Origin: Persicirhabdus sediminis
Lineage (GTDB): Bacteria; Verrucomicrobiota; Verrucomicrobiia; Verrucomicrobiales; Akkermansiaceae
Direction of reading: 5' to 3'
DNA: 64,000 nucleotides
NCBI RefSeq assembly: GCF_016595495.1
Contig: NZ_JAENIM010000044.1
Coordinates: 1 to 64,000 of the forward strand
Part shown: positions 1 through 64,000 of the stretch, piece by piece
Layout: every line of letters begins with the position of its first letter
How positions within the stretch are numbered: position 1 is the first letter of the stretch
The notes under the pieces: model-generated
Seen by the model: the letters and a program-made list of their open reading frames with translations, nothing else
What the model was told of the DNA's origin: nothing
Database searches by the model: none
Translations under genes and position numbers: made by a program

Positions 1-2
1 CC

Positions 3-140
3 CAGCAGCAGCTCCCAGCTGGAAAGGCTACCGCGGTCATGATCAATGGAGGCGACGAGCCAGCTGAGTACCGCGGGTTATTTACCTGTGTCCAGCAGAC
101 GGCTACGCAGGGTGATAACGAAAAGCCTAACGTCCGCTAA
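3..140 (+). CDS. C-terminal end of an unidentified protein (5' cut by window edge)
   Basis: An open frame enters from the window edge and stops with TAA at 138-140, giving 45 residues that end in NEKPNVR. The codons look normal for this genome and the other two forward frames close within about 65 bases. The peptide includes the stretch MINGGDEPAEYRGLFTCVQQ; I do not recognise a family. It could be a short spurious frame, because no start or upstream context is visible. Confidence 0.45.
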   Translation, partial: QQQLPAGKATAVMINGGDEPAEYRGLFTCVQQTATQGDNEKPNVR

Positions 141-180
141 CGATTCCTTTCTACCTTCGGTAGATCATTAGCTCTGGGTG

Positions 181-226
181 GCTCACCACGGGTGGCGCTC
201 GCTGGGCTCGCTTACCCGCGGCTAAA
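181..226 (+). repeat. Dispersed repeat, copy A
   Basis: This 46-base stretch starts GCTCACCACGGGTGG and ends ACCCGCGGCTAAA. It is about 87 percent identical, by eye, to the reverse complement of 11809-11854. It lies in non-coding DNA between the partial gene and the 16-bp array. The two copies, 11.6 kb apart and in opposite orientation, suggest a small interspersed repeat family; no transposase is near. Confidence 0.6.
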
Positions 227-256
227 GTCTTGAAACCCTCCGGGTTTGCCAGCATG

Positions 257-570
257 CCCAGCCACACGTGAACCCAGCCACACCTGAACCCAGCCACACC
301 TGAACCCAGCTAGAGACAAACCCAGCTAGAGACAAACCCAGCTAGAGACAAACCCAGCTAGAGACAAACCCAGCTAGAGACAAACCCAGCCACACGTGAA
401 CCCAGCCACACGTGAACCCAGCCACACGTGAACCCAGCCACACGTGAACCCAGCTAGATACAAAGCCAGCTAGATACAAAGCCAGCTAGATACAAACCCA
501 GCTAGATACAAAGCCAGCTAGATACAAACCCAGCTAGATACAAACCCAGCTAGACACAAAGCCAGCTAGA
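257..570 (+). repeat. Block-structured 16-bp tandem repeat array
   Basis: There are nineteen complete 16-bp units plus a partial one, each starting (C/G)CCAGC. Units fall into blocks: three with a CACACGTGAA or CACACCTGAA tail (257-304), five with TAGAGACAAA (305-384), four with CACACGTGAA (385-448), six with TAGATACAAA (449-544), one with TAGACACAAA (545-560), then a partial unit. The period is not a multiple of three and no frame is maintained, so it is not coding. The array ends at a 9-bp inverted repeat (561-587). It lies downstream of the response regulator stop. Confidence 0.95.
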
Positions 571-587
571 CCACTATGCTAGCTGGC
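561..587. other. Inverted repeat closing the 16-bp array
   Basis: GCCAGCTAG at 561-569 is the exact reverse complement of CTAGCTGGC at 579-587, with a 9-base loop. There is no T-tract directly after it on either strand. It could still help end transcription of the leftward response regulator gene, whose stop lies 130 bases away; that role is a guess. Confidence 0.5.
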
Positions 588-716
588 CACTGACGCTGCT
601 TTTTAGCGAGCGAGCGTGGCTGCGTGAGTGGCTGAGAGGGCGTGTCACAAGTCTTCGTTAGACCATCTAGCTAGATGCACCATCCCAGCAGGCGCGACAT
701 CGCTTTGCTGGGCGGC

Positions 717-2096
717 TTACTTGAGAAGTGGCTTGAGCTCTTCCTTGCTGATGCCAAGCATTTTGGCGGCGGCTTTAGGATCGCTAGAGCAGCGCTCTAG
801 AGCACGGTTAGCCAGCTGGTGGGTGACCCACTCGAGCACGTTTTCATCGTCGTCTGAGGCGGCGATGACTTGGTCAATGACCTTGGTGAGGTCGCGCTTG
901 ACGTCTAACGCTGACTTCGCCAGCGGAATGTCTTCTGGAAGGAGAACATCTGAGCTGGCGAGAGCACAGGCGCGGGCGATGGTATTTTCCAGCTCACGCA
1001 CATTGCCTGGCCAGCTATGTGCCTGCAGCATGTCTTTGGCCTCACCGGTTAGGCGGAGTCTAGCCATGCCATTTCTACGGGTAATGATGCGCAGGAAGAA
1101 GTCTGCTAGAAGCGGGACATCTTCGCGGCGATCGCGCAGTGGTGGCAGGTGAATTTCTACCACATTGAGGCGGTAGTAGAGGTCTTCGCGGAAATTTCCA
1201 TCAGCGACTTCTTGGGCGAGATCTTTGTTAGTAGCGGCAACGATGCGCACGTCACTTTGTTGGGTCTCGTTGCTACCGACACGCGAGAAGGTGCCATCTT
1301 GCAGCACACGCAGCAGTTTTACCTGCACGGAGGCTGGCATGTCGCCGATTTCGTCGAGGAAGAGTGTGCCGCCGTCACATTGTTCGAAGCGTCCAGCGCG
1401 GCGCGCAGAGGCGCCGGTGAATGATCCTTTTTCGTGACCGAAGAGTTCGCTTTCGAGCAAGTTTTCTGGGATGGCGCCGCAGTTGATCACGAGCATTTCA
1501 TTTTTACAACGCGGGCTGTATTCGTGAATGGCGTGTGAGACGAGCTCTTTGCCGGTGCCACTCTCGCCGGTGACGAGCACGGGCACATCGGTACGGGCAA
1601 CGCGTCCGACGACTTTGAAAACATCCTGCAGTGCTTTGGAGTTACCAATCATCTTCACACGATGGTCGGTAGCTGGAGCTTCATCTTTGGCTTTGGTATT
1701 TCCCGCCGTCTTGCGGCTGTCTACGGTGGACAATGCGGCCTCTACAACGGGACGAAGCTCAAAGGTGAGTGATTCCTTGCGCAGGATATCGTGAGCGCCC
1801 TGCTGGGTGGCTTCGATGATCTGGCCAGTGCTGGGGAAGCCGCCGGTGAGGATGACGAGCAGATCTGGGTTGATGGCACGCACGCGCCCCATCATTTTGA
1901 TGCCGTCGATGGGCTGCAGAACGAGGTCGGCAATGACGAGGTCGATCTCAGTTTTTTCCACCACTTTGATGGCTTTTTCAGCGTGGTCTGTGCGCAGAAT
2001 TCTGATCCCAGGGGCTTCTAGATGGCGAGTGGCCCAGTCTAGGTAATCGAGATCAGTATCTACTAGTAAAATGGTCTGTTCGGCTATTTCGCTCAT
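717..2096 (-). CDS. Sigma54-dependent response regulator (NtrC type)
   Basis: A cytoplasmic transcription activator that remodels sigma54 RNA polymerase. The N-terminal receiver domain (about residues 8-122) has the phospho-acceptor D57, T84 and K107, although the usual acidic pair reads D13-T14. The AAA+ domain (about 147-375) has Walker A GESGTGKE at 177-184, the sigma54-contact loop in the form GSFTGA (224-229) and Walker [10 protein letters not shown]. The C-terminus is a short Fis-like helix-turn-helix ending at the stop. Its ATG overlaps the uppS stop as TAATG, so the two are translationally coupled. No histidine kinase gene is adjacent, so it is an orphan here. Targets are unknown; a sigma54-like motif occurs in front of two small genes at 11.1 and 12.7 kb. 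Confidence 0.95.
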
Positions 2097-2812
2097 TATT
2101 TTAGCTCGCCAAATCGGCGATTTCTTTTGCCGTACTCAGCCACTGCCGCGTGCATGTCAGCTGCGCGGAAGTCGGGCCAGAATTTCTGGCTGATTACCAG
2201 CTCGGCATAGCTGATCTGCCAGAGGAGAAAGTTAGAAACTCTGAGTTCACCAGAGGTGCGGATCATCAGATCTGGATCTGGGAAATCGGCAGTGTAAAGG
2301 TGGCTAGCAAAGAGCTGGTTGTCAATTTGCTCAGGCGCCAGCTCACCGTCAGCTACCTTTTGCGCTAGCTGCTTGGCGGCATCCACAATTTCCTCACGCG
2401 CACCGTATGACAATGCGAGCACGAGATTGAGACCAGTATTGCTAGCAGTTTTGTTGATTGATTTATCAATCTGCTTGCGGCACTTGGCGGGCAGCCTATC
2501 CAGCTGGCCGATGGCGTGTAGCCTGACGTTCTGCTTGAGCATTTCAGGCAGTTTGTCTTTGAGAAATTTTTCCAGCAGGCTCATGAGTGCTTCCACCTCA
2601 GCCTTTGGTCGCTTCCAGTTTTCTGAAGAAAAAGCATACAAGGTGAGGTATTCAACTCCCAGCTCACGGCATGCGTCTACCGCCTCGCGCACTGATTCCG
2701 CACCCGCCCGATGACCATCGCGACGCGGAAGTCCACGTTCGTTGGCCCAGCGTCCGTTGCCATCCATAATGACGGCAATATGGCGCGGTACGTTGCTGTT
2801 TAACTCACTCAT
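2096..2812 (-). CDS. uppS: Undecaprenyl diphosphate synthase (cis-prenyltransferase)
   Basis: Cytoplasmic, membrane-associated cis-prenyltransferase that adds isopentenyl units to farnesyl diphosphate to make the C55 lipid carrier for peptidoglycan and other cell-wall polymers. The 238-residue length is typical. The signature IAVIMDGNGRWA carries the catalytic D17, and the other family blocks YLTLYAFSSENW and DPDLMIRTSGELRVSNFLLW are intact. It is the first gene of a two-gene leftward unit with the sigma54 response regulator, overlapping by one base. In many bacteria cdsA follows uppS; here that place is taken by the regulator. Confidence 0.97.
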   Translation of the reverse strand: MSELNSNVPRHIAVIMDGNGRWANERGLPRRDGHRAGAESVREAVDACRELGVEYLTLYAFSSENWKRPKAEVEALMSLLEKFLKDKLPEMLKQNVRLHAIGQLDRLPAKCRKQIDKSINKTASNTGLNLVLALSYGAREEIVDAAKQLAQKVADGELAPEQIDNQLFASHLYTADFPDPDLMIRTSGELRVSNFLLWQISYAELVISQKFWPDFRAADMHAAVAEYGKRNRRFGELK

Positions 2813-2976
2813 TTGCTCTGCGGCAGGAAGCCAAATCTGAACAGATTAGTCAATCCCCTAGAAAAGATACCTTCAATTTTCAGCCAATTTGCCAGTCAGC
2901 TGAAACACCTAGCAAGTAGCTGGGGAAAAATTTCCCCTTGGTCAGAGGGGTGAATTTTGGCTATGACCAGCGCAAG

Positions 2977-3432
2977 ATGTTCCAAATCGTGCTTCACAAC
3001 CCAGAGATCCCCCACAATGCCGGCGCTGCTGGACGCCTCAGCCTAGCCACTGGAGCCACCCTGCACCTCATCGAGCCGCTCGGGTTCTCATTGGATGAAA
3101 AAGCCGTGCGCCGCGCTGGCCTCGACTACTGGAAAGAAGTGGACCTGCACGTGTGGCCGAGCTGGGAGAATTTTCTCGAGAACCTGCCAGCTGAGTCGCG
3201 GCTATTCTATCTGACGACAAAAACCAAACACGCGCACTGGGACCACCAATTTGAAAAAGGTGACTACCTCGTCTTTGGCTGCGAAACCCGTGGTCTGCCC
3301 GAGCCAATCTTGCACGCCAACCCAGACCGCTGCCTGACCATCCCCATGCAGGAAAACTCAACCCGCAGCCTCAACCTGAGCACCGCCATTGCCATCGTGC
3401 TCTTTGAGGGCATGCGCCAAGTTTCCAGCTAG
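2977..3432 (+). CDS. trmL: tRNA (cytidine/uridine-34 2'-O)-methyltransferase
   Basis: A SPOUT-class methyltransferase expected to 2'-O-methylate the wobble base of tRNA-Leu isoacceptors using S-adenosylmethionine. The frame is open from a TTG at 2938, but the family N-terminus MFQIVLHNPEIPHN starts at the ATG at 2977, giving 151 residues, close to the roughly 155 of other TrmL proteins. The knot motifs are present: FGCETRGLP for motif 2, and IPM followed by RSLNLSTAIAIVLFE for motif 3. It converges on hicB with only five bases between stops. No clear Shine-Dalgarno sequence precedes the start. Confidence 0.95.
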   Translation: MFQIVLHNPEIPHNAGAAGRLSLATGATLHLIEPLGFSLDEKAVRRAGLDYWKEVDLHVWPSWENFLENLPAESRLFYLTTKTKHAHWDHQFEKGDYLVFGCETRGLPEPILHANPDRCLTIPMQENSTRSLNLSTAIAIVLFEGMRQVSS

Positions 3433-3437
3433 CTCAT

Positions 3438-3857
3438 TTATAATGCCTGCAGCAATAACTCAGGCTTCACAGCGGCAATCTTCAGCAATGACTGAGCTGC
3501 GCCGCTAGGAGAGGTTTCGCCCTGCTCCCATTTTCGTAAAGTTTTGACAGGCACCTTCAATACCTCAGCAAACTCAGTTTGAGTCAAACCCAGCGATAAG
3601 CGGATTTTATCAGCCTGGAGCTCACAGCCGGCCACTGCCGAGAGCTTTTTGTAGGGGAAAACTCGAGCTGGTGGGTATTCTTTTCCTTCCTTATCAAAAG
3701 CCTCAATCCACCCGCCTTCGATGTCAAGTAGCTGAAGATAGACCTCCTTTTGCGACTCTCCGTCACAGCAATCACCACAAAGGTCAGGAATTGAGCCAAT
3801 GAAACATTGGTCCTCATCGCTCCACCTCACTAGCTTGATGTAATCTGGCTTCTTCAT
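3438..3857 (-). CDS. hicB: HicB-type antitoxin with C-terminal HTH
   Basis: Antitoxin and repressor of the toxin gene immediately upstream. Residues 5-70 resemble the partial RNase-H-like HicB fold (YIKLVRWSDEDQCFIGSIPD), which binds the toxin. Residues about 80-130 form an Xre-type helix-turn-helix with SLGLTQTEFAEVLKVPVKTL, which would bind the operators in front of hicA. The ATG overlaps the hicA stop by four bases (ATGA), and AGGAG lies seven bases upstream within hicA. The gene converges with trmL. Assignment is by motif and pairing only. Confidence 0.88.
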   Translation of the reverse strand: MKKPDYIKLVRWSDEDQCFIGSIPDLCGDCCDGESQKEVYLQLLDIEGGWIEAFDKEGKEYPPARVFPYKKLSAVAGCELQADKIRLSLGLTQTEFAEVLKVPVKTLRKWEQGETSPSGAAQSLLKIAAVKPELLLQAL

Positions 3858-4045
3858 TTTTTGCTCCTTTCGATCGCCTGCTTCACTAGCTTCTCCTGAT
3901 AATGCTTAGCATCATCGCCATCTTTGCCTGAGATCGTCACTAATTCCATACCTTTGACGAAGTTACGATGCGATCCTTTCCCGCCACGATTTTCAAAGCC
4001 GTTTTTCTTAAGCTCCTTAATCAGCTGGCTGATCTTTCTCGGCAT
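3854..4045 (-). CDS. hicA: HicA-type mRNA interferase toxin
   Basis: A 63-residue toxin of the HicA family, a double-stranded-RNA-binding fold that cleaves mRNA when HicB is lost. The family signature GGKGSHRNF contains the catalytic histidine H26. The frame continues 63 bases further upstream, but that extension (MLDVPVKGIFLRWCPFGVHS) would cover the operator region and is not HicA-like, so the ATG at 4045 is chosen. hicA comes first and hicB second, the common order, with a four-base overlap. Confidence 0.9.
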   Translation of the reverse strand: MPRKISQLIKELKKNGFENRGGKGSHRNFVKGMELVTISGKDGDDAKHYQEKLVKQAIERSKK

Positions 4046-4053
4046 AGGCGAAT

Positions 4054-4098
4054 GTACCCCAAACGGGCACCATCGCAAGAAAATACCCTTAACGGGTA
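4054..4098 (-). promoter_or_regulatory. Probable HicB operator pair upstream of hicA
   Basis: Two similar imperfect palindromes lie just ahead of hicA. One at 4084-4098 has TACCC and GGGTA arms around TTAAC. The other at 4054-4070 has GTACCC and GGGCAC arms around CAAAC. Their centres are 29 bp apart and the nearer lies nine bases from the hicA start. Paired palindromes next to a hicA start are what the HTH of HicB would be expected to bind for autorepression. This is inferred from position and symmetry. Confidence 0.65.
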
Positions 4099-4163
4099 CA
4101 TCAAGCACATGGCACCAAATAGAGTGAGCCAGCTGGGAAATTGCTCAGCCTCGCCAGCGTCTA

Positions 4164-4577
4164 TTAATAAATAGGAATCACGCCGTCGGCATGAAATGCG
4201 CGGGTGGAATAAGTTATTGGCCGCCCACCCGTGATGCTGCGGTTCATGGTGATAGTGGTTCCTTTCCAGAATCCACGCACACCCTCGTTGAGCTCCAGCT
4301 GGCTGTGTTTGGTAATCACATACCCCTCGCCGTAATAATTGCGTGTACCGCCATCGTAGAGCTGCTCTACGCGCTGGCTATTGATCGGCTCCTGGTCAGC
4401 TTTGATCATTTCGAAATCTTGCACCGCCGCGCGGTACTTTTGCTGAGCAGCTGGATTTTCTGAAACTTTATTTGGGCTCGGCAGTTTGCTAACGGATTGC
4501 TCGCTGGCACAAGAAACCAAAAATACACACCCTGCTAACAGGCCTAACTTTGAACAGCTCAATAACTGGCTTATCAT
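4164..4577 (-). CDS. Small lipoprotein of unknown function
   Basis: A 137-residue exported protein. The N-terminus has a hydrophobic stretch and a lipobox LVSC, so lipid attachment at C23 is expected. The rest is hydrophilic, with a beta-rich C-terminal half (GEGYVITKHSQLELNEGVRGFWKGTTI) ending in VIPIY. No family is recognised. It stands alone: the upstream 200 bases separate it from a divergent exported protein at 4776, and hicA lies downstream on the same strand behind its own operators. Confidence 0.8.
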   Translation of the reverse strand: MISQLLSCSKLGLLAGCVFLVSCASEQSVSKLPSPNKVSENPAAQQKYRAAVQDFEMIKADQEPINSQRVEQLYDGGTRNYYGEGYVITKHSQLELNEGVRGFWKGTTITMNRSITGGRPITYSTRAFHADGVIPIY

Positions 4578-4775
4578 GCATGAGTTATTAGCATCTCATT
4601 TTCCAGCTGGGGAGGTATTTTAGTCATACAAATGATCGTCTAAGTAAGGTAGCTACAGGCATTCCCAGCTACTAGGCCAGCTAGACATGACTAGCTCATC
4701 ACAAATTCTTTTACATTTTTTTAAATAGATCCAGCTGGAGCTGAGTCGAACTCGGTGAACTCAATCATCAATACT

Positions 4776-5171
4776 ATGAAAAAAATGATCTTATCTATCG
4801 GCCTTGTTTGCACAGCTTTATTTGGACTTTCAACTAGCGGACTGGATGCTCGCCCACACGGTCACGGTGGCCATGGACATCAGAAATCTCACACCTATGT
4901 TAGCGGGCATACCGCATGTGGATGCAAGATCTACACCAAGCGTGTCGTTAGCCACTACCAGCGCTGTGGGTCACCAGTTTACCGCTACTACGCTCAGCCA
5001 GTAAACCATTCATGCCGCAGCCACTGCAGACCAGTTAGACCTCAGCGCAGTCATTGCGGATCTAGCAGACCAAGCCGTCACGGTGCATACAACAACGGCG
5101 GCTACTACAAACCTAGCAGCGGCAGTGTAAACTTCTACGGACGCAGTGGATCTATCAGCTATAGCTGGTAA
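4776..5171 (+). CDS. Secreted His/Cys/Ser-rich small protein
   Basis: A 131-residue protein with a signal peptide (MKKMILSIGLVCTALFGLSTS) followed by a HGHGGHGHQKSH cluster, then cysteine and aromatic-rich sequence and a Gly/Ser tail ending SISYSW. The frame is also open from a GTG at 4755, but the ATG at 4776 gives a cleaner signal peptide. The histidine cluster and several cysteines could bind metal or form disulfides, but no family is recognised. A strong terminator follows at 5212-5240. Confidence 0.75.
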   Translation: MKKMILSIGLVCTALFGLSTSGLDARPHGHGGHGHQKSHTYVSGHTACGCKIYTKRVVSHYQRCGSPVYRYYAQPVNHSCRSHCRPVRPQRSHCGSSRPSRHGAYNNGGYYKPSSGSVNFYGRSGSISYSW

Positions 5172-5211
5172 GAGATAAAAATCCCCCTATCCACAGCTAG
5201 TCTGTATTCTT

Positions 5212-5240
5212 GAGAGCTCATCTGAGCTCTCATTTTTTTT
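5212..5240 (+). terminator. Rho-independent terminator after the His-rich protein gene
   Basis: GAGAGCTCA (5212-5220) and TGAGCTCTC (5223-5231) form a perfect 9-bp stem with a tiny loop, followed by eight T residues after one A. It sits between convergent genes and touches the stop of the SMI1/KNR4 gene. Confidence 0.85.
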
Positions 5241-5643
5241 ACCCTATCAGGTTAAGTTCAGAAAACTCGTTAGCAGCCACACCTAGCTCACGGCTATTGA
5301 TATCAAACCAGAATACGCGCTCGTCCACATTGCCTGTGCCCATCATCAAGAGGACTAACAAGTGACCTTCATCTGAGCGGCCAATGACAATGATATCATC
5401 AGGAAGTTTCTGCGCTAGGCGCTCCAGCTGAGTCTGGCGAACGACACTCTGGCTGGTATTTTGGGTACTGCATTCATCTGAAGAATCTAGAAATGGATGC
5501 AGCTGGTAGCACTCGGACTTGAGCAGCACAGAGCCACCATTATGGCGCATCATTTTTCGCCGATAGGCGACAGGAAATTTTATACCGAGGTCAAACTCAG
5601 CCTCTTCGATGAACTTCAAATCAATAGGGGTAATCGTCGTCAT
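5239..5643 (-). CDS. SMI1/KNR4 (SUKH-type) family protein
   Basis: A 134-residue cytoplasmic protein with the SUKH pattern: an N-terminal helix leading to DLGIKFPVAYRRKMMRHNGG, a middle that includes LAQKLPDDIIVIGRSDEGHLLVL, and a late VFWFDI strand. SUKH proteins often serve as immunity proteins against polymorphic toxins, but no toxin gene is adjacent, so a lone or housekeeping role is also possible. The frame opens at a TTG at 5655; the ATG at 5643 is preferred. Confidence 0.75.
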   Translation of the reverse strand: MTTITPIDLKFIEEAEFDLGIKFPVAYRRKMMRHNGGSVLLKSECYQLHPFLDSSDECSTQNTSQSVVRQTQLERLAQKLPDDIIVIGRSDEGHLLVLLMMGTGNVDERVFWFDINSRELGVAANEFSELNLIG

Positions 5644-5739
5644 AATTGAATACAAAATGGTAGATGGTTAGAGTTAAACAGAAAGTAATACGTTCGTTTA
5701 TCACCTTAAGCACTAGCATCCATTCCCCCTCATAGCTAG

Positions 5740-5778
5740 AAATAAAAAGCACTGGCCCCCACAAAGGAGAGCCAGTGC
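5740..5778 (-). terminator. Terminator of nifJ
   Basis: GCACTGGC at 5749-5756 pairs with GCCAGTGC at 5771-5778. Read on the minus strand, the hairpin is followed by TTTTTATTT. It lies 47 bases after the nifJ stop. Confidence 0.8.
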
Positions 5779-5824
5779 CCGCTTATGCATCTCGTAGCTT
5801 CGAGAAATTTATTTGGTTAAAATC

Positions 5825-8800
5825 CTAATCATTAAGGACATCTGTTCCCTTGCTGTAAACGTCTTCACGAGTTACCTCGCCTGAAGAAATTTTTTCAATC
5901 AGCTGCTTCTGGAGCAGGTAGTCGGAGTTCTCAATTCCGGCTTTTGACTGCAGCATGCGCCATGACTTACGGCGTTCGATACAGAACAGCACCAGCTGGC
6001 GGCTAAGAATAAAGAAGGCTTCTTTGCCGTTGTGCTCAGTGCGGATGTAAGTACCAAAATCAGGCACGTAGGCATGATGCTCTGGGTTCACAAAGTTGAA
6101 CTGTGCGATGTCCTGCTGAGTAAGCAGTTGGAGCAAGTTCTCCATTGGGATCAGCTTCTTAGCTTCATCAGCGTTTGAGCGCTTGATGTGCAGGCGGAAG
6201 CGAGCTTCTGTAGTGGCCCAGTGAGCTGTGGTGTAAGGATAGATCATGCCTTTTTCCAGCTTGGAGCGCACCATCTGCCAATCGCGATTGGTATTTGGGT
6301 TGCCCTTGAGGTCAAAGCACTCTTGGTGAGTTTCACCCTTAGTACCGTTGAAGGTAAACTCAGGCATCGCGCGACAATCGCGTGATAGCTTAGCCTGTAC
6401 AGCGGACATATCATCACCGATGCCGTGTTCTGGCTGGCATGATGTGAAGCACTGGTAGAAGGCTGCTCCGCGGTACTCAAGACCGTCGAGGATTGCCTGA
6501 TACAGCTTAGCTGAGTTGGCAATAGAAACCTGAGCAACGAATGGTGAACCGTGGCCAGATGTGAGGATGTCAGAAACTGACTTACGCTCGGTCATCTTAC
6601 CTTGAGTTGCATCACCCAGCTGGTTCATATCATAACCACCAGGCATGAATGATGAGTCTGAGTTTTGGCCACCAGTGTTGGAGTACACCTGTGTATCGAG
6701 CATGAGGAACTTCACGTTCGGACGGCCTTGCAGCACTGCCTTAGAGAGGTTCTGGAAGCCGATGTCACCAAGCGCTCCGTCACCACCAACACACCAAACT
6801 TTAGGCAGCTCGCGAAGTTCTTGAGCGCTCATCATTGAGTCGTTGAGGTGAGTCAGCTGGAAGTAACGAGCATCATCCATGACCATTGCGTCTGCATCAG
6901 CAGCGAAGCCAAGCAGGGCGTCAGCAATGCGCTCAGGAGCAACTGAACGGCGAGCGTGGCGCAGGATGAGTGATTCACCCATCAGCCATGAGATACTTGG
7001 ACCGTCTTGGAAGAGTGAGTTCATCCAAGGGTATGGGTGTGGGTTTGATGGAGGTGTAGATCCGTATACGGAGTTACAGCCAGTATTGGCACCCATCATC
7101 ATCACAGACATACCATTTGCCATACGTCCATCGATGCTTTGCAGCTTCTTATGGTTAAAGGCGTCGACGCGCATTACAGAAACGATGGCGCTGATCAGGT
7201 CGTTGTCATCAATGATGCCATTCTGGGCGAGACGATGGTCGGTATCGGCATCATCTTCACCACCAAGACCCATCACTACGTGAGCAACGGCACGCTTGTA
7301 GAGCTGGTACTGAGCTTCATCTTTTTCCTTCAGTGCAGTCAGGAAGGCAGCACCTTTGGTTTCGATCTTGTCAGCCTTCTCGCTCAGGCGGTCAGACTTC
7401 TTGTGGTACATCGGGCGCATGTAAGCTTCAGTGACTGAAGCCAGCGCACGCAGGATTGATTTCTCACCACAGCCAGCACAAGCACCGTCACCGGATACTA
7501 GAGCTTCGTAGTTGCGGCGCACCATGAGGTGGTTACGCAGCGCAGCGGTACGGCTGTTTTCTGGAGCATCGTTATCGTAGAATCCGAGGTACTTGCTAGG
7601 TGTATCAGGCAGCAGGCGTGAGAAGTTCTGAGCAGACTGTAGTGTCTGGTTCAGCTCAGGCGTATCGTCCACCATGACCAGAGCGCCGTGATCACCACAT
7701 TGCTCAACACACTCGCCACAACCTTTACAGAGGTCAGAAACGAAGATGGAGAATACACCACCGGAACCGGCTTCTTTCTTCTCCTTACCACGGAAGATAG
7801 CAGTCACCTTGTTGTAGGCTACTGGCACCACGTCGAGGATCTCGAACAACTGGTCTTTACCTTCTTGAGAAACAGCGCCATTCAGCTGGACCACTTCATC
7901 TTTGATGATCTCTTTGAATGGTGTGCCGTCTTTAGCTTCGATAGCGGCAACCATGCGAGCACGGGCGCGTTCTTCGATACCTGGAACGTGAGCGAGAAGC
8001 GCATCACGGTCGTCAGTGCTAGAAACGTAGTTATTTACTGCAGTGCGCAGGATAGTTTCTACATCTTGAGCGGTGTTTGGCAGCGCAGTATCTGGGCAGG
8101 CAGTGATACACTCCATACACTGAGTACAATTCTCAGCGATGTAAACTGGTGTGCGGCGGCGAGCTACATACTTGCTGTTGGTCGCACCTGTTCCAGCTGC
8201 CATTGCACCTACAGAAGCGAGTGCTCCAGCTGGCTGATGGTAACCGTAACCAGCGCGGAATTCGCTGTCGAACTTCTCCAGTGTGTGGATTGGGTAACGT
8301 TCTTTCTGCTCAGCTGGCATCGCGCAGGCACCACATGCTGAGGTGATTGCTTCCAGAGCTGGCAGGCGCATTGATGAACCGTCTTCGGCTTCAACTACGC
8401 CGTAAGGAACTTCTTGCACGCGGGCAAATCCTTCAGTCATCACGGTCATGTTGGACTCAACAACAGCGTCACCAAAGCGACCAAACTTCTTATTGTACTG
8501 CTTGCGTACGGTATTCTTGAAGGTGTCTTCGCAGATCTCGTTGTCCTGCAGGAATGAAGAAACGCGGAAGAAGGCGCCGAGGAAGGCATTACCTTGCATA
8601 CGCAGCTGGAGATCTGGACGTGGTGTCGCATTTCTCGCAATATCAAATCCTGGCAGGATGAATACGCGGATCTTGTTATCGAGGATCCACTGACGGTATT
8701 TCTTAGGAATACGGTTCCATGCGTCTACTGGATCTTCGTCAGATTCCCAAACGAGGCAACCACCTGGGTTGATGCCTTCCAGTGGGTTGGTGTGAGTGAA

Positions 8801-10495
8801 TGCTTTCGGGTCACAGCAGAGCACCACGTCAACGTGGTTGAGCTCGCAGTTTACACGCACACGGTCTTGCGCCACTACCAAGAAGTAGTTGGTTGGAGAT
8901 CCTTTTTTCTCAGAACCGTATTTCGGGTTCGCCGCAATCTGCAGAGTTGGGATTTGCTCACCAGTCTCTGGGTCAATGCGTGGGCTCTTTTTGTCCAGCA
9001 GCTGGCCAAATTCACCGAGGATGCTACCAAGGTTTTTACCTGTAGTAATCATGCCCCAGCCACCAATTGAGTGGAAACGTACAGCGATAGATCCTTCTGG
9101 CAGGAGTGATGGAGTTTCCTCACTCTTCACTGCGTATTTGTGATCCACACCGAGGGTGAAGAATGTTTTGCCGTCTTCAGCTTTCTTGCCGTCCTTACGG
9201 GCGGTCATGTTCTGGCTGAATTCGTAAGCACCAATGATGTGCTCAGGGCGGAAATCGCGTGAACCAATGCCGTAAACACCACGGAACATACGTGGTACTT
9301 CTTCTGGCTCCATCGCAGGAACGTTGCCGCTCCACTGACGTGAATCACGTGATTTGCCAATCGCACCACGGATGTCGCGAGCGAGTGGGTTATCACCAGC
9401 CATGCTCTCGTCAGTACGCTCGAGCACGATGATGGTTTTCTTGCCACGGATGGCTTCGATGATAGCTTCTTCTGGGAACGGACGAATCACGTTCACGTGC
9501 AGTGAGCCTACTTTGTCGCCGCGAGTTTCACGCAGGTGGTCACAAACCGCCTCGATGTTCTCAGCAGCACAACCGATAGAAATAAATACAGTGTCAGCAT
9601 CTTCCGTTCTGTACTTGGAAACAAATCCGTACTCACGGCCAGTCAGCTCAGCGAACTCTTTGTAAGCTGCCTCAAGGAAACCAGGAATCGCCTCTGTGAA
9701 ACAATCACGGCGAGCAACCACACCATTCATGTGATGCTCTTGGTTTTCCACAGGGCCAAGAAGCACTGGGTTGTTGATGTCGATCATCTTAGGTACACGA
9801 CGACGTGTCTCACCAAAGAGCTCTTTCTGAGCTGGTGTTGGACATTCGATTCTGTCGTCAGGAGCTCCTAAGAACTCACGCAGAAGATCTGCTTCAGGAC
9901 GCAGGAATACACGCTCGGCGTGTGTTGTCAGCATACCGTCCTGGATGTTCATGCCTGGGTTGAGCGCTTGCTCACACACCTTGCGCAAGATGATGCCTTG
10001 GTCAGCTGCCTGCTGAGCATCTTTACCAGCTAGCATGATCCAGCCAGTGTCCATCGCTGAGTAAATGTCGTCGTGACCACAGTGCACGTTAAGTGCGTGT
10101 TTGGTCAGCGCACGAGCACCTACCTGGAGAACCATAGTAGAAAGTTTTCCTGGAGCGTGGTAGTACTGCTCCATCGCGTAGGCGATACCTTGGCCCGATG
10201 TAAAGTTCACCGCACGGCGACCAGTAACCGCAAAGGCAGTCGCACCACCTTGGGCTGCGTGCTCACCTTCAGTTTCAACAGCGATCTTCTGTTGGCCGAA
10301 AACGTTCAGTTTTCCTTGAGCCCATGATTGTTGGTAGAGCTCACCACCCTCAGTAGATGGAGTAATAGGATAAAAAATGCCCCCGTCAGTAATGCGGGAC
10401 TCCACATGCATGGCTACTAGCTGGTTGCCATTACATGCGATTGGCTCACCTGGGTATTTAGGTGCGTTGGTTATGGGTTGCTTCGAGTTTTGCAT
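5825..10495 (-). CDS. nifJ: Pyruvate:ferredoxin (flavodoxin) oxidoreductase, extended single-chain form
   Basis: Single-polypeptide enzyme that converts pyruvate and CoA to acetyl-CoA and CO2, passing electrons to ferredoxin or flavodoxin. Order of domains: pyrimidine-binding PFOR-I from about residue 15 (GNQLVAMHVESRITDGGIFYPITPS), PFOR-II, the gamma domain near 470-700 (FHSIGGWGMITTGKNLG), two 4Fe-4S motifs near 787 (CTQCMECITACP) and 922 (CKGCGECVEQCG), then the thiamine-diphosphate domain (CAGCGEK near 1003, GGDGALGDIGFQNL near 1233, YSNTGGQNSDSS). At 1556 residues it is about a third longer than the usual 1170-1200; the extra sequence lies partly between the two clusters and as a C-terminal extension of about 150 residues. 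It is monocistronic with its own terminator. Confidence 0.96.
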   Translation of the reverse strand: MQNSKQPITNAPKYPGEPIACNGNQLVAMHVESRITDGGIFYPITPSTEGGELYQQSWAQGKLNVFGQQKIAVETEGEHAAQGGATAFAVTGRRAVNFTSGQGIAYAMEQYYHAPGKLSTMVLQVGARALTKHALNVHCGHDDIYSAMDTGWIMLAGKDAQQAADQGIILRKVCEQALNPGMNIQDGMLTTHAERVFLRPEADLLREFLGAPDDRIECPTPAQKELFGETRRRVPKMIDINNPVLLGPVENQEHHMNGVVARRDCFTEAIPGFLEAAYKEFAELTGREYGFVSKYRTEDADTVFISIGCAAENIEAVCDHLRETRGDKVGSLHVNVIRPFPEEAIIEAIRGKKTIIVLERTDESMAGDNPLARDIRGAIGKSRDSRQWSGNVPAMEPEEVPRMFRGVYGIGSRDFRPEHIIGAYEFSQNMTARKDGKKAEDGKTFFTLGVDHKYAVKSEETPSLLPEGSIAVRFHSIGGWGMITTGKNLGSILGEFGQLLDKKSPRIDPETGEQIPTLQIAANPKYGSEKKGSPTNYFLVVAQDRVRVNCELNHVDVVLCCDPKAFTHTNPLEGINPGGCLVWESDEDPVDAWNRIPKKYRQWILDNKIRVFILPGFDIARNATPRPDLQLRMQGNAFLGAFFRVSSFLQDNEICEDTFKNTVRKQYNKKFGRFGDAVVESNMTVMTEGFARVQEVPYGVVEAEDGSSMRLPALEAITSACGACAMPAEQKERYPIHTLEKFDSEFRAGYGYHQPAGALASVGAMAAGTGATNSKYVARRRTPVYIAENCTQCMECITACPDTALPNTAQDVETILRTAVNNYVSSTDDRDALLAHVPGIEERARARMVAAIEAKDGTPFKEIIKDEVVQLNGAVSQEGKDQLFEILDVVPVAYNKVTAIFRGKEKKEAGSGGVFSIFVSDLCKGCGECVEQCGDHGALVMVDDTPELNQTLQSAQNFSRLLPDTPSKYLGFYDNDAPENSRTAALRNHLMVRRNYEALVSGDGACAGCGEKSILRALASVTEAYMRPMYHKKSDRLSEKADKIETKGAAFLTALKEKDEAQYQLYKRAVAHVVMGLGGEDDADTDHRLAQNGIIDDNDLISAIVSVMRVDAFNHKKLQSIDGRMANGMSVMMMGANTGCNSVYGSTPPSNPHPYPWMNSLFQDGPSISWLMGESLILRHARRSVAPERIADALLGFAADADAMVMDDARYFQLTHLNDSMMSAQELRELPKVWCVGGDGALGDIGFQNLSKAVLQGRPNVKFLMLDTQVYSNTGGQNSDSSFMPGGYDMNQLGDATQGKMTERKSVSDILTSGHGSPFVAQVSIANSAKLYQAILDGLEYRGAAFYQCFTSCQPEHGIGDDMSAVQAKLSRDCRAMPEFTFNGTKGETHQECFDLKGNPNTNRDWQMVRSKLEKGMIYPYTTAHWATTEARFRLHIKRSNADEAKKLIPMENLLQLLTQQDIAQFNFVNPEHHAYVPDFGTYIRTEHNGKEAFFILSRQLVLFCIERRKSWRMLQSKAGIENSDYLLQKQLIEKISSGEVTREDVYSKGTDVLND

Positions 10496-10512
10496 AAGTC
10501 TTTCAAAGTAAA

Positions 10513-10541
10513 TCTATAAAGATTTAATGTATATTTATAGA
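10513..10541. promoter_or_regulatory. Inverted repeat upstream of nifJ; rest of 10496-11185 described
   Basis: TCTATAAA (10513-10520) and TTTATAGA (10534-10541) are exact inverted arms 13 bases apart, centred about 32 bases upstream of the nifJ start in AT-rich DNA, a sensible place for a regulator site. A second small palindrome, TGCAC-ATG-GTGCA, is at 10577-10589. The remaining 690-base gap holds no credible gene. Towards its end it carries TTACCG-AAT-CGGTAA at 11023-11037 and the conserved block in front of the small gene at 11186. Confidence 0.45.
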
Positions 10542-11091
10542 CAGTGCAACATAGCATCCTTTGCATATTCTAGCCATGCACATGGTGCACATAGCTTCGC
10601 AATTTCTACCATAGACATACGCATGTTCTATGCTCGCCGACCGCCTTGAACTACAAGTAATAACAACGCATATCTTGCTTTCCACAGCTGGCAAAAAATA
10701 CCACAAAACTAACAACATCAGCGAGGTGAGCATACACCTGTAAGATCGCGACACATTTCCACAACACAAATTTACCACGTCGCAAAATACAAAAATCCTC
10801 AGCAGAACTCACCAGCTAGCTAGAAATCCCTGGCAAAACCCGCCCAGCGAGCATCAGCCGCGGCATGCGCAAAAAAAAACCACCCCAGCCATAAAGAGAC
10901 ATCAAAACCATGCGCGATTTCCCATCCCCAGCCCACAAGCCAGCTCAGCTCACGCGCTCGCCATAGTCACGCCAGCCAAGCTGGCAACAGCTAGCTACGA
11001 CTGTAAAAATTACCGGAAAATCTTACCGAATCGGTAAAAATGACAGGATAGCCGCCAGATGGTCCAATCCCTCCAGCCAGCTAGAAAAACT

Positions 11092-11155
11092 AATTTTCCT
11101 ATATTCTATATAGCTTCATCCAGATCACCCAGCTACTTGGCACGCTCATTGATAC
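11092..11155 (+). promoter_or_regulatory. Conserved upstream block, copy 1 (small-protein family)
   Basis: This block holds AATTTTCCTATATTCTATA at 11092-11110 and CTTGGCACGCTCATTGATAC at 11136-11155. The same two elements, at nearly the same spacing (44 against 43 bases start to start) and distance to the ATG (50 against 48), precede the paralogue at 12772. The first could supply a TATATA-like -10 box. The second resembles a sigma54 -24/-12 promoter (TGGCACG, four bases, TTG) except that the -12 dinucleotide is GA, not GC. A GTAAAAATTACC motif lies about 80-90 bases upstream in both copies. Confidence 0.7.
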
Positions 11156-11185
11156 TTAATTGGCATAACCAACCCCTCCACTCCC

Positions 11186-11395
11186 ATGAACCGTATCAAA
11201 CAAACCAACAACACTTCATCAGTCATCACCACCACCAACTTCGACCAACGCTCAAAATCACTCCAAGAATTCACCCCAGCTGAAAAAAAACCTCTCTACA
11301 CATGGTTCACCCACAAGGGCGTCACCTACCCCATCCCACTCACTAACCGTAAATACTGGCCAGCTGATCAATCTACCCAGCTGAGCTACAATTAA
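11186..11395 (+). CDS. Small uncharacterised protein, paralogue 1
   Basis: A 69-residue soluble protein with no signal peptide. From residue 19 it aligns with the protein at 12772-12981 without gaps, sharing FDQR, a SL spaced three residues later, YTWFT, and GVTYPIPL followed by N and a downstream W. The DNA differences between copies fall largely at third codon positions, which supports this frame and purifying selection. No Shine-Dalgarno sequence is seen; the leader just before ATG is C-rich in both copies. A short 12-bp repeat and a strong terminator follow. I do not recognise the family, so no function is proposed. Confidence 0.85.
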   Translation: MNRIKQTNNTSSVITTTNFDQRSKSLQEFTPAEKKPLYTWFTHKGVTYPIPLTNRKYWPADQSTQLSYN

Positions 11396-11408
11396 ACCAA
11401 CCGCAAAA

Positions 11409-11456
11409 CCCCCAAAGTAACCCCCAAAGTAACCCCCAAAGTAACCCCCAAAGTAA
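11409..11456 (+). repeat. 12-bp tandem repeat in the 3' region of paralogue 1
   Basis: Four perfect copies of CCCCCAAAGTAA run from 11409 to 11456, followed by a further CCCC. They sit between the stop of the small gene (11395) and its terminator hairpin (11485). The unit length is a multiple of three, so the minus strand reads as a Gly-Tyr-Phe-Gly repeat, but that frame has no other coding support. Confidence 0.9.
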
Positions 11457-11474
11457 CCCCCACGACCCCATAGC

Positions 11475-11524
11475 AAACAAAATTCCCTCTGGCCGGATCC
11501 CCCCAGCCAGAGGGTTTTGTTTTC
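11475..11524 (+). terminator. Strong, probably bidirectional terminator
   Basis: CCCTCTGGC at 11485-11493 and GCCAGAGGG at 11506-11514 form a perfect 9-bp GC-rich stem, flanked by AACAAAATT on the left and TTTTGTTTT on the right, so it can act on either strand. It ends transcription of the small gene at 11186. Confidence 0.9.
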
Positions 11525-11543
11525 CCACAAAGTACCAGATGAA

Positions 11544-11616
11544 AGGTTCGGCCTGCGGCCTAAGGTCGCTGCGCTTCAGATCCACTTCGTTGCAGGTCCG
11601 GCTTGCGGCCTAAGGT
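11544..11616 (+). repeat. Two direct repeats of a 23-bp GC-rich sequence
   Basis: The 23-base sequences at 11544-11566 and 11594-11616 differ at two positions; both start AGGT(T/C)CGGC and end GCGGCCTAAGGT. They are 50 bases apart in non-coding DNA. Together with the 11809-11854 repeat they show that the 692-base gap 11396-12087 holds repeat debris rather than a missed gene. Confidence 0.75.
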
Positions 11617-11808
11617 GCACTCGTGAAATCTAGCTGAGCCATCTAGACTGCGTGTGCTTTAGCACCGCTTTTAGCTTCCAGCCAGCTCCGCCTCGCCTGC
11701 AACCATCTCTATACCAATCCAGCCAGCTAGCTAAGTTTCATCAGTTTGCAACTCACTCTTCTCTCTTCAAAACTCACCCTTCCACCCAGCCCGCAGATCT
11801 AACAATAA

Positions 11809-11854
11809 TTTAGCCGCGGGTCAACGAGCTCAGCGAGTGCAACCCGTGGTCAGC
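11809..11854 (-). repeat. Dispersed repeat, copy B (inverted relative to 181-226)
   Basis: The reverse complement of this stretch starts GCTGACCACGGGTTGC and ends ACCCGCGGCTAAA, matching 181-226 at about 40 of 46 positions. It lies in the gene-free interval upstream of the membrane-anchored orphan at 12088. Confidence 0.6.
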
Positions 11855-12087
11855 CAGCAACATCCATGATTCCACGGAGGGGAAATGGAAAACGCACCCA
11901 CTAAATTGGAAAACAATCAAATCTGATAGAAGAGATTAAAACCTAACTATCAAATTGACTCGTTAGGTAATTAATTCATGCTCCGCACTCATCGGACTAA
12001 CAATTATCACTGGGCGGCAAAATAAAAACGTTAAATGACTTATGCGCCGGATTCAAACACCCCTAACATTCATAAATTAGAATCAAC

Positions 12088-12540
12088 ATGAACAGAAAAT
12101 TTATAGCCATAATCATCACTCTATTAATCGCTGTTGTCTTAGCTGCTACATTCTATTTTACACGATCAGAGCCGAATCTACTCACTGAATATGGATCCAT
12201 CTCCATAGATAGAGGAAGAATCACTATTTCAATGACTGATGATGAGCCAGGGCTATCAATTGAGAGACAGCTATCAGGATATGATTGGGGATTTATCTCA
12301 TCTAAAACGTCATCTTCTATCTCCCCCTCCTCATGGACTAACCACAGAGGCTTTTTCTCCTATGTAGACAGCACTGGCAAAGTTTGGTCCTACAACGGCA
12401 AAGACCGGTCATTTATTTACGAAATCCTCCCAGATGGTTCAGGTCGTTCATGGGATCTATCAACTTGGCCACACGAGCTGCCTATAGAAGTCTCTTCACG
12501 GATAACTAATTTGCAACAGACGCTAACTGAGCAGCAATAA
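12088..12540 (+). CDS. Membrane-anchored orphan protein
   Basis: A 150-residue protein with one N-terminal membrane segment (residues about 5-25, FIAIIITLLIAVVLAATFYF) after a basic MNRK start. The remainder, presumably outside the membrane, is Ser/Gly/Trp-rich with short beta-like stretches (GSISIDRGRITISMTDDEPG, FFSYVDSTGKVWSYNGKDRS). No family is recognised. It lies alone between the two small paralogues and has its own AT-rich upstream region. A 7-bp inverted repeat (CTATCAG at 12544-12550 with CTGATAG at 12561-12567) follows, without a T-tract. Confidence 0.75.
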   Translation: MNRKFIAIIITLLIAVVLAATFYFTRSEPNLLTEYGSISIDRGRITISMTDDEPGLSIERQLSGYDWGFISSKTSSSISPSSWTNHRGFFSYVDSTGKVWSYNGKDRSFIYEILPDGSGRSWDLSTWPHELPIEVSSRITNLQQTLTEQQ

Positions 12541-12680
12541 TATCTATCAGACATGCGTATCTGATAGGCTCATTCTATTGCTCAGCCAGCTGGTAAAAAT
12601 TACCATCTGACTCAGACAATACCTGTAATTGTTACAGACATTCAGCCATGCATGGATGGAGCAAAATCTCACAAGTTCAC

Positions 12681-12743
12681 AATTTTCCTATATTCTATAA
12701 TGCTTCCAGCTGGCTGGCACAAACTTGGCACGCCCATTGATAC
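12681..12743 (+). promoter_or_regulatory. Conserved upstream block, copy 2 (small-protein family)
   Basis: AATTTTCCTATATTCTATA at 12681-12699 is identical over 19 bases to copy 1, and CTTGGCACGCCCATTGATAC at 12724-12743 differs from copy 1 at one base. Here the first element ends in TATAAT, a good -10 box. The sequence between the elements is only partly conserved (GCTTC and a CAGCT word are shared), so the two elements appear to be the selected parts. GGTAAAAATTACC, a short palindrome, lies at 12592-12604. Confidence 0.72.
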
Positions 12744-12771
12744 AATGTAATCAGCCAAACTCCCCCACCCC

Positions 12772-12981
12772 ATGGACAAAAAGAAAAAATCCCCCAAAGC
12801 ACAAAAACAAGTTCCTTCGACTGACTTTGACCAGCGTGCTCAGTCGCTCAAAGCGCTCACCAATTCTGCACAAAAGATGCACTACACTTGGTTCACTAAC
12901 AATGGAGTCACCTACCCTATTCCATTATGCAACTGCAGGTCGTGGTCACCCTATGAAGGCATGAGGTTTAACTTAAACTAA
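12772..12981 (+). CDS. Small uncharacterised protein, paralogue 2
   Basis: A 69-residue paralogue of the protein at 11186, with the same length. It starts with a lysine-rich MDKKKKSPKAQKQ and then shares FDQR, SL, YTWFT and GVTYPIPL with its partner at identical spacing. It has two cysteines (LCNCRSW) that the partner lacks. No signal peptide or membrane segment is visible. The start is supported by the conserved distance to the upstream block and the C-rich leader. No function can be assigned. Confidence 0.85.
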   Translation: MDKKKKSPKAQKQVPSTDFDQRAQSLKALTNSAQKMHYTWFTNNGVTYPIPLCNCRSWSPYEGMRFNLN

Positions 12982-13018
12982 CAAACAAGCTCTCTAATAT
13001 CTATAGTTAGTCCATCGT

Positions 13019-13048
13019 CACCCTAGCTGGTGAGATCCAGTTAGGGTG
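13019..13048 (+). terminator. Hairpin after paralogue 2
   Basis: CACCCTAGCTGG (13019-13030) and CCAGTTAGGGTG (13037-13048) form a 12-bp stem with one G-T pair and a 6-base loop. Only AAATTT follows, so termination would be weak or factor-assisted. Confidence 0.5.
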
Positions 13049-13115
13049 AAATTTACACTCAAACAAAACAAATCCAGAACACAAACAGGAACTAACAGAG
13101 TGTGAGCAATCAACC

Positions 13116-14147
13116 CTAACAATTCACCTCACCGCGCACCATGAGATCATTACCCAGCTGGCTCCATTGTGGATTTTTCATGTGCAGGCTATTAGCCAGC
13201 TGCATATCCCCATCGCCCACGCCATCTTTAGATCCACCGCAAATCATTGGAGCATAAAAGAATACACATTCATCCACCAATCCAGCTTTCACAAACTCGC
13301 CTAGCAGAACTCCCCCGCACTCTAGCATGACTACATTACAATCCATCTCCGCCAGCTGCTTAAGAACACTAGCTGGCGATTCATTCTGATAGACTAGGGT
13401 TCGATCGCTAAATTCATCATTAAATAGCTTAGCCGAGTTTGGCAAAAATCTAGCATCACTACGCGTCATCACCACACGCCATGGTTGAATTTTTCCAGCT
13501 GGAACATTTTCACCACGCAATGTTAGTGCGGGATCATCAGCCCTAACTGTATTTCCGCCAGTAATAATCGCGTCACTCTCACAGCGAATATTTTGCACTT
13601 CAGCGCGCGCTTCAGCTCCAGTTAGCCACTGCCCTTCACCAGCTGGTCGGGTGATTTTGCCATCCAGACTCATGGCTGATTTAGCAATCACCCACGGTCG
13701 GCCACTGCGCATGCGCTTGAAAAACCCACGATGTTCGTATTCACACTGCTCAGCCAGCACGCCAGCCGTCACTTCAACACCTTGAGCCTGCAAAATTCCA
13801 TCCGCGCGCCCTGCATGCTCGGGATTTGGGTCCACCGCACCATAAACCACGCTGGAAATGCCCATTTCTAGAATCCCCTGCACACAAGCTGGCGTTCTGC
13901 CCTGGGTGGAGCACGGCTCCAGCGTCACATAAATAGTAGATCCACGTAATTCATCAGCCGAATGACGAGTCAAAGCATCGGCAATCGCCTCGCGCTCGCC
14001 ATGCGGAAGCCCAGCTTTTCGGTGCACACCGCGCCCCAGAATTTCGCCCTGTTTGACGATCACCGCACCCACATTTGGGTTCGGACTGGTCAGGCCGCGG
14101 CTTTTTTGCGCCTCGTTCAGGGCCATTCTCATCCACTTCTCATGCAT
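13116..14147 (-). CDS. ribD: Bifunctional riboflavin biosynthesis deaminase/reductase
   Basis: Carries out two consecutive cytoplasmic steps of riboflavin synthesis: deamination of the pyrimidine intermediate, then NADPH-dependent reduction of its ribosyl side chain. The N-terminal zinc deaminase has H49 and E51 (in HGERE rather than the common HAE) and zinc cysteines C79 and C88 in PCSTQGRTPAC. The C-terminal reductase starts near residue 150 (RPWVIAKSAMSLDGKIT). The 343-residue length is normal for the fused form. No other rib genes or FMN riboswitch are visible nearby. Its start lies about 57 bases from the first DnaA box of the candidate origin. Confidence 0.96.
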   Translation of the reverse strand: MHEKWMRMALNEAQKSRGLTSPNPNVGAVIVKQGEILGRGVHRKAGLPHGEREAIADALTRHSADELRGSTIYVTLEPCSTQGRTPACVQGILEMGISSVVYGAVDPNPEHAGRADGILQAQGVEVTAGVLAEQCEYEHRGFFKRMRSGRPWVIAKSAMSLDGKITRPAGEGQWLTGAEARAEVQNIRCESDAIITGGNTVRADDPALTLRGENVPAGKIQPWRVVMTRSDARFLPNSAKLFNDEFSDRTLVYQNESPASVLKQLAEMDCNVVMLECGGVLLGEFVKAGLVDECVFFYAPMICGGSKDGVGDGDMQLANSLHMKNPQWSQLGNDLMVRGEVNC

Positions 14148-14203
14148 GCCTTTCTTGTACTCAATCCTGTTATTTCAAGCAAGCTCAGGGCTGTAAAAAC
14201 CGA

Positions 14204-14430
14204 TGTGAGTAACCCAGATATCGCTGTGAGTAAGTTGTGAATTGTGGATAACTGTTAATAAACTTTTCTTAATTGGTCGATTTGTAGATTTCAGCTCTTT
14301 AAATTATTCACACGTTATTGCATGCGTGGAATGCTTGAGCTAATCACGTGGAACTCGAATTATTCACACTTATTCACACCTATAAGATGAAGATATATTT
14401 TTTAAAATTAATTTATTCATCCATTAAGCT
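14204..14430. other. Candidate chromosomal replication origin (oriC): DnaA-box cluster and AT-rich tract
   Basis: Within 175 bases there is one perfect DnaA box (TTATCCACA read on the minus strand, 14243-14251) and three exact TTATTCACA boxes on the plus strand at 14304-14312, 14360-14368 and 14370-14378, the last two spaced exactly 10 bp. Two TTACTCACA-type boxes (14204-14212 and 14225-14233, minus strand) and one weaker match (14236-14244) lie at the left edge. The right-most box is followed by CC and then an AT-rich tract (14381-14430), the arrangement expected of a DNA unwinding element. A CACGTGGAAC sequence (parS half-like) lies at 14345-14354. Confidence 0.75.
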
Positions 14431-15746
14431 CTCGAACAACTTGTGCTCAATAACTCAAATCACTCGGTAAAAAAACTCTATCACTAACAAAATGACTCAG
14501 GCCATTTGGCTCAATCCAATGAAGCGGGAAAATGAAAGACAAGCAAGGTGTATAATTAAGAAAACTTAAGTACTTGTTTTCTGCCTGCACCATGACGACC
14601 AGGATTCATGAGGAAATGATAGCAGGCCGGCAGGTAGATTTTCTCGAGTCAAGTTTCAGCGGAAATAAGCCACGAGCTCAGCTGATGGGGTTAAATTTGC
14701 CACTCAGCGGGAGGGTAAATTGGCCTCACCATGCAGCCTCAGCGGCCCGTAAGCACGTGAAGATTGGGAAATCCGGTCGCCTTTGGCAAAGTTCAGCCAA
14801 GTGCGTGTACGGGCATGTGAGCTCGATTTGCTAAAATCATCGACCATTTCGCCAATTTTGTATCGATGGGCGAAATCCACTGCAAACCAGTCAGCTGAGC
14901 TGGCATTCTTCATTTGAGCGCGCAGAAATGGACCGCTCAGCTGGCTAAAATGGACACAGCTGGATCTAGCCGCCCAGGCCGAGGGAAACATGGCTGTATC
15001 GTCTGAGTTAATCTTCAGCTGGCTGGAATGGGCTAGGGAAGCTGCTCATCAAAGGCGTTTGAGCAGCGCTTGTGAGCCGTGAAATGGATCTATCCACTAG
15101 CGGGCATAAGGATAGAATGTCAAATTTTAGGAACTGATAGAATAAAAATTTACGTATCAAAAAGTAGAATTTTTATATAAATATCTAATAAAAATTTTTG
15201 AAGATTACGTCTGATAATTTTTATAAAAATTCTTATTTATGAAAACCAGCCAGATTGTAGGTTTATTTATTCTATTGGTTGGCTAACAATTTACCTTTCT
15301 TCGTTGATGACTTGTCGTGGATCTTGAGTGGGAAAACCAGCATATCCAGCTAGCTAAAAAACTGATAATGAAAATTTATTCTATAAAGCATATGACTTCA
15401 TAACCTGAGTTGTTGATGCATCGTAGTACTAGAAATAGTAGATCTGCTAGGTTTAACGAGTGATTCATCTCTTGGATAAATTGAGTCTATTTTTGATCCG
15501 TAATATCATGTCTAATTATTGAATAGTTGATTTCAGCCTGCTGTGTAAAATAGCATGTTAATCTACTAAATTGCCTGTCAATTTTCTTAATCAATCGATG
15601 ATTCTACAGCTATTTTTTGGTGTTTCCAGCTAGCTGAAGATGAACCCTACTACGACATCTAGCGTCAGCTAGACCAGCGAAACCGAAATTGGCTAAAGAC
15701 AAATGGCTAATCTGTGAGATAATGAGGCAATCAATTTTCAATCACT
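14431..15746. other. Long gene-free stretch right of the candidate origin, with an AT-rich block
   Basis: About 1.3 kb in which I find no credible gene; the short frames present show no family motifs. The plus strand is G-richer than C in places (15001-15120: 38 G, 22 C). A very AT-rich block at 15133-15245 contains several AAAAATT and AATTTTT runs that can pair with each other. Several CAGCTGG words are also present. It could be part of the origin region or decayed sequence. Confidence 0.6.
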
Positions 15747-16721
15747 ATGAAGCAACTAATTTTCAATCAATTTGGCCAACCAGAAGATGTGACTCAGATC
15801 CGCGAGCTAGAACCAGCTAGCCAGCTAGATGATGGTCAGATCCGCGTGAAGATGCTGGCGGCTCCGATCAATCCAGCTGATATCAACTACATTCAAGGCA
15901 TCTATGGGGTTAAACCTGAGTTACCAGCAGTTTCTGGCTTAGAAGGATGTGGTGAGGTGATTGAGTCGGCATCTGCTGAGTTTTCAGCTGGAGATAAGGT
16001 GATTTTCATCCAGCGCGTGGGCACTTGGCAATCTGAACTTATCTGTCCAGCTGAGTCTGCCGTCAAGGTGCCAGCTGAGATTGATGCCATTCAGGCGTCG
16101 ATGCTGAAAGTAAACCCACTAACAGCATGGTTGATCTTGCGTGAGTTTGAGAATTTAAAAGAAGGTGATTACCTGATTCAAAATGCAGCTAACTCTGGTG
16201 TGGGCGCCTGTGTCATCCAGCTGGCAAAATCGTTAGGCATTAAGACGATTAATTTGGTGCGCCGTGAAGAGTTGATAGATTCTGTTATTCAGCTCGGAGG
16301 TGATGAAGTTTTTCTAGATAATAAAGATGTGGTTGCTTCTATCAAAGAGAAGTTAGGTGATGTTCCTATTCGTCTAGCAAGTAATGCAGTCGGTGGTGAT
16401 AGTGCGCTCAGATTGATGGATGCGCTGGCCCCACAAGGAACCATGGTGACTTATGGTGCCATGAGTAGACGGTCGCTTAAAGTGCCTAACAAATTCCTTA
16501 TTTTCAAGCTGATCACACTGCGCGGATTGTGGGTCACCGAGTGGATGAAAACTCAATCTCGCGACCAACTGCAGTGTGTTTACAGCCAGCTCGCCGAGCT
16601 GATGGTTGCCGGCCAGCTCGCCCAGCCAGTAGACTCCATTTTCTCCATCGACGATGCGGTGGCGGCGTGTTTGCGCGCTCAGGAAGACAAACGTGACGGC
16701 AAAGTGGTCTTTGAGTTTTAG
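15747..16721 (+). CDS. MECR-like trans-2-enoyl reductase (zinc-free MDR superfamily)
   Basis: A 324-residue medium-chain reductase most like mitochondrial trans-2-enoyl-CoA/ACP reductase, which performs the last NADPH-dependent step of fatty-acid elongation. Supporting motifs are APINPADINYIQGIYGVKPE near the N-terminus, GLEGCGEV, VNPLTAW near residue 129, and the nucleotide-binding QNAANSGVGACVIQLAKSLG followed by TINLVRR. The zinc-ligand cysteines of true alcohol dehydrogenases are absent. It is a single gene with no fatty-acid genes beside it, so a general quinone or enoyl reductase role remains possible. Confidence 0.85.
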   Translation: MKQLIFNQFGQPEDVTQIRELEPASQLDDGQIRVKMLAAPINPADINYIQGIYGVKPELPAVSGLEGCGEVIESASAEFSAGDKVIFIQRVGTWQSELICPAESAVKVPAEIDAIQASMLKVNPLTAWLILREFENLKEGDYLIQNAANSGVGACVIQLAKSLGIKTINLVRREELIDSVIQLGGDEVFLDNKDVVASIKEKLGDVPIRLASNAVGGDSALRLMDALAPQGTMVTYGAMSRRSLKVPNKFLIFKLITLRGLWVTEWMKTQSRDQLQCVYSQLAELMVAGQLAQPVDSIFSIDDAVAACLRAQEDKRDGKVVFEF

Positions 16722-16858
16722 CCATATAGCCAGCTAGCTGAGCTAGTGGTGGTGAAATGCGGACTTGAAATATAGCTTTGTTTTGATATTTCGGGTGACG
16801 AAATTGTCACATGAGGTCCTGCAATGAGGCCTCGCGATTCTCATTTCTCACCCAGATT

Positions 16859-17473
16859 ATGAATCACCCCACGCTACAACTAACTCAGCAGCACTATATC
16901 TCAGAAGGCAGAGATAGGGTTTGTTATCTTCACCCAGAGGATGAAAATCGCTGTATCAAAATCACTAAAACTGGCTGTGATAGAATTCTCAAACGCATCA
17001 ATCGTGAGATCCGTTATTTTGAGAAATACCAGCGCAAGGGGAGGTATTATCCGTTTTTATCTGCCTATTATGGGCCAGTTGAGACCAGCATGGGGGAGGG
17101 GCATATGTTTGAGATTGTACGCTCCTATGATGGTTCCGTAGCACGCACGTTGCAGAGCTATTGGTGCGAAAAACGTGAGCTGCTAGATGAGGCTGGTGAG
17201 GCTGAACTTCGAGATGAAATCTCTACGAAGGTGATGGAAATTTACCAGCTATGCTGCGCTAACAAAATCCCGCTATCAGATCTAAATGGTGAGAATCTGC
17301 TGATGGTTTATGAAAATGAAACCGACTATTCTCTCAAGCTGATAGATGGTTTTGGCAATGCTCATTTCATCAAAGTGATGGACTGGTTCCAAAAAACATC
17401 TAGCTACAAACTAACCAAACAATTTAACAAGATGTTTGATTGCCTGATTGGGCGCCCATTAGTAGCTCGTTAG
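16859..17473 (+). CDS. yrbL: YrbL family protein (kinase-like fold)
   Basis: A 204-residue cytoplasmic protein matching the YrbL family, whose enterobacterial member belongs to the PhoP regulatory network. The signature YISEGRDRVCYLHPEDENRC followed by IKIT resembles the nucleotide-binding start of a protein-kinase fold, and SDLNGENLLM with LIDGFG resembles the catalytic and metal-binding loops. The frame is open from an ATG at 16811, but the ATG at 16859 fits the family start better. Substrate and role are unknown. It stands alone downstream of the enoyl reductase gene. Confidence 0.82.
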   Translation: MNHPTLQLTQQHYISEGRDRVCYLHPEDENRCIKITKTGCDRILKRINREIRYFEKYQRKGRYYPFLSAYYGPVETSMGEGHMFEIVRSYDGSVARTLQSYWCEKRELLDEAGEAELRDEISTKVMEIYQLCCANKIPLSDLNGENLLMVYENETDYSLKLIDGFGNAHFIKVMDWFQKTSSYKLTKQFNKMFDCLIGRPLVAR

Positions 17474-17836
17474 AAATTATCGGCTGACTTTAATTGGCCT
17501 TGAAATGCTATCGATACCTATAAATTGGGGCGGCTGGGATTTGTCGAGCGAGGCTGACATTTCGCGCCCTTGGGTATTTGGATAAGCTGCCCGGCTAGAG
17601 CTCGAGCTGTCATGTGACTGGCTGATGATGACATGAATGGGTGAGGGCGATTTTCTAGCCAGTGTCATGCTTGTTTTTTGATTTTGCCTGTGTGTGTGGG
17701 TTCAACTAGCTGGAATTGCGCTTGATATGCGGGGTGATTCCCCCTAAGCCGCCAGTCCTCTAAGCGTCTGACTTCACCCGAATTTGCCAATTTACGGCGT
17801 TTAGATTCCTTCCACCACAAACAATCAAAGCTCTTT
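17474..17836. other. Intergenic stretch before the SulP gene
   Basis: These 363 bases hold no credible gene, RNA or clear terminator. The plus strand is G/T-rich (17521-17580: 22 G, 11 C). A promoter for the SulP gene must lie here, but I cannot pick a convincing -35/-10 pair. Confidence 0.5.
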
Positions 17837-19453
17837 ATGTTTAAATTTCAAAAGAAGCGCGGCAACCTCAAGGACGATGTTTTGTCCGGTTTGACCGTCT
17901 CGCTAGTTCTTGTTCCCGAGGCGATTGCCTTTTCCTTTATTGCTGGCGTAAATCCGATTATTGGCCTGTGGTCAGCGGTTTTTGTTGGTTTCATTACTGC
18001 TGCATTTGGTGGTCGCCCAGGCATGATCTGTGGTGCCACGGGCGCGATTGCGGTGGTAGCAGCCAAGGCATTCCAAGAAGGTGGCGCTACTGGCATCGAG
18101 GGCATGGATTATAAATACCTCTTCTTTGCGCTGATTCTAGCTGGGGTGATTCAGACGGTGGTCGGTTTGCTCAAGCTCGGGCGTTACATTCGCCTGGTGC
18201 CGCACCCGGTGATGATGGGTTTTGTTAATGGTCTGGCTGTGCTCATCGCGATGGGACAGTTTAAGTTCTTTAAGACATTTACGGGAGATTTTGACGCGGA
18301 AGGCAACCGCATCTTCGACTGGCTAGCTGGATCTCAGATGGCGTGGATGGTTGGGCTGGTGCTTGGAACCATGGCGATTGTGGTTTTCTTGCCAAAACTT
18401 ACCAAAGCGGTGCCTCCATCGCTCGTTGCTATCGTCTCTGTGGGCCTAGCTACTTACTTTGGCCTATTCGATGGCCGCACCGTGGCTGACGTCTTAGAAG
18501 CCGAATCTGGCTCAGCAGCGATCAATACTTCATTCCCTGAAATTGCTAACCTTACAGGTCTACCTCTTGGCCAGCTAGATTTCTGGATCATCATCCTGCC
18601 GATTTCGCTAACGATTGCCATGGTGGGTCTGATTGAGTCGCTGTTGACGTTGCAGCTGATTGATGAAATCACGGAGAGCCGCGGTAAATCCAACCGTGAA
18701 TGTTTGGCTCAAGGGGCTGCTAACATACTCTCTGGATCCTTCGGCGGCATGGGTGGTTGCGCCACTATTGGTCAGTCATTATTGAATATGAAATCTGGTG
18801 GTCGTGGTCGTACATCAGGTATTGTTGGCGCTCTCTCGCTAGCTATATTCATCCTCTTTGCTTCGCCGCTGATTATGAATATTCCTATCGCAGCTCTCGT
18901 AGGTGTGATGTTCATGATTGTCATCGCTACCTTTGAATGGTCTACATTTAAGACTATTGGCAAGGCTCCTAACAGCGACATCTTTGTTATCCTGGTAGTT
19001 ACTTTTGTTACTATCTTCAGCCACAACCTCGCTCTAGCAGTTGTTGTAGGTATCATTGTTTCCGCACTAACATTTGCAGTGCAGAGTTCTAAGCACGTTA
19101 TCGTTGAGGTGGTGAAAAAATCAGCTGATGAAAAAATCTATGCGGTGGAAGGCATGATTTATTTTGCCTCTGTTAGCGACTTTGTCGACCACTTCCAGGC
19201 GCGCAGCGATACACCTAACATTGTGATTGATTTTGAGAAAGCACGCATCTGTGACCACTCTGGCATCGAGGCGATTCACGCACTCTCTGAGCGCTATCGC
19301 AAAGCTGGCAAAAACCTACGCCTGCGCCATCTGTCTACCGATTGTCGCAAGATCATCGAGCGAGCTGGCACTTTGGTTGACATCGAGGTCTTGCCTGATG
19401 ATCCAGATTATACCGTTGCGCGGCTGAAAGAAAGCCCGCTGGAAAATGTATAA
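17837..19453 (+). CDS. SulP family anion transporter with STAS domain
   Basis: An inner-membrane SLC26/SulP transporter of 538 residues, with roughly a dozen hydrophobic segments between residues 20 and 420 and a cytoplasmic STAS domain at about 430-525. The SulP N-terminal signature is clear (SGLTVSLVLVPEAIAFSFIA), as are GATGAIAVVAA and the SFGGMGGCATIGQSLLNMKS segment. The family carries sulfate, bicarbonate or dicarboxylates; sequence alone does not decide the substrate. In the STAS domain DFEKARICDHSGIEAI is the expected loop. A strong terminator follows 26 bases after the stop. Confidence 0.95.
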   Translation: MFKFQKKRGNLKDDVLSGLTVSLVLVPEAIAFSFIAGVNPIIGLWSAVFVGFITAAFGGRPGMICGATGAIAVVAAKAFQEGGATGIEGMDYKYLFFALILAGVIQTVVGLLKLGRYIRLVPHPVMMGFVNGLAVLIAMGQFKFFKTFTGDFDAEGNRIFDWLAGSQMAWMVGLVLGTMAIVVFLPKLTKAVPPSLVAIVSVGLATYFGLFDGRTVADVLEAESGSAAINTSFPEIANLTGLPLGQLDFWIIILPISLTIAMVGLIESLLTLQLIDEITESRGKSNRECLAQGAANILSGSFGGMGGCATIGQSLLNMKSGGRGRTSGIVGALSLAIFILFASPLIMNIPIAALVGVMFMIVIATFEWSTFKTIGKAPNSDIFVILVVTFVTIFSHNLALAVVVGIIVSALTFAVQSSKHVIVEVVKKSADEKIYAVEGMIYFASVSDFVDHFQARSDTPNIVIDFEKARICDHSGIEAIHALSERYRKAGKNLRLRHLSTDCRKIIERAGTLVDIEVLPDDPDYTVARLKESPLENV

Positions 19454-19479
19454 TCGCAGCTAGATTTTTTACCTTCATT

Positions 19480-19522
19480 TAGGCCGTTTCAGTCATTCTG
19501 AAACGGCCTAATTTTTTGTTTT
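19480..19522 (+). terminator. Terminator of the SulP gene
   Basis: TAGGCCGTTTCAG at 19480-19492 pairs perfectly with CTGAAACGGCCTA at 19498-19510 (13 bp, 5-base loop), followed by ATTTTTTGTTTT. Confidence 0.95.
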
Positions 19523-20036
19523 GAAAGGGGGAATTTCCTAGCTGGGAATTGCTGTGAATGGGGAATTTTACGTATTTGATATAATCATGGAAGCTTGGTT
19601 TTGATTGTCTGTCGTTTCAGCGAATTGAGCAGGGGTCAAATTCAGCTGGAAAGGTAGTGAAAGTATTAATAATTAAGGTAAATTTAGTTCCTTAAAGGCT
19701 TGTTTTGAGTGATCTGCATTACTTATTCACAGTGGCGCTTATGCCGCTGGAATGATGCTATTTGCGTGGTTAATCGATGGTTTTAAGCCAGCTGGTGCTG
19801 ACTGTTTTTAGCTACCAGATTCGCAGCCTTCTATCCTCGTAATATCATTAGATGGGGAGCTAAGTTTTTGCTAGAAATTTGATGTTTCAGAGTACGTTTT
19901 CATTCAATGAGACTGTCCAATAAGTTATTTTTATATTGGATTCATCCGCTATTTTTTTGATGAAACTATCATGTCGAAATACCAGTGAACATGCTTTCAG
20001 CTAGACGCTGGAGATCAATTATGCTCAGCATGTAGT
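19523..20036. other. Intergenic stretch with an isolated DnaA-box match
   Basis: These 514 bases contain no credible gene. A TTATTCACA sequence, identical to the boxes of the candidate origin, is at 19723-19731, and a TATAAT hexamer is near 19580. One nine-base match alone is weak evidence for anything. Confidence 0.4.
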
Positions 20037-20564
20037 ATGACCCGTATCCCACAGATAGCCATTTTCCTCAGCATGATGTTAACAGGAATTGTTAGTGCTC
20101 AGCTAGCGACTTCATTTTTCACCCAAGCTGATCCGAAGTATTCGGCTTTGGTTGCCAGCTCTGAATTTGAGAAAGAACCCGAGATTGATTATTTCACCGC
20201 GCAGTTGCCTGGTTACGGCGGCTACGAGTTGATCATGCAGGGTGGTGATAGCCGCAGCTGGATAGAAGTTCGTTACGCCGGCCAGACATCTAACTTGCAG
20301 TCTGAGATCATGGGCAAGGTTAACGGACAATTTCCAGCGGTGACGAATGGAGTGGTGGAATGGCGTGGAAAAATCATCAACAAGGTTTTTGTTCCACAGG
20401 TGATTATTTATCGTATGGATGGCAGCGATCCTGAGACGATGAAAAAAATTGAAAGTCTAGTGGTGATTGCGCTGAATTCTGGTGGTGATGCCAACTTGCT
20501 CGGGGTGGTCGCTGGTGACCAGCCGGCTCAGGCGAAAAAGCTCGCTGATCAAAATTTGAAGTAA
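20037..20564 (+). CDS. Exported orphan protein
   Basis: A 175-residue protein with a signal peptide (MTRIPQIAIFLSMMLTGIVSAQ). The mature part alternates short strands and helices, for example GYGGYELIMQGGDSRSWIEV and VVEWRGKIINKVFVPQVIIY, then a helix DPETMKKIESLVVIAL. It is not recognised as any family. It lies alone, with a terminator hairpin 46 bases after its stop and a sulfatase gene further downstream on the same strand. Confidence 0.8.
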   Translation: MTRIPQIAIFLSMMLTGIVSAQLATSFFTQADPKYSALVASSEFEKEPEIDYFTAQLPGYGGYELIMQGGDSRSWIEVRYAGQTSNLQSEIMGKVNGQFPAVTNGVVEWRGKIINKVFVPQVIIYRMDGSDPETMKKIESLVVIALNSGGDANLLGVVAGDQPAQAKKLADQNLK

Positions 20565-20609
20565 ATTTTTCCCGAAAATTCAGATCTCCGAAACAATTTC
20601 CACAAAACT

Positions 20610-20655
20610 CCCTCTTTAATCGCCCAAATTTGCGATTTGAGAGGGTTTTTGTTTT
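20610..20655 (+). terminator. Terminator after the exported orphan
   Basis: CCCTCTTTAATCGC (20610-20623) pairs with GCGATTTGAGAGGG (20632-20645), with two internal mismatches, and is followed by TTTTTGTTTT. Confidence 0.85.
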
Positions 20656-20803
20656 CGGTTAAGACGTGGTCGAATTTTCTCCAGAAATGCACCACAGGCG
20701 ATTCTGGGGCCACGTTTTTCACCTGAGATGGGTAAAATTGGTACGATTTGGGGAATTTTTCATGTCTTTGCAACTTGTTGTCGATTGATGACATTAATCC
20801 TCC

Positions 20804-22222
20804 ATGAAGGCATTTTCCTCCGGCTTGATATTTTTGACGATGGCGAATTTGGTTTTGGCAGATCGGCCGAACTTTATTTTCATGCTGGCGGACGATCAAC
20901 ATTACGAGGGAACGTCCGTGCAGGTGCATGAAGATTTTCCCGCCAGCAAAAGCCAGCTACATCAGACGCCACATTTGGCAAAACTAGCCAGTCAGGGAAT
21001 GACTTTTTCGGCGGCTTATTCTCCGAGCTCGGTTTGCTCGCCGACACGCCTGAGTTTGCAGACCGGGAGAAATCCAGCTGCATTGGGCATGACTCGAGCT
21101 GGCCCGAGCCTGCGTGAAAGTGCTGGCCAGATGTTTGTCGGTGCGGAGAGCCGGCGTGAGATTTTGGATGATGAAATCACTTTGGGTGAGGTGCTGCAAT
21201 CGGCTGGATATGCAACGGCGCATTTTGGCAAATGGCACCTCGGTGGTGGTGGCCCTGAGCGCCACGGCTACGACGTCAGTGATGGTGATTTGGGCAACGA
21301 ACACGCGGCAAAATTTGCCGGTGATAACCCGGTTGATATCGTTGGCATGACCGAGCGAGCGGTGGCATTTATGCAATCTCAGCAGCTGGCGAAGAAGCCA
21401 TTTTTCATCCAGATGTCGTATCACGCGCTGCATTGCCCAGAAAATGCCAGCGCCAAAAACAAAACGAAGTTTGCCGAGTCGGGCAGGAAAAATGGTCGGC
21501 GCGGACTGAATGCGGCGATCACTGCGGACCTCGATGATGGGGTGGGCGCGCTGATGCAGGCGGTGGATGGACTCGGGTTGGCGCAGACTACTTACCTGAT
21601 TTACATGTCGGACAATGGTGGCAGTGGCGGTGGACGTCAGCTGATCCGCGGGTCAAAAGGGTCGGTGCTCGAGGGTGGCATCCGTGTGCCATTGGTCGTC
21701 GCGGGACCAGAAATTCCAGCTGGCTCGTATGCATCTCAACGAGTGGTCGGCTACGATTTTTTCCCTACCATCTGCCAGCTAGCTGGCGTGGATATTTCTG
21801 CCATGGAGCAGCTGGAGGGGGGAGACCTGAGAGGCATTTTGCGCGGTGGTGATGGCCCGGTTAAGCGCGCCGATGAGTTCTTGGTTTTCCATTTTCCGCA
21901 CTACCAAGCGACGCCACCGCAGTCGGCAATCTTCCTCGGCGACTACAAATGGATCTACGATTACCAGAGCAAATCTGGCCAGCTTTTCCACATCGCCGCT
22001 GATATGGGCGAGGCTAGGGATCTGAGTAAATCACTGCCGGAACTGGCGGAGAAATTGCAGCTCCAGCTGGATGATTATCTCACTCGGGTGGCGGCAAAAA
22101 TGCCGCAAATCAACCCGAGCTACGACCCAGAAAATGTGCCCGCCGTTCCACGTGGAGGAGGGCGCCTGCGCCTTCGGCGAAGAGAGAAGGGTGAAGAGAG
22201 AAGGGTGAAGAGAGAAGGGTGA
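20804..22222 (+). CDS. Formylglycine-dependent sulfatase
   Basis: An exported type I (S1) sulfatase of 472 residues with a signal peptide (residues 1-19). RPNFIFMLADDQ carries the metal-binding aspartates, and C78 in CSPTRLSLQTGR is the cysteine to be oxidised to formylglycine. GYATAHFGKWHLG and YLIYMSDNGGSG are further family blocks. It would remove sulfate esters from carbohydrates or other organics; the substrate cannot be told. No maturase gene is in the window. The last residues (REKGEERRVKREG) are encoded inside a 14-bp tandem repeat, whose third unit supplies the TGA stop. Confidence 0.95.
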   Translation: MKAFSSGLIFLTMANLVLADRPNFIFMLADDQHYEGTSVQVHEDFPASKSQLHQTPHLAKLASQGMTFSAAYSPSSVCSPTRLSLQTGRNPAALGMTRAGPSLRESAGQMFVGAESRREILDDEITLGEVLQSAGYATAHFGKWHLGGGGPERHGYDVSDGDLGNEHAAKFAGDNPVDIVGMTERAVAFMQSQQLAKKPFFIQMSYHALHCPENASAKNKTKFAESGRKNGRRGLNAAITADLDDGVGALMQAVDGLGLAQTTYLIYMSDNGGSGGGRQLIRGSKGSVLEGGIRVPLVVAGPEIPAGSYASQRVVGYDFFPTICQLAGVDISAMEQLEGGDLRGILRGGDGPVKRADEFLVFHFPHYQATPPQSAIFLGDYKWIYDYQSKSGQLFHIAADMGEARDLSKSLPELAEKLQLQLDDYLTRVAAKMPQINPSYDPENVPAVPRGGGRLRLRRREKGEERRVKREG

Positions 22223-22306
22223 AGAGAGAAGGGTGAAGAGAGAAGGGTGAAGAGAGAAGGGTGAAGAGAGAAGGGTGAAGAGAGAAGGGTGAAGAGAGAA
22301 GGGTGA
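22181..22306 (+). repeat. 14-bp tandem repeat overlapping the sulfatase stop
   Basis: Nine perfect head-to-tail copies of AGAGAGAAGGGTGA. The unit ends in TGA and the period is not a multiple of three, so the stop recurs in every frame within three units; the sulfatase frame ends at the third unit (22220-22222). Such an array should vary in copy number without changing the protein. Confidence 0.97.
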
Positions 22307-22500
22307 ATTCCTGACTGATGAAACTAGCGGGGTGACGCCTGACGCGGTGGTTATTCGAGCTGGTGGAGTCTGAGGAGTTGGTGGTTTTTCGAGCTGGCGT
22401 GAAGGCTCTGCTTGAGGTTTTTTTCAGCTGATGGAGTCTGGGGGGGGGGAGGTTTTTTCGAGCTGGTGCGTAGGATCAGCCGGAGGTTTTTTGCGGCGAG

Positions 22501-23185
22501 GCTTGGGTTACCTTTGGCTTGGAAATCGTTGGCCGCAGGCTTTGGAGTGCGGCGATCCTTCGCCGCTTTTGAGTGGTTTTAGAGCACGGCAAGATGGAGA
22601 TAAACCCTCGAGCGTCGTCGGTGATTTTTAAGAAAGGCAAGAGATGAAACCAGCTGGGTCGATGTAGATCGAGGTGGTTTTTGCGGCTGGTGGAGTCTGA
22701 GGGGGGGAGGTTTTTTGTGGCGATGCTTGGGTTACCTTTGGCTCGGAAATCGTTGGCCGCAGGCTTTGGAGTGCGGCGATCCTTCGCCGCTTTTGAGTGG
22801 TTTTAGAGCACCTCAAGATGGAGATAAACCCTCGCGCGTCGGTGGTGATTTTTAAGAAAGGCAAGAGATGAAACCAGCGGGGTCGATGCCGATCGAGGTG
22901 GTTTTTGCGGCTGGTGGAGTCTGAGGGGGGGAGTTTTTTCCGGCTGGCGTGTAGGGCACAGCGGGAGTTTTTTGAGGCGATGCTTGGGTTACCTTTGGCT
23001 CGGAAATCGTTGGCCGCAGGCTTTGGAGTGCGGCGATCCTTCGCCGCTTTTGAGTGGTTTTAGAGCAGGCTAAGATGGAGATAAACCCTCGAGCGTCGGT
23101 GGTGATTTTTAAGAAAGGGAAGAGATGAAACCAGCGGGGTCGATGTAGATCGAGGTGGTTTTTGCAGCTTGTGGAGTCTGAGGAG
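22501..23185 (+). repeat. Three tandem copies of a 224-257 bp non-coding repeat
   Basis: Copies begin at 22501, 22725 and 22982, each with GCTTGGGTTACCTTTGGCT. They share a CCGCAGGCTTTGGAGTGCGG core, a GCGGCGA-TCCT-TCGCCGC hairpin, an AGATGGAGATAAACCCTCG segment and an AAGAAAGG segment. Copy 2 is longer because of extra G/T-rich spacer. Shorter related G/T-rich pieces with GTGGAGTCTGAGG precede copy 1 (22337-22500) and follow copy 3. The whole 22307-23485 interval is repeat-derived with no supported gene. Confidence 0.92.
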
Positions 23186-23362
23186 TTGGAGGTTTTTCCA
23201 GCTAGTGAGAGGGGAGGTTTTTAGCCATTGGCTAGCTGGATATTCTCTAGATTAGTTGGTGTTGTTGAGCTCGATGCGATCACTGAAAGGCTCTGTTTTT
23301 TTACGAAGCTCGAGCGGAATGGTGGGCTGGGGTTTTAGGTGAGGAGGAGTCGCTGGTTGGCG

Positions 23363-23399
23363 AAAGCGGCGAAGGATCGCCGCACTCCAAAGCCTGCGG
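23363..23399 (-). repeat. Inverted 37-bp copy of the repeat core
   Basis: The reverse complement of these 37 bases is identical to the core of the tandem repeats (starting CCGCAGGCTTTGGAG and ending CTTCGCCGCTTT). The inverted orientation and the small size suggest that this core, with its hairpin, is the mobile or duplicated unit, similar in style to REP elements. Confidence 0.9.
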
Positions 23400-23420
23400 C
23401 AGATTAGGTCGTATGTGATG

Positions 23421-23460
23421 GGAAAATGAAAGGCCAGCTAGCTGGTGAGCTGGCTGGCCT
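23421..23460 (-). terminator. Probable terminator of mnmG
   Basis: A 13-bp stem (23431-23443 with 23448-23460, one G-T-type mismatch, 4-base loop) built of CAGCTGGC words lies 26 bases after the mnmG stop. On the minus strand it is followed by the T-rich TTCATTTTCCC. Confidence 0.6.
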
Positions 23461-23485
23461 GAAAATGGATGTGGTGTCGCTGGGC

Positions 23486-25336
<1,851 letters not shown>

Positions 25337-25440
25337 AGTGGTATCAGCTGGCCAAATCAGTAGATCACCTGAGAAAAATTACAAATCGGAATTTTCATCT
25401 GATAGATTCCAGCTGGCGGAAATTTACCAGCTGAAAAAAA

Positions 25441-25454
25441 GTTCCACGTGGAAC
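25441..25454. other. parS-like site upstream of mnmG
   Basis: A second perfect GTTCCACGTGGAAC palindrome, in the intergenic region 104 bases upstream of the mnmG start. It probably binds the chromosomal ParB protein. It is followed by C, as in some Pseudomonas parS sites. Confidence 0.82.
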
Positions 25455-25492
25455 CAGTGAGCCAGCGGTGAGAAATATGGGCTTCGAGAAAT

Positions 25493-25527
25493 AAAAAAAC
25501 GCCGCAGGTCGAAATGACCGCGGCGTT
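25493..25527 (-). terminator. Terminator of the 25562 gene
   Basis: AACGCCGC-A-GGTC (25498-25510) pairs with GACCGCGGCGTT (25516-25527), with one bulged base. On the minus strand the stem is followed by a run of seven T. It lies 35 bases after the gene stop. Confidence 0.9.
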
Positions 25528-25561
25528 GGCGAGCTGGCTGGAAATTCACCGCCGTGGCTCA

Positions 25562-27154
25562 TTACCAATCATCCGCCTGAACCTGCTTCTCTTCATCTCC
25601 CGGTAGGGTGAAAGTTTTCATAGGCCAGCCATGCGGGGTATTATTCATGTCGCCTGCTAGGTTTGATCTATGTGTTGTATTCATTGTCACCACAAAATCT
25701 CCATTGTCTTTTTTTGTGATGTTGACCGCGGTGCCACCATTAGGAGTTAGAGCTGAAAACTCGATCTTAGTAGATGTAATTTGAACATCATCGGGTTCCG
25801 AATCTGGCTGGAGCTCGTTGATTTCTACCTGTATATTCTGCTGTTGGTAGAATCCATATGGCTGGTTGCTTATTTGCATTTTATGACCAGTCCATGCTTC
25901 TTCATTAGCATCGGAGCTAGTGGCTGAGGGCACGCTGATAGGGCTGGCTCCATCGAGTTCCTTACTATCATTATTAGCGCCCATGAGGCGGAAGGGCGTG
26001 TCTTGAAAACTAACACCCTCACTTTCCGCTAGCAGGATGTCACTAATGATTTGTCGTCTCTGTTCAGGGCTGAGAGTGATATTACCCGAGCTGTCGGTAT
26101 GTGAACTGATTTGGTTGATGAGCTCCATTTGATCCGCTGGAATAGTAGCGAGTTGGCTATATTGGCCGGCAAATGTGCTATTTTTGCTGAACTCATTTTG
26201 CATCAAGTTTTCAATAACCTGCATGCCTCGCTGATCGGCATTGATGGTGAAATTGATGTTTTTGACTGTGGGTGCGATGCTGATGATATCATCTATATTT
26301 TTTTCATAGAAATCTGCGATCATCGCCTCAAGGCTAATGCCCTCAGTACTACCATATTTTTCGGCGTAGGCTTGCTGATAATTTTGTTCAGACATTAGAT
26401 CGAATGAAGAAACCTCTATGTTATCATACTTAACTTTGACATTTATCGGTGTATGAGCGGCATCGAGTTGGTGCTTTTCGATAGAAAAAGCAGCTGGATC
26501 TAAGCCCGTTAGCTGGCTGAAAATTTCCTCTAGCGATTTGCCATGGTTTTCTTCTTCGCGCAGCTCGGCTCTGAGTTTTTCTTCCAGCAAATCTAGCAGG
26601 TTGCTGTGGTGACTCATTTCTACTTTTCTGAGCATTCCATCGCTGGCGATCTCAGTGAATTTCAGCTCAGCTTGATCGATCACTACGTGCATGCCAGCGG
26701 CGCCAGCTAGAAGCTGGATGGAGCGATCCAGCGCGTGTGAATGGAGTTTGAGCGAGTGGATGAATAGCGGTTCACCTTCGATGTCGATTTTGAAGCGGAT
26801 TGGTCTTTCGCCGGTATTTTTGCAGACTTCAAAATATTGATTTTCCAGCTGGCGAATGGCTTCTAGCAGGCTGACATTTTCAAAAGTCATGCCGGGTAGG
26901 TAGAAATATTTCAGTTCGTCTTTTTGGTGGCTAGCGTTGACGCGAGCTCGTTTGCTGGACTCGCTGGTGCGTTTGCTAGCGAGCTGGTTCTGGCTATCTG
27001 CACTCGCGTCGCCTGATGATTTGATGGAGAAGCGTGAGTATAACCAGTCGGCCCATGGGGACAGTGGTGAGATAGCGATGCTGAAGGTGAAAACCAGCAG
27101 GGCAAGTAGGTAATAGAGGCGTTTTTTTGTGAGAGATGAGGAATGAGCTGACAC
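25562..27154 (-). CDS. Membrane-anchored exported protein with STN/secretin-N-like segment
   Basis: A 530-residue protein with one N-terminal membrane segment (residues about 12-33, YYLLALLVFTFSIAISPLSP). Around residues 90-170 it has the pattern seen in short N-terminal domains of secretins and TonB receptors: LPGMTFENVSLLEAIRQLE, then a strand, then LKLHSHALDRSIQLLAGAAG and VVIDQAELKFTEI. The rest is mixed alpha/beta and then low-complexity polar sequence ending in beta strands. The domain link is by pattern only. A 73-base gap separates it from the nuclease gene upstream on the same strand, so they could be cotranscribed. Confidence 0.75.
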   Translation of the reverse strand: MSAHSSSLTKKRLYYLLALLVFTFSIAISPLSPWADWLYSRFSIKSSGDASADSQNQLASKRTSESSKRARVNASHQKDELKYFYLPGMTFENVSLLEAIRQLENQYFEVCKNTGERPIRFKIDIEGEPLFIHSLKLHSHALDRSIQLLAGAAGMHVVIDQAELKFTEIASDGMLRKVEMSHHSNLLDLLEEKLRAELREEENHGKSLEEIFSQLTGLDPAAFSIEKHQLDAAHTPINVKVKYDNIEVSSFDLMSEQNYQQAYAEKYGSTEGISLEAMIADFYEKNIDDIISIAPTVKNINFTINADQRGMQVIENLMQNEFSKNSTFAGQYSQLATIPADQMELINQISSHTDSSGNITLSPEQRRQIISDILLAESEGVSFQDTPFRLMGANNDSKELDGASPISVPSATSSDANEEAWTGHKMQISNQPYGFYQQQNIQVEINELQPDSEPDDVQITSTKIEFSALTPNGGTAVNITKKDNGDFVVTMNTTHRSNLAGDMNNTPHGWPMKTFTLPGDEEKQVQADDW

Positions 27155-27227
27155 GTCAGCAAAACTAACTGTTTGATCTATCTTGTGAAGATTATTCTGC
27201 AGTTAGTGATCGAAGCCAGACTGCTCT

Positions 27228-27857
27228 TTACCCTCCGCAGATGCCGCAGGCTTTGCCTTCTGAGGCGGTGCACGCGCGTCCGCGTTTGGTTTTTTTGTAC
27301 CATTTGCAGCTGGAGTTGTGGCGCGACCCTGAGCTGGTATTGAGCCAGTAGGTCGTTGGGCCAGCTGGCTGGGTAGTTTTGTTAGCGGCTGGTTTTTTCT
27401 TTTTCAGCTGGCGGAATTCCCATGGCGCGATGGGATTATCGTCGGCCCACAGCCCGAGTTTGTTAGCGCGAGCTGATTTTTCTAATCGCGCGATCTCAGG
27501 TGATTTGTCGTATTGCAGGTAATGCCACGCCCAGCCATTGGCGACGAGCCAGTGGTTGATGTTTTCGCCATCTAGCATGATGGTGCCTATCGACCTGCCA
27601 TAGCGGTCTTTGCTGGTGACATTGACCTGCACGGTTTTGCCGGCAATGCGTCCAGCTAGCGCTTGTTTGGCTTTGTTGCCATACGCTTGGTTAGACTCTG
27701 GTGCGTCGATGCCAGCGAGGCGGATTTTCACCTGCGTGCTGCCATTGAGCACGGTAACCGTATCGGCATCGGCTATTCTAACGACTGGTCCGTAGAGTGA
27801 ATTTGCCAGCGCTGGCTGGACCAGCATGATGACCATGAGAAGGATGAAAATGCGCAT
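27228..27857 (-). CDS. Exported thermonuclease-like (SNase) nuclease with Cys-rich tail
   Basis: A 209-residue protein with a signal peptide (1-18) and an SNase domain (about 20-150). The catalytic residues of the staphylococcal family are conserved with correct spacing: R46 and E54 in IRLAGIDAPES and R88 in DRYGR. The calcium-binding aspartates DADTVTV are present. A linker rich in lysine, proline and alanine leads to a C-terminal module with HNSSCKWYKKTKRGRAC and ACGICGG, a four-cysteine motif that may bind a metal. It likely degrades extracellular DNA or RNA. Confidence 0.92.
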   Translation of the reverse strand: MRIFILLMVIMLVQPALANSLYGPVVRIADADTVTVLNGSTQVKIRLAGIDAPESNQAYGNKAKQALAGRIAGKTVQVNVTSKDRYGRSIGTIMLDGENINHWLVANGWAWHYLQYDKSPEIARLEKSARANKLGLWADDNPIAPWEFRQLKKKKPAANKTTQPAGPTTYWLNTSSGSRHNSSCKWYKKTKRGRACTASEGKACGICGG

Positions 27858-28049
27858 GGCTGCGGCATAACTGAGATGCGTGCATTAGGGAAGTCATGGC
27901 TGAGCGAGTTTCTCGTCAATGGCAAAAAGCACAGCTAGAAGCTAGGTCAAGCTTGGTGTTAGTGATTGGCTATCACGGTTATTTTTGAGCATTAGCTAAA
28001 TTTCTTTTCAGCTGACGTAAGATTCCCGCTATAAGCTCGTTATCATAAC

Positions 28050-28937
28050 ATGCGACAATTTTTAGATAGATCAGCAAAGGCTATTGGCTTGCTGTGCGTG
28101 AATATCGCGCTGTGCTCTAATGGCATGGCAGAAGAGGGGTCAAAGATGATCTCTCCTGCTCCAGGAAGCCAGCTCACAGGCAAAGGAGACACTTTTAAAT
28201 GGACGCAAGCACAAGGTGACTCAGGAGGCATTGGTGGCTGGTTAGACATCAGCATTGTTAAGCCGGAAGCTGATGACGTTTATAGCAAAGAGTTTGAAGC
28301 GACGCTTGTTAGCGTGACGGTCGATGATCTACCAACTGATAAGCCAGTTTATGTGACGCTAGTTAGTTACAACATGGTGGATGATGTTTTCACCAAAACC
28401 TATACTTATAACGTGGCTGAAAAGCCTGCGGATGAGCAGTTTGCAATCAAGGTGAATGCTAGCGGACGTGTGGCTGAAATTGTTTCTCCAGAATGGTTTG
28501 TAGCGACTCGCACGACTATGGATAGCGCTGCTGCGCAGGCCATCTGTAGCGAGCTTTATAAAAACTTTAGTGATCAGTTTGGTTTTATCTATATTGTTAG
28601 TAATCAATCTGCTAGCTCGGGCAAGGCGGCAGAATATCATGCTGTGGCCATGAATGGCGGCGCAACGACATTTGGCTCCGCAGGTAAACTTCAAGGTGTG
28701 GTGCATGTGAAAAAAGCTGATGGACTGCTTAGCTCGCCAAGTTTGCACGAGATGCAGAAGTTAGCTGGCGTGGCTGAGGTGGATTTGAAGTCAGCCAATG
28801 TGCTCTACTTGGTGCTCACAGATCAATCGCTGAGCGAGGCTGAGCTGAAGCAGCAGGATGACGCTGTGGTTAAGTTTGCGAGCCAGCATGCTGGTATCGT
28901 TGTGGGTCAGCTGGAAGCGGCCCGAACTACTAAGTAA
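28050..28937 (+). CDS. Secreted protein, degenerate paralogue of the 29261 metalloprotease-like protein
   Basis: A 295-residue exported protein. After the signal peptide it has a beta-sandwich domain (SKMISPAPGSQLTGKGDTFKW to LPTDKPVYVTLVSYNM) found in many secreted proteins. It then matches the protein at 29261 along VNASGRVAEIVSPEWFVATR, DQFGFIYIVSNQ and GSAGKLQGVVHVKK. The zinc-site region reads HEMQK (H233-K237) where the partner has HELMH, and the roughly 150 residues after it are missing; the two align again at NVLYLVLTDQSLSE. It is therefore probably not an active peptidase. A terminator follows. Confidence 0.85.
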   Translation: MRQFLDRSAKAIGLLCVNIALCSNGMAEEGSKMISPAPGSQLTGKGDTFKWTQAQGDSGGIGGWLDISIVKPEADDVYSKEFEATLVSVTVDDLPTDKPVYVTLVSYNMVDDVFTKTYTYNVAEKPADEQFAIKVNASGRVAEIVSPEWFVATRTTMDSAAAQAICSELYKNFSDQFGFIYIVSNQSASSGKAAEYHAVAMNGGATTFGSAGKLQGVVHVKKADGLLSSPSLHEMQKLAGVAEVDLKSANVLYLVLTDQSLSEAELKQQDDAVVKFASQHAGIVVGQLEAARTTK

Positions 28938-28960
28938 GTGTCTATTTATTAATTTCATCA

Positions 28961-28997
28961 AAGTGCTCCAGCTCAATCAGCTGGGGCACTTTTTTTG
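28961..28997 (+). terminator. Terminator after the degenerate paralogue
   Basis: AAGTGCTCCAGCT (28961-28973) pairs with AGCTGGGGCACTT (28979-28991), with one mismatch, followed by a T run. Confidence 0.92.
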
Positions 28998-29260
28998 GCT
29001 GTGAAATGGTGGTCTCAGCTGTATGGAGCATGTTTATTACCATTCTTCCTGTTAACTCGCAGAAATGGTTTTGCTCTAGATGGGGGGATATTGGTCGAGT
29101 TCTACGTGGTTTTAGATGAATTCTAGCTGATTTCGTGACCACAATATTTGCTTATTTAGGCATCCTGTTGACCTATATCGATTGGACAAAATATGCGCAC
29201 TTCCATCAATTTGGATAAATCTCTAATTTGTAAGGTCAAGATTTTCTCTTGCAATAAGTT

Positions 29261-30829
29261 ATGAAAGTTAGAGGTCAATTAAGAGTTTATTCGCTGGGCG
29301 TAATTCGTTTGTTATTTGTGTATTTTGCCACGGCATCGATATTGTGGTCAGCTGGCGCATCGAAGATGATCAGCCCAGAACCAGGGAGCCAGCTGAAGGG
29401 AACGACAGATACTTTTACCTGGAATGTGGGTGATGGTGATATTGCCGTTGATGTGAGCGCCAAGCGCCAAGGATCGTCAGATTTACACTCAGGCTATTAT
29501 GCTGAAGGGACTATTGGTATTAAGCTATCTGGTTTGCCGACGGATAAGGTTGTTTATGTAACCCTAACGACTATTGGGGATGATAATGTTTATGTGAAAA
29601 ATTATATATTCAATGACCCTAACTATGAGACTCCTGAGCCTGAACCTCTGCCTAATGATTATACGATTAAAATCAATGATAGCGGGCGGGTAGCTGAGAT
29701 GGTGGCGCCTACTTGGTTTGCCGCTACGCAGGAACGAATGGATGCTGAGGCAGCGAAGGCGTTGACCCAGCGAATCTATCAGGAGTTTGAGGACCAATTT
29801 GATTTCATCTACATCGTCAGCAACCAGACAGATGCTAACAATACGTATTCAGGTTTATTTTTCAACGTAGCGAACGACATCGAAGGATTGGGTTTGAACA
29901 CCTTTGACGATACGGAGGAGTACGGATCCGCTGGCAAACTTCAGGGATTGATCCATTTGAAAAAATACAATGGTCTGGTGAGTGGCCCAGGCTTGCATGA
30001 GTTGATGCACAACTGGGGTGCCTTTATTGATGTTTTGGTTAATAACGATATGTACAGTCACTGGGGGTATAGTAACGCAGGTGGTCAGTTAGGTGGCTGG
30101 AAACCTGGATCGTTAGAAGATTTGGGTAACGGAAATTATAGAGCTAAGGATGTTTATTCCGATGCCTTTGATGGTTTTGGAGTTTATGCAAATGGTGGCA
30201 ATTCCGTGCCATATAGTCGCTTGGAGCTCTACCTAATGGGGCTGTTAAATAAAGGACAGGTGAACCAAGATATTAAAGTAGCTAGAGGGGTAACGCAGAC
30301 AAGTGGGCAATACTATAAAGGGGAATTTTCTGCTGATAGTATCGATACTTATACCATGGACGATATCGTCGCCTCAGCTGGTGCGCGCTCGCCTAACAAA
30401 AACAATTCCCAGAAACAATTTGATGTTCTCTACGTGGTGCTGACGGACTCACCGCTGAGTGAGTCTGACTGGAGCTACCACGATGCTGCGGTGGCGCAGT
30501 TTGGCAATCCAGCTAACGATTCTTTTTCTAGCTATAATTTCTACGAGGCTACAGGTGGCCGCGCGACGCTGGTGATGGATAACCTAGGCGGTGCGTATGA
30601 TCCGGAGATGAAAGAGGTCAAGCTGGCGATCGATAAGGCATCCACTGGCAATGTGGAAGTTTCTGCCTTCACCGATAAAAATGCCGAGTACGTGCTGCAG
30701 TATAGTAGCAATTTGATAAATTGGACAGAGGCAGTTAGAGAGCAAGGAAGTGGTGGTCGTAAGCCATTTACTCACCGTCCATCTGGCGCCGAGAAGATGT
30801 TTTATCGATTAGTCAAAGAAGAGCCGTAA
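29261..30829 (+). CDS. Secreted HExxH metalloprotease-like protein
   Basis: A 522-residue exported protein. Order: signal peptide (about 1-30), beta-sandwich domain (SKMISPEPGSQLKGTTDTFTW to LPTDKVVYVTLTTIG), a central domain with the zinc-peptidase motif H246-E-L-M-H250 (GLHELMHNWG), a segment with SRLELYLMGLL, and a C-terminal beta domain (AEYVLQYSSNLINWTE to KMFYRLV) common at the ends of exported verrucomicrobial proteins. A third zinc ligand cannot be named with certainty. Substrate unknown. It sits just downstream of its shortened paralogue, each with its own transcription signals. Confidence 0.85.
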   Translation: MKVRGQLRVYSLGVIRLLFVYFATASILWSAGASKMISPEPGSQLKGTTDTFTWNVGDGDIAVDVSAKRQGSSDLHSGYYAEGTIGIKLSGLPTDKVVYVTLTTIGDDNVYVKNYIFNDPNYETPEPEPLPNDYTIKINDSGRVAEMVAPTWFAATQERMDAEAAKALTQRIYQEFEDQFDFIYIVSNQTDANNTYSGLFFNVANDIEGLGLNTFDDTEEYGSAGKLQGLIHLKKYNGLVSGPGLHELMHNWGAFIDVLVNNDMYSHWGYSNAGGQLGGWKPGSLEDLGNGNYRAKDVYSDAFDGFGVYANGGNSVPYSRLELYLMGLLNKGQVNQDIKVARGVTQTSGQYYKGEFSADSIDTYTMDDIVASAGARSPNKNNSQKQFDVLYVVLTDSPLSESDWSYHDAAVAQFGNPANDSFSSYNFYEATGGRATLVMDNLGGAYDPEMKEVKLAIDKASTGNVEVSAFTDKNAEYVLQYSSNLINWTEAVREQGSGGRKPFTHRPSGAEKMFYRLVKEEP

Positions 30830-30876
30830 GCTATGGGGTGGGCGGGACCCCAGCTTCCCGCTAAGTAGTGTCATAG

Positions 30877-30894
30877 AAGGGCAAATTTGCCCTT
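30877..30894. other. 18-bp perfect palindrome
   Basis: AAGGGCAAATTTGCCCTT is perfectly self-complementary. It lies 48 bases after the metalloprotease-like gene and 64 bases before the VOC gene start. It could be a weak terminator (no T-tract) or a regulator site for the VOC gene. Confidence 0.5.
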
Positions 30895-30957
30895 AATAGC
30901 GATTGCATGTCTGTATCGATGTCCTACCTTGGGCCTAGGTTTTACAACGATCTTACG

Positions 30958-31335
30958 ATGATACATTTTTTACACACACGGATACGGGTGGCAGACATGG
31001 AGGCGTCGATTGCCTTTTATTTGCAGTTGGGGTTTGAGCTTGGTGAACAGAAAGATTCTCCAGCTGGCAATAAGTTGGCATTTTTGCATTTGCCGGGAAA
31101 TGAGCATTTTCTCGAGCTTTGCTGGTCGCCCGACTACGAGGTAGCAGTGCCCGAAGATCTCATGCACACAGCGGTGGGCGTGCAGGACATTATCAGCTAC
31201 TGCGATAAGCTGGAAAATGCGGGCATTGAAATCTGGCCAAGTGCATGGCGTGAGAAGTTTAGCAGCGGTAAGCGCAAGATGGCGTTTGTGACGGATCCGG
31301 ATGGATATGAGGTAGAAATATTGGAGCGCTCGTAA
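30958..31335 (+). CDS. VOC family (glyoxalase I-like) protein
   Basis: A 125-residue vicinal-oxygen-chelate protein most similar to lactoylglutathione lyase, which isomerises the glutathione adduct of methylglyoxal. The start FLHTRIRVADMEASIAFYLQ is typical. Candidate metal ligands are H in FLHTRI, E in HFLELCW, H in DLMHTAVGV and E in GYEVEILE. The open frame begins 51 bases earlier, but the ATG at 30958 fits the family start. Other VOC enzymes cannot be excluded. Confidence 0.88.
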   Translation: MIHFLHTRIRVADMEASIAFYLQLGFELGEQKDSPAGNKLAFLHLPGNEHFLELCWSPDYEVAVPEDLMHTAVGVQDIISYCDKLENAGIEIWPSAWREKFSSGKRKMAFVTDPDGYEVEILERS

Positions 31336-31501
31336 CGCTTTGATAATCAGCGGGTGGATTTGCTTGAGGTTTCATTCAAACTGCTGATTTATTTTTCGTG
31401 AAAACATCTCGAAAAAGCAGGTTGAGGGTGCAAGTTTGCCCATTGATAATCAGTAATCATAGCACTGCATTAGCAGTCTTTGGTTGTAATAGAGTAAATC
31501 G

Positions 31502-32881
31502 ATGAAGTGGATATTGCCCATAACTTGTCTGAGTTTGTTCGCCTGTACGGTGAGCGAGCCACCTGTGGCTGGTATTGAGCGCGTGGACATTCCTAGTGAA
31601 TGGTCCAGTGCTGGTAAGGGGCAGTCGAAAAAAATATCCACTGGCTGGGTGAGTGATTTTCGCGATCCCCAGCTCACCAAGCTGGTCAATGAGGCGATGA
31701 ATGCCAACCCCGATGTGCTCGCCACCGCTCAGCGGCTGCGAGTGGTAAAAGCCTCATCGGTAAAAGCTGGAGCCAATCGCCAGCCGAATGTGGATGGCTC
31801 ACTCAGCGCCACTGGCCGCCACGACGAAGGTAACTACGATGGCAGCGCCGCGCTGAGCTTCCGCGCTACCTGGGAGGCTGACCTCTGGGGACGCCTGCGT
31901 GATCTGCAATCCGCAGCGGATGCTGATTACTACGCGGCTCAGGCGGATCTGCGTTCAGCTAGATTATCTCTAGCAGCCAATACCGCTCGCTCATGGTACC
32001 AGCTAATTTCCGCAGAAGAGAGCCTCGAGCTGGCTCGCATCACGCTGGATAGTTACCAGAAAAATTTACGTATCATCTCGCGCAACTACCGCGCGGGTGA
32101 TCCAAGTACCCGAGTCATTCACGTCCAGCTGGCGCGCACTAACGTCTACAGCACCGAGCAGCGCATGCGCTCACAGACACGAGCTAGAGATGATGCGCGC
32201 AGGTCTCTCGAGACATTGTTAGGGCGCTATCCTGCGGCAAAATTATCATCACCAAAAAGCCTACCATCTTTCCCTAGAGACATTCCTGTGGGGATGCCAC
32301 TGCAGCTGATAGAGCGTCGGCCTGATCTTGTTGCTGCCCGTGAGGACATCTATGCAGCGGGTATGCGCGCAGATGCCGCGCGCAAAAACCTACTGCCTAA
32401 CTTATCACTCAATGCCAGCGTGGGGCAAAACTCTAGCGATCTAGCAAAACTGCTGGACCCATCAACACTGGCTAGCCAAGTGGGCGCAAACCTTGCCGCT
32501 CCGCTATACGATGCCGGCTCGCGCCGCGCTGATGTAGACGCTGCAGCTGGTCGTTACCAAGCGCAAATTCATACTTATGTTAGCCGCTCGCTGAATGCAT
32601 TCCGCGAAGTGGAAAATTATCTAGCAGCTGAAACTTCACTTCGTGAGCAGGAAGAATTTCTCCTCAAAGAAGTAGAGCAGGCTGCACTGGCGGAAAAGCA
32701 AGCTGAGCGCGATTACGCTCAGGGCATTGATGGAGCAGACGTATTGAACTTGCTAGAGGCTCAGCGTCGCGCGCTGAATGCTCGCAGTTCTATCATCAGC
32801 CTGCGAAGTCAAAGAATTCAAAACCGTATTAATTTATATTTAGCATTAGGCGGAGATTTTTCCACCCAAGCTTCTAGTTAG
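31502..32881 (+). CDS. Outer-membrane efflux lipoprotein (TolC/OprM type)
   Basis: A 459-residue NodT/OprM-type outer-membrane channel. The lipoprotein signal MKWILPITCLSLFAC points to acylation at C15. Two repeats of the TolC fold are visible (about 55-240 and 255-450), with WEADLWGRLRDLQSAADADY and IERRPDLVAAREDIYAAGMR being family hallmarks. It is the first gene of a three-gene efflux operon; four bases separate it from the adaptor gene. Trimers would form the periplasm-spanning exit duct. Confidence 0.95.
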   Translation: MKWILPITCLSLFACTVSEPPVAGIERVDIPSEWSSAGKGQSKKISTGWVSDFRDPQLTKLVNEAMNANPDVLATAQRLRVVKASSVKAGANRQPNVDGSLSATGRHDEGNYDGSAALSFRATWEADLWGRLRDLQSAADADYYAAQADLRSARLSLAANTARSWYQLISAEESLELARITLDSYQKNLRIISRNYRAGDPSTRVIHVQLARTNVYSTEQRMRSQTRARDDARRSLETLLGRYPAAKLSSPKSLPSFPRDIPVGMPLQLIERRPDLVAAREDIYAAGMRADAARKNLLPNLSLNASVGQNSSDLAKLLDPSTLASQVGANLAAPLYDAGSRRADVDAAAGRYQAQIHTYVSRSLNAFREVENYLAAETSLREQEEFLLKEVEQAALAEKQAERDYAQGIDGADVLNLLEAQRRALNARSSIISLRSQRIQNRINLYLALGGDFSTQASS

Positions 32882-32885
32882 AAAA

Positions 32886-34166
32886 ATGGCGAAAGTATTA
32901 AGAGTTATTTTACCCATCATCGTGCTCATAGCAGGATGGTTTGCTTGGTCCTACCTGTCTGAGGAGCCAAACCAAAAAAAGGGCAAGGCGGCTAAGGTAG
33001 CAGGCGAGAAAAAAGGTGGACCTAGAGGGGCGCCTGGTGGCGGCTCTAAAGGTGGCCGTGGAAAAAGAAGCATCAACGCCACGGTGGTGCCGCTAGAACG
33101 ACAAGACTATCAAATTCATCTGCGCACTCAGGGCGAGGTGCGGGCGACTTACGATGTCGATCTATCAGCTGAGGTGGGAGGCAAGATTTTACATATCGCA
33201 CCAAACTTTGCCGATGGTGCCTTTTTCAAACGTGGTGATGTGCTTGTTGAGCTCGACCCAGCGGACTACCGCACCAATGCCGAGCGCGCGATTGCCAACC
33301 TAGCTAGAGCGCAAACCGCACTGCAGCAAGAGGAGGCGCGCGGTGAGCAGGCATTGCTCAACTGGCAGGATAGTGGATTCGACGGCGAGCCAGGTGAGCT
33401 CGTACTGCGTAAACCACAGCTGCGTGAGGCCATGGCTAGCGTGAAAGCTGCCGAGGCAGATCTCGAGCGCGCTCAGCGCGACCTGCAGCGCACAAAAGTG
33501 CGCGCACCATTTGATGGTCGTGTGAAACAACGGCTTATCGGCATTGGTCAGTCGGTTAGCGGGAATACTGTGTTAGGGGAAATATTTTCTACCGAAACTG
33601 CTGAAGTTAGAGTGCCTCTATCGCTCGACCAGCTGAAGCATTTTGAAATCCCAGGTGAGGGAGGCGTGCCCATTAACAGCGCCCGTGTGAAACTAACGGA
33701 CGCAATCAATACCGACGCTGGCAATGAGTGGTCTGGCTATGTCATTCGCGCTGAAGGACGTCTCAATGAGCGTACTCGCGAGCTCTTTGTCATCATCCGT
33801 GTGGACGATCCATTTGGCCTGAAGAGCGGTCACGCGCCTCTGCGTATCGGCCAGCCAGTAGTAGCTGCCATTGAAGCAAATGTCCTCCAAGGCGTCTATC
33901 AGATCCCCCGCACCTCGCTGACCGGGGTAGATGAAATCATCGTGATTAGAGATGAACGCATCAAGCGGACTAAGTTTTCACCCATCTGGACAGATAGGGA
34001 TAGTTTATTGGTGACCGATGGCTTTGACGCTGGCGATTACCTATGCATCACCAGACTTCGCTACGCTCCAGAAGGCGCTAAGGTGACGATGCGGATGCAT
34101 GAAGAAATTCTCAATGGTGAGAGCAATACAGAGCAGGCCAAGGTCAGCAGCAAAGCTTCTAACTAG
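32886..34166 (+). CDS. RND efflux periplasmic adaptor (membrane fusion protein)
   Basis: A 426-residue adaptor linking pump and channel. It has an N-terminal membrane anchor (about 5-24), then an unusual Lys/Gly/Arg-rich linker (about 32-62). The lipoyl half-motifs flank a coiled-coil hairpin (ERAIANLARAQTALQQEEAR to AAEADLERAQRDLQRTKVRA), followed by the PFDGRVKQRLIGIGQSVSG beta-barrel entry. The organisation is standard for the HlyD/AcrA family. Eight bases separate it from the pump gene. Confidence 0.95.
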   Translation: MAKVLRVILPIIVLIAGWFAWSYLSEEPNQKKGKAAKVAGEKKGGPRGAPGGGSKGGRGKRSINATVVPLERQDYQIHLRTQGEVRATYDVDLSAEVGGKILHIAPNFADGAFFKRGDVLVELDPADYRTNAERAIANLARAQTALQQEEARGEQALLNWQDSGFDGEPGELVLRKPQLREAMASVKAAEADLERAQRDLQRTKVRAPFDGRVKQRLIGIGQSVSGNTVLGEIFSTETAEVRVPLSLDQLKHFEIPGEGGVPINSARVKLTDAINTDAGNEWSGYVIRAEGRLNERTRELFVIIRVDDPFGLKSGHAPLRIGQPVVAAIEANVLQGVYQIPRTSLTGVDEIIVIRDERIKRTKFSPIWTDRDSLLVTDGFDAGDYLCITRLRYAPEGAKVTMRMHEEILNGESNTEQAKVSSKASN

Positions 34167-34174
34167 ATAGATAC

Positions 34175-37100
34175 ATGATCCGCTGGTTTGCACAGAATAG
34201 CTACGCCGCCAACTTCCTGCTCATTGCAGTGATCTTGCTGGGCGCCTACACCGCCTATTTCAAGACGCCTGTTGAGGTCAGTCCATCGTATGATATTCCT
34301 GTTGTTAGGATTAACGTACCAATGCCAGGGGCTGCGCCTACTGAGGTCGAGGACAAGGTCATCATCCCGATTGAGAACGCGCTGAAAGGCATCGATAATG
34401 TCAAACATATCGACGCTCAAGCGCTCCGTGGAGTCGGTCGCGTGTGGGTGCGTGCTGATGATGGTGCCGACCTTCAGCAGCTGAAGATCGATGTAGAATC
34501 AGCGCTTACTGGTATCAGTACCTTCCCTGCTGAAGCAGAGAATCCAAATGTATTTACGCCTAACACATCCATGTGGGCGCAGGTGATCACCGTGGCTGTA
34601 TACGGTCAGCTCAACGAGGGGGATTTGCTGAAAGCTGCGAGACAGGTGCGCGACGAATTGATGACCCTGCCGGGCGTTTCTAACGTCATCGTGACTGGCC
34701 AGCAGCAAAATGAACTATCTATCGAAGTCAGCCAGCATACTTTGGAGAAATATGGCCTGACACTGAGCACAATTGCTAGAGCGGTGCGTGAGAGCTCGAT
34801 TGACATGTCAGCTGGCTCTATCAGCTCGTCGGGTTCACGCTTGCTTTTGAGAAGTAGCTCGCAGGCTTATGTGCGTGAGGATTTTGAAAAAATCATCATT
34901 TCACGAGAAGGTGGAGCCGAGCTGCGCTTGGGCGACATTGCCCGCATTGTTGATGGTTTTGATGACCAGATGAAGGATGTGCGCTTCAATGGTGAGCCAT
35001 GTTTGTTAGTCGAAGTAAAACGGCGCAGCAACGAGAATGCGCTGAAGATTTCTGATCAAGTGCATAACTACGTAGCCAATGCTGGCAGTACCATGCCCGA
35101 CGGCATCAAGCTGGCAGCGTGGAATGATGACTCAGTTAGTCTGCGCGGACAGATTAGCATATTGATGCGTAACATGATGCAGGGTAGCATCTTGGTGATT
35201 TTGTTTTTGGGATTGTTCCTGCGTCCGTCGCTGGCGTTTTGGATTGTTGTTGGGATTCCGGTGAGTGTGGCTGGCGGTCTTATCTTCATGCCACTTCTCA
35301 ATGTTAGTATCAATGTAATGAGCCTGTTTGGGTTCATTATTGTCCTAGGTATTGTGGTTGATGATGCCATTGTGACGGGCGAAAATATCTTCTCCAAGCT
35401 GAAGCAAGGTTACGATCCGCTAGAGGCCGCTGTTGAGGGAACTACTGAGGTGGCTCGTCCAGTGACCTTTGGTGTGGCCACTACGATGGTGGCATTTCTG
35501 CCATTGTTATTTATCCCAGGCTGGTGGGGGACCTTTGCCAAACAGATCCCTGTGGTTGTTATCCCAGTGCTGTTATTCTCTTTGATAGAGTCGAAGTTCA
35601 TTCTGCCGTGTCACCTCAAGCACGTGAAAGTGAATCGCAAGGGCTTAGGAGCTGTTGAGAAGGTTCAAAAGGCATGTACCGATAGTATCATGTGGCTGGT
35701 AGACAAAATCTACCGCCCTGTGCTGCATAGCGCGGTATCATTCCGCTATCTAACTCTCGCATTATTCATCGCCCTAGCGATGTCTACGTTGGGCTACTGG
35801 CAGAGTGGCAAGATGGGTTTTGTCTCCATGCCTGATGTCGATCGCTACTATATCTTTGCTCGTTTGCAGATGGAAGATGGCACGACATTTGAGCAAACTC
35901 ACGAGCAGGTGCAACGCATTGCCGCAGCCGTTGAAGAGATCAAACCTCAATTCATGGACCCTGGATTGAATGAATCATTGCTAGGAAATGTGCTCACCGC
36001 TACTGGTGGCTGGCCTAGCTGGGGGAACGTGCAGGATGAGCGTGGGTTTGTGTTAGTGGAAATTATCCCGCCAAGTAAACGAACGGTGAGGGGAGCTAAT
36101 AATTCCGACATTGCAGAAGCATGGACAAAAGCGGTAGGGGAAATCCCTGGCGTGAGAAACTTCATTATCCGCGCGCAAGACACTGGTAAGTCTGGGAGCG
36201 ATGAGGAGAATAGTATTGAGCTGAAGTTGCTAGGTAATGACACCGGCGCTATTGAAGCTATCTCAGAAGATATCGTTTCGATGTTGGAAGAACGGGAAGG
36301 CATTAGCCAGGCCGGTCACGACATCCGTGAACCTCAGGATGAATTTCAGATATTATTGCGGCCAGAGGGGCGCGAGTTAGGGCTCACTCAGCAGGATCTA
36401 GCTAGGCAGGTTCGCAATGCTTTCCACGGTGATCAAGCGCAGCGCATTCAGCGAGGTGAAGATAACATCAGGGTGATGGTTAGATTGCCTAAAACCGAAC
36501 GCGAAAGCCTACACACATTGGATAGCTTGCGCATCATGCTAGATAACGGTAGCTCCGTGGCTATCGGCAGTGTGGCGGAAATTATCCGTGGTAAGTCGCC
36601 ACCTCACATCAAGCGGCATAAGGGCGCGCGGGTGACGAGCATCTTTGCCAACCCCGAGAGCAAGGAGGTGGATATCATCGCCATGAGTAAAGAGTTGCCA
36701 GCTGAGATTGATGAAATTATCAAATCTCACGGTGGCGGTGCGACTTGGACTTATTCTGGATTCCTAGCTGAAAACGAGGAAACGCGCATGCGCATGTTAG
36801 TAGGAGGGATCGCGATGTTCTTTACCATCTACGCGTTGTTAGCGATTCCATTTAATTCCATGCTGCAGCCGATATTTGTGATGTTAGCGGTGCCATTTGG
36901 CCTGATTGGCGCGATTGGTGGCCACATCATCATGGACATCACACCGTCGTACTTGAGCATGTTTGGTATGCTCGCTCTAGCTGGTGTGGTGGTGAATGAT
37001 TCGCTAGTGATGGTCGACTTTGCCAACAAGCGGAGGAAAGAAGGCGCTACCGCATACAATGCAGTGATAGAATCTGGAGCTGCTAGATTTAGGCCGATTG

Positions 37101-37339
37101 TGCTTACTTCGCTAACTACCTTTGCAGGTTTGATGCCGTTGATTTTTGAACAAGCAATTCAGGCGCAGTTCTTGATTCCTATGGCAGTGTCATTAGGTTT
37201 TGGTATCCTCTTTGCTACATTGATCACGCTATTTTTGATTCCTTGCTCGTATCTAGCGATGGATGATTTGGTGGCGGTGATGAAGCGCATGAAGGATTGG
37301 TACTTTAAGCCTTTTGGTAATAAGGACAAGTCAGCCTAA
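34175..37339 (+). CDS. RND efflux transporter, inner-membrane pump
   Basis: A 1054-residue AcrB-like proton-driven pump with two six-helix halves, each followed by a large periplasmic domain. The proton-relay aspartates are in transmembrane segment 4 as D396-D397 (LGIVVDDAIVTGENIFSKLK). The second half has the matching MLALAGVVVNDSLVMVDFAN block. It completes the operon with channel and adaptor, so a full tripartite pump can be made. The substrate (drugs, metals, lipids) cannot be inferred. Confidence 0.96.
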   Translation: MIRWFAQNSYAANFLLIAVILLGAYTAYFKTPVEVSPSYDIPVVRINVPMPGAAPTEVEDKVIIPIENALKGIDNVKHIDAQALRGVGRVWVRADDGADLQQLKIDVESALTGISTFPAEAENPNVFTPNTSMWAQVITVAVYGQLNEGDLLKAARQVRDELMTLPGVSNVIVTGQQQNELSIEVSQHTLEKYGLTLSTIARAVRESSIDMSAGSISSSGSRLLLRSSSQAYVREDFEKIIISREGGAELRLGDIARIVDGFDDQMKDVRFNGEPCLLVEVKRRSNENALKISDQVHNYVANAGSTMPDGIKLAAWNDDSVSLRGQISILMRNMMQGSILVILFLGLFLRPSLAFWIVVGIPVSVAGGLIFMPLLNVSINVMSLFGFIIVLGIVVDDAIVTGENIFSKLKQGYDPLEAAVEGTTEVARPVTFGVATTMVAFLPLLFIPGWWGTFAKQIPVVVIPVLLFSLIESKFILPCHLKHVKVNRKGLGAVEKVQKACTDSIMWLVDKIYRPVLHSAVSFRYLTLALFIALAMSTLGYWQSGKMGFVSMPDVDRYYIFARLQMEDGTTFEQTHEQVQRIAAAVEEIKPQFMDPGLNESLLGNVLTATGGWPSWGNVQDERGFVLVEIIPPSKRTVRGANNSDIAEAWTKAVGEIPGVRNFIIRAQDTGKSGSDEENSIELKLLGNDTGAIEAISEDIVSMLEEREGISQAGHDIREPQDEFQILLRPEGRELGLTQQDLARQVRNAFHGDQAQRIQRGEDNIRVMVRLPKTERESLHTLDSLRIMLDNGSSVAIGSVAEIIRGKSPPHIKRHKGARVTSIFANPESKEVDIIAMSKELPAEIDEIIKSHGGGATWTYSGFLAENEETRMRMLVGGIAMFFTIYALLAIPFNSMLQPIFVMLAVPFGLIGAIGGHIIMDITPSYLSMFGMLALAGVVVNDSLVMVDFANKRRKEGATAYNAVIESGAARFRPIVLTSLTTFAGLMPLIFEQAIQAQFLIPMAVSLGFGILFATLITLFLIPCSYLAMDDLVAVMKRMKDWYFKPFGNKDKSA

Positions 37340-37430
37340 GTTAGACTATATGAGGCGGGGGTCATGTGCCTCGCCTATCTAGCTGTTATTATCATTGTGT
37401 TATCTAGTGAGTTTGCGCCATCTTGGCTGC

Positions 37431-38435
37431 ATGGAAAAACGGCCAACTAATTTGATAGAGGCAACCACAAATGCTTTTGATGGCATGAAGCGCATTTTGT
37501 TTCAGCCATTTGATCTGGCTCGCTGGTTTGTTATTGGCTTCACAGCGTGGTTAGCGCAGTTGCTGTCTGGTAGCAGTTCTATGCCTAGCTTCAGCTCGGA
37601 TTATTCTGGTAGTTCTGCCTCAGCAGAAGAGGTTCCTGAGCTTCCAGCCAGCCCGCAAGAGGTGGTTGAGTCGGGGCTAGAATCGCTGCAGCCAGCTATT
37701 GATTGGTACGAGCAGAACAAGATGATGGTGATCAGCCTCGGAGTTGTTGGAGCGTTGATTGTTATGATTATCGCTGGGCTGTTAATTTGGCTGAGTAGCC
37801 GTGGAAAGTTTATGCTGCTAGATAATGTGGTTCATAATCGCGCCGAAATAGCTATACCGTGGCGCAGCCAAGCAGCAGCTGGATGGTCGTTATTTTGGTG
37901 GAACGCGGCATTTAGTATTGTCTCGCTGGTCGCTGGTCTCGCTTTTGTCGCGGGTGTATTTTACCTGACTTTGTGGCCTCATCTATCTGGTGCTGAAAAT
38001 TGGCAATTTCCCATTTTCCAATTGATCTCGTTGGTATTGGTATTTTTATTATTTGCCCTGATCTATAGCTACATCATGAACATGCTAGAAAGCTTCGTGA
38101 TCCCTATCATGTATAAGCGCGGTATTGGAGTGATGGCTGCTTGGGGCGTGTTTCTCAAACTGCACCGTCAGTATTTCTGGACCTTCATTCTGTATTTCCT
38201 CTGGCTGATGGTATTGGGAATCGCTCTTGGCTTGGCTGTCATGCTTTTTGGCGTTGTGACGTGTTGCCTAGGGTTTATTGTTATGGCAATTCCATATGTT
38301 GGCGCAGTATTACTACTACCTATCAGCGTATGGATGCGTCTGTTGGGGCCAGAGCTACTGCGCCAGATCGGACCTGAGTACGACCTGTGGGAAAGCTACC
38401 AGCAGCCCACTGATGATCAGCCGCCAGCTAGCTAG
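37431..38435 (+). CDS. Multi-pass membrane protein of unknown function
   Basis: A 334-residue protein starting MEKRPTNLIEATTNAFDGMK. It has about six hydrophobic segments: one near residue 35, one near 105-125, and the rest between 160 and 300, and a Ser/Pro/Glu-rich segment (about 50-85) between the first two. The ILFQPFDLARWFVIGFTAWL segment is typical of uncharacterised PVC membrane proteins. A TTG upstream (37395) also opens the frame, but the ATG at 37431 is more likely. It follows the pump operon after 91 bases and precedes mlaE by 48 bases, so it might be cotranscribed with either. Confidence 0.78.
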   Translation: MEKRPTNLIEATTNAFDGMKRILFQPFDLARWFVIGFTAWLAQLLSGSSSMPSFSSDYSGSSASAEEVPELPASPQEVVESGLESLQPAIDWYEQNKMMVISLGVVGALIVMIIAGLLIWLSSRGKFMLLDNVVHNRAEIAIPWRSQAAAGWSLFWWNAAFSIVSLVAGLAFVAGVFYLTLWPHLSGAENWQFPIFQLISLVLVFLLFALIYSYIMNMLESFVIPIMYKRGIGVMAAWGVFLKLHRQYFWTFILYFLWLMVLGIALGLAVMLFGVVTCCLGFIVMAIPYVGAVLLLPISVWMRLLGPELLRQIGPEYDLWESYQQPTDDQPPAS

Positions 38436-38483
38436 AAAATGTGACCGCTCGACAAGTATGACCATCGTGAGGTAGAAAGGGAT

Positions 38484-39278
38484 ATGACCTTGCTGACCAT
38501 GTTTGGCAGAAGTTATTATAGCTTCGTAAATTACCTCGGATCACTAGCAATGCTGCTAGCTGAAATCATCGAGTCCTTGGTGCGTGGTAAAATCCGCATG
38601 CGCAAGGTGATCGCTCAGGTCTATGAGATTGGTTATAGCTCTCAGCCTGTGGTGATTATTACCGGTGCTTTTACCGGTGCTGTGTTAGCCGCGCAGGGAT
38701 TGTTCCAGCTGCAGGGGCTGGGCATGGAGTCTATGGGCGGCGCGATGGTTAGCGTGGGCATGCTGCGTGAGCTGGGCCCCACATTGACAGGTTTGATGTT
38801 AGCTGGACGCGTGGGCGCGGCGATGTCAGCTGAGATTGGCACCATGCAGGTGACTGAGCAGATAGATGCGCTGCGCTCCATGAGTGTGCACCCTGTGGAT
38901 TTTCTAGTCACCCCACGTTTGATCGCGATGATGTTATCTGTGCCGCTGTTGATTACAGAGTCGGCGGCTTTTGGCATTCTGGCCAGCTGGGTGGTGGGAA
39001 CACAGGCATTTGGGGTGCCAGAGGCGTGGTGGGAATTTCGCACCAGCGAGCATACCGACATGAGCGACATCTATATTGCGCTGGTGAAGGGGGCTGTGTT
39101 TGGATTTTTGATCGTCTTAATCTCTTGTAATGAAGGTCTAAAAGCTTCGCGTGGAGCTGTTGGAGTTGGGCAGGGGACCACCCGTGCGATGGTCTTTTCT
39201 TCTCTAGCAATTTTGATCACTAACTTTTTCCTCACCATGCTGATGAATCTGGTGTTCCCAACAGGAGTGGCTGGATAG
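38484..39278 (+). CDS. mlaE: MlaE-type ABC transporter permease
   Basis: A 264-residue inner-membrane permease of the MlaE family, which moves phospholipids between the membranes of Gram-negative bacteria. Family blocks seen are IITGAFTGAVLAAQGLFQLQ, VSVGMLRELGPTLTGLMLAG, RVGAAMSAEIGTMQVTEQID and ALRSMSVHPVDFLVTPR. A GAAAGG ribosome site precedes the ATG. Usually the ATPase mlaF and the MCE protein mlaD follow directly; here a lipoprotein gene and a convergent recombinase follow, so the partners must be encoded elsewhere or were lost. Confidence 0.94.
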   Translation: MTLLTMFGRSYYSFVNYLGSLAMLLAEIIESLVRGKIRMRKVIAQVYEIGYSSQPVVIITGAFTGAVLAAQGLFQLQGLGMESMGGAMVSVGMLRELGPTLTGLMLAGRVGAAMSAEIGTMQVTEQIDALRSMSVHPVDFLVTPRLIAMMLSVPLLITESAAFGILASWVVGTQAFGVPEAWWEFRTSEHTDMSDIYIALVKGAVFGFLIVLISCNEGLKASRGAVGVGQGTTRAMVFSSLAILITNFFLTMLMNLVFPTGVAG

Positions 39279-39318
39279 AGGATTCCTTATTGCCAAGGGC
39301 ATAATTCTTGGCATCTTT

Positions 39319-39711
39319 ATGGAAATTATGAATGAGTCACTTGCATCCTCCTCATTGGCAATAGCAGCCGCTTTGTCATTGGTTTTAGCGTCGTGTTCAT
39401 TGGAGCCCATTGTGCCCAAAGATCAACAAGTGGATGATGTTCCTAGCCAAGCTGTGGAACTTGCTGAAGACGGTTCCGAGCTGCCAACTGGAGCTCAGCA
39501 GAGCGCGAGCAAAAAACCAAAAGTTCAGCAGCCAGCCTACGAGCCATTACCTGCATTTCCGAATCCGCCAGCGGGGAATCAGAGTGTGTGGCGGGCTCCT
39601 GATCCATCTGCAAATCTAGCGAGTGACGACGAACTGCGTGCAAGCAGCGGCTCAGATTCACCAACTGGCAATAAAGGCCCAGCTCTGGCGACTCCTCCAA
39701 CATCTGAGTAA
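39319..39711 (+). CDS. Small proline-rich lipoprotein
   Basis: A 130-residue protein with a lipobox LASC (acylation at C26) and a disordered, Pro/Ser/Ala/Glu-rich mature part ending ALATPPTSE. No domain is recognised. It follows mlaE after 40 bases and may be cotranscribed with it, but nothing in the sequence ties it to lipid transport. A second in-frame ATG at 39328 is an alternative start. Confidence 0.72.
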   Translation: MEIMNESLASSSLAIAAALSLVLASCSLEPIVPKDQQVDDVPSQAVELAEDGSELPTGAQQSASKKPKVQQPAYEPLPAFPNPPAGNQSVWRAPDPSANLASDDELRASSGSDSPTGNKGPALATPPTSE

Positions 39712-39727
39712 TCTCTAGCTGGAGTTG

Positions 39728-40630
39728 TTATTTTGCCCGCGGATGGGCGGAGCGATAGGTATCTTGCATGCGCTGTTTGGTGACATGCGTGTAGATTTGG
39801 GTAGTCGATAGTGATGCGTGGCCGAGAAGCTCTTGTACGGATCTTAGGTCGGCACCGTGATCTAGCATGTGGGTGGCGAAGCTGTGGCGCAATTTGTGCG
39901 GGGTGACGTGAAAGGGAATGGTTGATTGTTGTAAGTACTTTTCTAGCAGTTTGCCAACCGAGCGGGTAGAGAGCCGTGTGCCAGATTTATTGAGAAATAG
40001 CGGGCCGCTATGAATTTGCGCGTCCTGACGGTAATGTTGGATGGCCTTCATGGCGTACGAGCCAATAGGCAGTAGTCGTTCTTTGCTGCCTTTGCCGACC
40101 ACTCTGAGGGTTCCTGAATCGCTATCAAGGTCTTCTACGTTCAAGCTAACAAGCTCCGCTAGGCGTAGCCCAGACGAGTAGAATAACTCCATGATGGCAG
40201 CGTCGCGATGTTTCACCCACGGCTTTGCTTGTTTTGGTTGCTCTACTTTGTAGGGCATGTCTAGCAGCTCTTGCATTTGCGTAACGGAGAGCACCACTGG
40301 CAGCTTGCGTTTGGCCTTTGGTAGCATCACCTCTGAGACGGGGTTTTTTGCAAGTCCACGGCGTAATACGAGATACTGATAGAATGATCGCAGCGCTGAA
40401 AATCGTAGCCGGATAGTGCTCGCAGCTAGCCCTTCAAGGTGGAGGTGGTGAAGGTACTCACGGAACTGCTCACTGGTGCAGTCCTGCCAGCTGGAGAATG
40501 ATTTTTCATTCCAGTTGGAGAAGTCTATCAATGCTTGTGTGTAGTTTCGTTTGGTGCGCGGTGAGGCATTTTTCTCAATGCTGAGAAAATCTAAGTAATC
40601 GTCAATTAAAGCATCACTGTGGTCATCCAT
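39728..40630 (-). CDS. Tyrosine recombinase, XerC/XerD type
   Basis: A 300-residue site-specific recombinase of the size and type that resolves chromosome dimers at dif with FtsK. The catalytic residues are all present: R156 (SSGLRLAEL), K180 (GKGSKERLLP), H245 and R248 (PHKLRHSFATHML), H271 (LLGHASLSTTQ) and nucleophile Y280 (IYTHV). The N-terminal core-binding domain starts SDALIDDYLDFLSIEKNASP. The open frame extends 111 bases further upstream, but the ATG at 40630 gives the usual length and avoids overlap with the divergent gene at 40712. XerC and XerD cannot be told apart here. Confidence 0.93.
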   Translation of the reverse strand: MDDHSDALIDDYLDFLSIEKNASPRTKRNYTQALIDFSNWNEKSFSSWQDCTSEQFREYLHHLHLEGLAASTIRLRFSALRSFYQYLVLRRGLAKNPVSEVMLPKAKRKLPVVLSVTQMQELLDMPYKVEQPKQAKPWVKHRDAAIMELFYSSGLRLAELVSLNVEDLDSDSGTLRVVGKGSKERLLPIGSYAMKAIQHYRQDAQIHSGPLFLNKSGTRLSTRSVGKLLEKYLQQSTIPFHVTPHKLRHSFATHMLDHGADLRSVQELLGHASLSTTQIYTHVTKQRMQDTYRSAHPRAK

Positions 40631-40711
40631 CTGGCTGCCATGACAACATAAAATAGCCGCGCTGACACGTAGATACTTGCGAGATGGCAGATCGCATTGA
40701 TAATGCGGCGC

Positions 40712-41233
40712 ATGAGCGTGATTACAAAGCGAGGTGACCAAGGCCTGACCGATACAATGTTTGGCGGCAGAGTACCCAAAAATTCACCTAATGTGGTGGC
40801 GAGCGGAGTTGTCGATGAGCTCAATGCTTGTGTTGGATTAGCGCGAACCACAGCTGGTATGCCAGAGGCGGTGATCGCCATTTTACATCAGATTCAGGAA
40901 AAGTTGATAGGTTTGATGGGGGAGATCTCCGTCGACCCAGAAGCTAGAGAAAAGTACTACGAAAAAGGTTATTTGAGAATTGTTAGCGAGGACATCGGCT
41001 GGCTGGAAAATCTCGCATCAGAGATGGAGACGAAGTTTCAGGGTTGGGTGAAACCCGGTGAAAATGGTAGCCACCCAGCTGCTCATCTCGATCATTGCCG
41101 CACCGTGTGCCGACGCGCTGAGATTACTGCGTGGTCATTAGGTGATGGCGCTCCTGAGTTTGGACCCTTGTTTTTAAATAGGCTTTCTGACGTGTTTTGG
41201 CTGCTTTCTCGCGAAGTGGAGAAGGCAAAATGA
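40712..41233 (+). CDS. pduO: PduO-type cob(I)alamin adenosyltransferase
   Basis: A 173-residue enzyme that transfers adenosyl from ATP to cob(I)alamin to make coenzyme B12. The signature MSVITKRGDQGLTDTMFGGR is the ATP-binding N-terminus, and HPAAHLDHCRTVCRRAEITA with LFLNRLSDVFWLLSREVE forms the conserved helical bundle. The ATG at 40712 is preferred over an upstream TTG (40697). It is divergent from the Xer gene with 81 bases between starts. No other cobalamin genes are in the window. Confidence 0.95.
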   Translation: MSVITKRGDQGLTDTMFGGRVPKNSPNVVASGVVDELNACVGLARTTAGMPEAVIAILHQIQEKLIGLMGEISVDPEAREKYYEKGYLRIVSEDIGWLENLASEMETKFQGWVKPGENGSHPAAHLDHCRTVCRRAEITAWSLGDGAPEFGPLFLNRLSDVFWLLSREVEKAK

Positions 41234-41270
41234 TCCGCGCAGAACTTTCTTCCTGAGGAGAATCATCTCA

Positions 41271-41309
41271 GAAGCATGGCTTTCATGATCATGAAAGAAA
41301 GCTCTTTTT
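41271..41309 (+). terminator. Palindrome and T-run after pduO
   Basis: CTTTCATGATCATGAAAG (41280-41297) is a perfect 18-bp palindrome; a TTTTT run follows at 41305-41309 after a short GAAAGCTC spacer. The gap between stem and T-run makes this a weaker terminator candidate. Confidence 0.45.
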
Positions 41310-41402
41310 ATCTAGGTATACCTTTATGGCTATTAGATTAAGGAGTCGCGATTTCTTAACGGGCATAGCTGAAAGGTATTTGCATTCACAGGCACCTACA
41401 TA

Positions 41403-44400
41403 ATGATGATGAAAAATCCAGCGGCACTGGTCTTGGGCATGACCATATCCATTCTTAGCGGGGCGATTTCTGCTGAGCTAGAGAACCCATTTCAAACTCA
41501 GCTTAACCACTGGACTAGCCAGCTGAATGATTCTAACGAGGTTTCCAGAATCAAAGCTGTAGAACATCTATCTGCGATGCGAGCTACTGAGGCCGCCGAG
41601 CAAATTGTAGGCATGTTAGGTGATGAATGCCCACGAGTTCGCAGGGAGGCCGTGATGTACATGGCCTGGTCAGGAAAGCGACAGATGATGTTGCCATTGC
41701 TCAATGCCCTAGCTGATGACGATTGGACCGTTAGGAAAGCTGCACATCTAGGTTTAGAGCTGCATACGGGTTTACAGCTGGAATTCAACGCCCAGGAAAA
41801 ACCACAGCTTAGGGCTGAGCAGATAGAGAAACTGCAAGATCGCCTAGCATTAATTCAGCTGGAATCGCATGTAGAGAGTTTGATGGCACAAGCTGAAGAT
41901 GACCAGTTGCCCTACTTTAAGCGCTGTGATGCCTTGCGTGCAGTGGCGAGAATGGCAGATCCTAGTCCCGCTCTATCACAGCGTCTGATTGAGTTACTGC
42001 GGCCATACAAAGACATAAATTTGCAGCTAGATAAGCAGGTCTATAAAGATTCGATGTACTCTGATGAAGGGGCTAACGTACACCATCGTGCGGAGAAGCA
42101 TTTCATTCAAGCTGGCATCAAGGCATTGGGGAAAATAGCCACGGCTGATTCTGCTGGAGAGCAATATCTAATTGAGTTGCTAGATAGGCCTGACTGGGCG
42201 GCATACGCGATGGAAGCGATGCTCGATTGTGGTGGCCCAGCGAGTGTGGATGCGGTGATGACGTACCTGCCAAAATTTTCCTTCAAGCCTGAAACCCGAG
42301 AAATCGGAGGGAATCGATATGGCAAACTAGTCGAAGTTTATCCATGGTATGATGCGCCAAATTTCTCCATGATTGATCGCGTTCCTCGCTTGTATTTCTC
42401 TGCATTGAGAGTGCTGAGCCGCTTGCCAATCAATGATGAGCAAAGCGTGAAAATGAAAGGGCTTACGCCTTATTTGGTGGTTGGAATTCCAAATAACTGG
42501 GACTCAACGATGATCTATCAACGTGAGCCAGTTCATGAAATGATTGGCTATTTGCTAGATATTGCAGACATGCGCCAGCCAGTGATCGATGCCGCTTTTA
42601 ATGCTCTCGGAGAATCTCGTCCGCAGTCAGTATCTGGTAGCGAGATGGAGTTGGTAGAAAAGTTGGTTAATGATTACGTGAAGCTCGATACTGCGCGTAA
42701 ACCACCCTACGCAGGTCATGTGTTAGCAGCTTTATGCAATGACAAGAGAGATGTGCCATCATTGCTAAAATTGCTAGAGTATCGCAGTGGTTGGGTGCGT
42801 ATGGATGCGGCTAAGGCATTGATGGCAATGGATGCCCATGAGGCCGCTGATAAACTCCGCCAGCTACTAAGGCAGGCGCCCGATGATGCTAGCTACGGCG
42901 TGAGCATGGACTTTGAAACTTTCTATGATAAGGAGCATGGCGACGGATTTGATGAATTCAATGACCCTAGCCCGCGCTTCAAAGAAGCGTGGTTATTAGC
43001 ATTAGGTAAGTTAGGCGACGATAGCGATATCGATCTACTTACTGAATTTGCCTTTAATGATAAAAATGTGCTAGAGGTTCAATACGCAGCAGCGAAAGCG
43101 CTGTGCAAAAAATCGGCCAGCAAGGTGGGGGCTGTATTGCAGCGGGTTGAGAGCCAGCATCCGTACTTTTCAATTAAGTTGTTAGCTAGAGAAGCGCTGT
43201 GGCAAAGGGGGCTAGAAAGAATTCCAGCTAGTCAAAATGCGCAGACACCAGCTGAGCAGATAGACGCGGGCTTAGTCGCTGATCAGAGCGAAAATTTCAG
43301 TTATGTTTTCATTCAAGCCGACCACGATATTGGCAATGATTATCAGATTTCCAAAGATCTAACGGCGTATGCGACAACGGACTCAGGTCCAACCTACCGC
43401 TATGGCAAAAACATCTTCAAATTCACCCCAAGCAGTGATGGCCAAGGTGAGTTACAGCAAGTGACCCAATTCACCAATGCCCATGTGGCTGACCTCGAGG
43501 TGCACTACGATGGTGAGTGGTTAGTCTTTGCGAAACGCGATGCCGATGGTGACGATCCATGGTGGCACTTGTTTGAGGTGAGGCAGGATGGCACTGGGCT
43601 AAAGCAGCTAACATTTGGTCCCTATCACGACGTGCAGCCAGTGCACATGCCTGATGGACGCATTGCATTTTCATCGACTAGATTAGGTTACCGCGACGAG
43701 TATCATGGCTATTTATCAACGGGCCTGACAACGATGAACCGTGACGGCTCAGATATCCGTGTGATTGGTTATAACTTTGGTCGTGACTCTGAAGCATCTA
43801 TCAGCAGTGATGGGCGTTTGTTATTTACCCGTCTTGAGTTGTTTTATTCACGCTTGAAAACCGAGTGGAATTTGATGTCGGCATTCCCTGACGGCTATAG
43901 AGTGCAAACGCTTTACGGCCCAGAAAGGCGCCAGGCGTTTTTAAATATCAAGGGGGCCAACTCTGTTACAGCTCCTCGACACCGGCTATTGCGTATCACT
44001 CAGCCACAGCCATGGGGTAAAGATAAGTACATCATCAATAGCTTTGATGGACCGATGGTTATTGGCCCGGGTAAGCTAAAGGAGCGCAAGGTTATGCCTA
44101 ACAGCGACTGGGCGGTGACTTGTCCCTATCCGCTGAATGACGAGGAATTGCTGGTATCTGCAGGTAAGCGACCACCGCTTGAGCAGCGCAGTCAGTTTCA
44201 TCGCATAGATAACTGGGAACCTGTGAATCATGGAATCTACCGATTAAATGTTGAGACGGCTGAACTGACATTGGTTTACGATGATCCGAGCTATTCAGCG
44301 ATTGAGGCTCGTCCTTTGAGACCACGTTTCCGCGAACCTATTCTGCCATCTAACTATCATGGCGAGAACCCTTCATTCACAGGCACGATGATGTGCAGTT

Positions 44401-44903
44401 CTGTAAAGAATACTCGCAAACCGCAAATTGCGGAGCGAGGAAAGTATGTCCGCATTAATGAGGGCATGCCGCAAATTGCTAGACATCAAACTCACAAAGA
44501 TGGCGGTGTCGCCTGGCGCAATCATGGAGGTGCTGTTGGTCGCATATTGGGAACCGTGCCACTAGCTGATGATGGCAGCTTCAGTGTTGAAATTCCAGCT
44601 GATCGCATGGTTCACTTTCAAGTGCTAGATAGTGATAGACAAGTGGTTGGCAATGAGTTGATTTGGCAATACGTCAGACCTGGTGCCACCACTAGCTGCA
44701 TTGGCTGCCATGAAAAACCAGACCTCGCGCCAGTATCTCAGCGCAGTTATCCGCTCGCCCTACGAGAGCCAGCTGTGCCCCTGATGCCGAGTAATGATGA
44801 CATTATCTACCGTGCTAAAATGTGGTATAAAGGCTGGGCTCCTGATGAACGGGAAGAGCGTATTCGTACGGTAAATGCTATCAACAGCTTTGGCCGCGAG
44901 TAG
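41403..44903 (+). CDS. Exported HEAT-repeat protein fused to HzsA-like beta-propeller/haem c module
   Basis: A 1166-residue exported protein. After the signal peptide (about 1-24), residues 45-620 hold HEAT-like helical repeats (for example CPRVRREAVMYMAWSGKRQM, WVRMDAAKALMAMDAHEAAD). From about residue 640 comes a TolB/WD40-like propeller (GQGELQQVTQFTNAHVADLE, DGRIAFSSTRLGYRDEYHGY), of the type called hydrazine synthase alpha-related. Near the C-terminus C1099-I-G-C1102-H1103 is a c-type haem attachment site. Such proteins are common in Planctomycetes and Verrucomicrobia without hydrazine metabolism; the true role is unknown. Only one CxxCH is seen. Confidence 0.85.
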   Translation: MMMKNPAALVLGMTISILSGAISAELENPFQTQLNHWTSQLNDSNEVSRIKAVEHLSAMRATEAAEQIVGMLGDECPRVRREAVMYMAWSGKRQMMLPLLNALADDDWTVRKAAHLGLELHTGLQLEFNAQEKPQLRAEQIEKLQDRLALIQLESHVESLMAQAEDDQLPYFKRCDALRAVARMADPSPALSQRLIELLRPYKDINLQLDKQVYKDSMYSDEGANVHHRAEKHFIQAGIKALGKIATADSAGEQYLIELLDRPDWAAYAMEAMLDCGGPASVDAVMTYLPKFSFKPETREIGGNRYGKLVEVYPWYDAPNFSMIDRVPRLYFSALRVLSRLPINDEQSVKMKGLTPYLVVGIPNNWDSTMIYQREPVHEMIGYLLDIADMRQPVIDAAFNALGESRPQSVSGSEMELVEKLVNDYVKLDTARKPPYAGHVLAALCNDKRDVPSLLKLLEYRSGWVRMDAAKALMAMDAHEAADKLRQLLRQAPDDASYGVSMDFETFYDKEHGDGFDEFNDPSPRFKEAWLLALGKLGDDSDIDLLTEFAFNDKNVLEVQYAAAKALCKKSASKVGAVLQRVESQHPYFSIKLLAREALWQRGLERIPASQNAQTPAEQIDAGLVADQSENFSYVFIQADHDIGNDYQISKDLTAYATTDSGPTYRYGKNIFKFTPSSDGQGELQQVTQFTNAHVADLEVHYDGEWLVFAKRDADGDDPWWHLFEVRQDGTGLKQLTFGPYHDVQPVHMPDGRIAFSSTRLGYRDEYHGYLSTGLTTMNRDGSDIRVIGYNFGRDSEASISSDGRLLFTRLELFYSRLKTEWNLMSAFPDGYRVQTLYGPERRQAFLNIKGANSVTAPRHRLLRITQPQPWGKDKYIINSFDGPMVIGPGKLKERKVMPNSDWAVTCPYPLNDEELLVSAGKRPPLEQRSQFHRIDNWEPVNHGIYRLNVETAELTLVYDDPSYSAIEARPLRPRFREPILPSNYHGENPSFTGTMMCSSVKNTRKPQIAERGKYVRINEGMPQIARHQTHKDGGVAWRNHGGAVGRILGTVPLADDGSFSVEIPADRMVHFQVLDSDRQVVGNELIWQYVRPGATTSCIGCHEKPDLAPVSQRSYPLALREPAVPLMPSNDDIIYRAKMWYKGWAPDEREERIRTVNAINSFGRE

Positions 44904-45231
44904 GTCGTTGATAAATTAGTGAGCTTCTTAGCAAGTTAAAAACAAGCTGTGGAATGGTTTGTTTTTAAGCGTGTTAGGAATAAGGTGACAGGTTAAATGC
45001 AGTTGCGGTTAGTGTTAGTTTGCTGATAAACGCTCATTTATATTAGATTTCATGAGTCGTTGACTTAACTAGTTTTAGTTGTCCGATAGGTTTGTGTCTT
45101 TTAATTAGTGTATGGCGTAAATTGAAATCTCGCCTCGTTATCTAATGGTTTTAATCAGTATGATTACTTTTAATGTTTAAATCTCGTCTCGTTTAAATGT
45201 TAGGAGATTTTGCACAAACAAAAAACCAATA
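44904..45231. promoter_or_regulatory. Leader region of the giant gene, with hairpin and direct repeats
   Basis: This 328-base gap has two features. TTAAAAACAA (44936-44945) and TTGTTTTTAA (44959-44968) form an AT-rich hairpin that may end transcription of the upstream gene. AAATCTCG(C/T)CTCGTT occurs at 45125-45139 and again at 45179-45193, 54 bases apart, upstream of the 2557-residue protein gene, and could be a regulator site pair. TAGGAGA at 45201-45207 is probably too far from the ATG at 45232 to be its ribosome site. Confidence 0.5.
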
Positions 45232-48200
45232 ATGAAACGATATACAAGATGGGCTAATTTTCAGCCCGGGATTCTTAGTCTAGGGTTACTGGCGGCCTCG
45301 GCAGTCATCGCCCAAGCTGAAGAGCCCCAAATTACTGCAAGCGCGGAGCTCAATGAGCGAAGTGTGATTACGCCTGTCAACTTATCAGCAAGTGATAGTG
45401 TTGATACTCTACACAGGCTCTTAGATGACAACCTAACGACTCGATGGACGTCTAACGTGGTAGGTGTGGAGTTGATGCTTGAATACGATGATGACTACTT
45501 CTTTGACCATCTGGATATTGCTTTTTATAAGGGGAATGAACGAGTCTCATCATTTGAGTTGCACGCTTCTTTAGATGGAGAGAATTGGAATTTGCTAGGG
45601 AACTACAGCAGTCTTGAAGGCTCAGATCAGCTCGAGTCGTATGCTTTTACTTCTCAGCAGCTCCGTTTTATCAAGCTGATTGGGAAAGGGAATAGTGCAA
45701 CTAATTGGACAACCATCTCTCAGATCAAATCTTATGAGTCTGTTGTCGTTGAGCCAGTCCCTCCAGTGTTAGAAGATGCTCACTTCAATATTGATGAAAA
45801 TTCTGACGCTGGCGTGTTAGGAAGCATGGTAGCTAGCAACGCAGTTGCATTTGAAATCATTTCAGGCAACGAAGACGGTTATTTTTCCATTGATGATACG
45901 GGTGTTGTTTATGTTAACGAGTCATTGGATTTTGAAATTCAAAGCCAATACATTCTTGGAGTTAGAGCATGGAATGGCGAAGAAGACCCATTGTCAGCTG
46001 ATGCTCAGCTAACGATTGAAGTTAACGACGTCTACGAAGGCCCTAATATGAGCTGGGGGATCCTGAAGGATGTATCTAGCAGCGAGTGGACGGAGATGAC
46101 ATTCCCAACTGGCTACAAGTCACCAGTGATTGTGGCGACGCCAATGTATCCCTATAATCGTGAAAAGGGTGCGGTGACTCGAATTCGTAATATTACAAAT
46201 CGAGGTTTTGAGATTAAGTTAGACCGAGTCGATGGCAATACGGGCGAAATTCTATTAGATGTATCTATCTCTGTAGTCGAAGAGGGCGTATATACGGAGA
46301 ATGTCGATGGTGCTAAGATGGAAGCGGCACAGTTTCTATCGGAGCGGGCAGACAGAAAGAACAACTGGGTTGGCAGTAAAGTTGATTATCAGCAGAGTTA
46401 TGAGTCGCCTGTGGTCTTTGGCCAGGTGATGAGCTACAATAATGAGCGCTGGTCTGCATTCTGGAGCCGTGGAGCTAATTTCCGATTGCCAGCTGATGCG
46501 AAAAACTTCTACATTGGCAAACATGTCGGCGAGGATTTTGTTATAGAAAGACTAAGCGAGACCTTGGGCTACTACGTCATGGAAGAGTCTACTGGCGTGC
46601 TGAGCCACAGTGGCATTGCCTACCGAGCTGGAGTGGGGCCACAAACGGTGAGAGGTGTAGACAACGACATCGAAGGTTATTTTTATGAAACTAGCGGGTT
46701 AGATGAAGTTTTATCTGGTGTTCTATCAAGTGCTGGCATGACCGGTAACGATGGTGGTTTCCCTGCATTTTATGGTCATTATCCGATAGAGCGAAACCAA
46801 ATCAATATTGTCGTTGATGAGGACCAGATGACTGATCAAGAAACCGCACATAATTTAGAAAGTTTATCATTCATGGTTTTGGGTGAGGGTGTTTCTGCTG
46901 GAAACAATCCACCTGAAGCGGTTGATGATCACGTTGAAATCGACGAGGGAACATCAGCATTGATAGATGTACTTGCGAATGATTCTGACGCCGATGGTGA
47001 TAGGATTTACATCACTGCGGTAAGTTCACCTGCAAATGGAACAGCTACCAAGTCAGGCTCTAGCATTATCTATCAGCCAGCTGACGGTTTCTCTGGAGAT
47101 GACCAATTTACTTATACTATCAGTGATGGGGTAGATAGCTCTACCGCGACTGTTTTTGTGTCGGTAAAAGCTATCAATCTGCCACCTGTTGCCACTCCTG
47201 TTACTGGAGTTAAGGTTGATGCAGGCCAAGAGGTATTGATCGATGTGATGGCTAATGATTACGACCCTAATGGTGACGTGATCAGCATCTACGCCTATAG
47301 CCAGCCAGCTAACGGCTCTGTGGAGCTGGTTGATGAACAGCTCTTGTATCGTCCGCGACTCGGCTTTACTGGGGTAGATACTTTCACCTATCAGATTACT
47401 GATGGTGAGTATGTTGTTCCTTCATCAGTGACGGTAGCTGTTTCTCAAGAGGGAAATCAGGCACCTGAGGCTACTGGCTTGAGCTATGATATTGGTTTGG
47501 GTGTTGAATACATCTCGCCAGTTAGTGTGTTGGATAACGACTTTGATGCTGACGGTGATGAACTTTATGCTTATCTGACACGTCAGGCGGAGTACGGCAC
47601 GGTGCATCTAGATGAAGATGGATATTTTGTTTATGTGCCAGATGGCGAACGTGAGGGAATTGATACCTTTGAGTACATTGCCTTTGACGGATCGCTAGCT
47701 AGTAATCCAGTAACTGTGACTCTGCATTCTGATGGTGATAATCCGACAGGTAGATTAACTCGTTACTATTGGGATGGTATTCCTGGCTGGAAGATCGAAG
47801 ATCTCACAGGTCATGTTGACTACCCAGATTACCCGAGCTGGAGTGATTATTTGAGTAGCTTTGAGACTGAGCCAGATCATGCTGATCACTATGGTCAGAG
47901 GATTTGTGGTTATGTTCATCCTCCAGTTGACGGTGAGTATACTTTCTATCTAGCAGCAAGTAATGAAGCCTACCTGTGGCTGAGTACTGATCGCTCTGAA
48001 GAGAATATTGAAAATATTGCCTACAGTATGAAGAAAGAGTGGCCAGGAGTGGCCTCAGTGAAGGTAAACTTAAGTGCTGCCGAGGCGTATTATATCGAAG
48101 TATTACACAAAGAGAATACAACTGCAGAGTATTTGCAGGTCTCTTGGACGGGCCCAGGGATTGATACTCCTGAGGTCATTTCATCTGAATATCTATCACA

Positions 48201-51200
48201 TATCGAGTTGCCATTTTTTGATGAGTTAGTTGATAGTGATGTTGATTTTGTTTATGGCGACAGCTCGAACGTTCTGGAAGGCAACGTCGTAGGAGAGAAC
48301 CAGCTTGTTAATGCTTGGGTTGAGTTAGTTGCAGGACCAAGCAAGGGCACTCTAATGCTTAACAAAGATGGCAGCTACAGATATTCACCTTATCCTGATG
48401 CTGAGGGCACAGATAGCTTCTCGTATCGCATCACTGATGGCATCCGCACACGCGGACCGATCACGGTGAGCATTAAGCTGAGCTACCAAGCTGGGCCGCC
48501 AATCTTGGTGGATGCCACTATGGCGACGCTAGAAGGTCAGGAAAAATCTATCGATCTAGCAGCAGAGAATACCTTAGCTGCTAGTGATGTGCTTGCGCTC
48601 GATATCTTGAGTGGCCCAGCTAATGGTTCACTAGAGAATGTTGGCAATGGTCTTGTAATCTATCAGCCAGACCTAGGCTATGTAGGTAGTGATATTTTCA
48701 CATACAGTATCACGACATCAGGTGGCACTAGTGAAGTAGCAACGGTGAAAGTGAGCATTTTCAGGAATGAAACTCTCAGCGGTGGACTAACCTATGAGGT
48801 TCTAGCTGGTTATGATGGTAATATGGCCGATTTGATCGAGCTGCCAGAGGTGGGTGAAATATCTCACGTCTATGGTGATTATGTTAGCCCTGAACATGAC
48901 GGCAGTCCAGCTGGCGTTAGACTATACGGATACATTCAGGTGCCATCAGATGGTTTCTATCGATTCACTCAGGAAGGATCTCTCAAGCCTCGTCTTTTTG
49001 TAAGTACGGACATGGATCCAGCTAATGCGGTGGAGGTGAACCGCTCCGGTAATATTAAGGAGTCCTTATATTTGGAAGCCGGTAAGCGTTATTATACCAT
49101 CATGTATTACGTGATTACTGCGCCAGATCAGTTTGTTAGCATCAGCTGGGAAACTTTAGGCATAGGTGATATTCTACAGCCTGAAACGATCGGTTCTGAA
49201 TATCTATCATGTTTTGAAAGTAATGCTCCAATGCAGATCAAAGATCAGAGTTATGCAGTTCTGCAAGGTCGTGCATTCTCACTTACCAGTGAGGCGATGA
49301 AGGCACTTGTGGTGCATCAACCTGAGCAAGAGCTGAGCTTTGAACTCGCAGAGGATGTTAGCCTGGGTAACTTGCACTTTAGCAGTGACGGTTCTTTCAG
49401 CTATAGCAGTGATGTGGCTGGAGAGACTGAGTTTAGTTTCACCGTTAGTGATGGCATCAATATGACTGCCACGGGCACGGTAAAACTATCAGTCAACGAG
49501 CAGAACCCGAACGTCGTTGTTAAAAGCTGGGCCAATGAGCTAGCTGGCGCTGATCTGGTAGCCTCTGCTGAAGCGGTTGGTATGTATGCTGTGGCTTCTC
49601 GTGAGAGCGGTCAGCTAGAGATCCGCGACATCCGTGGCGCGGTACAACGTGAAGTTACTAGTGAGCAAATTAGAGTATTGATGCCATGGGCGGACCTTCG
49701 CGGGAATGACTTCGGTATTAACTCCATGGCCTTCAGTATGTCTGGCCGATTATTATACATTGGTATATGCGCTAACGAAGAGAGCAGCTTAGGCAATGCT
49801 AACGAGAAGGATGCAATCTTGCGCTTCAACTACAATACCAATGAGTTGACCTTGTTTGCGCGCACCAACTTTGCAGCTGATGCTAACACGAAGTTAGAGA
49901 TGCAGCACTACTTTGGCGAACTGTATGTGGGTACAAGCGAAGGTATTAATGTCTACTCGGCTCATAGTTCAGATAAGTCGGTGACTGTACCTAGCCGCCG
50001 CTACCCGTTTGGTGGTCAAGCAGTGCAGCGTTGTTCCATCTCCCTGGATTCCCATGGAGAAAAACTCTACGCAGTGGTCAATGATTCACTCTATCAGCTA
50101 GATGTGGCTGTTGATTTCGAATTGAACTATGAAGGGGTAGCGACATATCTGCATAAACCTGATGGTGAATTTAAATATCTAGCGGACATTGCGGATGTTG
50201 ATTCTATGAGCTTTGCACGAAGCTACGGTGGTGAGGGTAACGATGGTCTTTATCTCTTGCAAAACCAAGGAGCGGGTAATTCCATGCTCTATCATGTGAG
50301 CAAAGATGACCTCAAAGCTGGTGAAAGCATCGCTTTGAATCCTTATTACATCTTCGAGAATGAAGGGGTAACGAGTATCAGTGCTACCGCATGTGGCCGC
50401 CTATTTGTAGGTGGTGAACAGGCAATGATGGTTTCTGATAGCCGCGATCAACGACTTGGTTTTGAAGATTGGCTGCTTGAGCAGTTCAAGAGCGAAATCA
50501 ATGCGCTGAAAGCTCAGATGAGTCCTAACACAGCTGGTATGCGGGATTGGAATACCTGCTTTGCTTACAATGATTTTAAGCAATTCAATCGTGATGGCCT
50601 GTCTATCGCGAGCAAGTTTGTCTTAGCTGACATCATCCTAGGAGACCCAGATGCAGAACAGATTGTTGAAGAAATTATCTGTCGATATGCTGGTAATCTA
50701 GACGGTTATGATAGACCGGTAGAAACCAATGTGGATGGATTAGCTTGTAAATCCTATGATGAATACACTGGTGACGCAGCGCAATACGCGACGACATTGA
50801 TGATTAAATTCACAATTAGTGCAGCGACTTCAGCCCTGAATCATTATGGGGATACTAATCCTAGAATCAAAGAGGCCTGTGAGCAGATACTCAAGCGTAG
50901 CTTCTACCGCTTAGGTGATTACTTCTCAGTGCCGATGCACATGGATAAGCCGTGTTACCCATATGGACCTGATCCAGATGTTAGGCAAATCGAGTGGAGC
51001 GGTGAGCATACCCCTGCGTGGGAGTTTGTAGCTGCACAAGACGTCTACGCGACTGACCGCATTATGGATGTTATTTCCGCACCAGAGAAGGTGCGTGAAG
51101 GGTCTACACTAACTTACAAGGGAGTGGCTGAAACCTTCTATCAGTACATCGAAGACGAGCCAGCGGTGGATACCAATTCAAATCACTACGATCTGTTTTT

Positions 51201-52905
51201 CCACTACGACTACACGACTCGCATGTATACCGACCCTGCGTGGAAACAGCATTTCTATAACCTAGTCTTCAGTCTATCAGCTTGGGTTGATGATCATAAA
51301 CTGCCGTATCTAGCAGGCTTTAGTTTTGGTGATGCCCCATCCATGCCGGAGAAAGGGTTCATCAATACTGAAGGCACCTTTGTAAGCCGCATCACACGCC
51401 CTCGTATGGATGTGACTGAGCTGAGCCGCTGCATGACATACTCTATCATGGGGGATACTTGGCCAGCTGTAGGCGTCTACCTTGGCTACCGTGAAGGTCT
51501 TATGGTTAGAGGTCATACCCGTGCTGGTTGGGATGGCAAAAGCTACGAATATTCTATGTTCGATCGCTGGAGCCGTCTGGTTCCAGATTGGATTCCAAAT
51601 GGAAGAATCTTCGACCGCTTTGGTCCGCTAGGTTCTGCTGAGCTAATCAAGCCTGGCACATTACTATCAGGATCCTATCTCGGTAGTTATATCCGTGAGA
51701 CCTCTGTAAGCCAGAACGAACAGGGTCAGGATGTGGTAGACTTCAGCCAGATCACACCGCGCCGCGTTTTGGCTAGCGATGATGGTGGTGAAAGCTGGGT
51801 GTCTTATGGATTCCAGTATGCACCATTCACTCTGAGCAATGGCAAACAACACGGGGACTATCAGATCGTTGATCCAGAGGGTCAGCACTTGATGACGGTG
51901 ATGGAAAATGTTGATTTCGAATCAGGCAACCTAGATGGCTGGGTAAGTTCTGGGGCGGCTGATTTCCAGCTGGTATCAGGTGCTCAGTCAGTCATTTCTG
52001 GTGACTACTCAGTTAGCGTTAGTTCCGCTGCTGGTAGCTCCATGCTAACACAAACCATCGATCTTGGTGAAGACTTCGCCAATACACGTTATATCGTGCG
52101 TGGTAATGTGATCGGTGATGGCTCGTCTAGCTCGCTAGATAGAGCGCTCATGGTAGCACGTTGGGATGATAATGCAGATCCAGCAGACGGGGTATTAATG
52201 ACTGTGGAGTCTGACAAGGTAGATCTAGCCAGTGGATTACACGAGTTCCAGCTCGGGTTGGAGAAAGGGCCAGCTCAAGCACGTTACCTGCATCTATCAT
52301 TTGCGGTAGAGGGAGCGGAGTCATCTACAGGCAGCTTCACTTTTGATAACCTATCACTCATTCGTTTGGGTGCAGTGGTTGAGAGTGGTGATGACCTTGG
52401 TCTTGAATCAGGAACCTTCGACAGCTGGACATCTGCTGACGGGTTTAGCCAATTCAACCTGACTGATGATCCAGCTCTGGTTAAGGATGGTAACTATGCA
52501 TTGTTAGTAGAAACCACTCCATCTTCCGGCAACAAATCGGAGATGAGCCAAGTGCTAGATATCTCAGCTGACCCAATTGGCACACGCTACATATTCAAGC
52601 TGAACATCGACGCGGTCAACCAGACCAATACTGATGTGACCTTGTATACGACTATGCGTGGCGAGGGGATGAATTACAAACTATCCCAGATGATCGTAGA
52701 GCCTTACCATAAGGATAAGGAATATACCTTCACCATGCGTAAGGTAAGCGAGGCTGCCACTGAGCTTGAGCTGCTCTTTGAGAGCAAACTACTCAAGTTA
52801 GAAGGCGCTGAGAACGACCAGATCGTTATCGATAAGATCGAGATCTTCAAAGAGCCATCATGGCCAACTGCTCAAGGTTGGAGAAACATGACGCATACGA
52901 AGTAA
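45232..52905 (+). CDS. Giant secreted multidomain protein (2557 aa)
   Basis: Exported protein with signal peptide (about 1-29). By eye: a discoidin-like (F5/8 C) domain 35-165; a cadherin-like stretch 175-275; a lectin-like region 280-545 (FPTGYKSPVIVATPMYP); three Ig-like repeats of the VLANDSDADGD type at about 560-835; PA14 domain 840-985 (LTRYYWDGIPGWKIEDL); two more Ig-like repeats 1000-1180; a second PA14-like domain 1184-1330; an Ig-like repeat; a propeller-like region 1430-1735; a helical region 1744-2220 that I cannot name; and two jelly-roll carbohydrate-binding-like domains 2224-2545. It is most likely a polysaccharide-binding or degrading surface protein; the helical region would be the catalytic candidate. 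A terminator follows. Confidence 0.85.
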   Translation: MKRYTRWANFQPGILSLGLLAASAVIAQAEEPQITASAELNERSVITPVNLSASDSVDTLHRLLDDNLTTRWTSNVVGVELMLEYDDDYFFDHLDIAFYKGNERVSSFELHASLDGENWNLLGNYSSLEGSDQLESYAFTSQQLRFIKLIGKGNSATNWTTISQIKSYESVVVEPVPPVLEDAHFNIDENSDAGVLGSMVASNAVAFEIISGNEDGYFSIDDTGVVYVNESLDFEIQSQYILGVRAWNGEEDPLSADAQLTIEVNDVYEGPNMSWGILKDVSSSEWTEMTFPTGYKSPVIVATPMYPYNREKGAVTRIRNITNRGFEIKLDRVDGNTGEILLDVSISVVEEGVYTENVDGAKMEAAQFLSERADRKNNWVGSKVDYQQSYESPVVFGQVMSYNNERWSAFWSRGANFRLPADAKNFYIGKHVGEDFVIERLSETLGYYVMEESTGVLSHSGIAYRAGVGPQTVRGVDNDIEGYFYETSGLDEVLSGVLSSAGMTGNDGGFPAFYGHYPIERNQINIVVDEDQMTDQETAHNLESLSFMVLGEGVSAGNNPPEAVDDHVEIDEGTSALIDVLANDSDADGDRIYITAVSSPANGTATKSGSSIIYQPADGFSGDDQFTYTISDGVDSSTATVFVSVKAINLPPVATPVTGVKVDAGQEVLIDVMANDYDPNGDVISIYAYSQPANGSVELVDEQLLYRPRLGFTGVDTFTYQITDGEYVVPSSVTVAVSQEGNQAPEATGLSYDIGLGVEYISPVSVLDNDFDADGDELYAYLTRQAEYGTVHLDEDGYFVYVPDGEREGIDTFEYIAFDGSLASNPVTVTLHSDGDNPTGRLTRYYWDGIPGWKIEDLTGHVDYPDYPSWSDYLSSFETEPDHADHYGQRICGYVHPPVDGEYTFYLAASNEAYLWLSTDRSEENIENIAYSMKKEWPGVASVKVNLSAAEAYYIEVLHKENTTAEYLQVSWTGPGIDTPEVISSEYLSHIELPFFDELVDSDVDFVYGDSSNVLEGNVVGENQLVNAWVELVAGPSKGTLMLNKDGSYRYSPYPDAEGTDSFSYRITDGIRTRGPITVSIKLSYQAGPPILVDATMATLEGQEKSIDLAAENTLAASDVLALDILSGPANGSLENVGNGLVIYQPDLGYVGSDIFTYSITTSGGTSEVATVKVSIFRNETLSGGLTYEVLAGYDGNMADLIELPEVGEISHVYGDYVSPEHDGSPAGVRLYGYIQVPSDGFYRFTQEGSLKPRLFVSTDMDPANAVEVNRSGNIKESLYLEAGKRYYTIMYYVITAPDQFVSISWETLGIGDILQPETIGSEYLSCFESNAPMQIKDQSYAVLQGRAFSLTSEAMKALVVHQPEQELSFELAEDVSLGNLHFSSDGSFSYSSDVAGETEFSFTVSDGINMTATGTVKLSVNEQNPNVVVKSWANELAGADLVASAEAVGMYAVASRESGQLEIRDIRGAVQREVTSEQIRVLMPWADLRGNDFGINSMAFSMSGRLLYIGICANEESSLGNANEKDAILRFNYNTNELTLFARTNFAADANTKLEMQHYFGELYVGTSEGINVYSAHSSDKSVTVPSRRYPFGGQAVQRCSISLDSHGEKLYAVVNDSLYQLDVAVDFELNYEGVATYLHKPDGEFKYLADIADVDSMSFARSYGGEGNDGLYLLQNQGAGNSMLYHVSKDDLKAGESIALNPYYIFENEGVTSISATACGRLFVGGEQAMMVSDSRDQRLGFEDWLLEQFKSEINALKAQMSPNTAGMRDWNTCFAYNDFKQFNRDGLSIASKFVLADIILGDPDAEQIVEEIICRYAGNLDGYDRPVETNVDGLACKSYDEYTGDAAQYATTLMIKFTISAATSALNHYGDTNPRIKEACEQILKRSFYRLGDYFSVPMHMDKPCYPYGPDPDVRQIEWSGEHTPAWEFVAAQDVYATDRIMDVISAPEKVREGSTLTYKGVAETFYQYIEDEPAVDTNSNHYDLFFHYDYTTRMYTDPAWKQHFYNLVFSLSAWVDDHKLPYLAGFSFGDAPSMPEKGFINTEGTFVSRITRPRMDVTELSRCMTYSIMGDTWPAVGVYLGYREGLMVRGHTRAGWDGKSYEYSMFDRWSRLVPDWIPNGRIFDRFGPLGSAELIKPGTLLSGSYLGSYIRETSVSQNEQGQDVVDFSQITPRRVLASDDGGESWVSYGFQYAPFTLSNGKQHGDYQIVDPEGQHLMTVMENVDFESGNLDGWVSSGAADFQLVSGAQSVISGDYSVSVSSAAGSSMLTQTIDLGEDFANTRYIVRGNVIGDGSSSSLDRALMVARWDDNADPADGVLMTVESDKVDLASGLHEFQLGLEKGPAQARYLHLSFAVEGAESSTGSFTFDNLSLIRLGAVVESGDDLGLESGTFDSWTSADGFSQFNLTDDPALVKDGNYALLVETTPSSGNKSEMSQVLDISADPIGTRYIFKLNIDAVNQTNTDVTLYTTMRGEGMNYKLSQMIVEPYHKDKEYTFTMRKVSEAATELELLFESKLLKLEGAENDQIVIDKIEIFKEPSWPTAQGWRNMTHTK

Positions 52906-52933
52906 GATTGATTTTGAGTTGATATCATAGCCA

Positions 52934-52968
52934 GCCGCTCACCCAACTTCGGGTGGGCGGCTTTTTTT
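52934..52968 (+). terminator. Terminator of the giant gene
   Basis: GCCGCTCACCC (52934-52944) pairs with GGGTGGGCGGC (52951-52961), with one G-T pair, followed by TTTTTTT. Confidence 0.93.
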
Positions 52969-53027
52969 AGGTCAGTTTATGAGGCCTGATTGACCAGCTA
53001 TTTTGCTAGTGTTCCAGCTAGCTGAAG

Positions 53028-55511
53028 TTATCTAACTTCTAGCGTGCCCTCGGTGACGCCGAGTTTTTCCATGGCATTGAGTTGGTGCCAGAGTTTGGCG
53101 CCATCGACAGGATTGGCGAATAGTTCGCGGTAGGCGGTGATGACCTCAGCGGCTTCGGCTGCGTCTTCGTTGAGTAGGTCGATGCGGAAGCGTTTCAGCC
53201 CGGTAGCGCGCATTTGTTCAAAGTAGCGCGCGCCGGTTTGAGCTTTGCTGTTGAACAGCGTATTGCGGCAGCCGACGTCAGCTGTTAGTGTGTGTAGTTC
53301 ACCGACACGGTCGCGGATTTGCACTTTGTGTTTTTCGCACGGGTAGCCGCAGTCGAGGAAGCTTTTGCCTTCGCTGAGGAAGGTGCAGAATACGCAGTGC
53401 TCCATGTGGAACATTGGCATGTGCTGGTGCAGAGTGAGTTCGAACCAATCTTGCGGGCAGCCGTAGAGCAGGTTGAGCACCTGGGTGATGTTGAGATCGT
53501 AGCTGACCGTTAGGTGGTGAAGTTTGCCTTCCTTTTTGAGAATGTCAGCGGTGATTGGGTTAGCGCAGTTGAGGGAGAAATCACCAGTGCGGTAGAACTC
53601 GTCTTTGTTTTTGAAATACTCGATGGCGCCGAGGTTGCGGATGAGTACGCCGTCTGGAGCGGCGCGTTCGATGAGCTTGAAATAACCGTGCTCGCCGGCT
53701 TTCTGAATGCGAGGTGTCGCTAGGTGGATGGTGCTGTTAGTTCCATGCTCAGCATTGTAGTCGCGCACACGCTGGACCACATCTTTGTAGAGACGGATGT
53801 CCATGAAGTCGGCGTAGAGGGTGGTGACATTAGCCGCTAGGCAAGTGTCGATTTGCTCCATGTTGCGGCACAGCACGGTGAGCTCGGTAGGCTCTTTGGG
53901 GCGGTCTTCGCGCTTGGGCATGAGCTCAGCTAGGGTGCCAGTTGGCTGGGCCTTGGCGGGCTCATTTTTAGCTATGGGACCTTGTTTGTCCAAGGCCTCT
54001 ACGAGTGCGCGGCGCAGTCGGTTGAGTGCGGAGAGCGGCATGATAACGTCGCCTTGCAGCTGATTATCAATTCCCGCTAGCTGGTAGTCTGTACCGCCGA
54101 GGCGACCGAGCTGTTTGGCGAGTGTCTCGTCATTGAGTGGGCGGTTTTGGGCCGCTTCTAATTTCTCGCTAGATTCTACGGTGATGCCGTGGCAGCTGAG
54201 TTTCATTGGCTGGCCAGCTGAGCCGATGATGGTGATTTGTAGGCCGTCGCGCTGTGGCTCTAACTTCACATTTTTCCACCATGAACGCACTTTGGCATTG
54301 AGCTTAGGGTCGTCGGTTTTCCAGATTTTTTGTCCGGGTTTGATGCGTTTCCAGTCGAGTCCACTTTTCTGGTGGTGGAAGACCATGGTATTGCCATCTA
54401 CTTGCCAGATCCGTGCGCCTTGTTCTTTGTTGCGGTCTTCACCAGCGTCAAAAACCACACCGTCGCCAGCGCGCAGTGGTACTTTTGATTCCAGCTCTAA
54501 CTCGACACGTTCGTAGTCGACTTTGGTCACGGTGCCAACGTAGGCGCCGCGTTTTTTGCCAAATTTTCCGTGAGTAAGTTTTGGGTGGTTAGTTCCTTCT
54601 AACCATCCGGTGCTGAGTCCGCGTGAGAAGACCATTTCTAGCGTATAGCGGTCTTCATCGGTGATTGGGCTAGGCAGATCAGCGGCGGCTGCGTCGATGG
54701 CCTTGCGGTAGACGCGAGTGACGGCGGCAACGTATTCTGGTGATTTTAGGCGACCTTCGATCTTGTAGGAAACCACGCCCATTTTCACTAACTGAGGGAC
54801 CACGTCCACGGCGGCTAGATCCTGCGGGCTGAGCAGGTAGCGGGTATCGCCCATTTCTTTAGTTTCGCCATCGACGACGAGCTCGTAGTTCATGCGGCAT
54901 GCCTGCGCGCACTCGCCGCGGTTAGCGGAGCGCTGGCCGAGGCTTTCACTCGTTAGACACTGGCCTGAGTAGGCGACACAGAGTGCGCCGTGGACAAAAA
55001 CTTCGATCGGCACGCTTTCCGCTGGGCCAAATTTTTTGATTTCACGCAGCGACAGCTCGCGGGCGAGCACGGCGCGGTCTAGCTTGAACAAAGCATCGGC
55101 AAAATCCAGTCCCTCAGGCGAGGTGATGGTCATCTGCGTGGAGGCGTGAATTTCTAGTGAGGGAGCGACGGTGCGAGCTAGCCGTGCGAGGCCGAAGTCT
55201 TGCACGATGATGGCGTCGACATTGGATTCTGCGAGCAACTTCAGCTGCGCTTCAGCCGCTTTCAGCTCGTTGGTGAAGATCAGCGTATTCATCGTCACAA
55301 AGCCGCGCACGCCGTGGCTGTGGAGGAAATCCATCAGCTCAGGTAAGTCGGCCTCGGTGAAATTGTCAGCTCGTAGACGCGCGTTGAACTTGGGCAGGCC
55401 AAAGAAAATCGCATCTGCGCCATTGGCGACAGCTGCCCGCGCACAGTCCCAATTGCCTGCTGGCGAAAGGAGTTCGGGGCTCATGTGGTGTGGCTGACGG
55501 TCGCTGCTCAT
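53028..55511 (-). CDS. U32 family protein (RlhA-like), long form
   Basis: An 827-residue cytoplasmic protein of the U32 peptidase family, whose characterised members (such as RlhA/YdcP of E. coli) hydroxylate RNA bases rather than cut proteins. The N-terminal barrel starts PELLSPAGNWDCARAAVANG and includes the family signature EVFVHGALCVAYSGQCL followed by SANRGECAQACRM, giving four cysteines that can bind a cluster. The middle resembles the collagenase-like DUF3656 part. The C-terminal third has a second set of cysteines (EHCVFCTF, CGYPCEKH, DVGCRNTLF). It resembles a fusion of two U32 halves. An alternative start is the ATG at 55484. Confidence 0.88.
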   Translation of the reverse strand: MSSDRQPHHMSPELLSPAGNWDCARAAVANGADAIFFGLPKFNARLRADNFTEADLPELMDFLHSHGVRGFVTMNTLIFTNELKAAEAQLKLLAESNVDAIIVQDFGLARLARTVAPSLEIHASTQMTITSPEGLDFADALFKLDRAVLARELSLREIKKFGPAESVPIEVFVHGALCVAYSGQCLTSESLGQRSANRGECAQACRMNYELVVDGETKEMGDTRYLLSPQDLAAVDVVPQLVKMGVVSYKIEGRLKSPEYVAAVTRVYRKAIDAAAADLPSPITDEDRYTLEMVFSRGLSTGWLEGTNHPKLTHGKFGKKRGAYVGTVTKVDYERVELELESKVPLRAGDGVVFDAGEDRNKEQGARIWQVDGNTMVFHHQKSGLDWKRIKPGQKIWKTDDPKLNAKVRSWWKNVKLEPQRDGLQITIIGSAGQPMKLSCHGITVESSEKLEAAQNRPLNDETLAKQLGRLGGTDYQLAGIDNQLQGDVIMPLSALNRLRRALVEALDKQGPIAKNEPAKAQPTGTLAELMPKREDRPKEPTELTVLCRNMEQIDTCLAANVTTLYADFMDIRLYKDVVQRVRDYNAEHGTNSTIHLATPRIQKAGEHGYFKLIERAAPDGVLIRNLGAIEYFKNKDEFYRTGDFSLNCANPITADILKKEGKLHHLTVSYDLNITQVLNLLYGCPQDWFELTLHQHMPMFHMEHCVFCTFLSEGKSFLDCGYPCEKHKVQIRDRVGELHTLTADVGCRNTLFNSKAQTGARYFEQMRATGLKRFRIDLLNEDAAEAAEVITAYRELFANPVDGAKLWHQLNAMEKLGVTEGTLEVR

Positions 55512-55788
55512 ACTTCACCCATGGACTAAGAATGGCCGTTTGGCTAGCGCGGATTTTTTAGCAGTAGAATCGTAGCGGTCAGCTAGCCTGCAGGCGAGCT
55601 CACCAATAGTGACGGCTGGCCAGCTGGCGCATGGAAATGGCTGGCTGCAGACTGTCGATTAACGGGCGAGCTACTGAGTTTTTCGCGGCTTAGTTTATAC
55701 AAAAGACCTCTGCGTAGTTGAAGCTTTTGCTTGTTCTGCAGGGGCCATCTGTTTTTATGTTCTTTTAGAATATGAAACCATCGGCCAC

Positions 55789-56151
55789 ATGAAGGTAGAT
55801 AAGTTAGGCAGTTATACGGTCCAGTTGGTTATGATGGCCTTGAATACGGCGCTGATCTTAAGTGGATCAATGGTGGTAGCGACTTTGCTTAAGCTTCGCG
55901 GTTTTCCCGAGAGAAATTACGATTGGCCATTGCTAGCTGTGTTTGTTCGCAACTGGGGTTTCATATTAGTGATTTTGCCAGCCATCTGGGTGACGATATC
56001 GATTTCGCTAGAAAGGAATGCACAAAGCAATTTCTCTACTCGTTCATCTCTGATAAGTGGTCTTTTGTTATTTGCTGGTCTGGCGGTATTGATAATTATT
56101 GTCGTCGTGTTAGCAAATGGGGCAGGGTCTATTATTCAAGTTGTTGAGTGA
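55789..56151 (+). CDS. Small membrane protein, three predicted segments
   Basis: A 120-residue protein with hydrophobic segments at about 12-35, 48-71 and 88-112 and a polar C-terminus (GSIIQVVE). The order and composition suggest an integral inner-membrane protein. No family is recognised. It stands alone between the divergently oriented U32 gene and a convergent membrane gene 19 bases downstream. Confidence 0.7.
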   Translation: MKVDKLGSYTVQLVMMALNTALILSGSMVVATLLKLRGFPERNYDWPLLAVFVRNWGFILVILPAIWVTISISLERNAQSNFSTRSSLISGLLLFAGLAVLIIIVVVLANGAGSIIQVVE

Positions 56152-56170
56152 TATCTAGCTAGCTTAGTGG

Positions 56171-56641
56171 CTACCAGCGATGACGGTCACGGTCATTATC
56201 GTATTCAGTTTCGAAAGTAAATTTCTTCATGTTTGGGTCATCCGTTAGATCGGGTAGGTCATTATCTGGTTTGCCTATATTTATGGAAAAATGGTCATCA
56301 TCTACCATCGTTACGTTTGGAGATATTCCGGATTTCTTAGCTGCCAGCAATACACATACAGCAATGGCTCCCCAGCTGGCATAGCGTACAAGGCATGTGG
56401 TAATCACAGGGCCGTAAAACTTGGCTTGTATATCGTGATAACGGTATTCTCCGATTCCTCGGTGGGGGATGAGGATACATTCAGTTTTACTGTATTTGCA
56501 GGCTAGCCTGTGATGTTGGAAGAGATAGTATTGCTCTGCTAGATATGTAAGCGGTGTGACAATGATTAGAAAAAAGAGAATCAGCGCAATGTAGACGGTG
56601 ACTGCTTTTATTTTTCCAGGTGAGAGATCTATGTTGCTCAT
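56171..56641 (-). CDS. Membrane protein with acidic C-terminus, unknown function
   Basis: A 156-residue protein with two hydrophobic segments (about 13-33 and 80-100). Between them is a segment with three cysteines (LACKYSKTECILIPH, plus ITTCLV). The C-terminal third is hydrophilic and acidic, ending DNDRDRHRW. No family is recognised. It converges on the gene at 55789. Confidence 0.65.
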   Translation of the reverse strand: MSNIDLSPGKIKAVTVYIALILFFLIIVTPLTYLAEQYYLFQHHRLACKYSKTECILIPHRGIGEYRYHDIQAKFYGPVITTCLVRYASWGAIAVCVLLAAKKSGISPNVTMVDDDHFSINIGKPDNDLPDLTDDPNMKKFTFETEYDNDRDRHRW

Positions 56642-56835
56642 ATGCAGATATCACTCTAGCTAAATTAATTGTTATGTTAATTGTAAAATGCACCTATGTT
56701 TGTATGTGGTAAATGCACGCTGATAGATTCAGCTAGAAATATGAAGGCAATTTGTAATCGTCAGCTGGTGTAGATTTCATTAGTTAGTAGGGTGTATTTC
56801 AGCTAGATTTAACTAGCTGGCTAAATTTGATCACA

Positions 56836-57166
56836 ATGAAAAGAGACTATTCGATTAATGGATTTTTGCAGAAGACGGGTAACCGAGACCGTGGCGAAGG
56901 CTTGTTTGAGCTAGAGACTGAGCGGCTGCTAGAAGTAAACCTGAACGGCTCAGTGTGGACCAAAATGGGCTCGATGGTAGCTTACCATGGCGGGGTGAAA
57001 TTTACCCGCGAGGGTATATTGAGCCAAGGGATGGGAAATTTGCTCAAAAAAGCAGTGAGTGGAGAAGGGGCGCGGCAGTGGTGAGAGTTTTCAGATGGAA
57101 TTCAGCGGCGACGGATTTGTGGTTGTGCAGCCGTATGAAGAGCTGCCGCTTCAGCCAGCTAGTTAG
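56836..57166 (+). pseudogene. AIM24-family gene with internal deletion and frameshift
   Basis: The first frame (56836-57084) encodes an AIM24-like N-terminal part with LEVNLNGSVWTKMGSMVAYH and [11 protein letters not shown], then stops at TGA. Another frame across the same end point reads [20 protein letters not shown] followed by YEELP and a stop at 57164-57166, which is the family's C-terminal end. The two meet at GCGCGGCAGTGG around 57070-57082. The central part of the protein, roughly a hundred residues in relatives, is missing and the frame is shifted. This points to a deletion between short GC-rich repeats. An 82-residue product could still be made. Confidence 0.82.
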
Positions 57167-57189
57167 TCGAAGAAGCCGCTGGAGGAGTG

Positions 57190-57378
57190 TTACCCTGTGG
57201 GCCTAGTTGGAAACCATTTATCGGTGACTTGCTGTTTACGTGCACGCCGTTCACTGCTGTTTAGCATACGGTACTCACCATCCTCACTGACGATTTCGTC
57301 TCGCGGCTCAGCGGAGACACATGCACTGAGTAAGACGAGAGGAATGAGGGGTGATGATGTTAGGGTGAACGATTTCAT
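57190..57378 (-). CDS. Very small lipoprotein
   Basis: A 62-residue protein with a lipobox LSAC (acylation at C20) and a charged tail ending WFPTRPTG. Its mature part (DEIVSEDGEYRMLNSSERRA) is hydrophilic. A second small lipoprotein gene lies 38 bases upstream on the same strand, so the two probably form an operon. Function unknown. Confidence 0.62.
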   Translation of the reverse strand: MKSFTLTSSPLIPLVLLSACVSAEPRDEIVSEDGEYRMLNSSERRARKQQVTDKWFPTRPTG

Positions 57379-57416
57379 GTAGCTGCAGTGGTAGTGAAGA
57401 TTTAGCTAGGAACGGC

Positions 57417-57695
57417 CTAATAGAAGAACAAATGACTATCATGCTTCTTACATTTAGGTCCGTAGTTAGGGTTTGTATCGATGTGGTATTTATCTTCAAT
57501 CTCATCTGATACATCATTGTATTCAGGTGTGAAAGGCCCTCGTGTTTCAGCATATTCAGGGTCTTCCATCAGCTGGCTACGGAGGCCATAATTACCGTTG
57601 TAGAAGACGACGGGATCCTGAGGTTTTTCCCTAGCGCAAGAGCTGAGGAGGATAATGTGGACGGCACAGCTTAGCCCGATAACTAACTTTTTCAT
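57417..57695 (-). CDS. Small lipoprotein
   Basis: A 92-residue protein with a basic start, a hydrophobic stretch and a lipobox LSSC (acylation at C20). The mature part is acidic and Tyr/Pro-rich, ending KKHDSHLFFY. It lies between the 57190 lipoprotein gene and an exported protein gene, all on the minus strand within about 1.2 kb, which suggests a small cell-surface gene cluster. Family unknown. Confidence 0.7.
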   Translation of the reverse strand: MKKLVIGLSCAVHIILLSSCAREKPQDPVVFYNGNYGLRSQLMEDPEYAETRGPFTPEYNDVSDEIEDKYHIDTNPNYGPKCKKHDSHLFFY

Positions 57696-57736
57696 CTGAG
57701 ATTATCAAGCAGCTAGCAGAGTGTGGTGATGAAATT

Positions 57737-58357
57737 TTAGTTTTTCTCGCAGACGATTATGGTTGTTAGGCCGGTATCTGGGTCGGAGCTAACATCTAGG
57801 GCATACTTGTTTGGATCGCCACTATGGAGAACGGTGACTGAGTGATTTTTATGTTTGGACTTAGAAATCCAAGTGCCTGATTGTTCATCGATGGGGATAT
57901 AAGATCCTTGAGCGCTGAAGCAGCTGTTGAGGTCTTGTAGCTTGATCGTTCCGCTAGCTCCCTGATTGTAGTCGGTATATACCCAACCGCCTTCGCCAAT
58001 GCTTCTAAATGTGCATCCTTCTGTGATTTCTAACACGCCTGCACCTTGTTTTTGATGACCAAAGCGGATGCTAGCCATGGTATTTTCGGTTTCCAAGGTG
58101 CCACCGCCAGAGAGGATGAGAGTGCCATTGCCACTGTGGTTGCCTAGAAAGATTCTGCATCTGTTGTCGTTATTACCTAATTTGACGATGGCGTGGGAAG
58201 CAATGTGCCAGGTAGAGCTTTCATTTGAGCTTGAAAAGTAGGAATCAAAATCGAGCTGGATCGAGTTAGAGAACTCTTGGCTCGATAAATCTTCACCTAG
58301 CATGGGAGCTATGGGCAGGCAAAGTGATAGTACGGTAAGGCATAGCGTTTTTTTCAT
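57737..58357 (-). CDS. Exported beta-rich protein, autotransporter-passenger-like
   Basis: A 206-residue protein with a signal peptide (MKKTLCLTVLSLCLPIAPML). The mature part has beta-helix-like strands typical of exported PVC proteins: NRCRIFLGNHSGNGTLILSG, then GGTLETENTMASIRFGH and GAGVLEITEGC. Neither a PEP-CTERM tail nor an autotransporter barrel is present, so this is either a complete small secreted protein or a fragment of a larger family member. It lies 41 bases upstream of the small lipoprotein gene on the same strand. Confidence 0.72.
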   Translation of the reverse strand: MKKTLCLTVLSLCLPIAPMLGEDLSSQEFSNSIQLDFDSYFSSSNESSTWHIASHAIVKLGNNDNRCRIFLGNHSGNGTLILSGGGTLETENTMASIRFGHQKQGAGVLEITEGCTFRSIGEGGWVYTDYNQGASGTIKLQDLNSCFSAQGSYIPIDEQSGTWISKSKHKNHSVTVLHSGDPNKYALDVSSDPDTGLTTIIVCEKN

Positions 58358-58508
58358 CGTCAGGATGGCTGGGTGATAGGAACTCTACAGACTGTCAAAA
58401 TAGTAAGGTGACAGTCATTTGCTTTTAAGGGCTGAGTCGATTAACTGGCGATGGAAAAAAAACGAAATAGTGTGATATTTTGTTATAAATTTTATCATTT
58501 GGGGATGA

Positions 58509-59738
58509 TTAGTCACCTTCGATGGTTACTTCTGGGATATGGCCAAAGGAGATGCGCATGGGGGCCGCTTGCATTTGTCCGTGGGCTCCGCCGAGATAGG
58601 CTGCCTGTCTGCCAAATTTCTGTGTTAACTGGTCCATTGCGTGGTTGAGTTGGTGGCGGTTAGGATCTGTTTTTTTAAAGAGAGAGGGGGTGAAGTTTCC
58701 CGCTTCAGTGAGCCGGCTGAGGACCATGCTGACTTTGAGAATAGGCTCGTTAGGATGTGGACGCTGGCGCCATAGGTAGCGCTGGAGGCGGGCGAAGAGC
58801 AGCGAGTCGTCGCTGGGGTCGAAGCGCTGATCAATGCTCCAGTAGCCACTGCTAACGAACTGTAAGTTGAGCTGGATCTGCCCTGCTAACAAACCGTAAT
58901 GGCGCAAGCGCTGGCCAGCTTTCTGGGTGAGCTTGTGCATCACGGCTTCGGCTTTAGTGGCAGGGCGGCTGTCTGGGCCAAGTACGTGGCTGTGGCCGAT
59001 ACTGCGTTTGCGGGTGGGTCTATCACTCACTTCTTGGCCACGCAGTTGCATCCAGATGCGGTCGCCCTCGATGCTGCCCCACGCGCTGTGTAGTTGTTGC
59101 TGGCTGGCGTGGCAGAGTCGCTCTACGCTGTGCAGCCCGTGGGCGTGTAGGCGGAGTTCCATGCTGGAGCCGACGCCGTGTAAGTCCCGTAAATCGAGTT
59201 CGTAGAGCACCTCGGGTAGATCGTCGTGCTGGATGATGAATGTGCCGTTAGGTTTGCGCATTTTGGATGCCATTTTAGCCAGCCAGCGGTTAGGAGCCAT
59301 GCCGATAGAGCAGCGGATCCACGGGCCCACTTCATCTTCGATGCGTTGTTTGATTTTTTCAGCCAGCTGATAGAGGAAGTCAGTTTCGCGCCAGTTAGTG
59401 GGCAGCCAGCACCACATTTCATCAATCGAGAGCACCTGCTCGACGTGGATACAGTCTTCTACACAGGCGACGAGCCGGTGGTGCATTTCTACATAAATAG
59501 CTGGCCGCGCCTCGACGATGGCAATGTGTGGGCAAATGCGCCGCGCTTCGTGAACGGGCGTGCCGGTGGAGATTCCCAGCGCTTTGGCCTCGTAGCTGGC
59601 GGCAATACAACATGAACTTTCCGCCATCACAGGCGCCACGGCGAGTGGTTTGCCGCGGAACTCGGGACGGAAATGCTGCTCTACTGAGGCGAAGTAGGCA
59701 TCAAAATCAACAAACAGGGCGGTGAGCGGTAGTTTCAT
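58509..59738 (-). CDS. Y-family DNA polymerase (DinB/UmuC-like)
   Basis: Error-prone translesion polymerase of about 409 residues. The catalytic acids are present: D11 in VDFDAYFASVEQ and D106-E107 in LSIDEMW. The fingers motif ASYEAKALGI and the helix-hairpin-helix DLHGVGSSMELRL are typical, and a little-finger domain with KRSIGHSHVLGPDSR follows. Sequence differences from classical DinB make the exact subfamily uncertain. The frame extends to 59774, but a perfect LexA-type palindrome occupies 59756-59769, so the ATG at 59738 (or 59747) is the likely start, putting the gene under SOS control. Confidence 0.92.
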   Translation of the reverse strand: MKLPLTALFVDFDAYFASVEQHFRPEFRGKPLAVAPVMAESSCCIAASYEAKALGISTGTPVHEARRICPHIAIVEARPAIYVEMHHRLVACVEDCIHVEQVLSIDEMWCWLPTNWRETDFLYQLAEKIKQRIEDEVGPWIRCSIGMAPNRWLAKMASKMRKPNGTFIIQHDDLPEVLYELDLRDLHGVGSSMELRLHAHGLHSVERLCHASQQQLHSAWGSIEGDRIWMQLRGQEVSDRPTRKRSIGHSHVLGPDSRPATKAEAVMHKLTQKAGQRLRHYGLLAGQIQLNLQFVSSGYWSIDQRFDPSDDSLLFARLQRYLWRQRPHPNEPILKVSMVLSRLTEAGNFTPSLFKKTDPNRHQLNHAMDQLTQKFGRQAAYLGGAHGQMQAAPMRISFGHIPEVTIEGD

Positions 59739-59755
59739 GAAGTTCATTCTATGAC

Positions 59756-59769
59756 TGTTCGGGTGAACA
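59756..59769 (-). promoter_or_regulatory. LexA box of the Verrucomicrobia type
   Basis: TGTTC-GGGT-GAACA matches exactly the 14-bp Verrucomicrobia LexA consensus TGTTC-N4-GAACA; the symmetry extends one or two bases each side (GACTGTTC and GAACAGTC). It lies 17 bases ahead of the chosen start of the Y-family polymerase, an expected SOS gene. Confidence 0.92.
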
Positions 59770-59971
59770 GTCAAGATGAAGTGAACGCTGAGAGGCTAGC
59801 GAGACGGGCTATGGAGATGAGTCTAAGCTGATTTTAGCTGATGAAACCAGCAAACAGCTGCAGCTTGGCCAAGCAGACATTTTTTTGCCTAAAGGTGGAA
59901 TTTGCTAAGGACAAACTATCAGGGCTATTCTGGGCGTGCATATTCAGCTGTGGCGGTTTATAGATGTGGTC

Positions 59972-60211
59972 ATGGACGCGCCGCGCAAACAAGACCCACT
60001 TCATGGCATTAATTTAGAAACCATTCTTACTCGTTTGGTTGCTTATTGTGGCTGGGACGAGCTGGCGGATCGCATCGAAATCCGTTGTTTCTACAGTGAT
60101 CCATCTATCAAATCTAGCTTGAAGTTTCTGCGTCGCACGCCGTGGGCACGCAAGAAAGTCGAGGATTTGTATTTGTTTTTCCAAGAGGATATCGAGGAAA
60201 AGTGTAAGTAG
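59972..60211 (+). CDS. VF530 family small protein
   Basis: A 79-residue protein of the VF530 (DUF2132) family, proposed to bind DNA. The characteristic sequence is present: DPLHGINLETILTRLVAYCG followed by W, then IRCFYSDPSIKSSLKFLRRT and PWARKKVEDLYL. The frame opens at a GTG (59936); the ATG at 59972 fits the family start. Monocistronic; its role in cells is not known. Confidence 0.93.
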   Translation: MDAPRKQDPLHGINLETILTRLVAYCGWDELADRIEIRCFYSDPSIKSSLKFLRRTPWARKKVEDLYLFFQEDIEEKCK

Positions 60212-60264
60212 CTGCTTGGTGATTTGTTCAGCTAGCTGGCAAAGGCTAACTGAAATCTATCATT

Positions 60265-61179
60265 CTAGAATAAGCTAATGACGCGGGTGAAGACTCTCTC
60301 GCTCATGGAGTAGAATAGCTGGCCTTGATTGAGCCAGTGGTTGAGCACGTTAGACCACGTGAGAATGGATGATGCTAGCACCATCATGCAGAGAATCACG
60401 CTAACGTTAGCCAGATAGATGATCACTAGTGAGAAGAAGGTGCCATTTTCTTTGAGGTCAGGCTGGTCGCGTGGAATCATCCAAATCGTCCACAGCATGT
60501 GGAATGCCCAGCTGCCACCGATGGCGAAATACAGTAGCTCTTCTTGATAGCGGAAGCTCGTGAAGTGGCCAATGAGCGCGGCGATGATCATGACAACCAC
60601 ACTCCAGAAAGGGACAAAATAGGGCGACAGCGAGATGAACAAATTAGATTTGTTAGTCATGATGTAGCCGCCATCGGTGCTCACTTTGATGCTAGAAACG
60701 TGGCCGAGACATAGGTACACGGTGAGCGCGTGGGTGAGCTCGTGGCCCAGCACGTATAGGTAGAGGAAGAAGTTCTCTAGCAATTTTGAGAAAAACCACG
60801 ATCCCATGAGAAACATGCCGGTGAAGAAAAATAGAAACTCGCGAGATTTGAGCAGCTGCAACCAGTAGCTGGCATCTTGCTGGCCAATTTCGTTAATCGT
60901 GAACAGCGTCATGCTGGTGATCGCGCACAGTGGCAGGAGAGCCAAAGCAAATAGCCAACGCATCAGGCGCGCTGGCCACTGCAGAGTTTCTATTTCATCA
61001 TAAATGGACAGTCCATCAATAGCTGCCCGCATGGAGGTCAATCCGTGACGCCGTCCTAGTCGTCGGTTGGCTCGTTGGTGAGCGCGGGTATTGGCATCGC
61101 GCAGAAGTTGTCCCAAACGTGGGCGAGGTGCCCGTCGCTGGTTTCTGCTAGCTCTGCTGTGGTATCGACTCTGTCTCAT
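60265..61179 (-). CDS. Membrane metalloprotease-like protein (HELTH motif, M50-like)
   Basis: A 304-residue protein with a very basic N-terminus (about 45 residues rich in Arg) followed by about six hydrophobic segments. A zinc-peptidase HExxH motif lies at the membrane surface: LGHELTHALTVYLCLGHVSS, followed by a beta-like segment and NLFISLSPYFVPF, an arrangement like intramembrane M50 proteases, though the classic second-half DG motif is not clear. It might instead be a non-peptidase relative. Alternative starts within the Arg-rich region are possible (for example MRAAID). Confidence 0.72.
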   Translation of the reverse strand: MRQSRYHSRASRNQRRAPRPRLGQLLRDANTRAHQRANRRLGRRHGLTSMRAAIDGLSIYDEIETLQWPARLMRWLFALALLPLCAITSMTLFTINEIGQQDASYWLQLLKSREFLFFFTGMFLMGSWFFSKLLENFFLYLYVLGHELTHALTVYLCLGHVSSIKVSTDGGYIMTNKSNLFISLSPYFVPFWSVVVMIIAALIGHFTSFRYQEELLYFAIGGSWAFHMLWTIWMIPRDQPDLKENGTFFSLVIIYLANVSVILCMMVLASSILTWSNVLNHWLNQGQLFYSMSERVFTRVISLF

Positions 61180-61594
61180 CGCTTTGACGAATAGCTCACA
61201 AAGGTGGCGTTGTTTGGTGAACTAGATGGTCAATATTGCTTAGAGAATTGCCAAGGACAAGCAAGAATCGTTTTGAACACTAGAATGCGAGCTCGAGGGG
61301 AGGCGCGAAGAGTGAGCTGCAGAGCTATACAGGGTAAAGCTCAGGGCCTCCTTGATCCACTTGCTTCAGGGTGTGGGTTGCCGCTTGGGTTTCTGCTGAA
61401 ACCGGAACTTGGCTGTGGCATCAGTTCAGCCAAATGAAACTTAGCTGGAAAATGGGCCCGAAGGGTTTCGTTGACTAACTATTTTTTCATTGCCAGCCAG
61501 CTGGGTGTTTTTTGAGCATAGGTTTCAGCGGACAAAAAATGGGCTCAGAGTGCGATGACTCTGAGCCCAAGGAAGTGGTTCTAACTAGCTGAAA
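61180..61594. other. Intergenic stretch between M50-like and sulfatase genes
   Basis: These 415 bases hold no credible gene. Their right end carries the sulfatase terminator. The promoter of the M50-like gene must lie in the left part, but no convincing -35/-10 pair is seen. Confidence 0.5.
61533..61569 (-). terminator. Terminator of the second sulfatase gene
   Basis: TGGGCTCAGAGT (61540-61551) pairs perfectly with ACTCTGAGCCCA (61558-61569), with a 6-base loop. On the minus strand the stem is followed by TTTTTTG. Confidence 0.94.
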
Positions 61595-63052
61595 TTACAG
61601 CGAATCGATGTTGTCGATAGTATAGAGGGAAGGTGTGAGTCTTGGGAACTCTTCCTCTGGAATTTCTTGCATCAGCTGCTTGTATTCTTTGTAGAGTTCT
61701 TCAAATTTCTCTGGGTTAGACTGACGCAGATCGTTTTGTTGCTCGACGTCGTCTTTGAGGTTGAAGAGCATGGCGCTGACTTTTTTCATGTCTAGCTTGC
61801 CCTTAGAGGCTGGCTGGCCAGCGGACTTTTCTTGGTCGTTCCAGGTGAGCACCCAGTCGCCTTTGCGGTAGGCGATGTCATGCACGTAGCGGAAGAAGAG
61901 TTTGTCGTGTGGCTTGGCATTGTTAGTGCCATCGAGGAATGGCACGATGTTGACACCGTCGAAGCCAGTTTTTGGAGCTTCCAGCCCGAGGTGAGACATC
62001 ATTGTTGGTACCATGTCCAATGAAATGACAGGCTCATTGTATTGTTTGCCAGCTGGGACAACTCCTGGCCACTTGATGAAGTAGGGCACGCGGATGCCAC
62101 CTTCGTAGGTATCGCCTTTAAAGCCGCGCAGCTTAGCTGGTAGGCCGGCGTTGTTTACTGGATTCATGCGTCTAGGCATGGACTGGTAGCCATTATCAGA
62201 CAGGAAGAAAATGGCGGTATTGTCATCGATGCCATGTTTTTTCAGTGTCTCCGCAATGGCGCCAACACCGTCATCTACGGATAGAGTCATGGCTGCTAGA
62301 GCGTGACGGGTATCGTGGTCGAACTTTTTACCTGCTGCGGTGTGCAATTTTTCAGCGCGCTCGAAATGCTCAGGCGTAGCGACCCATGGGTGGTGGATGG
62401 CGTTGTAGGCTAGGTAGAGGAAGAATGGTTTGTCGTGGTTGCGGTCGATAAAGTCGACGGCTTCCTTTGAAAAGACATCAGTGAGGTAGTCACCTTTTTT
62501 GTAGTTAACAATGCCTTCGTTACGGTGAATTGGCCAATGAGGAACCTTGGTATCATAGGTGGTTTTCGCCTCAAAGTAATCGTGGCCGCCAGCCATGAAT
62601 CCAAAGAAATAATCAAATTCGCGGTTCCACGGTTTGTATTCTTCTTTGGCGTGGCCGAAGTGCCATTTGCCAATGGCGCCAGTGGTGTAGCCAGCTGGCT
62701 TGAGCAGCTCTTGGATCATTGGCTGACCTGTTGGGAGACCTTGTTTGGCATTGCCGCCGAAGTTGCCAATCACACCGAAGCGATCTTGGTAGCGGCCAGT
62801 GATGAGGCCGGCGCGTGATGGCCCGCAGACAGATGAGGTGACGTAGCCTTGAGTGAAATGTGTGCCCTCAGCTGCCATTTTGTCGATGTTAGGTGAGTAG
62901 ATGTCATCGGCTCCCATGTAGCCGATGTCGTCGTAGCCCATGTCATCGATGAGAATGATGATGAAGTTAGGTTTGCTCTCGGCGGCTTGAACCGATGCGC
63001 AGCCTAATGCCGCGGCTCCCAGAGTGAGAATGCCTTTTGTGATAGAGTTCAT
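61595..63052 (-). CDS. Formylglycine-dependent sulfatase
   Basis: An exported S1-type sulfatase of 485 residues with signal peptide (1-23). KPNFIIILIDDMGYDDIGYM holds the metal-binding aspartates and C76 in CGPSRAGLITGRY is the formylglycine site. Other family blocks are YTTGAIGKWHFGH and AIFFLSDNGYQSM. The pattern resembles arylsulfatase A or N-acetylgalactosamine-6-sulfatase groups. It is distinct from the sulfatase at 20804 (CSPTR type). Both suggest use of sulfated polysaccharides, as expected for a marine or gut habitat. A strong terminator follows. Confidence 0.96.
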   Translation of the reverse strand: MNSITKGILTLGAAALGCASVQAAESKPNFIIILIDDMGYDDIGYMGADDIYSPNIDKMAAEGTHFTQGYVTSSVCGPSRAGLITGRYQDRFGVIGNFGGNAKQGLPTGQPMIQELLKPAGYTTGAIGKWHFGHAKEEYKPWNREFDYFFGFMAGGHDYFEAKTTYDTKVPHWPIHRNEGIVNYKKGDYLTDVFSKEAVDFIDRNHDKPFFLYLAYNAIHHPWVATPEHFERAEKLHTAAGKKFDHDTRHALAAMTLSVDDGVGAIAETLKKHGIDDNTAIFFLSDNGYQSMPRRMNPVNNAGLPAKLRGFKGDTYEGGIRVPYFIKWPGVVPAGKQYNEPVISLDMVPTMMSHLGLEAPKTGFDGVNIVPFLDGTNNAKPHDKLFFRYVHDIAYRKGDWVLTWNDQEKSAGQPASKGKLDMKKVSAMLFNLKDDVEQQNDLRQSNPEKFEELYKEYKQLMQEIPEEEFPRLTPSLYTIDNIDSL

Positions 63053-63223
63053 TATTATGCGTGTAGAGTATTTTCTATGGAAGAGTACGTTGCTAGTTGG
63101 TGGAATCTGGATATAAATTTTTTTTACGGCGTTGGCGTGGGGCGGGTGAGGTGATGAGCGGCGATCTGCTCTGCTATGATGCGCTTGACGCGGCTAGCGG
63201 ATTGGCGCAGACAGGTGAACGAC

Positions 63224-64000
63224 ATGTTTGCATTTTCACAACCGTACCTAGCGCTGGCACCCATGCAGGCAATCACTGATTTGCCATTCATGCGGGTGAT
63301 GCAGCAGTTTGGCGGGCCAGATTATTTTGTCACTGAGTACTTCCGCGTGCACGAGCATTATCATCTAGAGAAAAAAATTCTAGCAAGCATCGTCGATAAT
63401 GATACCGGGCGGCCAGTTTTTGCCCAGATGATTGGCCAAGACATTGACGCTCTAGTGCGCAATGCCAAAGACCTAATGAACTACCCAGTGGCTGGCGTGG
63501 ACCTCAATCTTGGCTGCCCAGCGCCCGTGGTTTGCCGCAAAGATGCAGGTGGCGGGCTGCTCAGAACACCAGCTCGGGTGGATGAAATCCTTGGCCGACT
63601 ACGAGATGCCATTGATGGAAAATTTACCGTGAAAACTCGTATCGGCTATACCAGCCATGATGAGTTTGAGCAGTTGTTGGAGATTTTTAATCGTCACGAG
63701 TTAGACCTTCTAACGATCCATGGCAGAACCGTGCTGGAGCGCTATCAGACACCGGTGCACGATGACTGTGTGCGCCGCGCTGTGGAGGTGATGGACTGCC
63801 CGGTGATTGCCAATGGTAACGTCGTGGATGTGACGACCGCGCGTGGCTACCTACAGAAAACCGGCGCTGCTGGCTTGATGATTGGCCGCGGTGCCATTCG
63901 TAGCCCGTGGGTATTCGAGCAAATCCGCCAAGATCTAGCTGGCCAGCCGATCAAGCAGGTGAAGCGCTCTGATTTGCTAGAATACATCCAGCTGCTTTAC
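63224..64000 (+). CDS. dus: tRNA-dihydrouridine synthase (3' end beyond the window)
   Basis: The first 259 residues of an FMN-dependent enzyme that reduces uridines in the tRNA D-loop with NADPH. Visible are LALAPMQAITDLPFMRVMQQ at the start, the catalytic C98 in VDLNLGCPAPVVCRKDAGGG, KTRIGYTS, LTIHGRT and the FMN phosphate site GLMIGRGAIRSPWVF. The subfamily (DusA, B or C) is not decided; the GCPAPVV pattern fits a general bacterial Dus. The gene runs off the window end in an open frame. Confidence 0.95.
   Translation, partial: MFAFSQPYLALAPMQAITDLPFMRVMQQFGGPDYFVTEYFRVHEHYHLEKKILASIVDNDTGRPVFAQMIGQDIDALVRNAKDLMNYPVAGVDLNLGCPAPVVCRKDAGGGLLRTPARVDEILGRLRDAIDGKFTVKTRIGYTSHDEFEQLLEIFNRHELDLLTIHGRTVLERYQTPVHDDCVRRAVEVMDCPVIANGNVVDVTTARGYLQKTGAAGLMIGRGAIRSPWVFEQIRQDLAGQPIKQVKRSDLLEYIQLLY

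Follow-up and report, generated by a model that had tools for sequence, protein, structure and literature searches.

Background

Adjacency of oriC to dnaA and dnaN is common, although not universal. Among the described systems closest to the locus reported here, the basal unwinding system (BUS) of Bacillus subtilis and Helicobacter pylori consists of a DnaA box, a spacer and a DnaA-trio; the trios described so far have 5'-CTA-3' on the strand that leads away from the box and 3'-GAT-5' on the 5'-tail strand (PMC8287927, PMC8235120). In H. pylori, reversal of this polarity abolished opening, and the ATP-DnaA box is TYATTCCWT; the optimal distance between boxes for a DnaA filament is given as 2 bp (PMC8235120). 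For Verrucomicrobia and Akkermansia, our search of open full text found neither a mapped origin nor a description of the module reported below, and the open literature yielded no published account of its GGAAC elements; an in silico prediction of the origin's location may well exist already. Here we describe a locus, beside ribD and not dnaA, that we judge with a probability of about 94% to be the chromosomal oriC of a Verrucomicrobiales (Akkermansiaceae-like) bacterium.

Results and discussion

A dense DnaA-box cluster upstream of ribD

The window analysed is a stretch of 64,000 nucleotides, bases 1-64000 of contig C44 (236,347 bases) in an assembly of 4.17 Mb and 47 contigs. A preliminary description of this DNA had reported seven DnaA boxes within 175 bases, the left ones on the minus strand and the right ones on the plus strand; positions and strands proved exact. 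From 14204 to 14378, seven boxes match TTATNCACA with at most one mismatch, four of them perfectly (TTATCCACA once, TTATTCACA three times), and a further minus-strand box in the left array, CAATTCACA, has two mismatches (Table 1). In 60 simulations under a first-order Markov model of the window, no 175-bp interval held more than two perfect boxes, or three when one mismatch was allowed, against four and seven in the real sequence. Perfect copies of TTATNCACA occur 93 times in the 4.17-Mb assembly versus 38 for the reversed control, and the 14204-14378 cluster is the densest genome-wide, with about 4e-7 such clusters expected. Equally dense clusters at other loci, which the preliminary description had named as grounds for doubt, are absent from the assembly.

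The runner-up (C7:12052-12197) contains four co-oriented boxes, three of them perfect, directly upstream of dnaB, which suggests DnaA control of this helicase gene; given that position and a constantly negative skew, it was set aside as a rival origin. Separately, TTATTCACA occurs on the minus strand no more than a few hundred bases from five contig starts (C20:669, C37:244, C42:506, C46:532 and C47:545); these are probably copies of a single repeat at which the assembly was interrupted.

GC skew, dnaA and parS

Cumulative GC skew, computed along the whole of C44 (236,347 bases), reaches its lowest point at 14.5 kb, at the site itself, and climbs from there to the end of the contig; the left arm on C44 comprises only 14 kb. 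The skew evidence had earlier been called mixed; a flat part does exist at 6-10 kb, inside nifJ, but the contig-wide minimum settles the matter. As had been noted, dnaA is outside the window: it is found at C29:26836 with a DnaN-like ORF downstream, so that the locus is not adjacent to dnaA/dnaN. The dnaA region has constantly negative skew, and no DnaA boxes were found near dnaA on C29; an origin at dnaA is therefore ruled out.

The preliminary placement of mnmG and parS-like sites nearby was also borne out, with two sites 10-11 kb from the cluster. The window holds five parS-like sites with three or fewer mismatches, versus 0.57 expected. Sites of the form TGTTCCACGTGGAACA cluster near the origin, as they do in four closed relatives. 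Further parS-like sites were seen at window position 53398 and at C44:102862.

Table 1. Features of the putative origin region and its surroundings, in window coordinates.
Feature	Position	Strand	Basis
ribD, left neighbour of the origin	13116..14147	-	Pfam PF00383 and PF01872; adjacency in relatives
DnaA boxes	14204(-), 14225(-), 14243(-), 14253(-), 14304(+), 14360(+), 14370(+)		match to TTATNCACA
Left DnaA-box array	14204..14261	-	14204 TTACTCACA, 14225 TTACTCACA, 14236 CAATTCACA, 14243 TTATCCACA, 14253 TTATTAACA
Slot 1, DnaA box TTATTCACA, offset -24	14304..14312	+	column conservation; profile matches start here
Slot 2, degenerate DnaA box TTATTGCAT, offset -13, TTRTT core kept	14315..14323	+	column conservation
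Slot 3, GTGGAATGC, family consensus GTGGAACnC	14326..14334	-	column conservation; reverse complement GCATTCCAC resembles ATP-DnaA box TYATTCCWT
Slot 4, unconserved 9-bp spacer preserving the 11-bp pitch	14337..14345		column conservation
Slot 5, GTGGAACTC, family consensus GnGGAACa, exactly 22 bp past slot 3	14348..14356	-	column conservation
Slot 6, full DnaA box TTATTCACA here, merely T-rich in relatives	14360..14368	+	column conservation
Slot 7, DnaA box TTATTCACA, consensus TTRTTCACA, offset +42, beside the presumed unwinding element	14370..14378	+	column conservation
AAG-ATG-AAG triplet run, 5 bp past slot 7	14384..14392	+	AAGAAGAAG in most relatives
AT-rich tract, presumed DNA unwinding element	14393..14424		sequence, family G+C profile
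mnmG (gidA), origin-proximal marker, close to the module in most of the relatives compared	23486..25336	-	position in relatives
parS-like site TGTTCCACGTGGAACT inside mnmG	24570..24585		1 mismatch to palindromic 16-mer TGTTYCACGTGRAACA
parS-like site AGTTCCACGTGGAACC upstream of mnmG	25440..25455		2 mismatches to TGTTYCACGTGRAACA

A rigid seven-slot module

The plus-strand array belongs to a module of seven 9-bp slots whose conserved columns start at -24, -13, -2, +9, +20, +31 and +42, an exact 11-bp pitch counted from the first GGAA (window 14328). In order, the slots are a DnaA box, a degenerate box, GTGGAACnC, a spacer, GnGGAAC, a T-rich slot and a DnaA box, and the strong boxes of the window occupy slots 1, 6 (1 bp late) and 7. 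With 9-bp slots, this pitch matches the 2-bp filament optimum (PMC8235120). GTGGAACnC and GnGGAAC are as well conserved as the DnaA boxes. The AT-rich tract had been placed two bases past the last box, which needs correction: a 5-bp spacer and the AAG-ATG-AAG run intervene, and the tract begins at about 14393. Across the module family, mean G+C is about 0.5 before it drops to 0.18-0.32 between offsets +50 and +90. AGATCT is enriched in the module set (18/68 versus 3) yet absent from the window, and a search of the module set for E. coli-like 13-mers gave one look-alike (G018) and no enrichment.

DnaA boxes precede ribD in several genera of the window's family; several relatives have them on the minus strand, with the window's 21-bp spacing kept in two genomes (G012 and G034). 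These regions proved to share a core. With a loose and then a tighter pattern, the module was found in eight genera of the order, in 66 of the 387 genomes searched. The pattern also matched 57 public genome records; of these, about 50 are genuine sites from Verrucomicrobiota (Akkermansiaceae, Roseibacillus, Rubritalea, Luteolibacter, Prosthecobacter, Chthoniobacter and Spartobacteria); seven were discarded as probable chance matches that lack the GTGGAAC context. The rigid module runs across Verrucomicrobiales and Chthoniobacterales. At genuine sites the GGAAC elements are exactly 22 bp apart, though the first pattern permitted a wide range. The gap from the second GGAA to the DnaA box is 16 bp in 57 of 69 modules and 15 bp in the other 12, the shorter gap being in part characteristic of Chthoniobacterales. 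In 60 of 69 the AAG run stands 5 bp past the DnaA box. A search of public genome contigs with the RibD protein alone gave no match.

For an nhmmer model built from 67 modules, the window left out, C44:14304-14415 was the sole match (E = 7.6e-17) in the 789 kb of the genome searched, the dnaA and dnaB regions included. A calibrated model from 50 other modules gave a single match in the assembly, at 14304-14420 (E = 8.3e-19, the best 150 of 476 candidates being scored). In a sample of the phylum, strong profile matches came mainly from the window's family, with one from another family of the class, and weak matches to half of the module lay farther out. Some relatives have only a weak module or none, for example most Akkermansia-like g3 genomes.

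The module in closed genomes

In closed relatives, the module stands close to parS and mnmG and either coincides with a skew switch or has one nearby; it does not stand at dnaA. In G027 (3.18 Mb, probably Akkermansia), dnaA is at base 422 but the change from negative to positive skew is at 1.237-1.245 Mb, a region that also holds the boxes at ribD (1.238 Mb), parS, mnmG and a degenerate form of the module. The module of G035 (4.92 Mb) is at 406.5 kb and parS at 412.9-414.6 kb; skew is of opposite sign in the 20 kb on either side of the module, is ambiguous over 240-360 kb and for the 240-406 kb region as a whole, and becomes negative again in the interval 2.8-2.97 Mb, close to the antipode. 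For G284, with the module at 1.5863 Mb and parS at 1.592-1.594 Mb, skew is weak and the whole neighbourhood ambiguous. G018 carries the module at 3.0336 Mb and parS at 3.040 Mb. Skew increases locally at this point, and the distant switch lies close to the antipode of the module. Between 2.2 and 3.03 Mb of G018:C1, the skew sign is opposite to that predicted by a module/parS origin, perhaps reflecting a large recent rearrangement.

Automatic annotation tends to put the origin at dnaA, where the G027 record starts even though skew in that genome changes sign at 1.24 Mb. With the module, oriC can be sought in many genomes of Verrucomicrobiales and Chthoniobacterales, drafts included.

Weighing alternative roles for the locus

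The preliminary proposal of a chromosomal oriC is supported by the contig skew minimum, the unique and densest box cluster, the proximity of parS, conservation across genera and families, the single-copy profile match and the skew switches in closed relatives. A box cluster beyond chance, a skew switch, an AT-rich element (recognized from sequence only) and a single copy near parS/mnmG are found together. A DnaA titration or reactivation locus of the datA/DARS kind, with the true origin elsewhere, would also have dense boxes and no dnaA nearby, but we consider this very unlikely: the skew changes sign here, the AT-rich tract, AAG run and nearby parS are origin features, and closed relatives have the module once, coinciding with a skew switch or close to one. 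A separate conserved cluster at C21:266517-266849 suits such a role better. Its three boxes (+,-,+) at near-equal spacing recur in two further genera (G018 5074075-5074413 and G035 2981646-2981987), with an extended core AAGTTATTCACAAT and no flanking genes in common, making it a candidate datA/DARS-like element; the G035 copy is near that genome's far skew switch. As origins, the C21 cluster and one at 4.61 Mb in G018 were dismissed, neither showing a skew change.

That the boxes instead form a DnaA-regulated promoter region of ribD would fit their place just upstream of the ribD start (14147), and DnaA does regulate genes elsewhere, a box cluster preceding dnaB in this same genome. This explanation seems to us more remote still, as the module stands apart from ribD in G018, G035, G284 and the g10 genomes G079, G087 and G108, and is therefore conserved independently of it, and the skew minimum and parS sites would be left unexplained. 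Least credible is an origin belonging to a plasmid or an integrated element: with the contig beginning only 14 kb left of the locus the replicon cannot be closed, but ribD, mnmG, nifJ and other core genes share one 236-kb contig with chromosomal skew, and the orthologous loci are on single-contig chromosomes.

A proposed model of initiation

The DnaA of this genome has the canonical GGRDH helix-turn-helix motif, and binding to TTATNCACA-type boxes is therefore expected. Domain IV reads GGRDHGTVI in five genomes; the E. coli counterpart is GGRDHTTVL, and the differing residue, here glycine, occupies a base-contacting position. We infer DnaA binding, the opening site, the roles of the GGAAC elements and AAG run, and initiation itself along the following lines. 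The two facing box arrays would recruit DnaA, the plus-strand array serving as a helically phased seven-slot scaffold, with 9-bp sites 2 bp apart, directed toward the AAG spacer and the AT-rich tract. Once bound to the strong boxes at the ends, DnaA would occupy the weak slots between them, the two inverted GGAAC elements among these; the tract would open at about 14384-14424 for DnaB loading, and forks would depart both ways. ParB on the parS sites in and beside mnmG could then segregate the new origins.

For the GGAAC elements we favour a reading as inverted weak boxes of the ATP-DnaA type, because their reverse complement has the TTCC core of TYATTCCWT (PMC8235120). Since they also match a parS half-site, binding by another protein is possible. 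A verrucomicrobial opening mechanism of its own is conceivable, if on balance doubtful: GGAAC, bound by inverted ATP-DnaA or by another, perhaps ParB-like, protein, would form part of a seven-slot 11-bp scaffold that brings DnaA to AAG triplets, the strand used being the other one from that in the known DnaA-trio system.

Comparison with known systems

What appears new here is the lineage-wide seven-slot module with GGAAC elements, as a conserved sequence arrangement; a chromosomal oriC is itself of a known kind. As in E. coli oriC, strong boxes anchor weak sites in two opposed arrays with 2-bp spacing, an AT-rich unwinding element adjoins, and dnaA is not next to the origin. Sequence and order differ, with GGAAC elements in place of the I/tau sites, and the window has no GATC cluster or 13-mers; AAG triplets precede the AT tract, and parS/mnmG are nearby.

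Weak sites between strong ones are shared with the ATP-DnaA boxes of H. pylori (TYATTCCWT), the W-boxes of C. crescentus and the I sites of E. coli, and the slot 3 reverse complement GCATTCCAC agrees with the H. pylori box at 7/9 positions. Unlike these boxes, the GGAAC elements are inverted relative to the strong boxes and have an invariant GGAAC core and a fixed 22-bp pitch. The CGTGGAAC of slot 3 is a half-site of the parS of the window's family, TGTTCCACGTGGAACA, a match that may be coincidence; the GGAAC elements are direct repeats at 22 bp and not palindromes.

As in the BUS, a DnaA box stands a few bp from triplet repeats leading into the unwinding tract. Membership in that class was taken to require a DnaA box no more than 16 bp from three or more triplets that have.A. 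on the 5'-tail strand, with consensus 3'-GAT-5'. The loose.A. rule is matched only by the T-run at 14395-14403, with a 16-bp spacer, and is uninformative in DNA this AT-rich. Where trios read 5'-CTA-3', the module has 5'-AAG-3', leaving 3'-TTC-5' on the 5'-tail strand, a reverse polarity for which we dropped the AAG run as a standard DnaA-trio. Because polarity reversal abolished opening in H. pylori (PMC8235120), we treat this as a real difference and do not class the module as a BUS. With its triplets in the opposite polarity, the module is a rigidly conserved natural variant suited to probing the generality of the DnaA-trio model.
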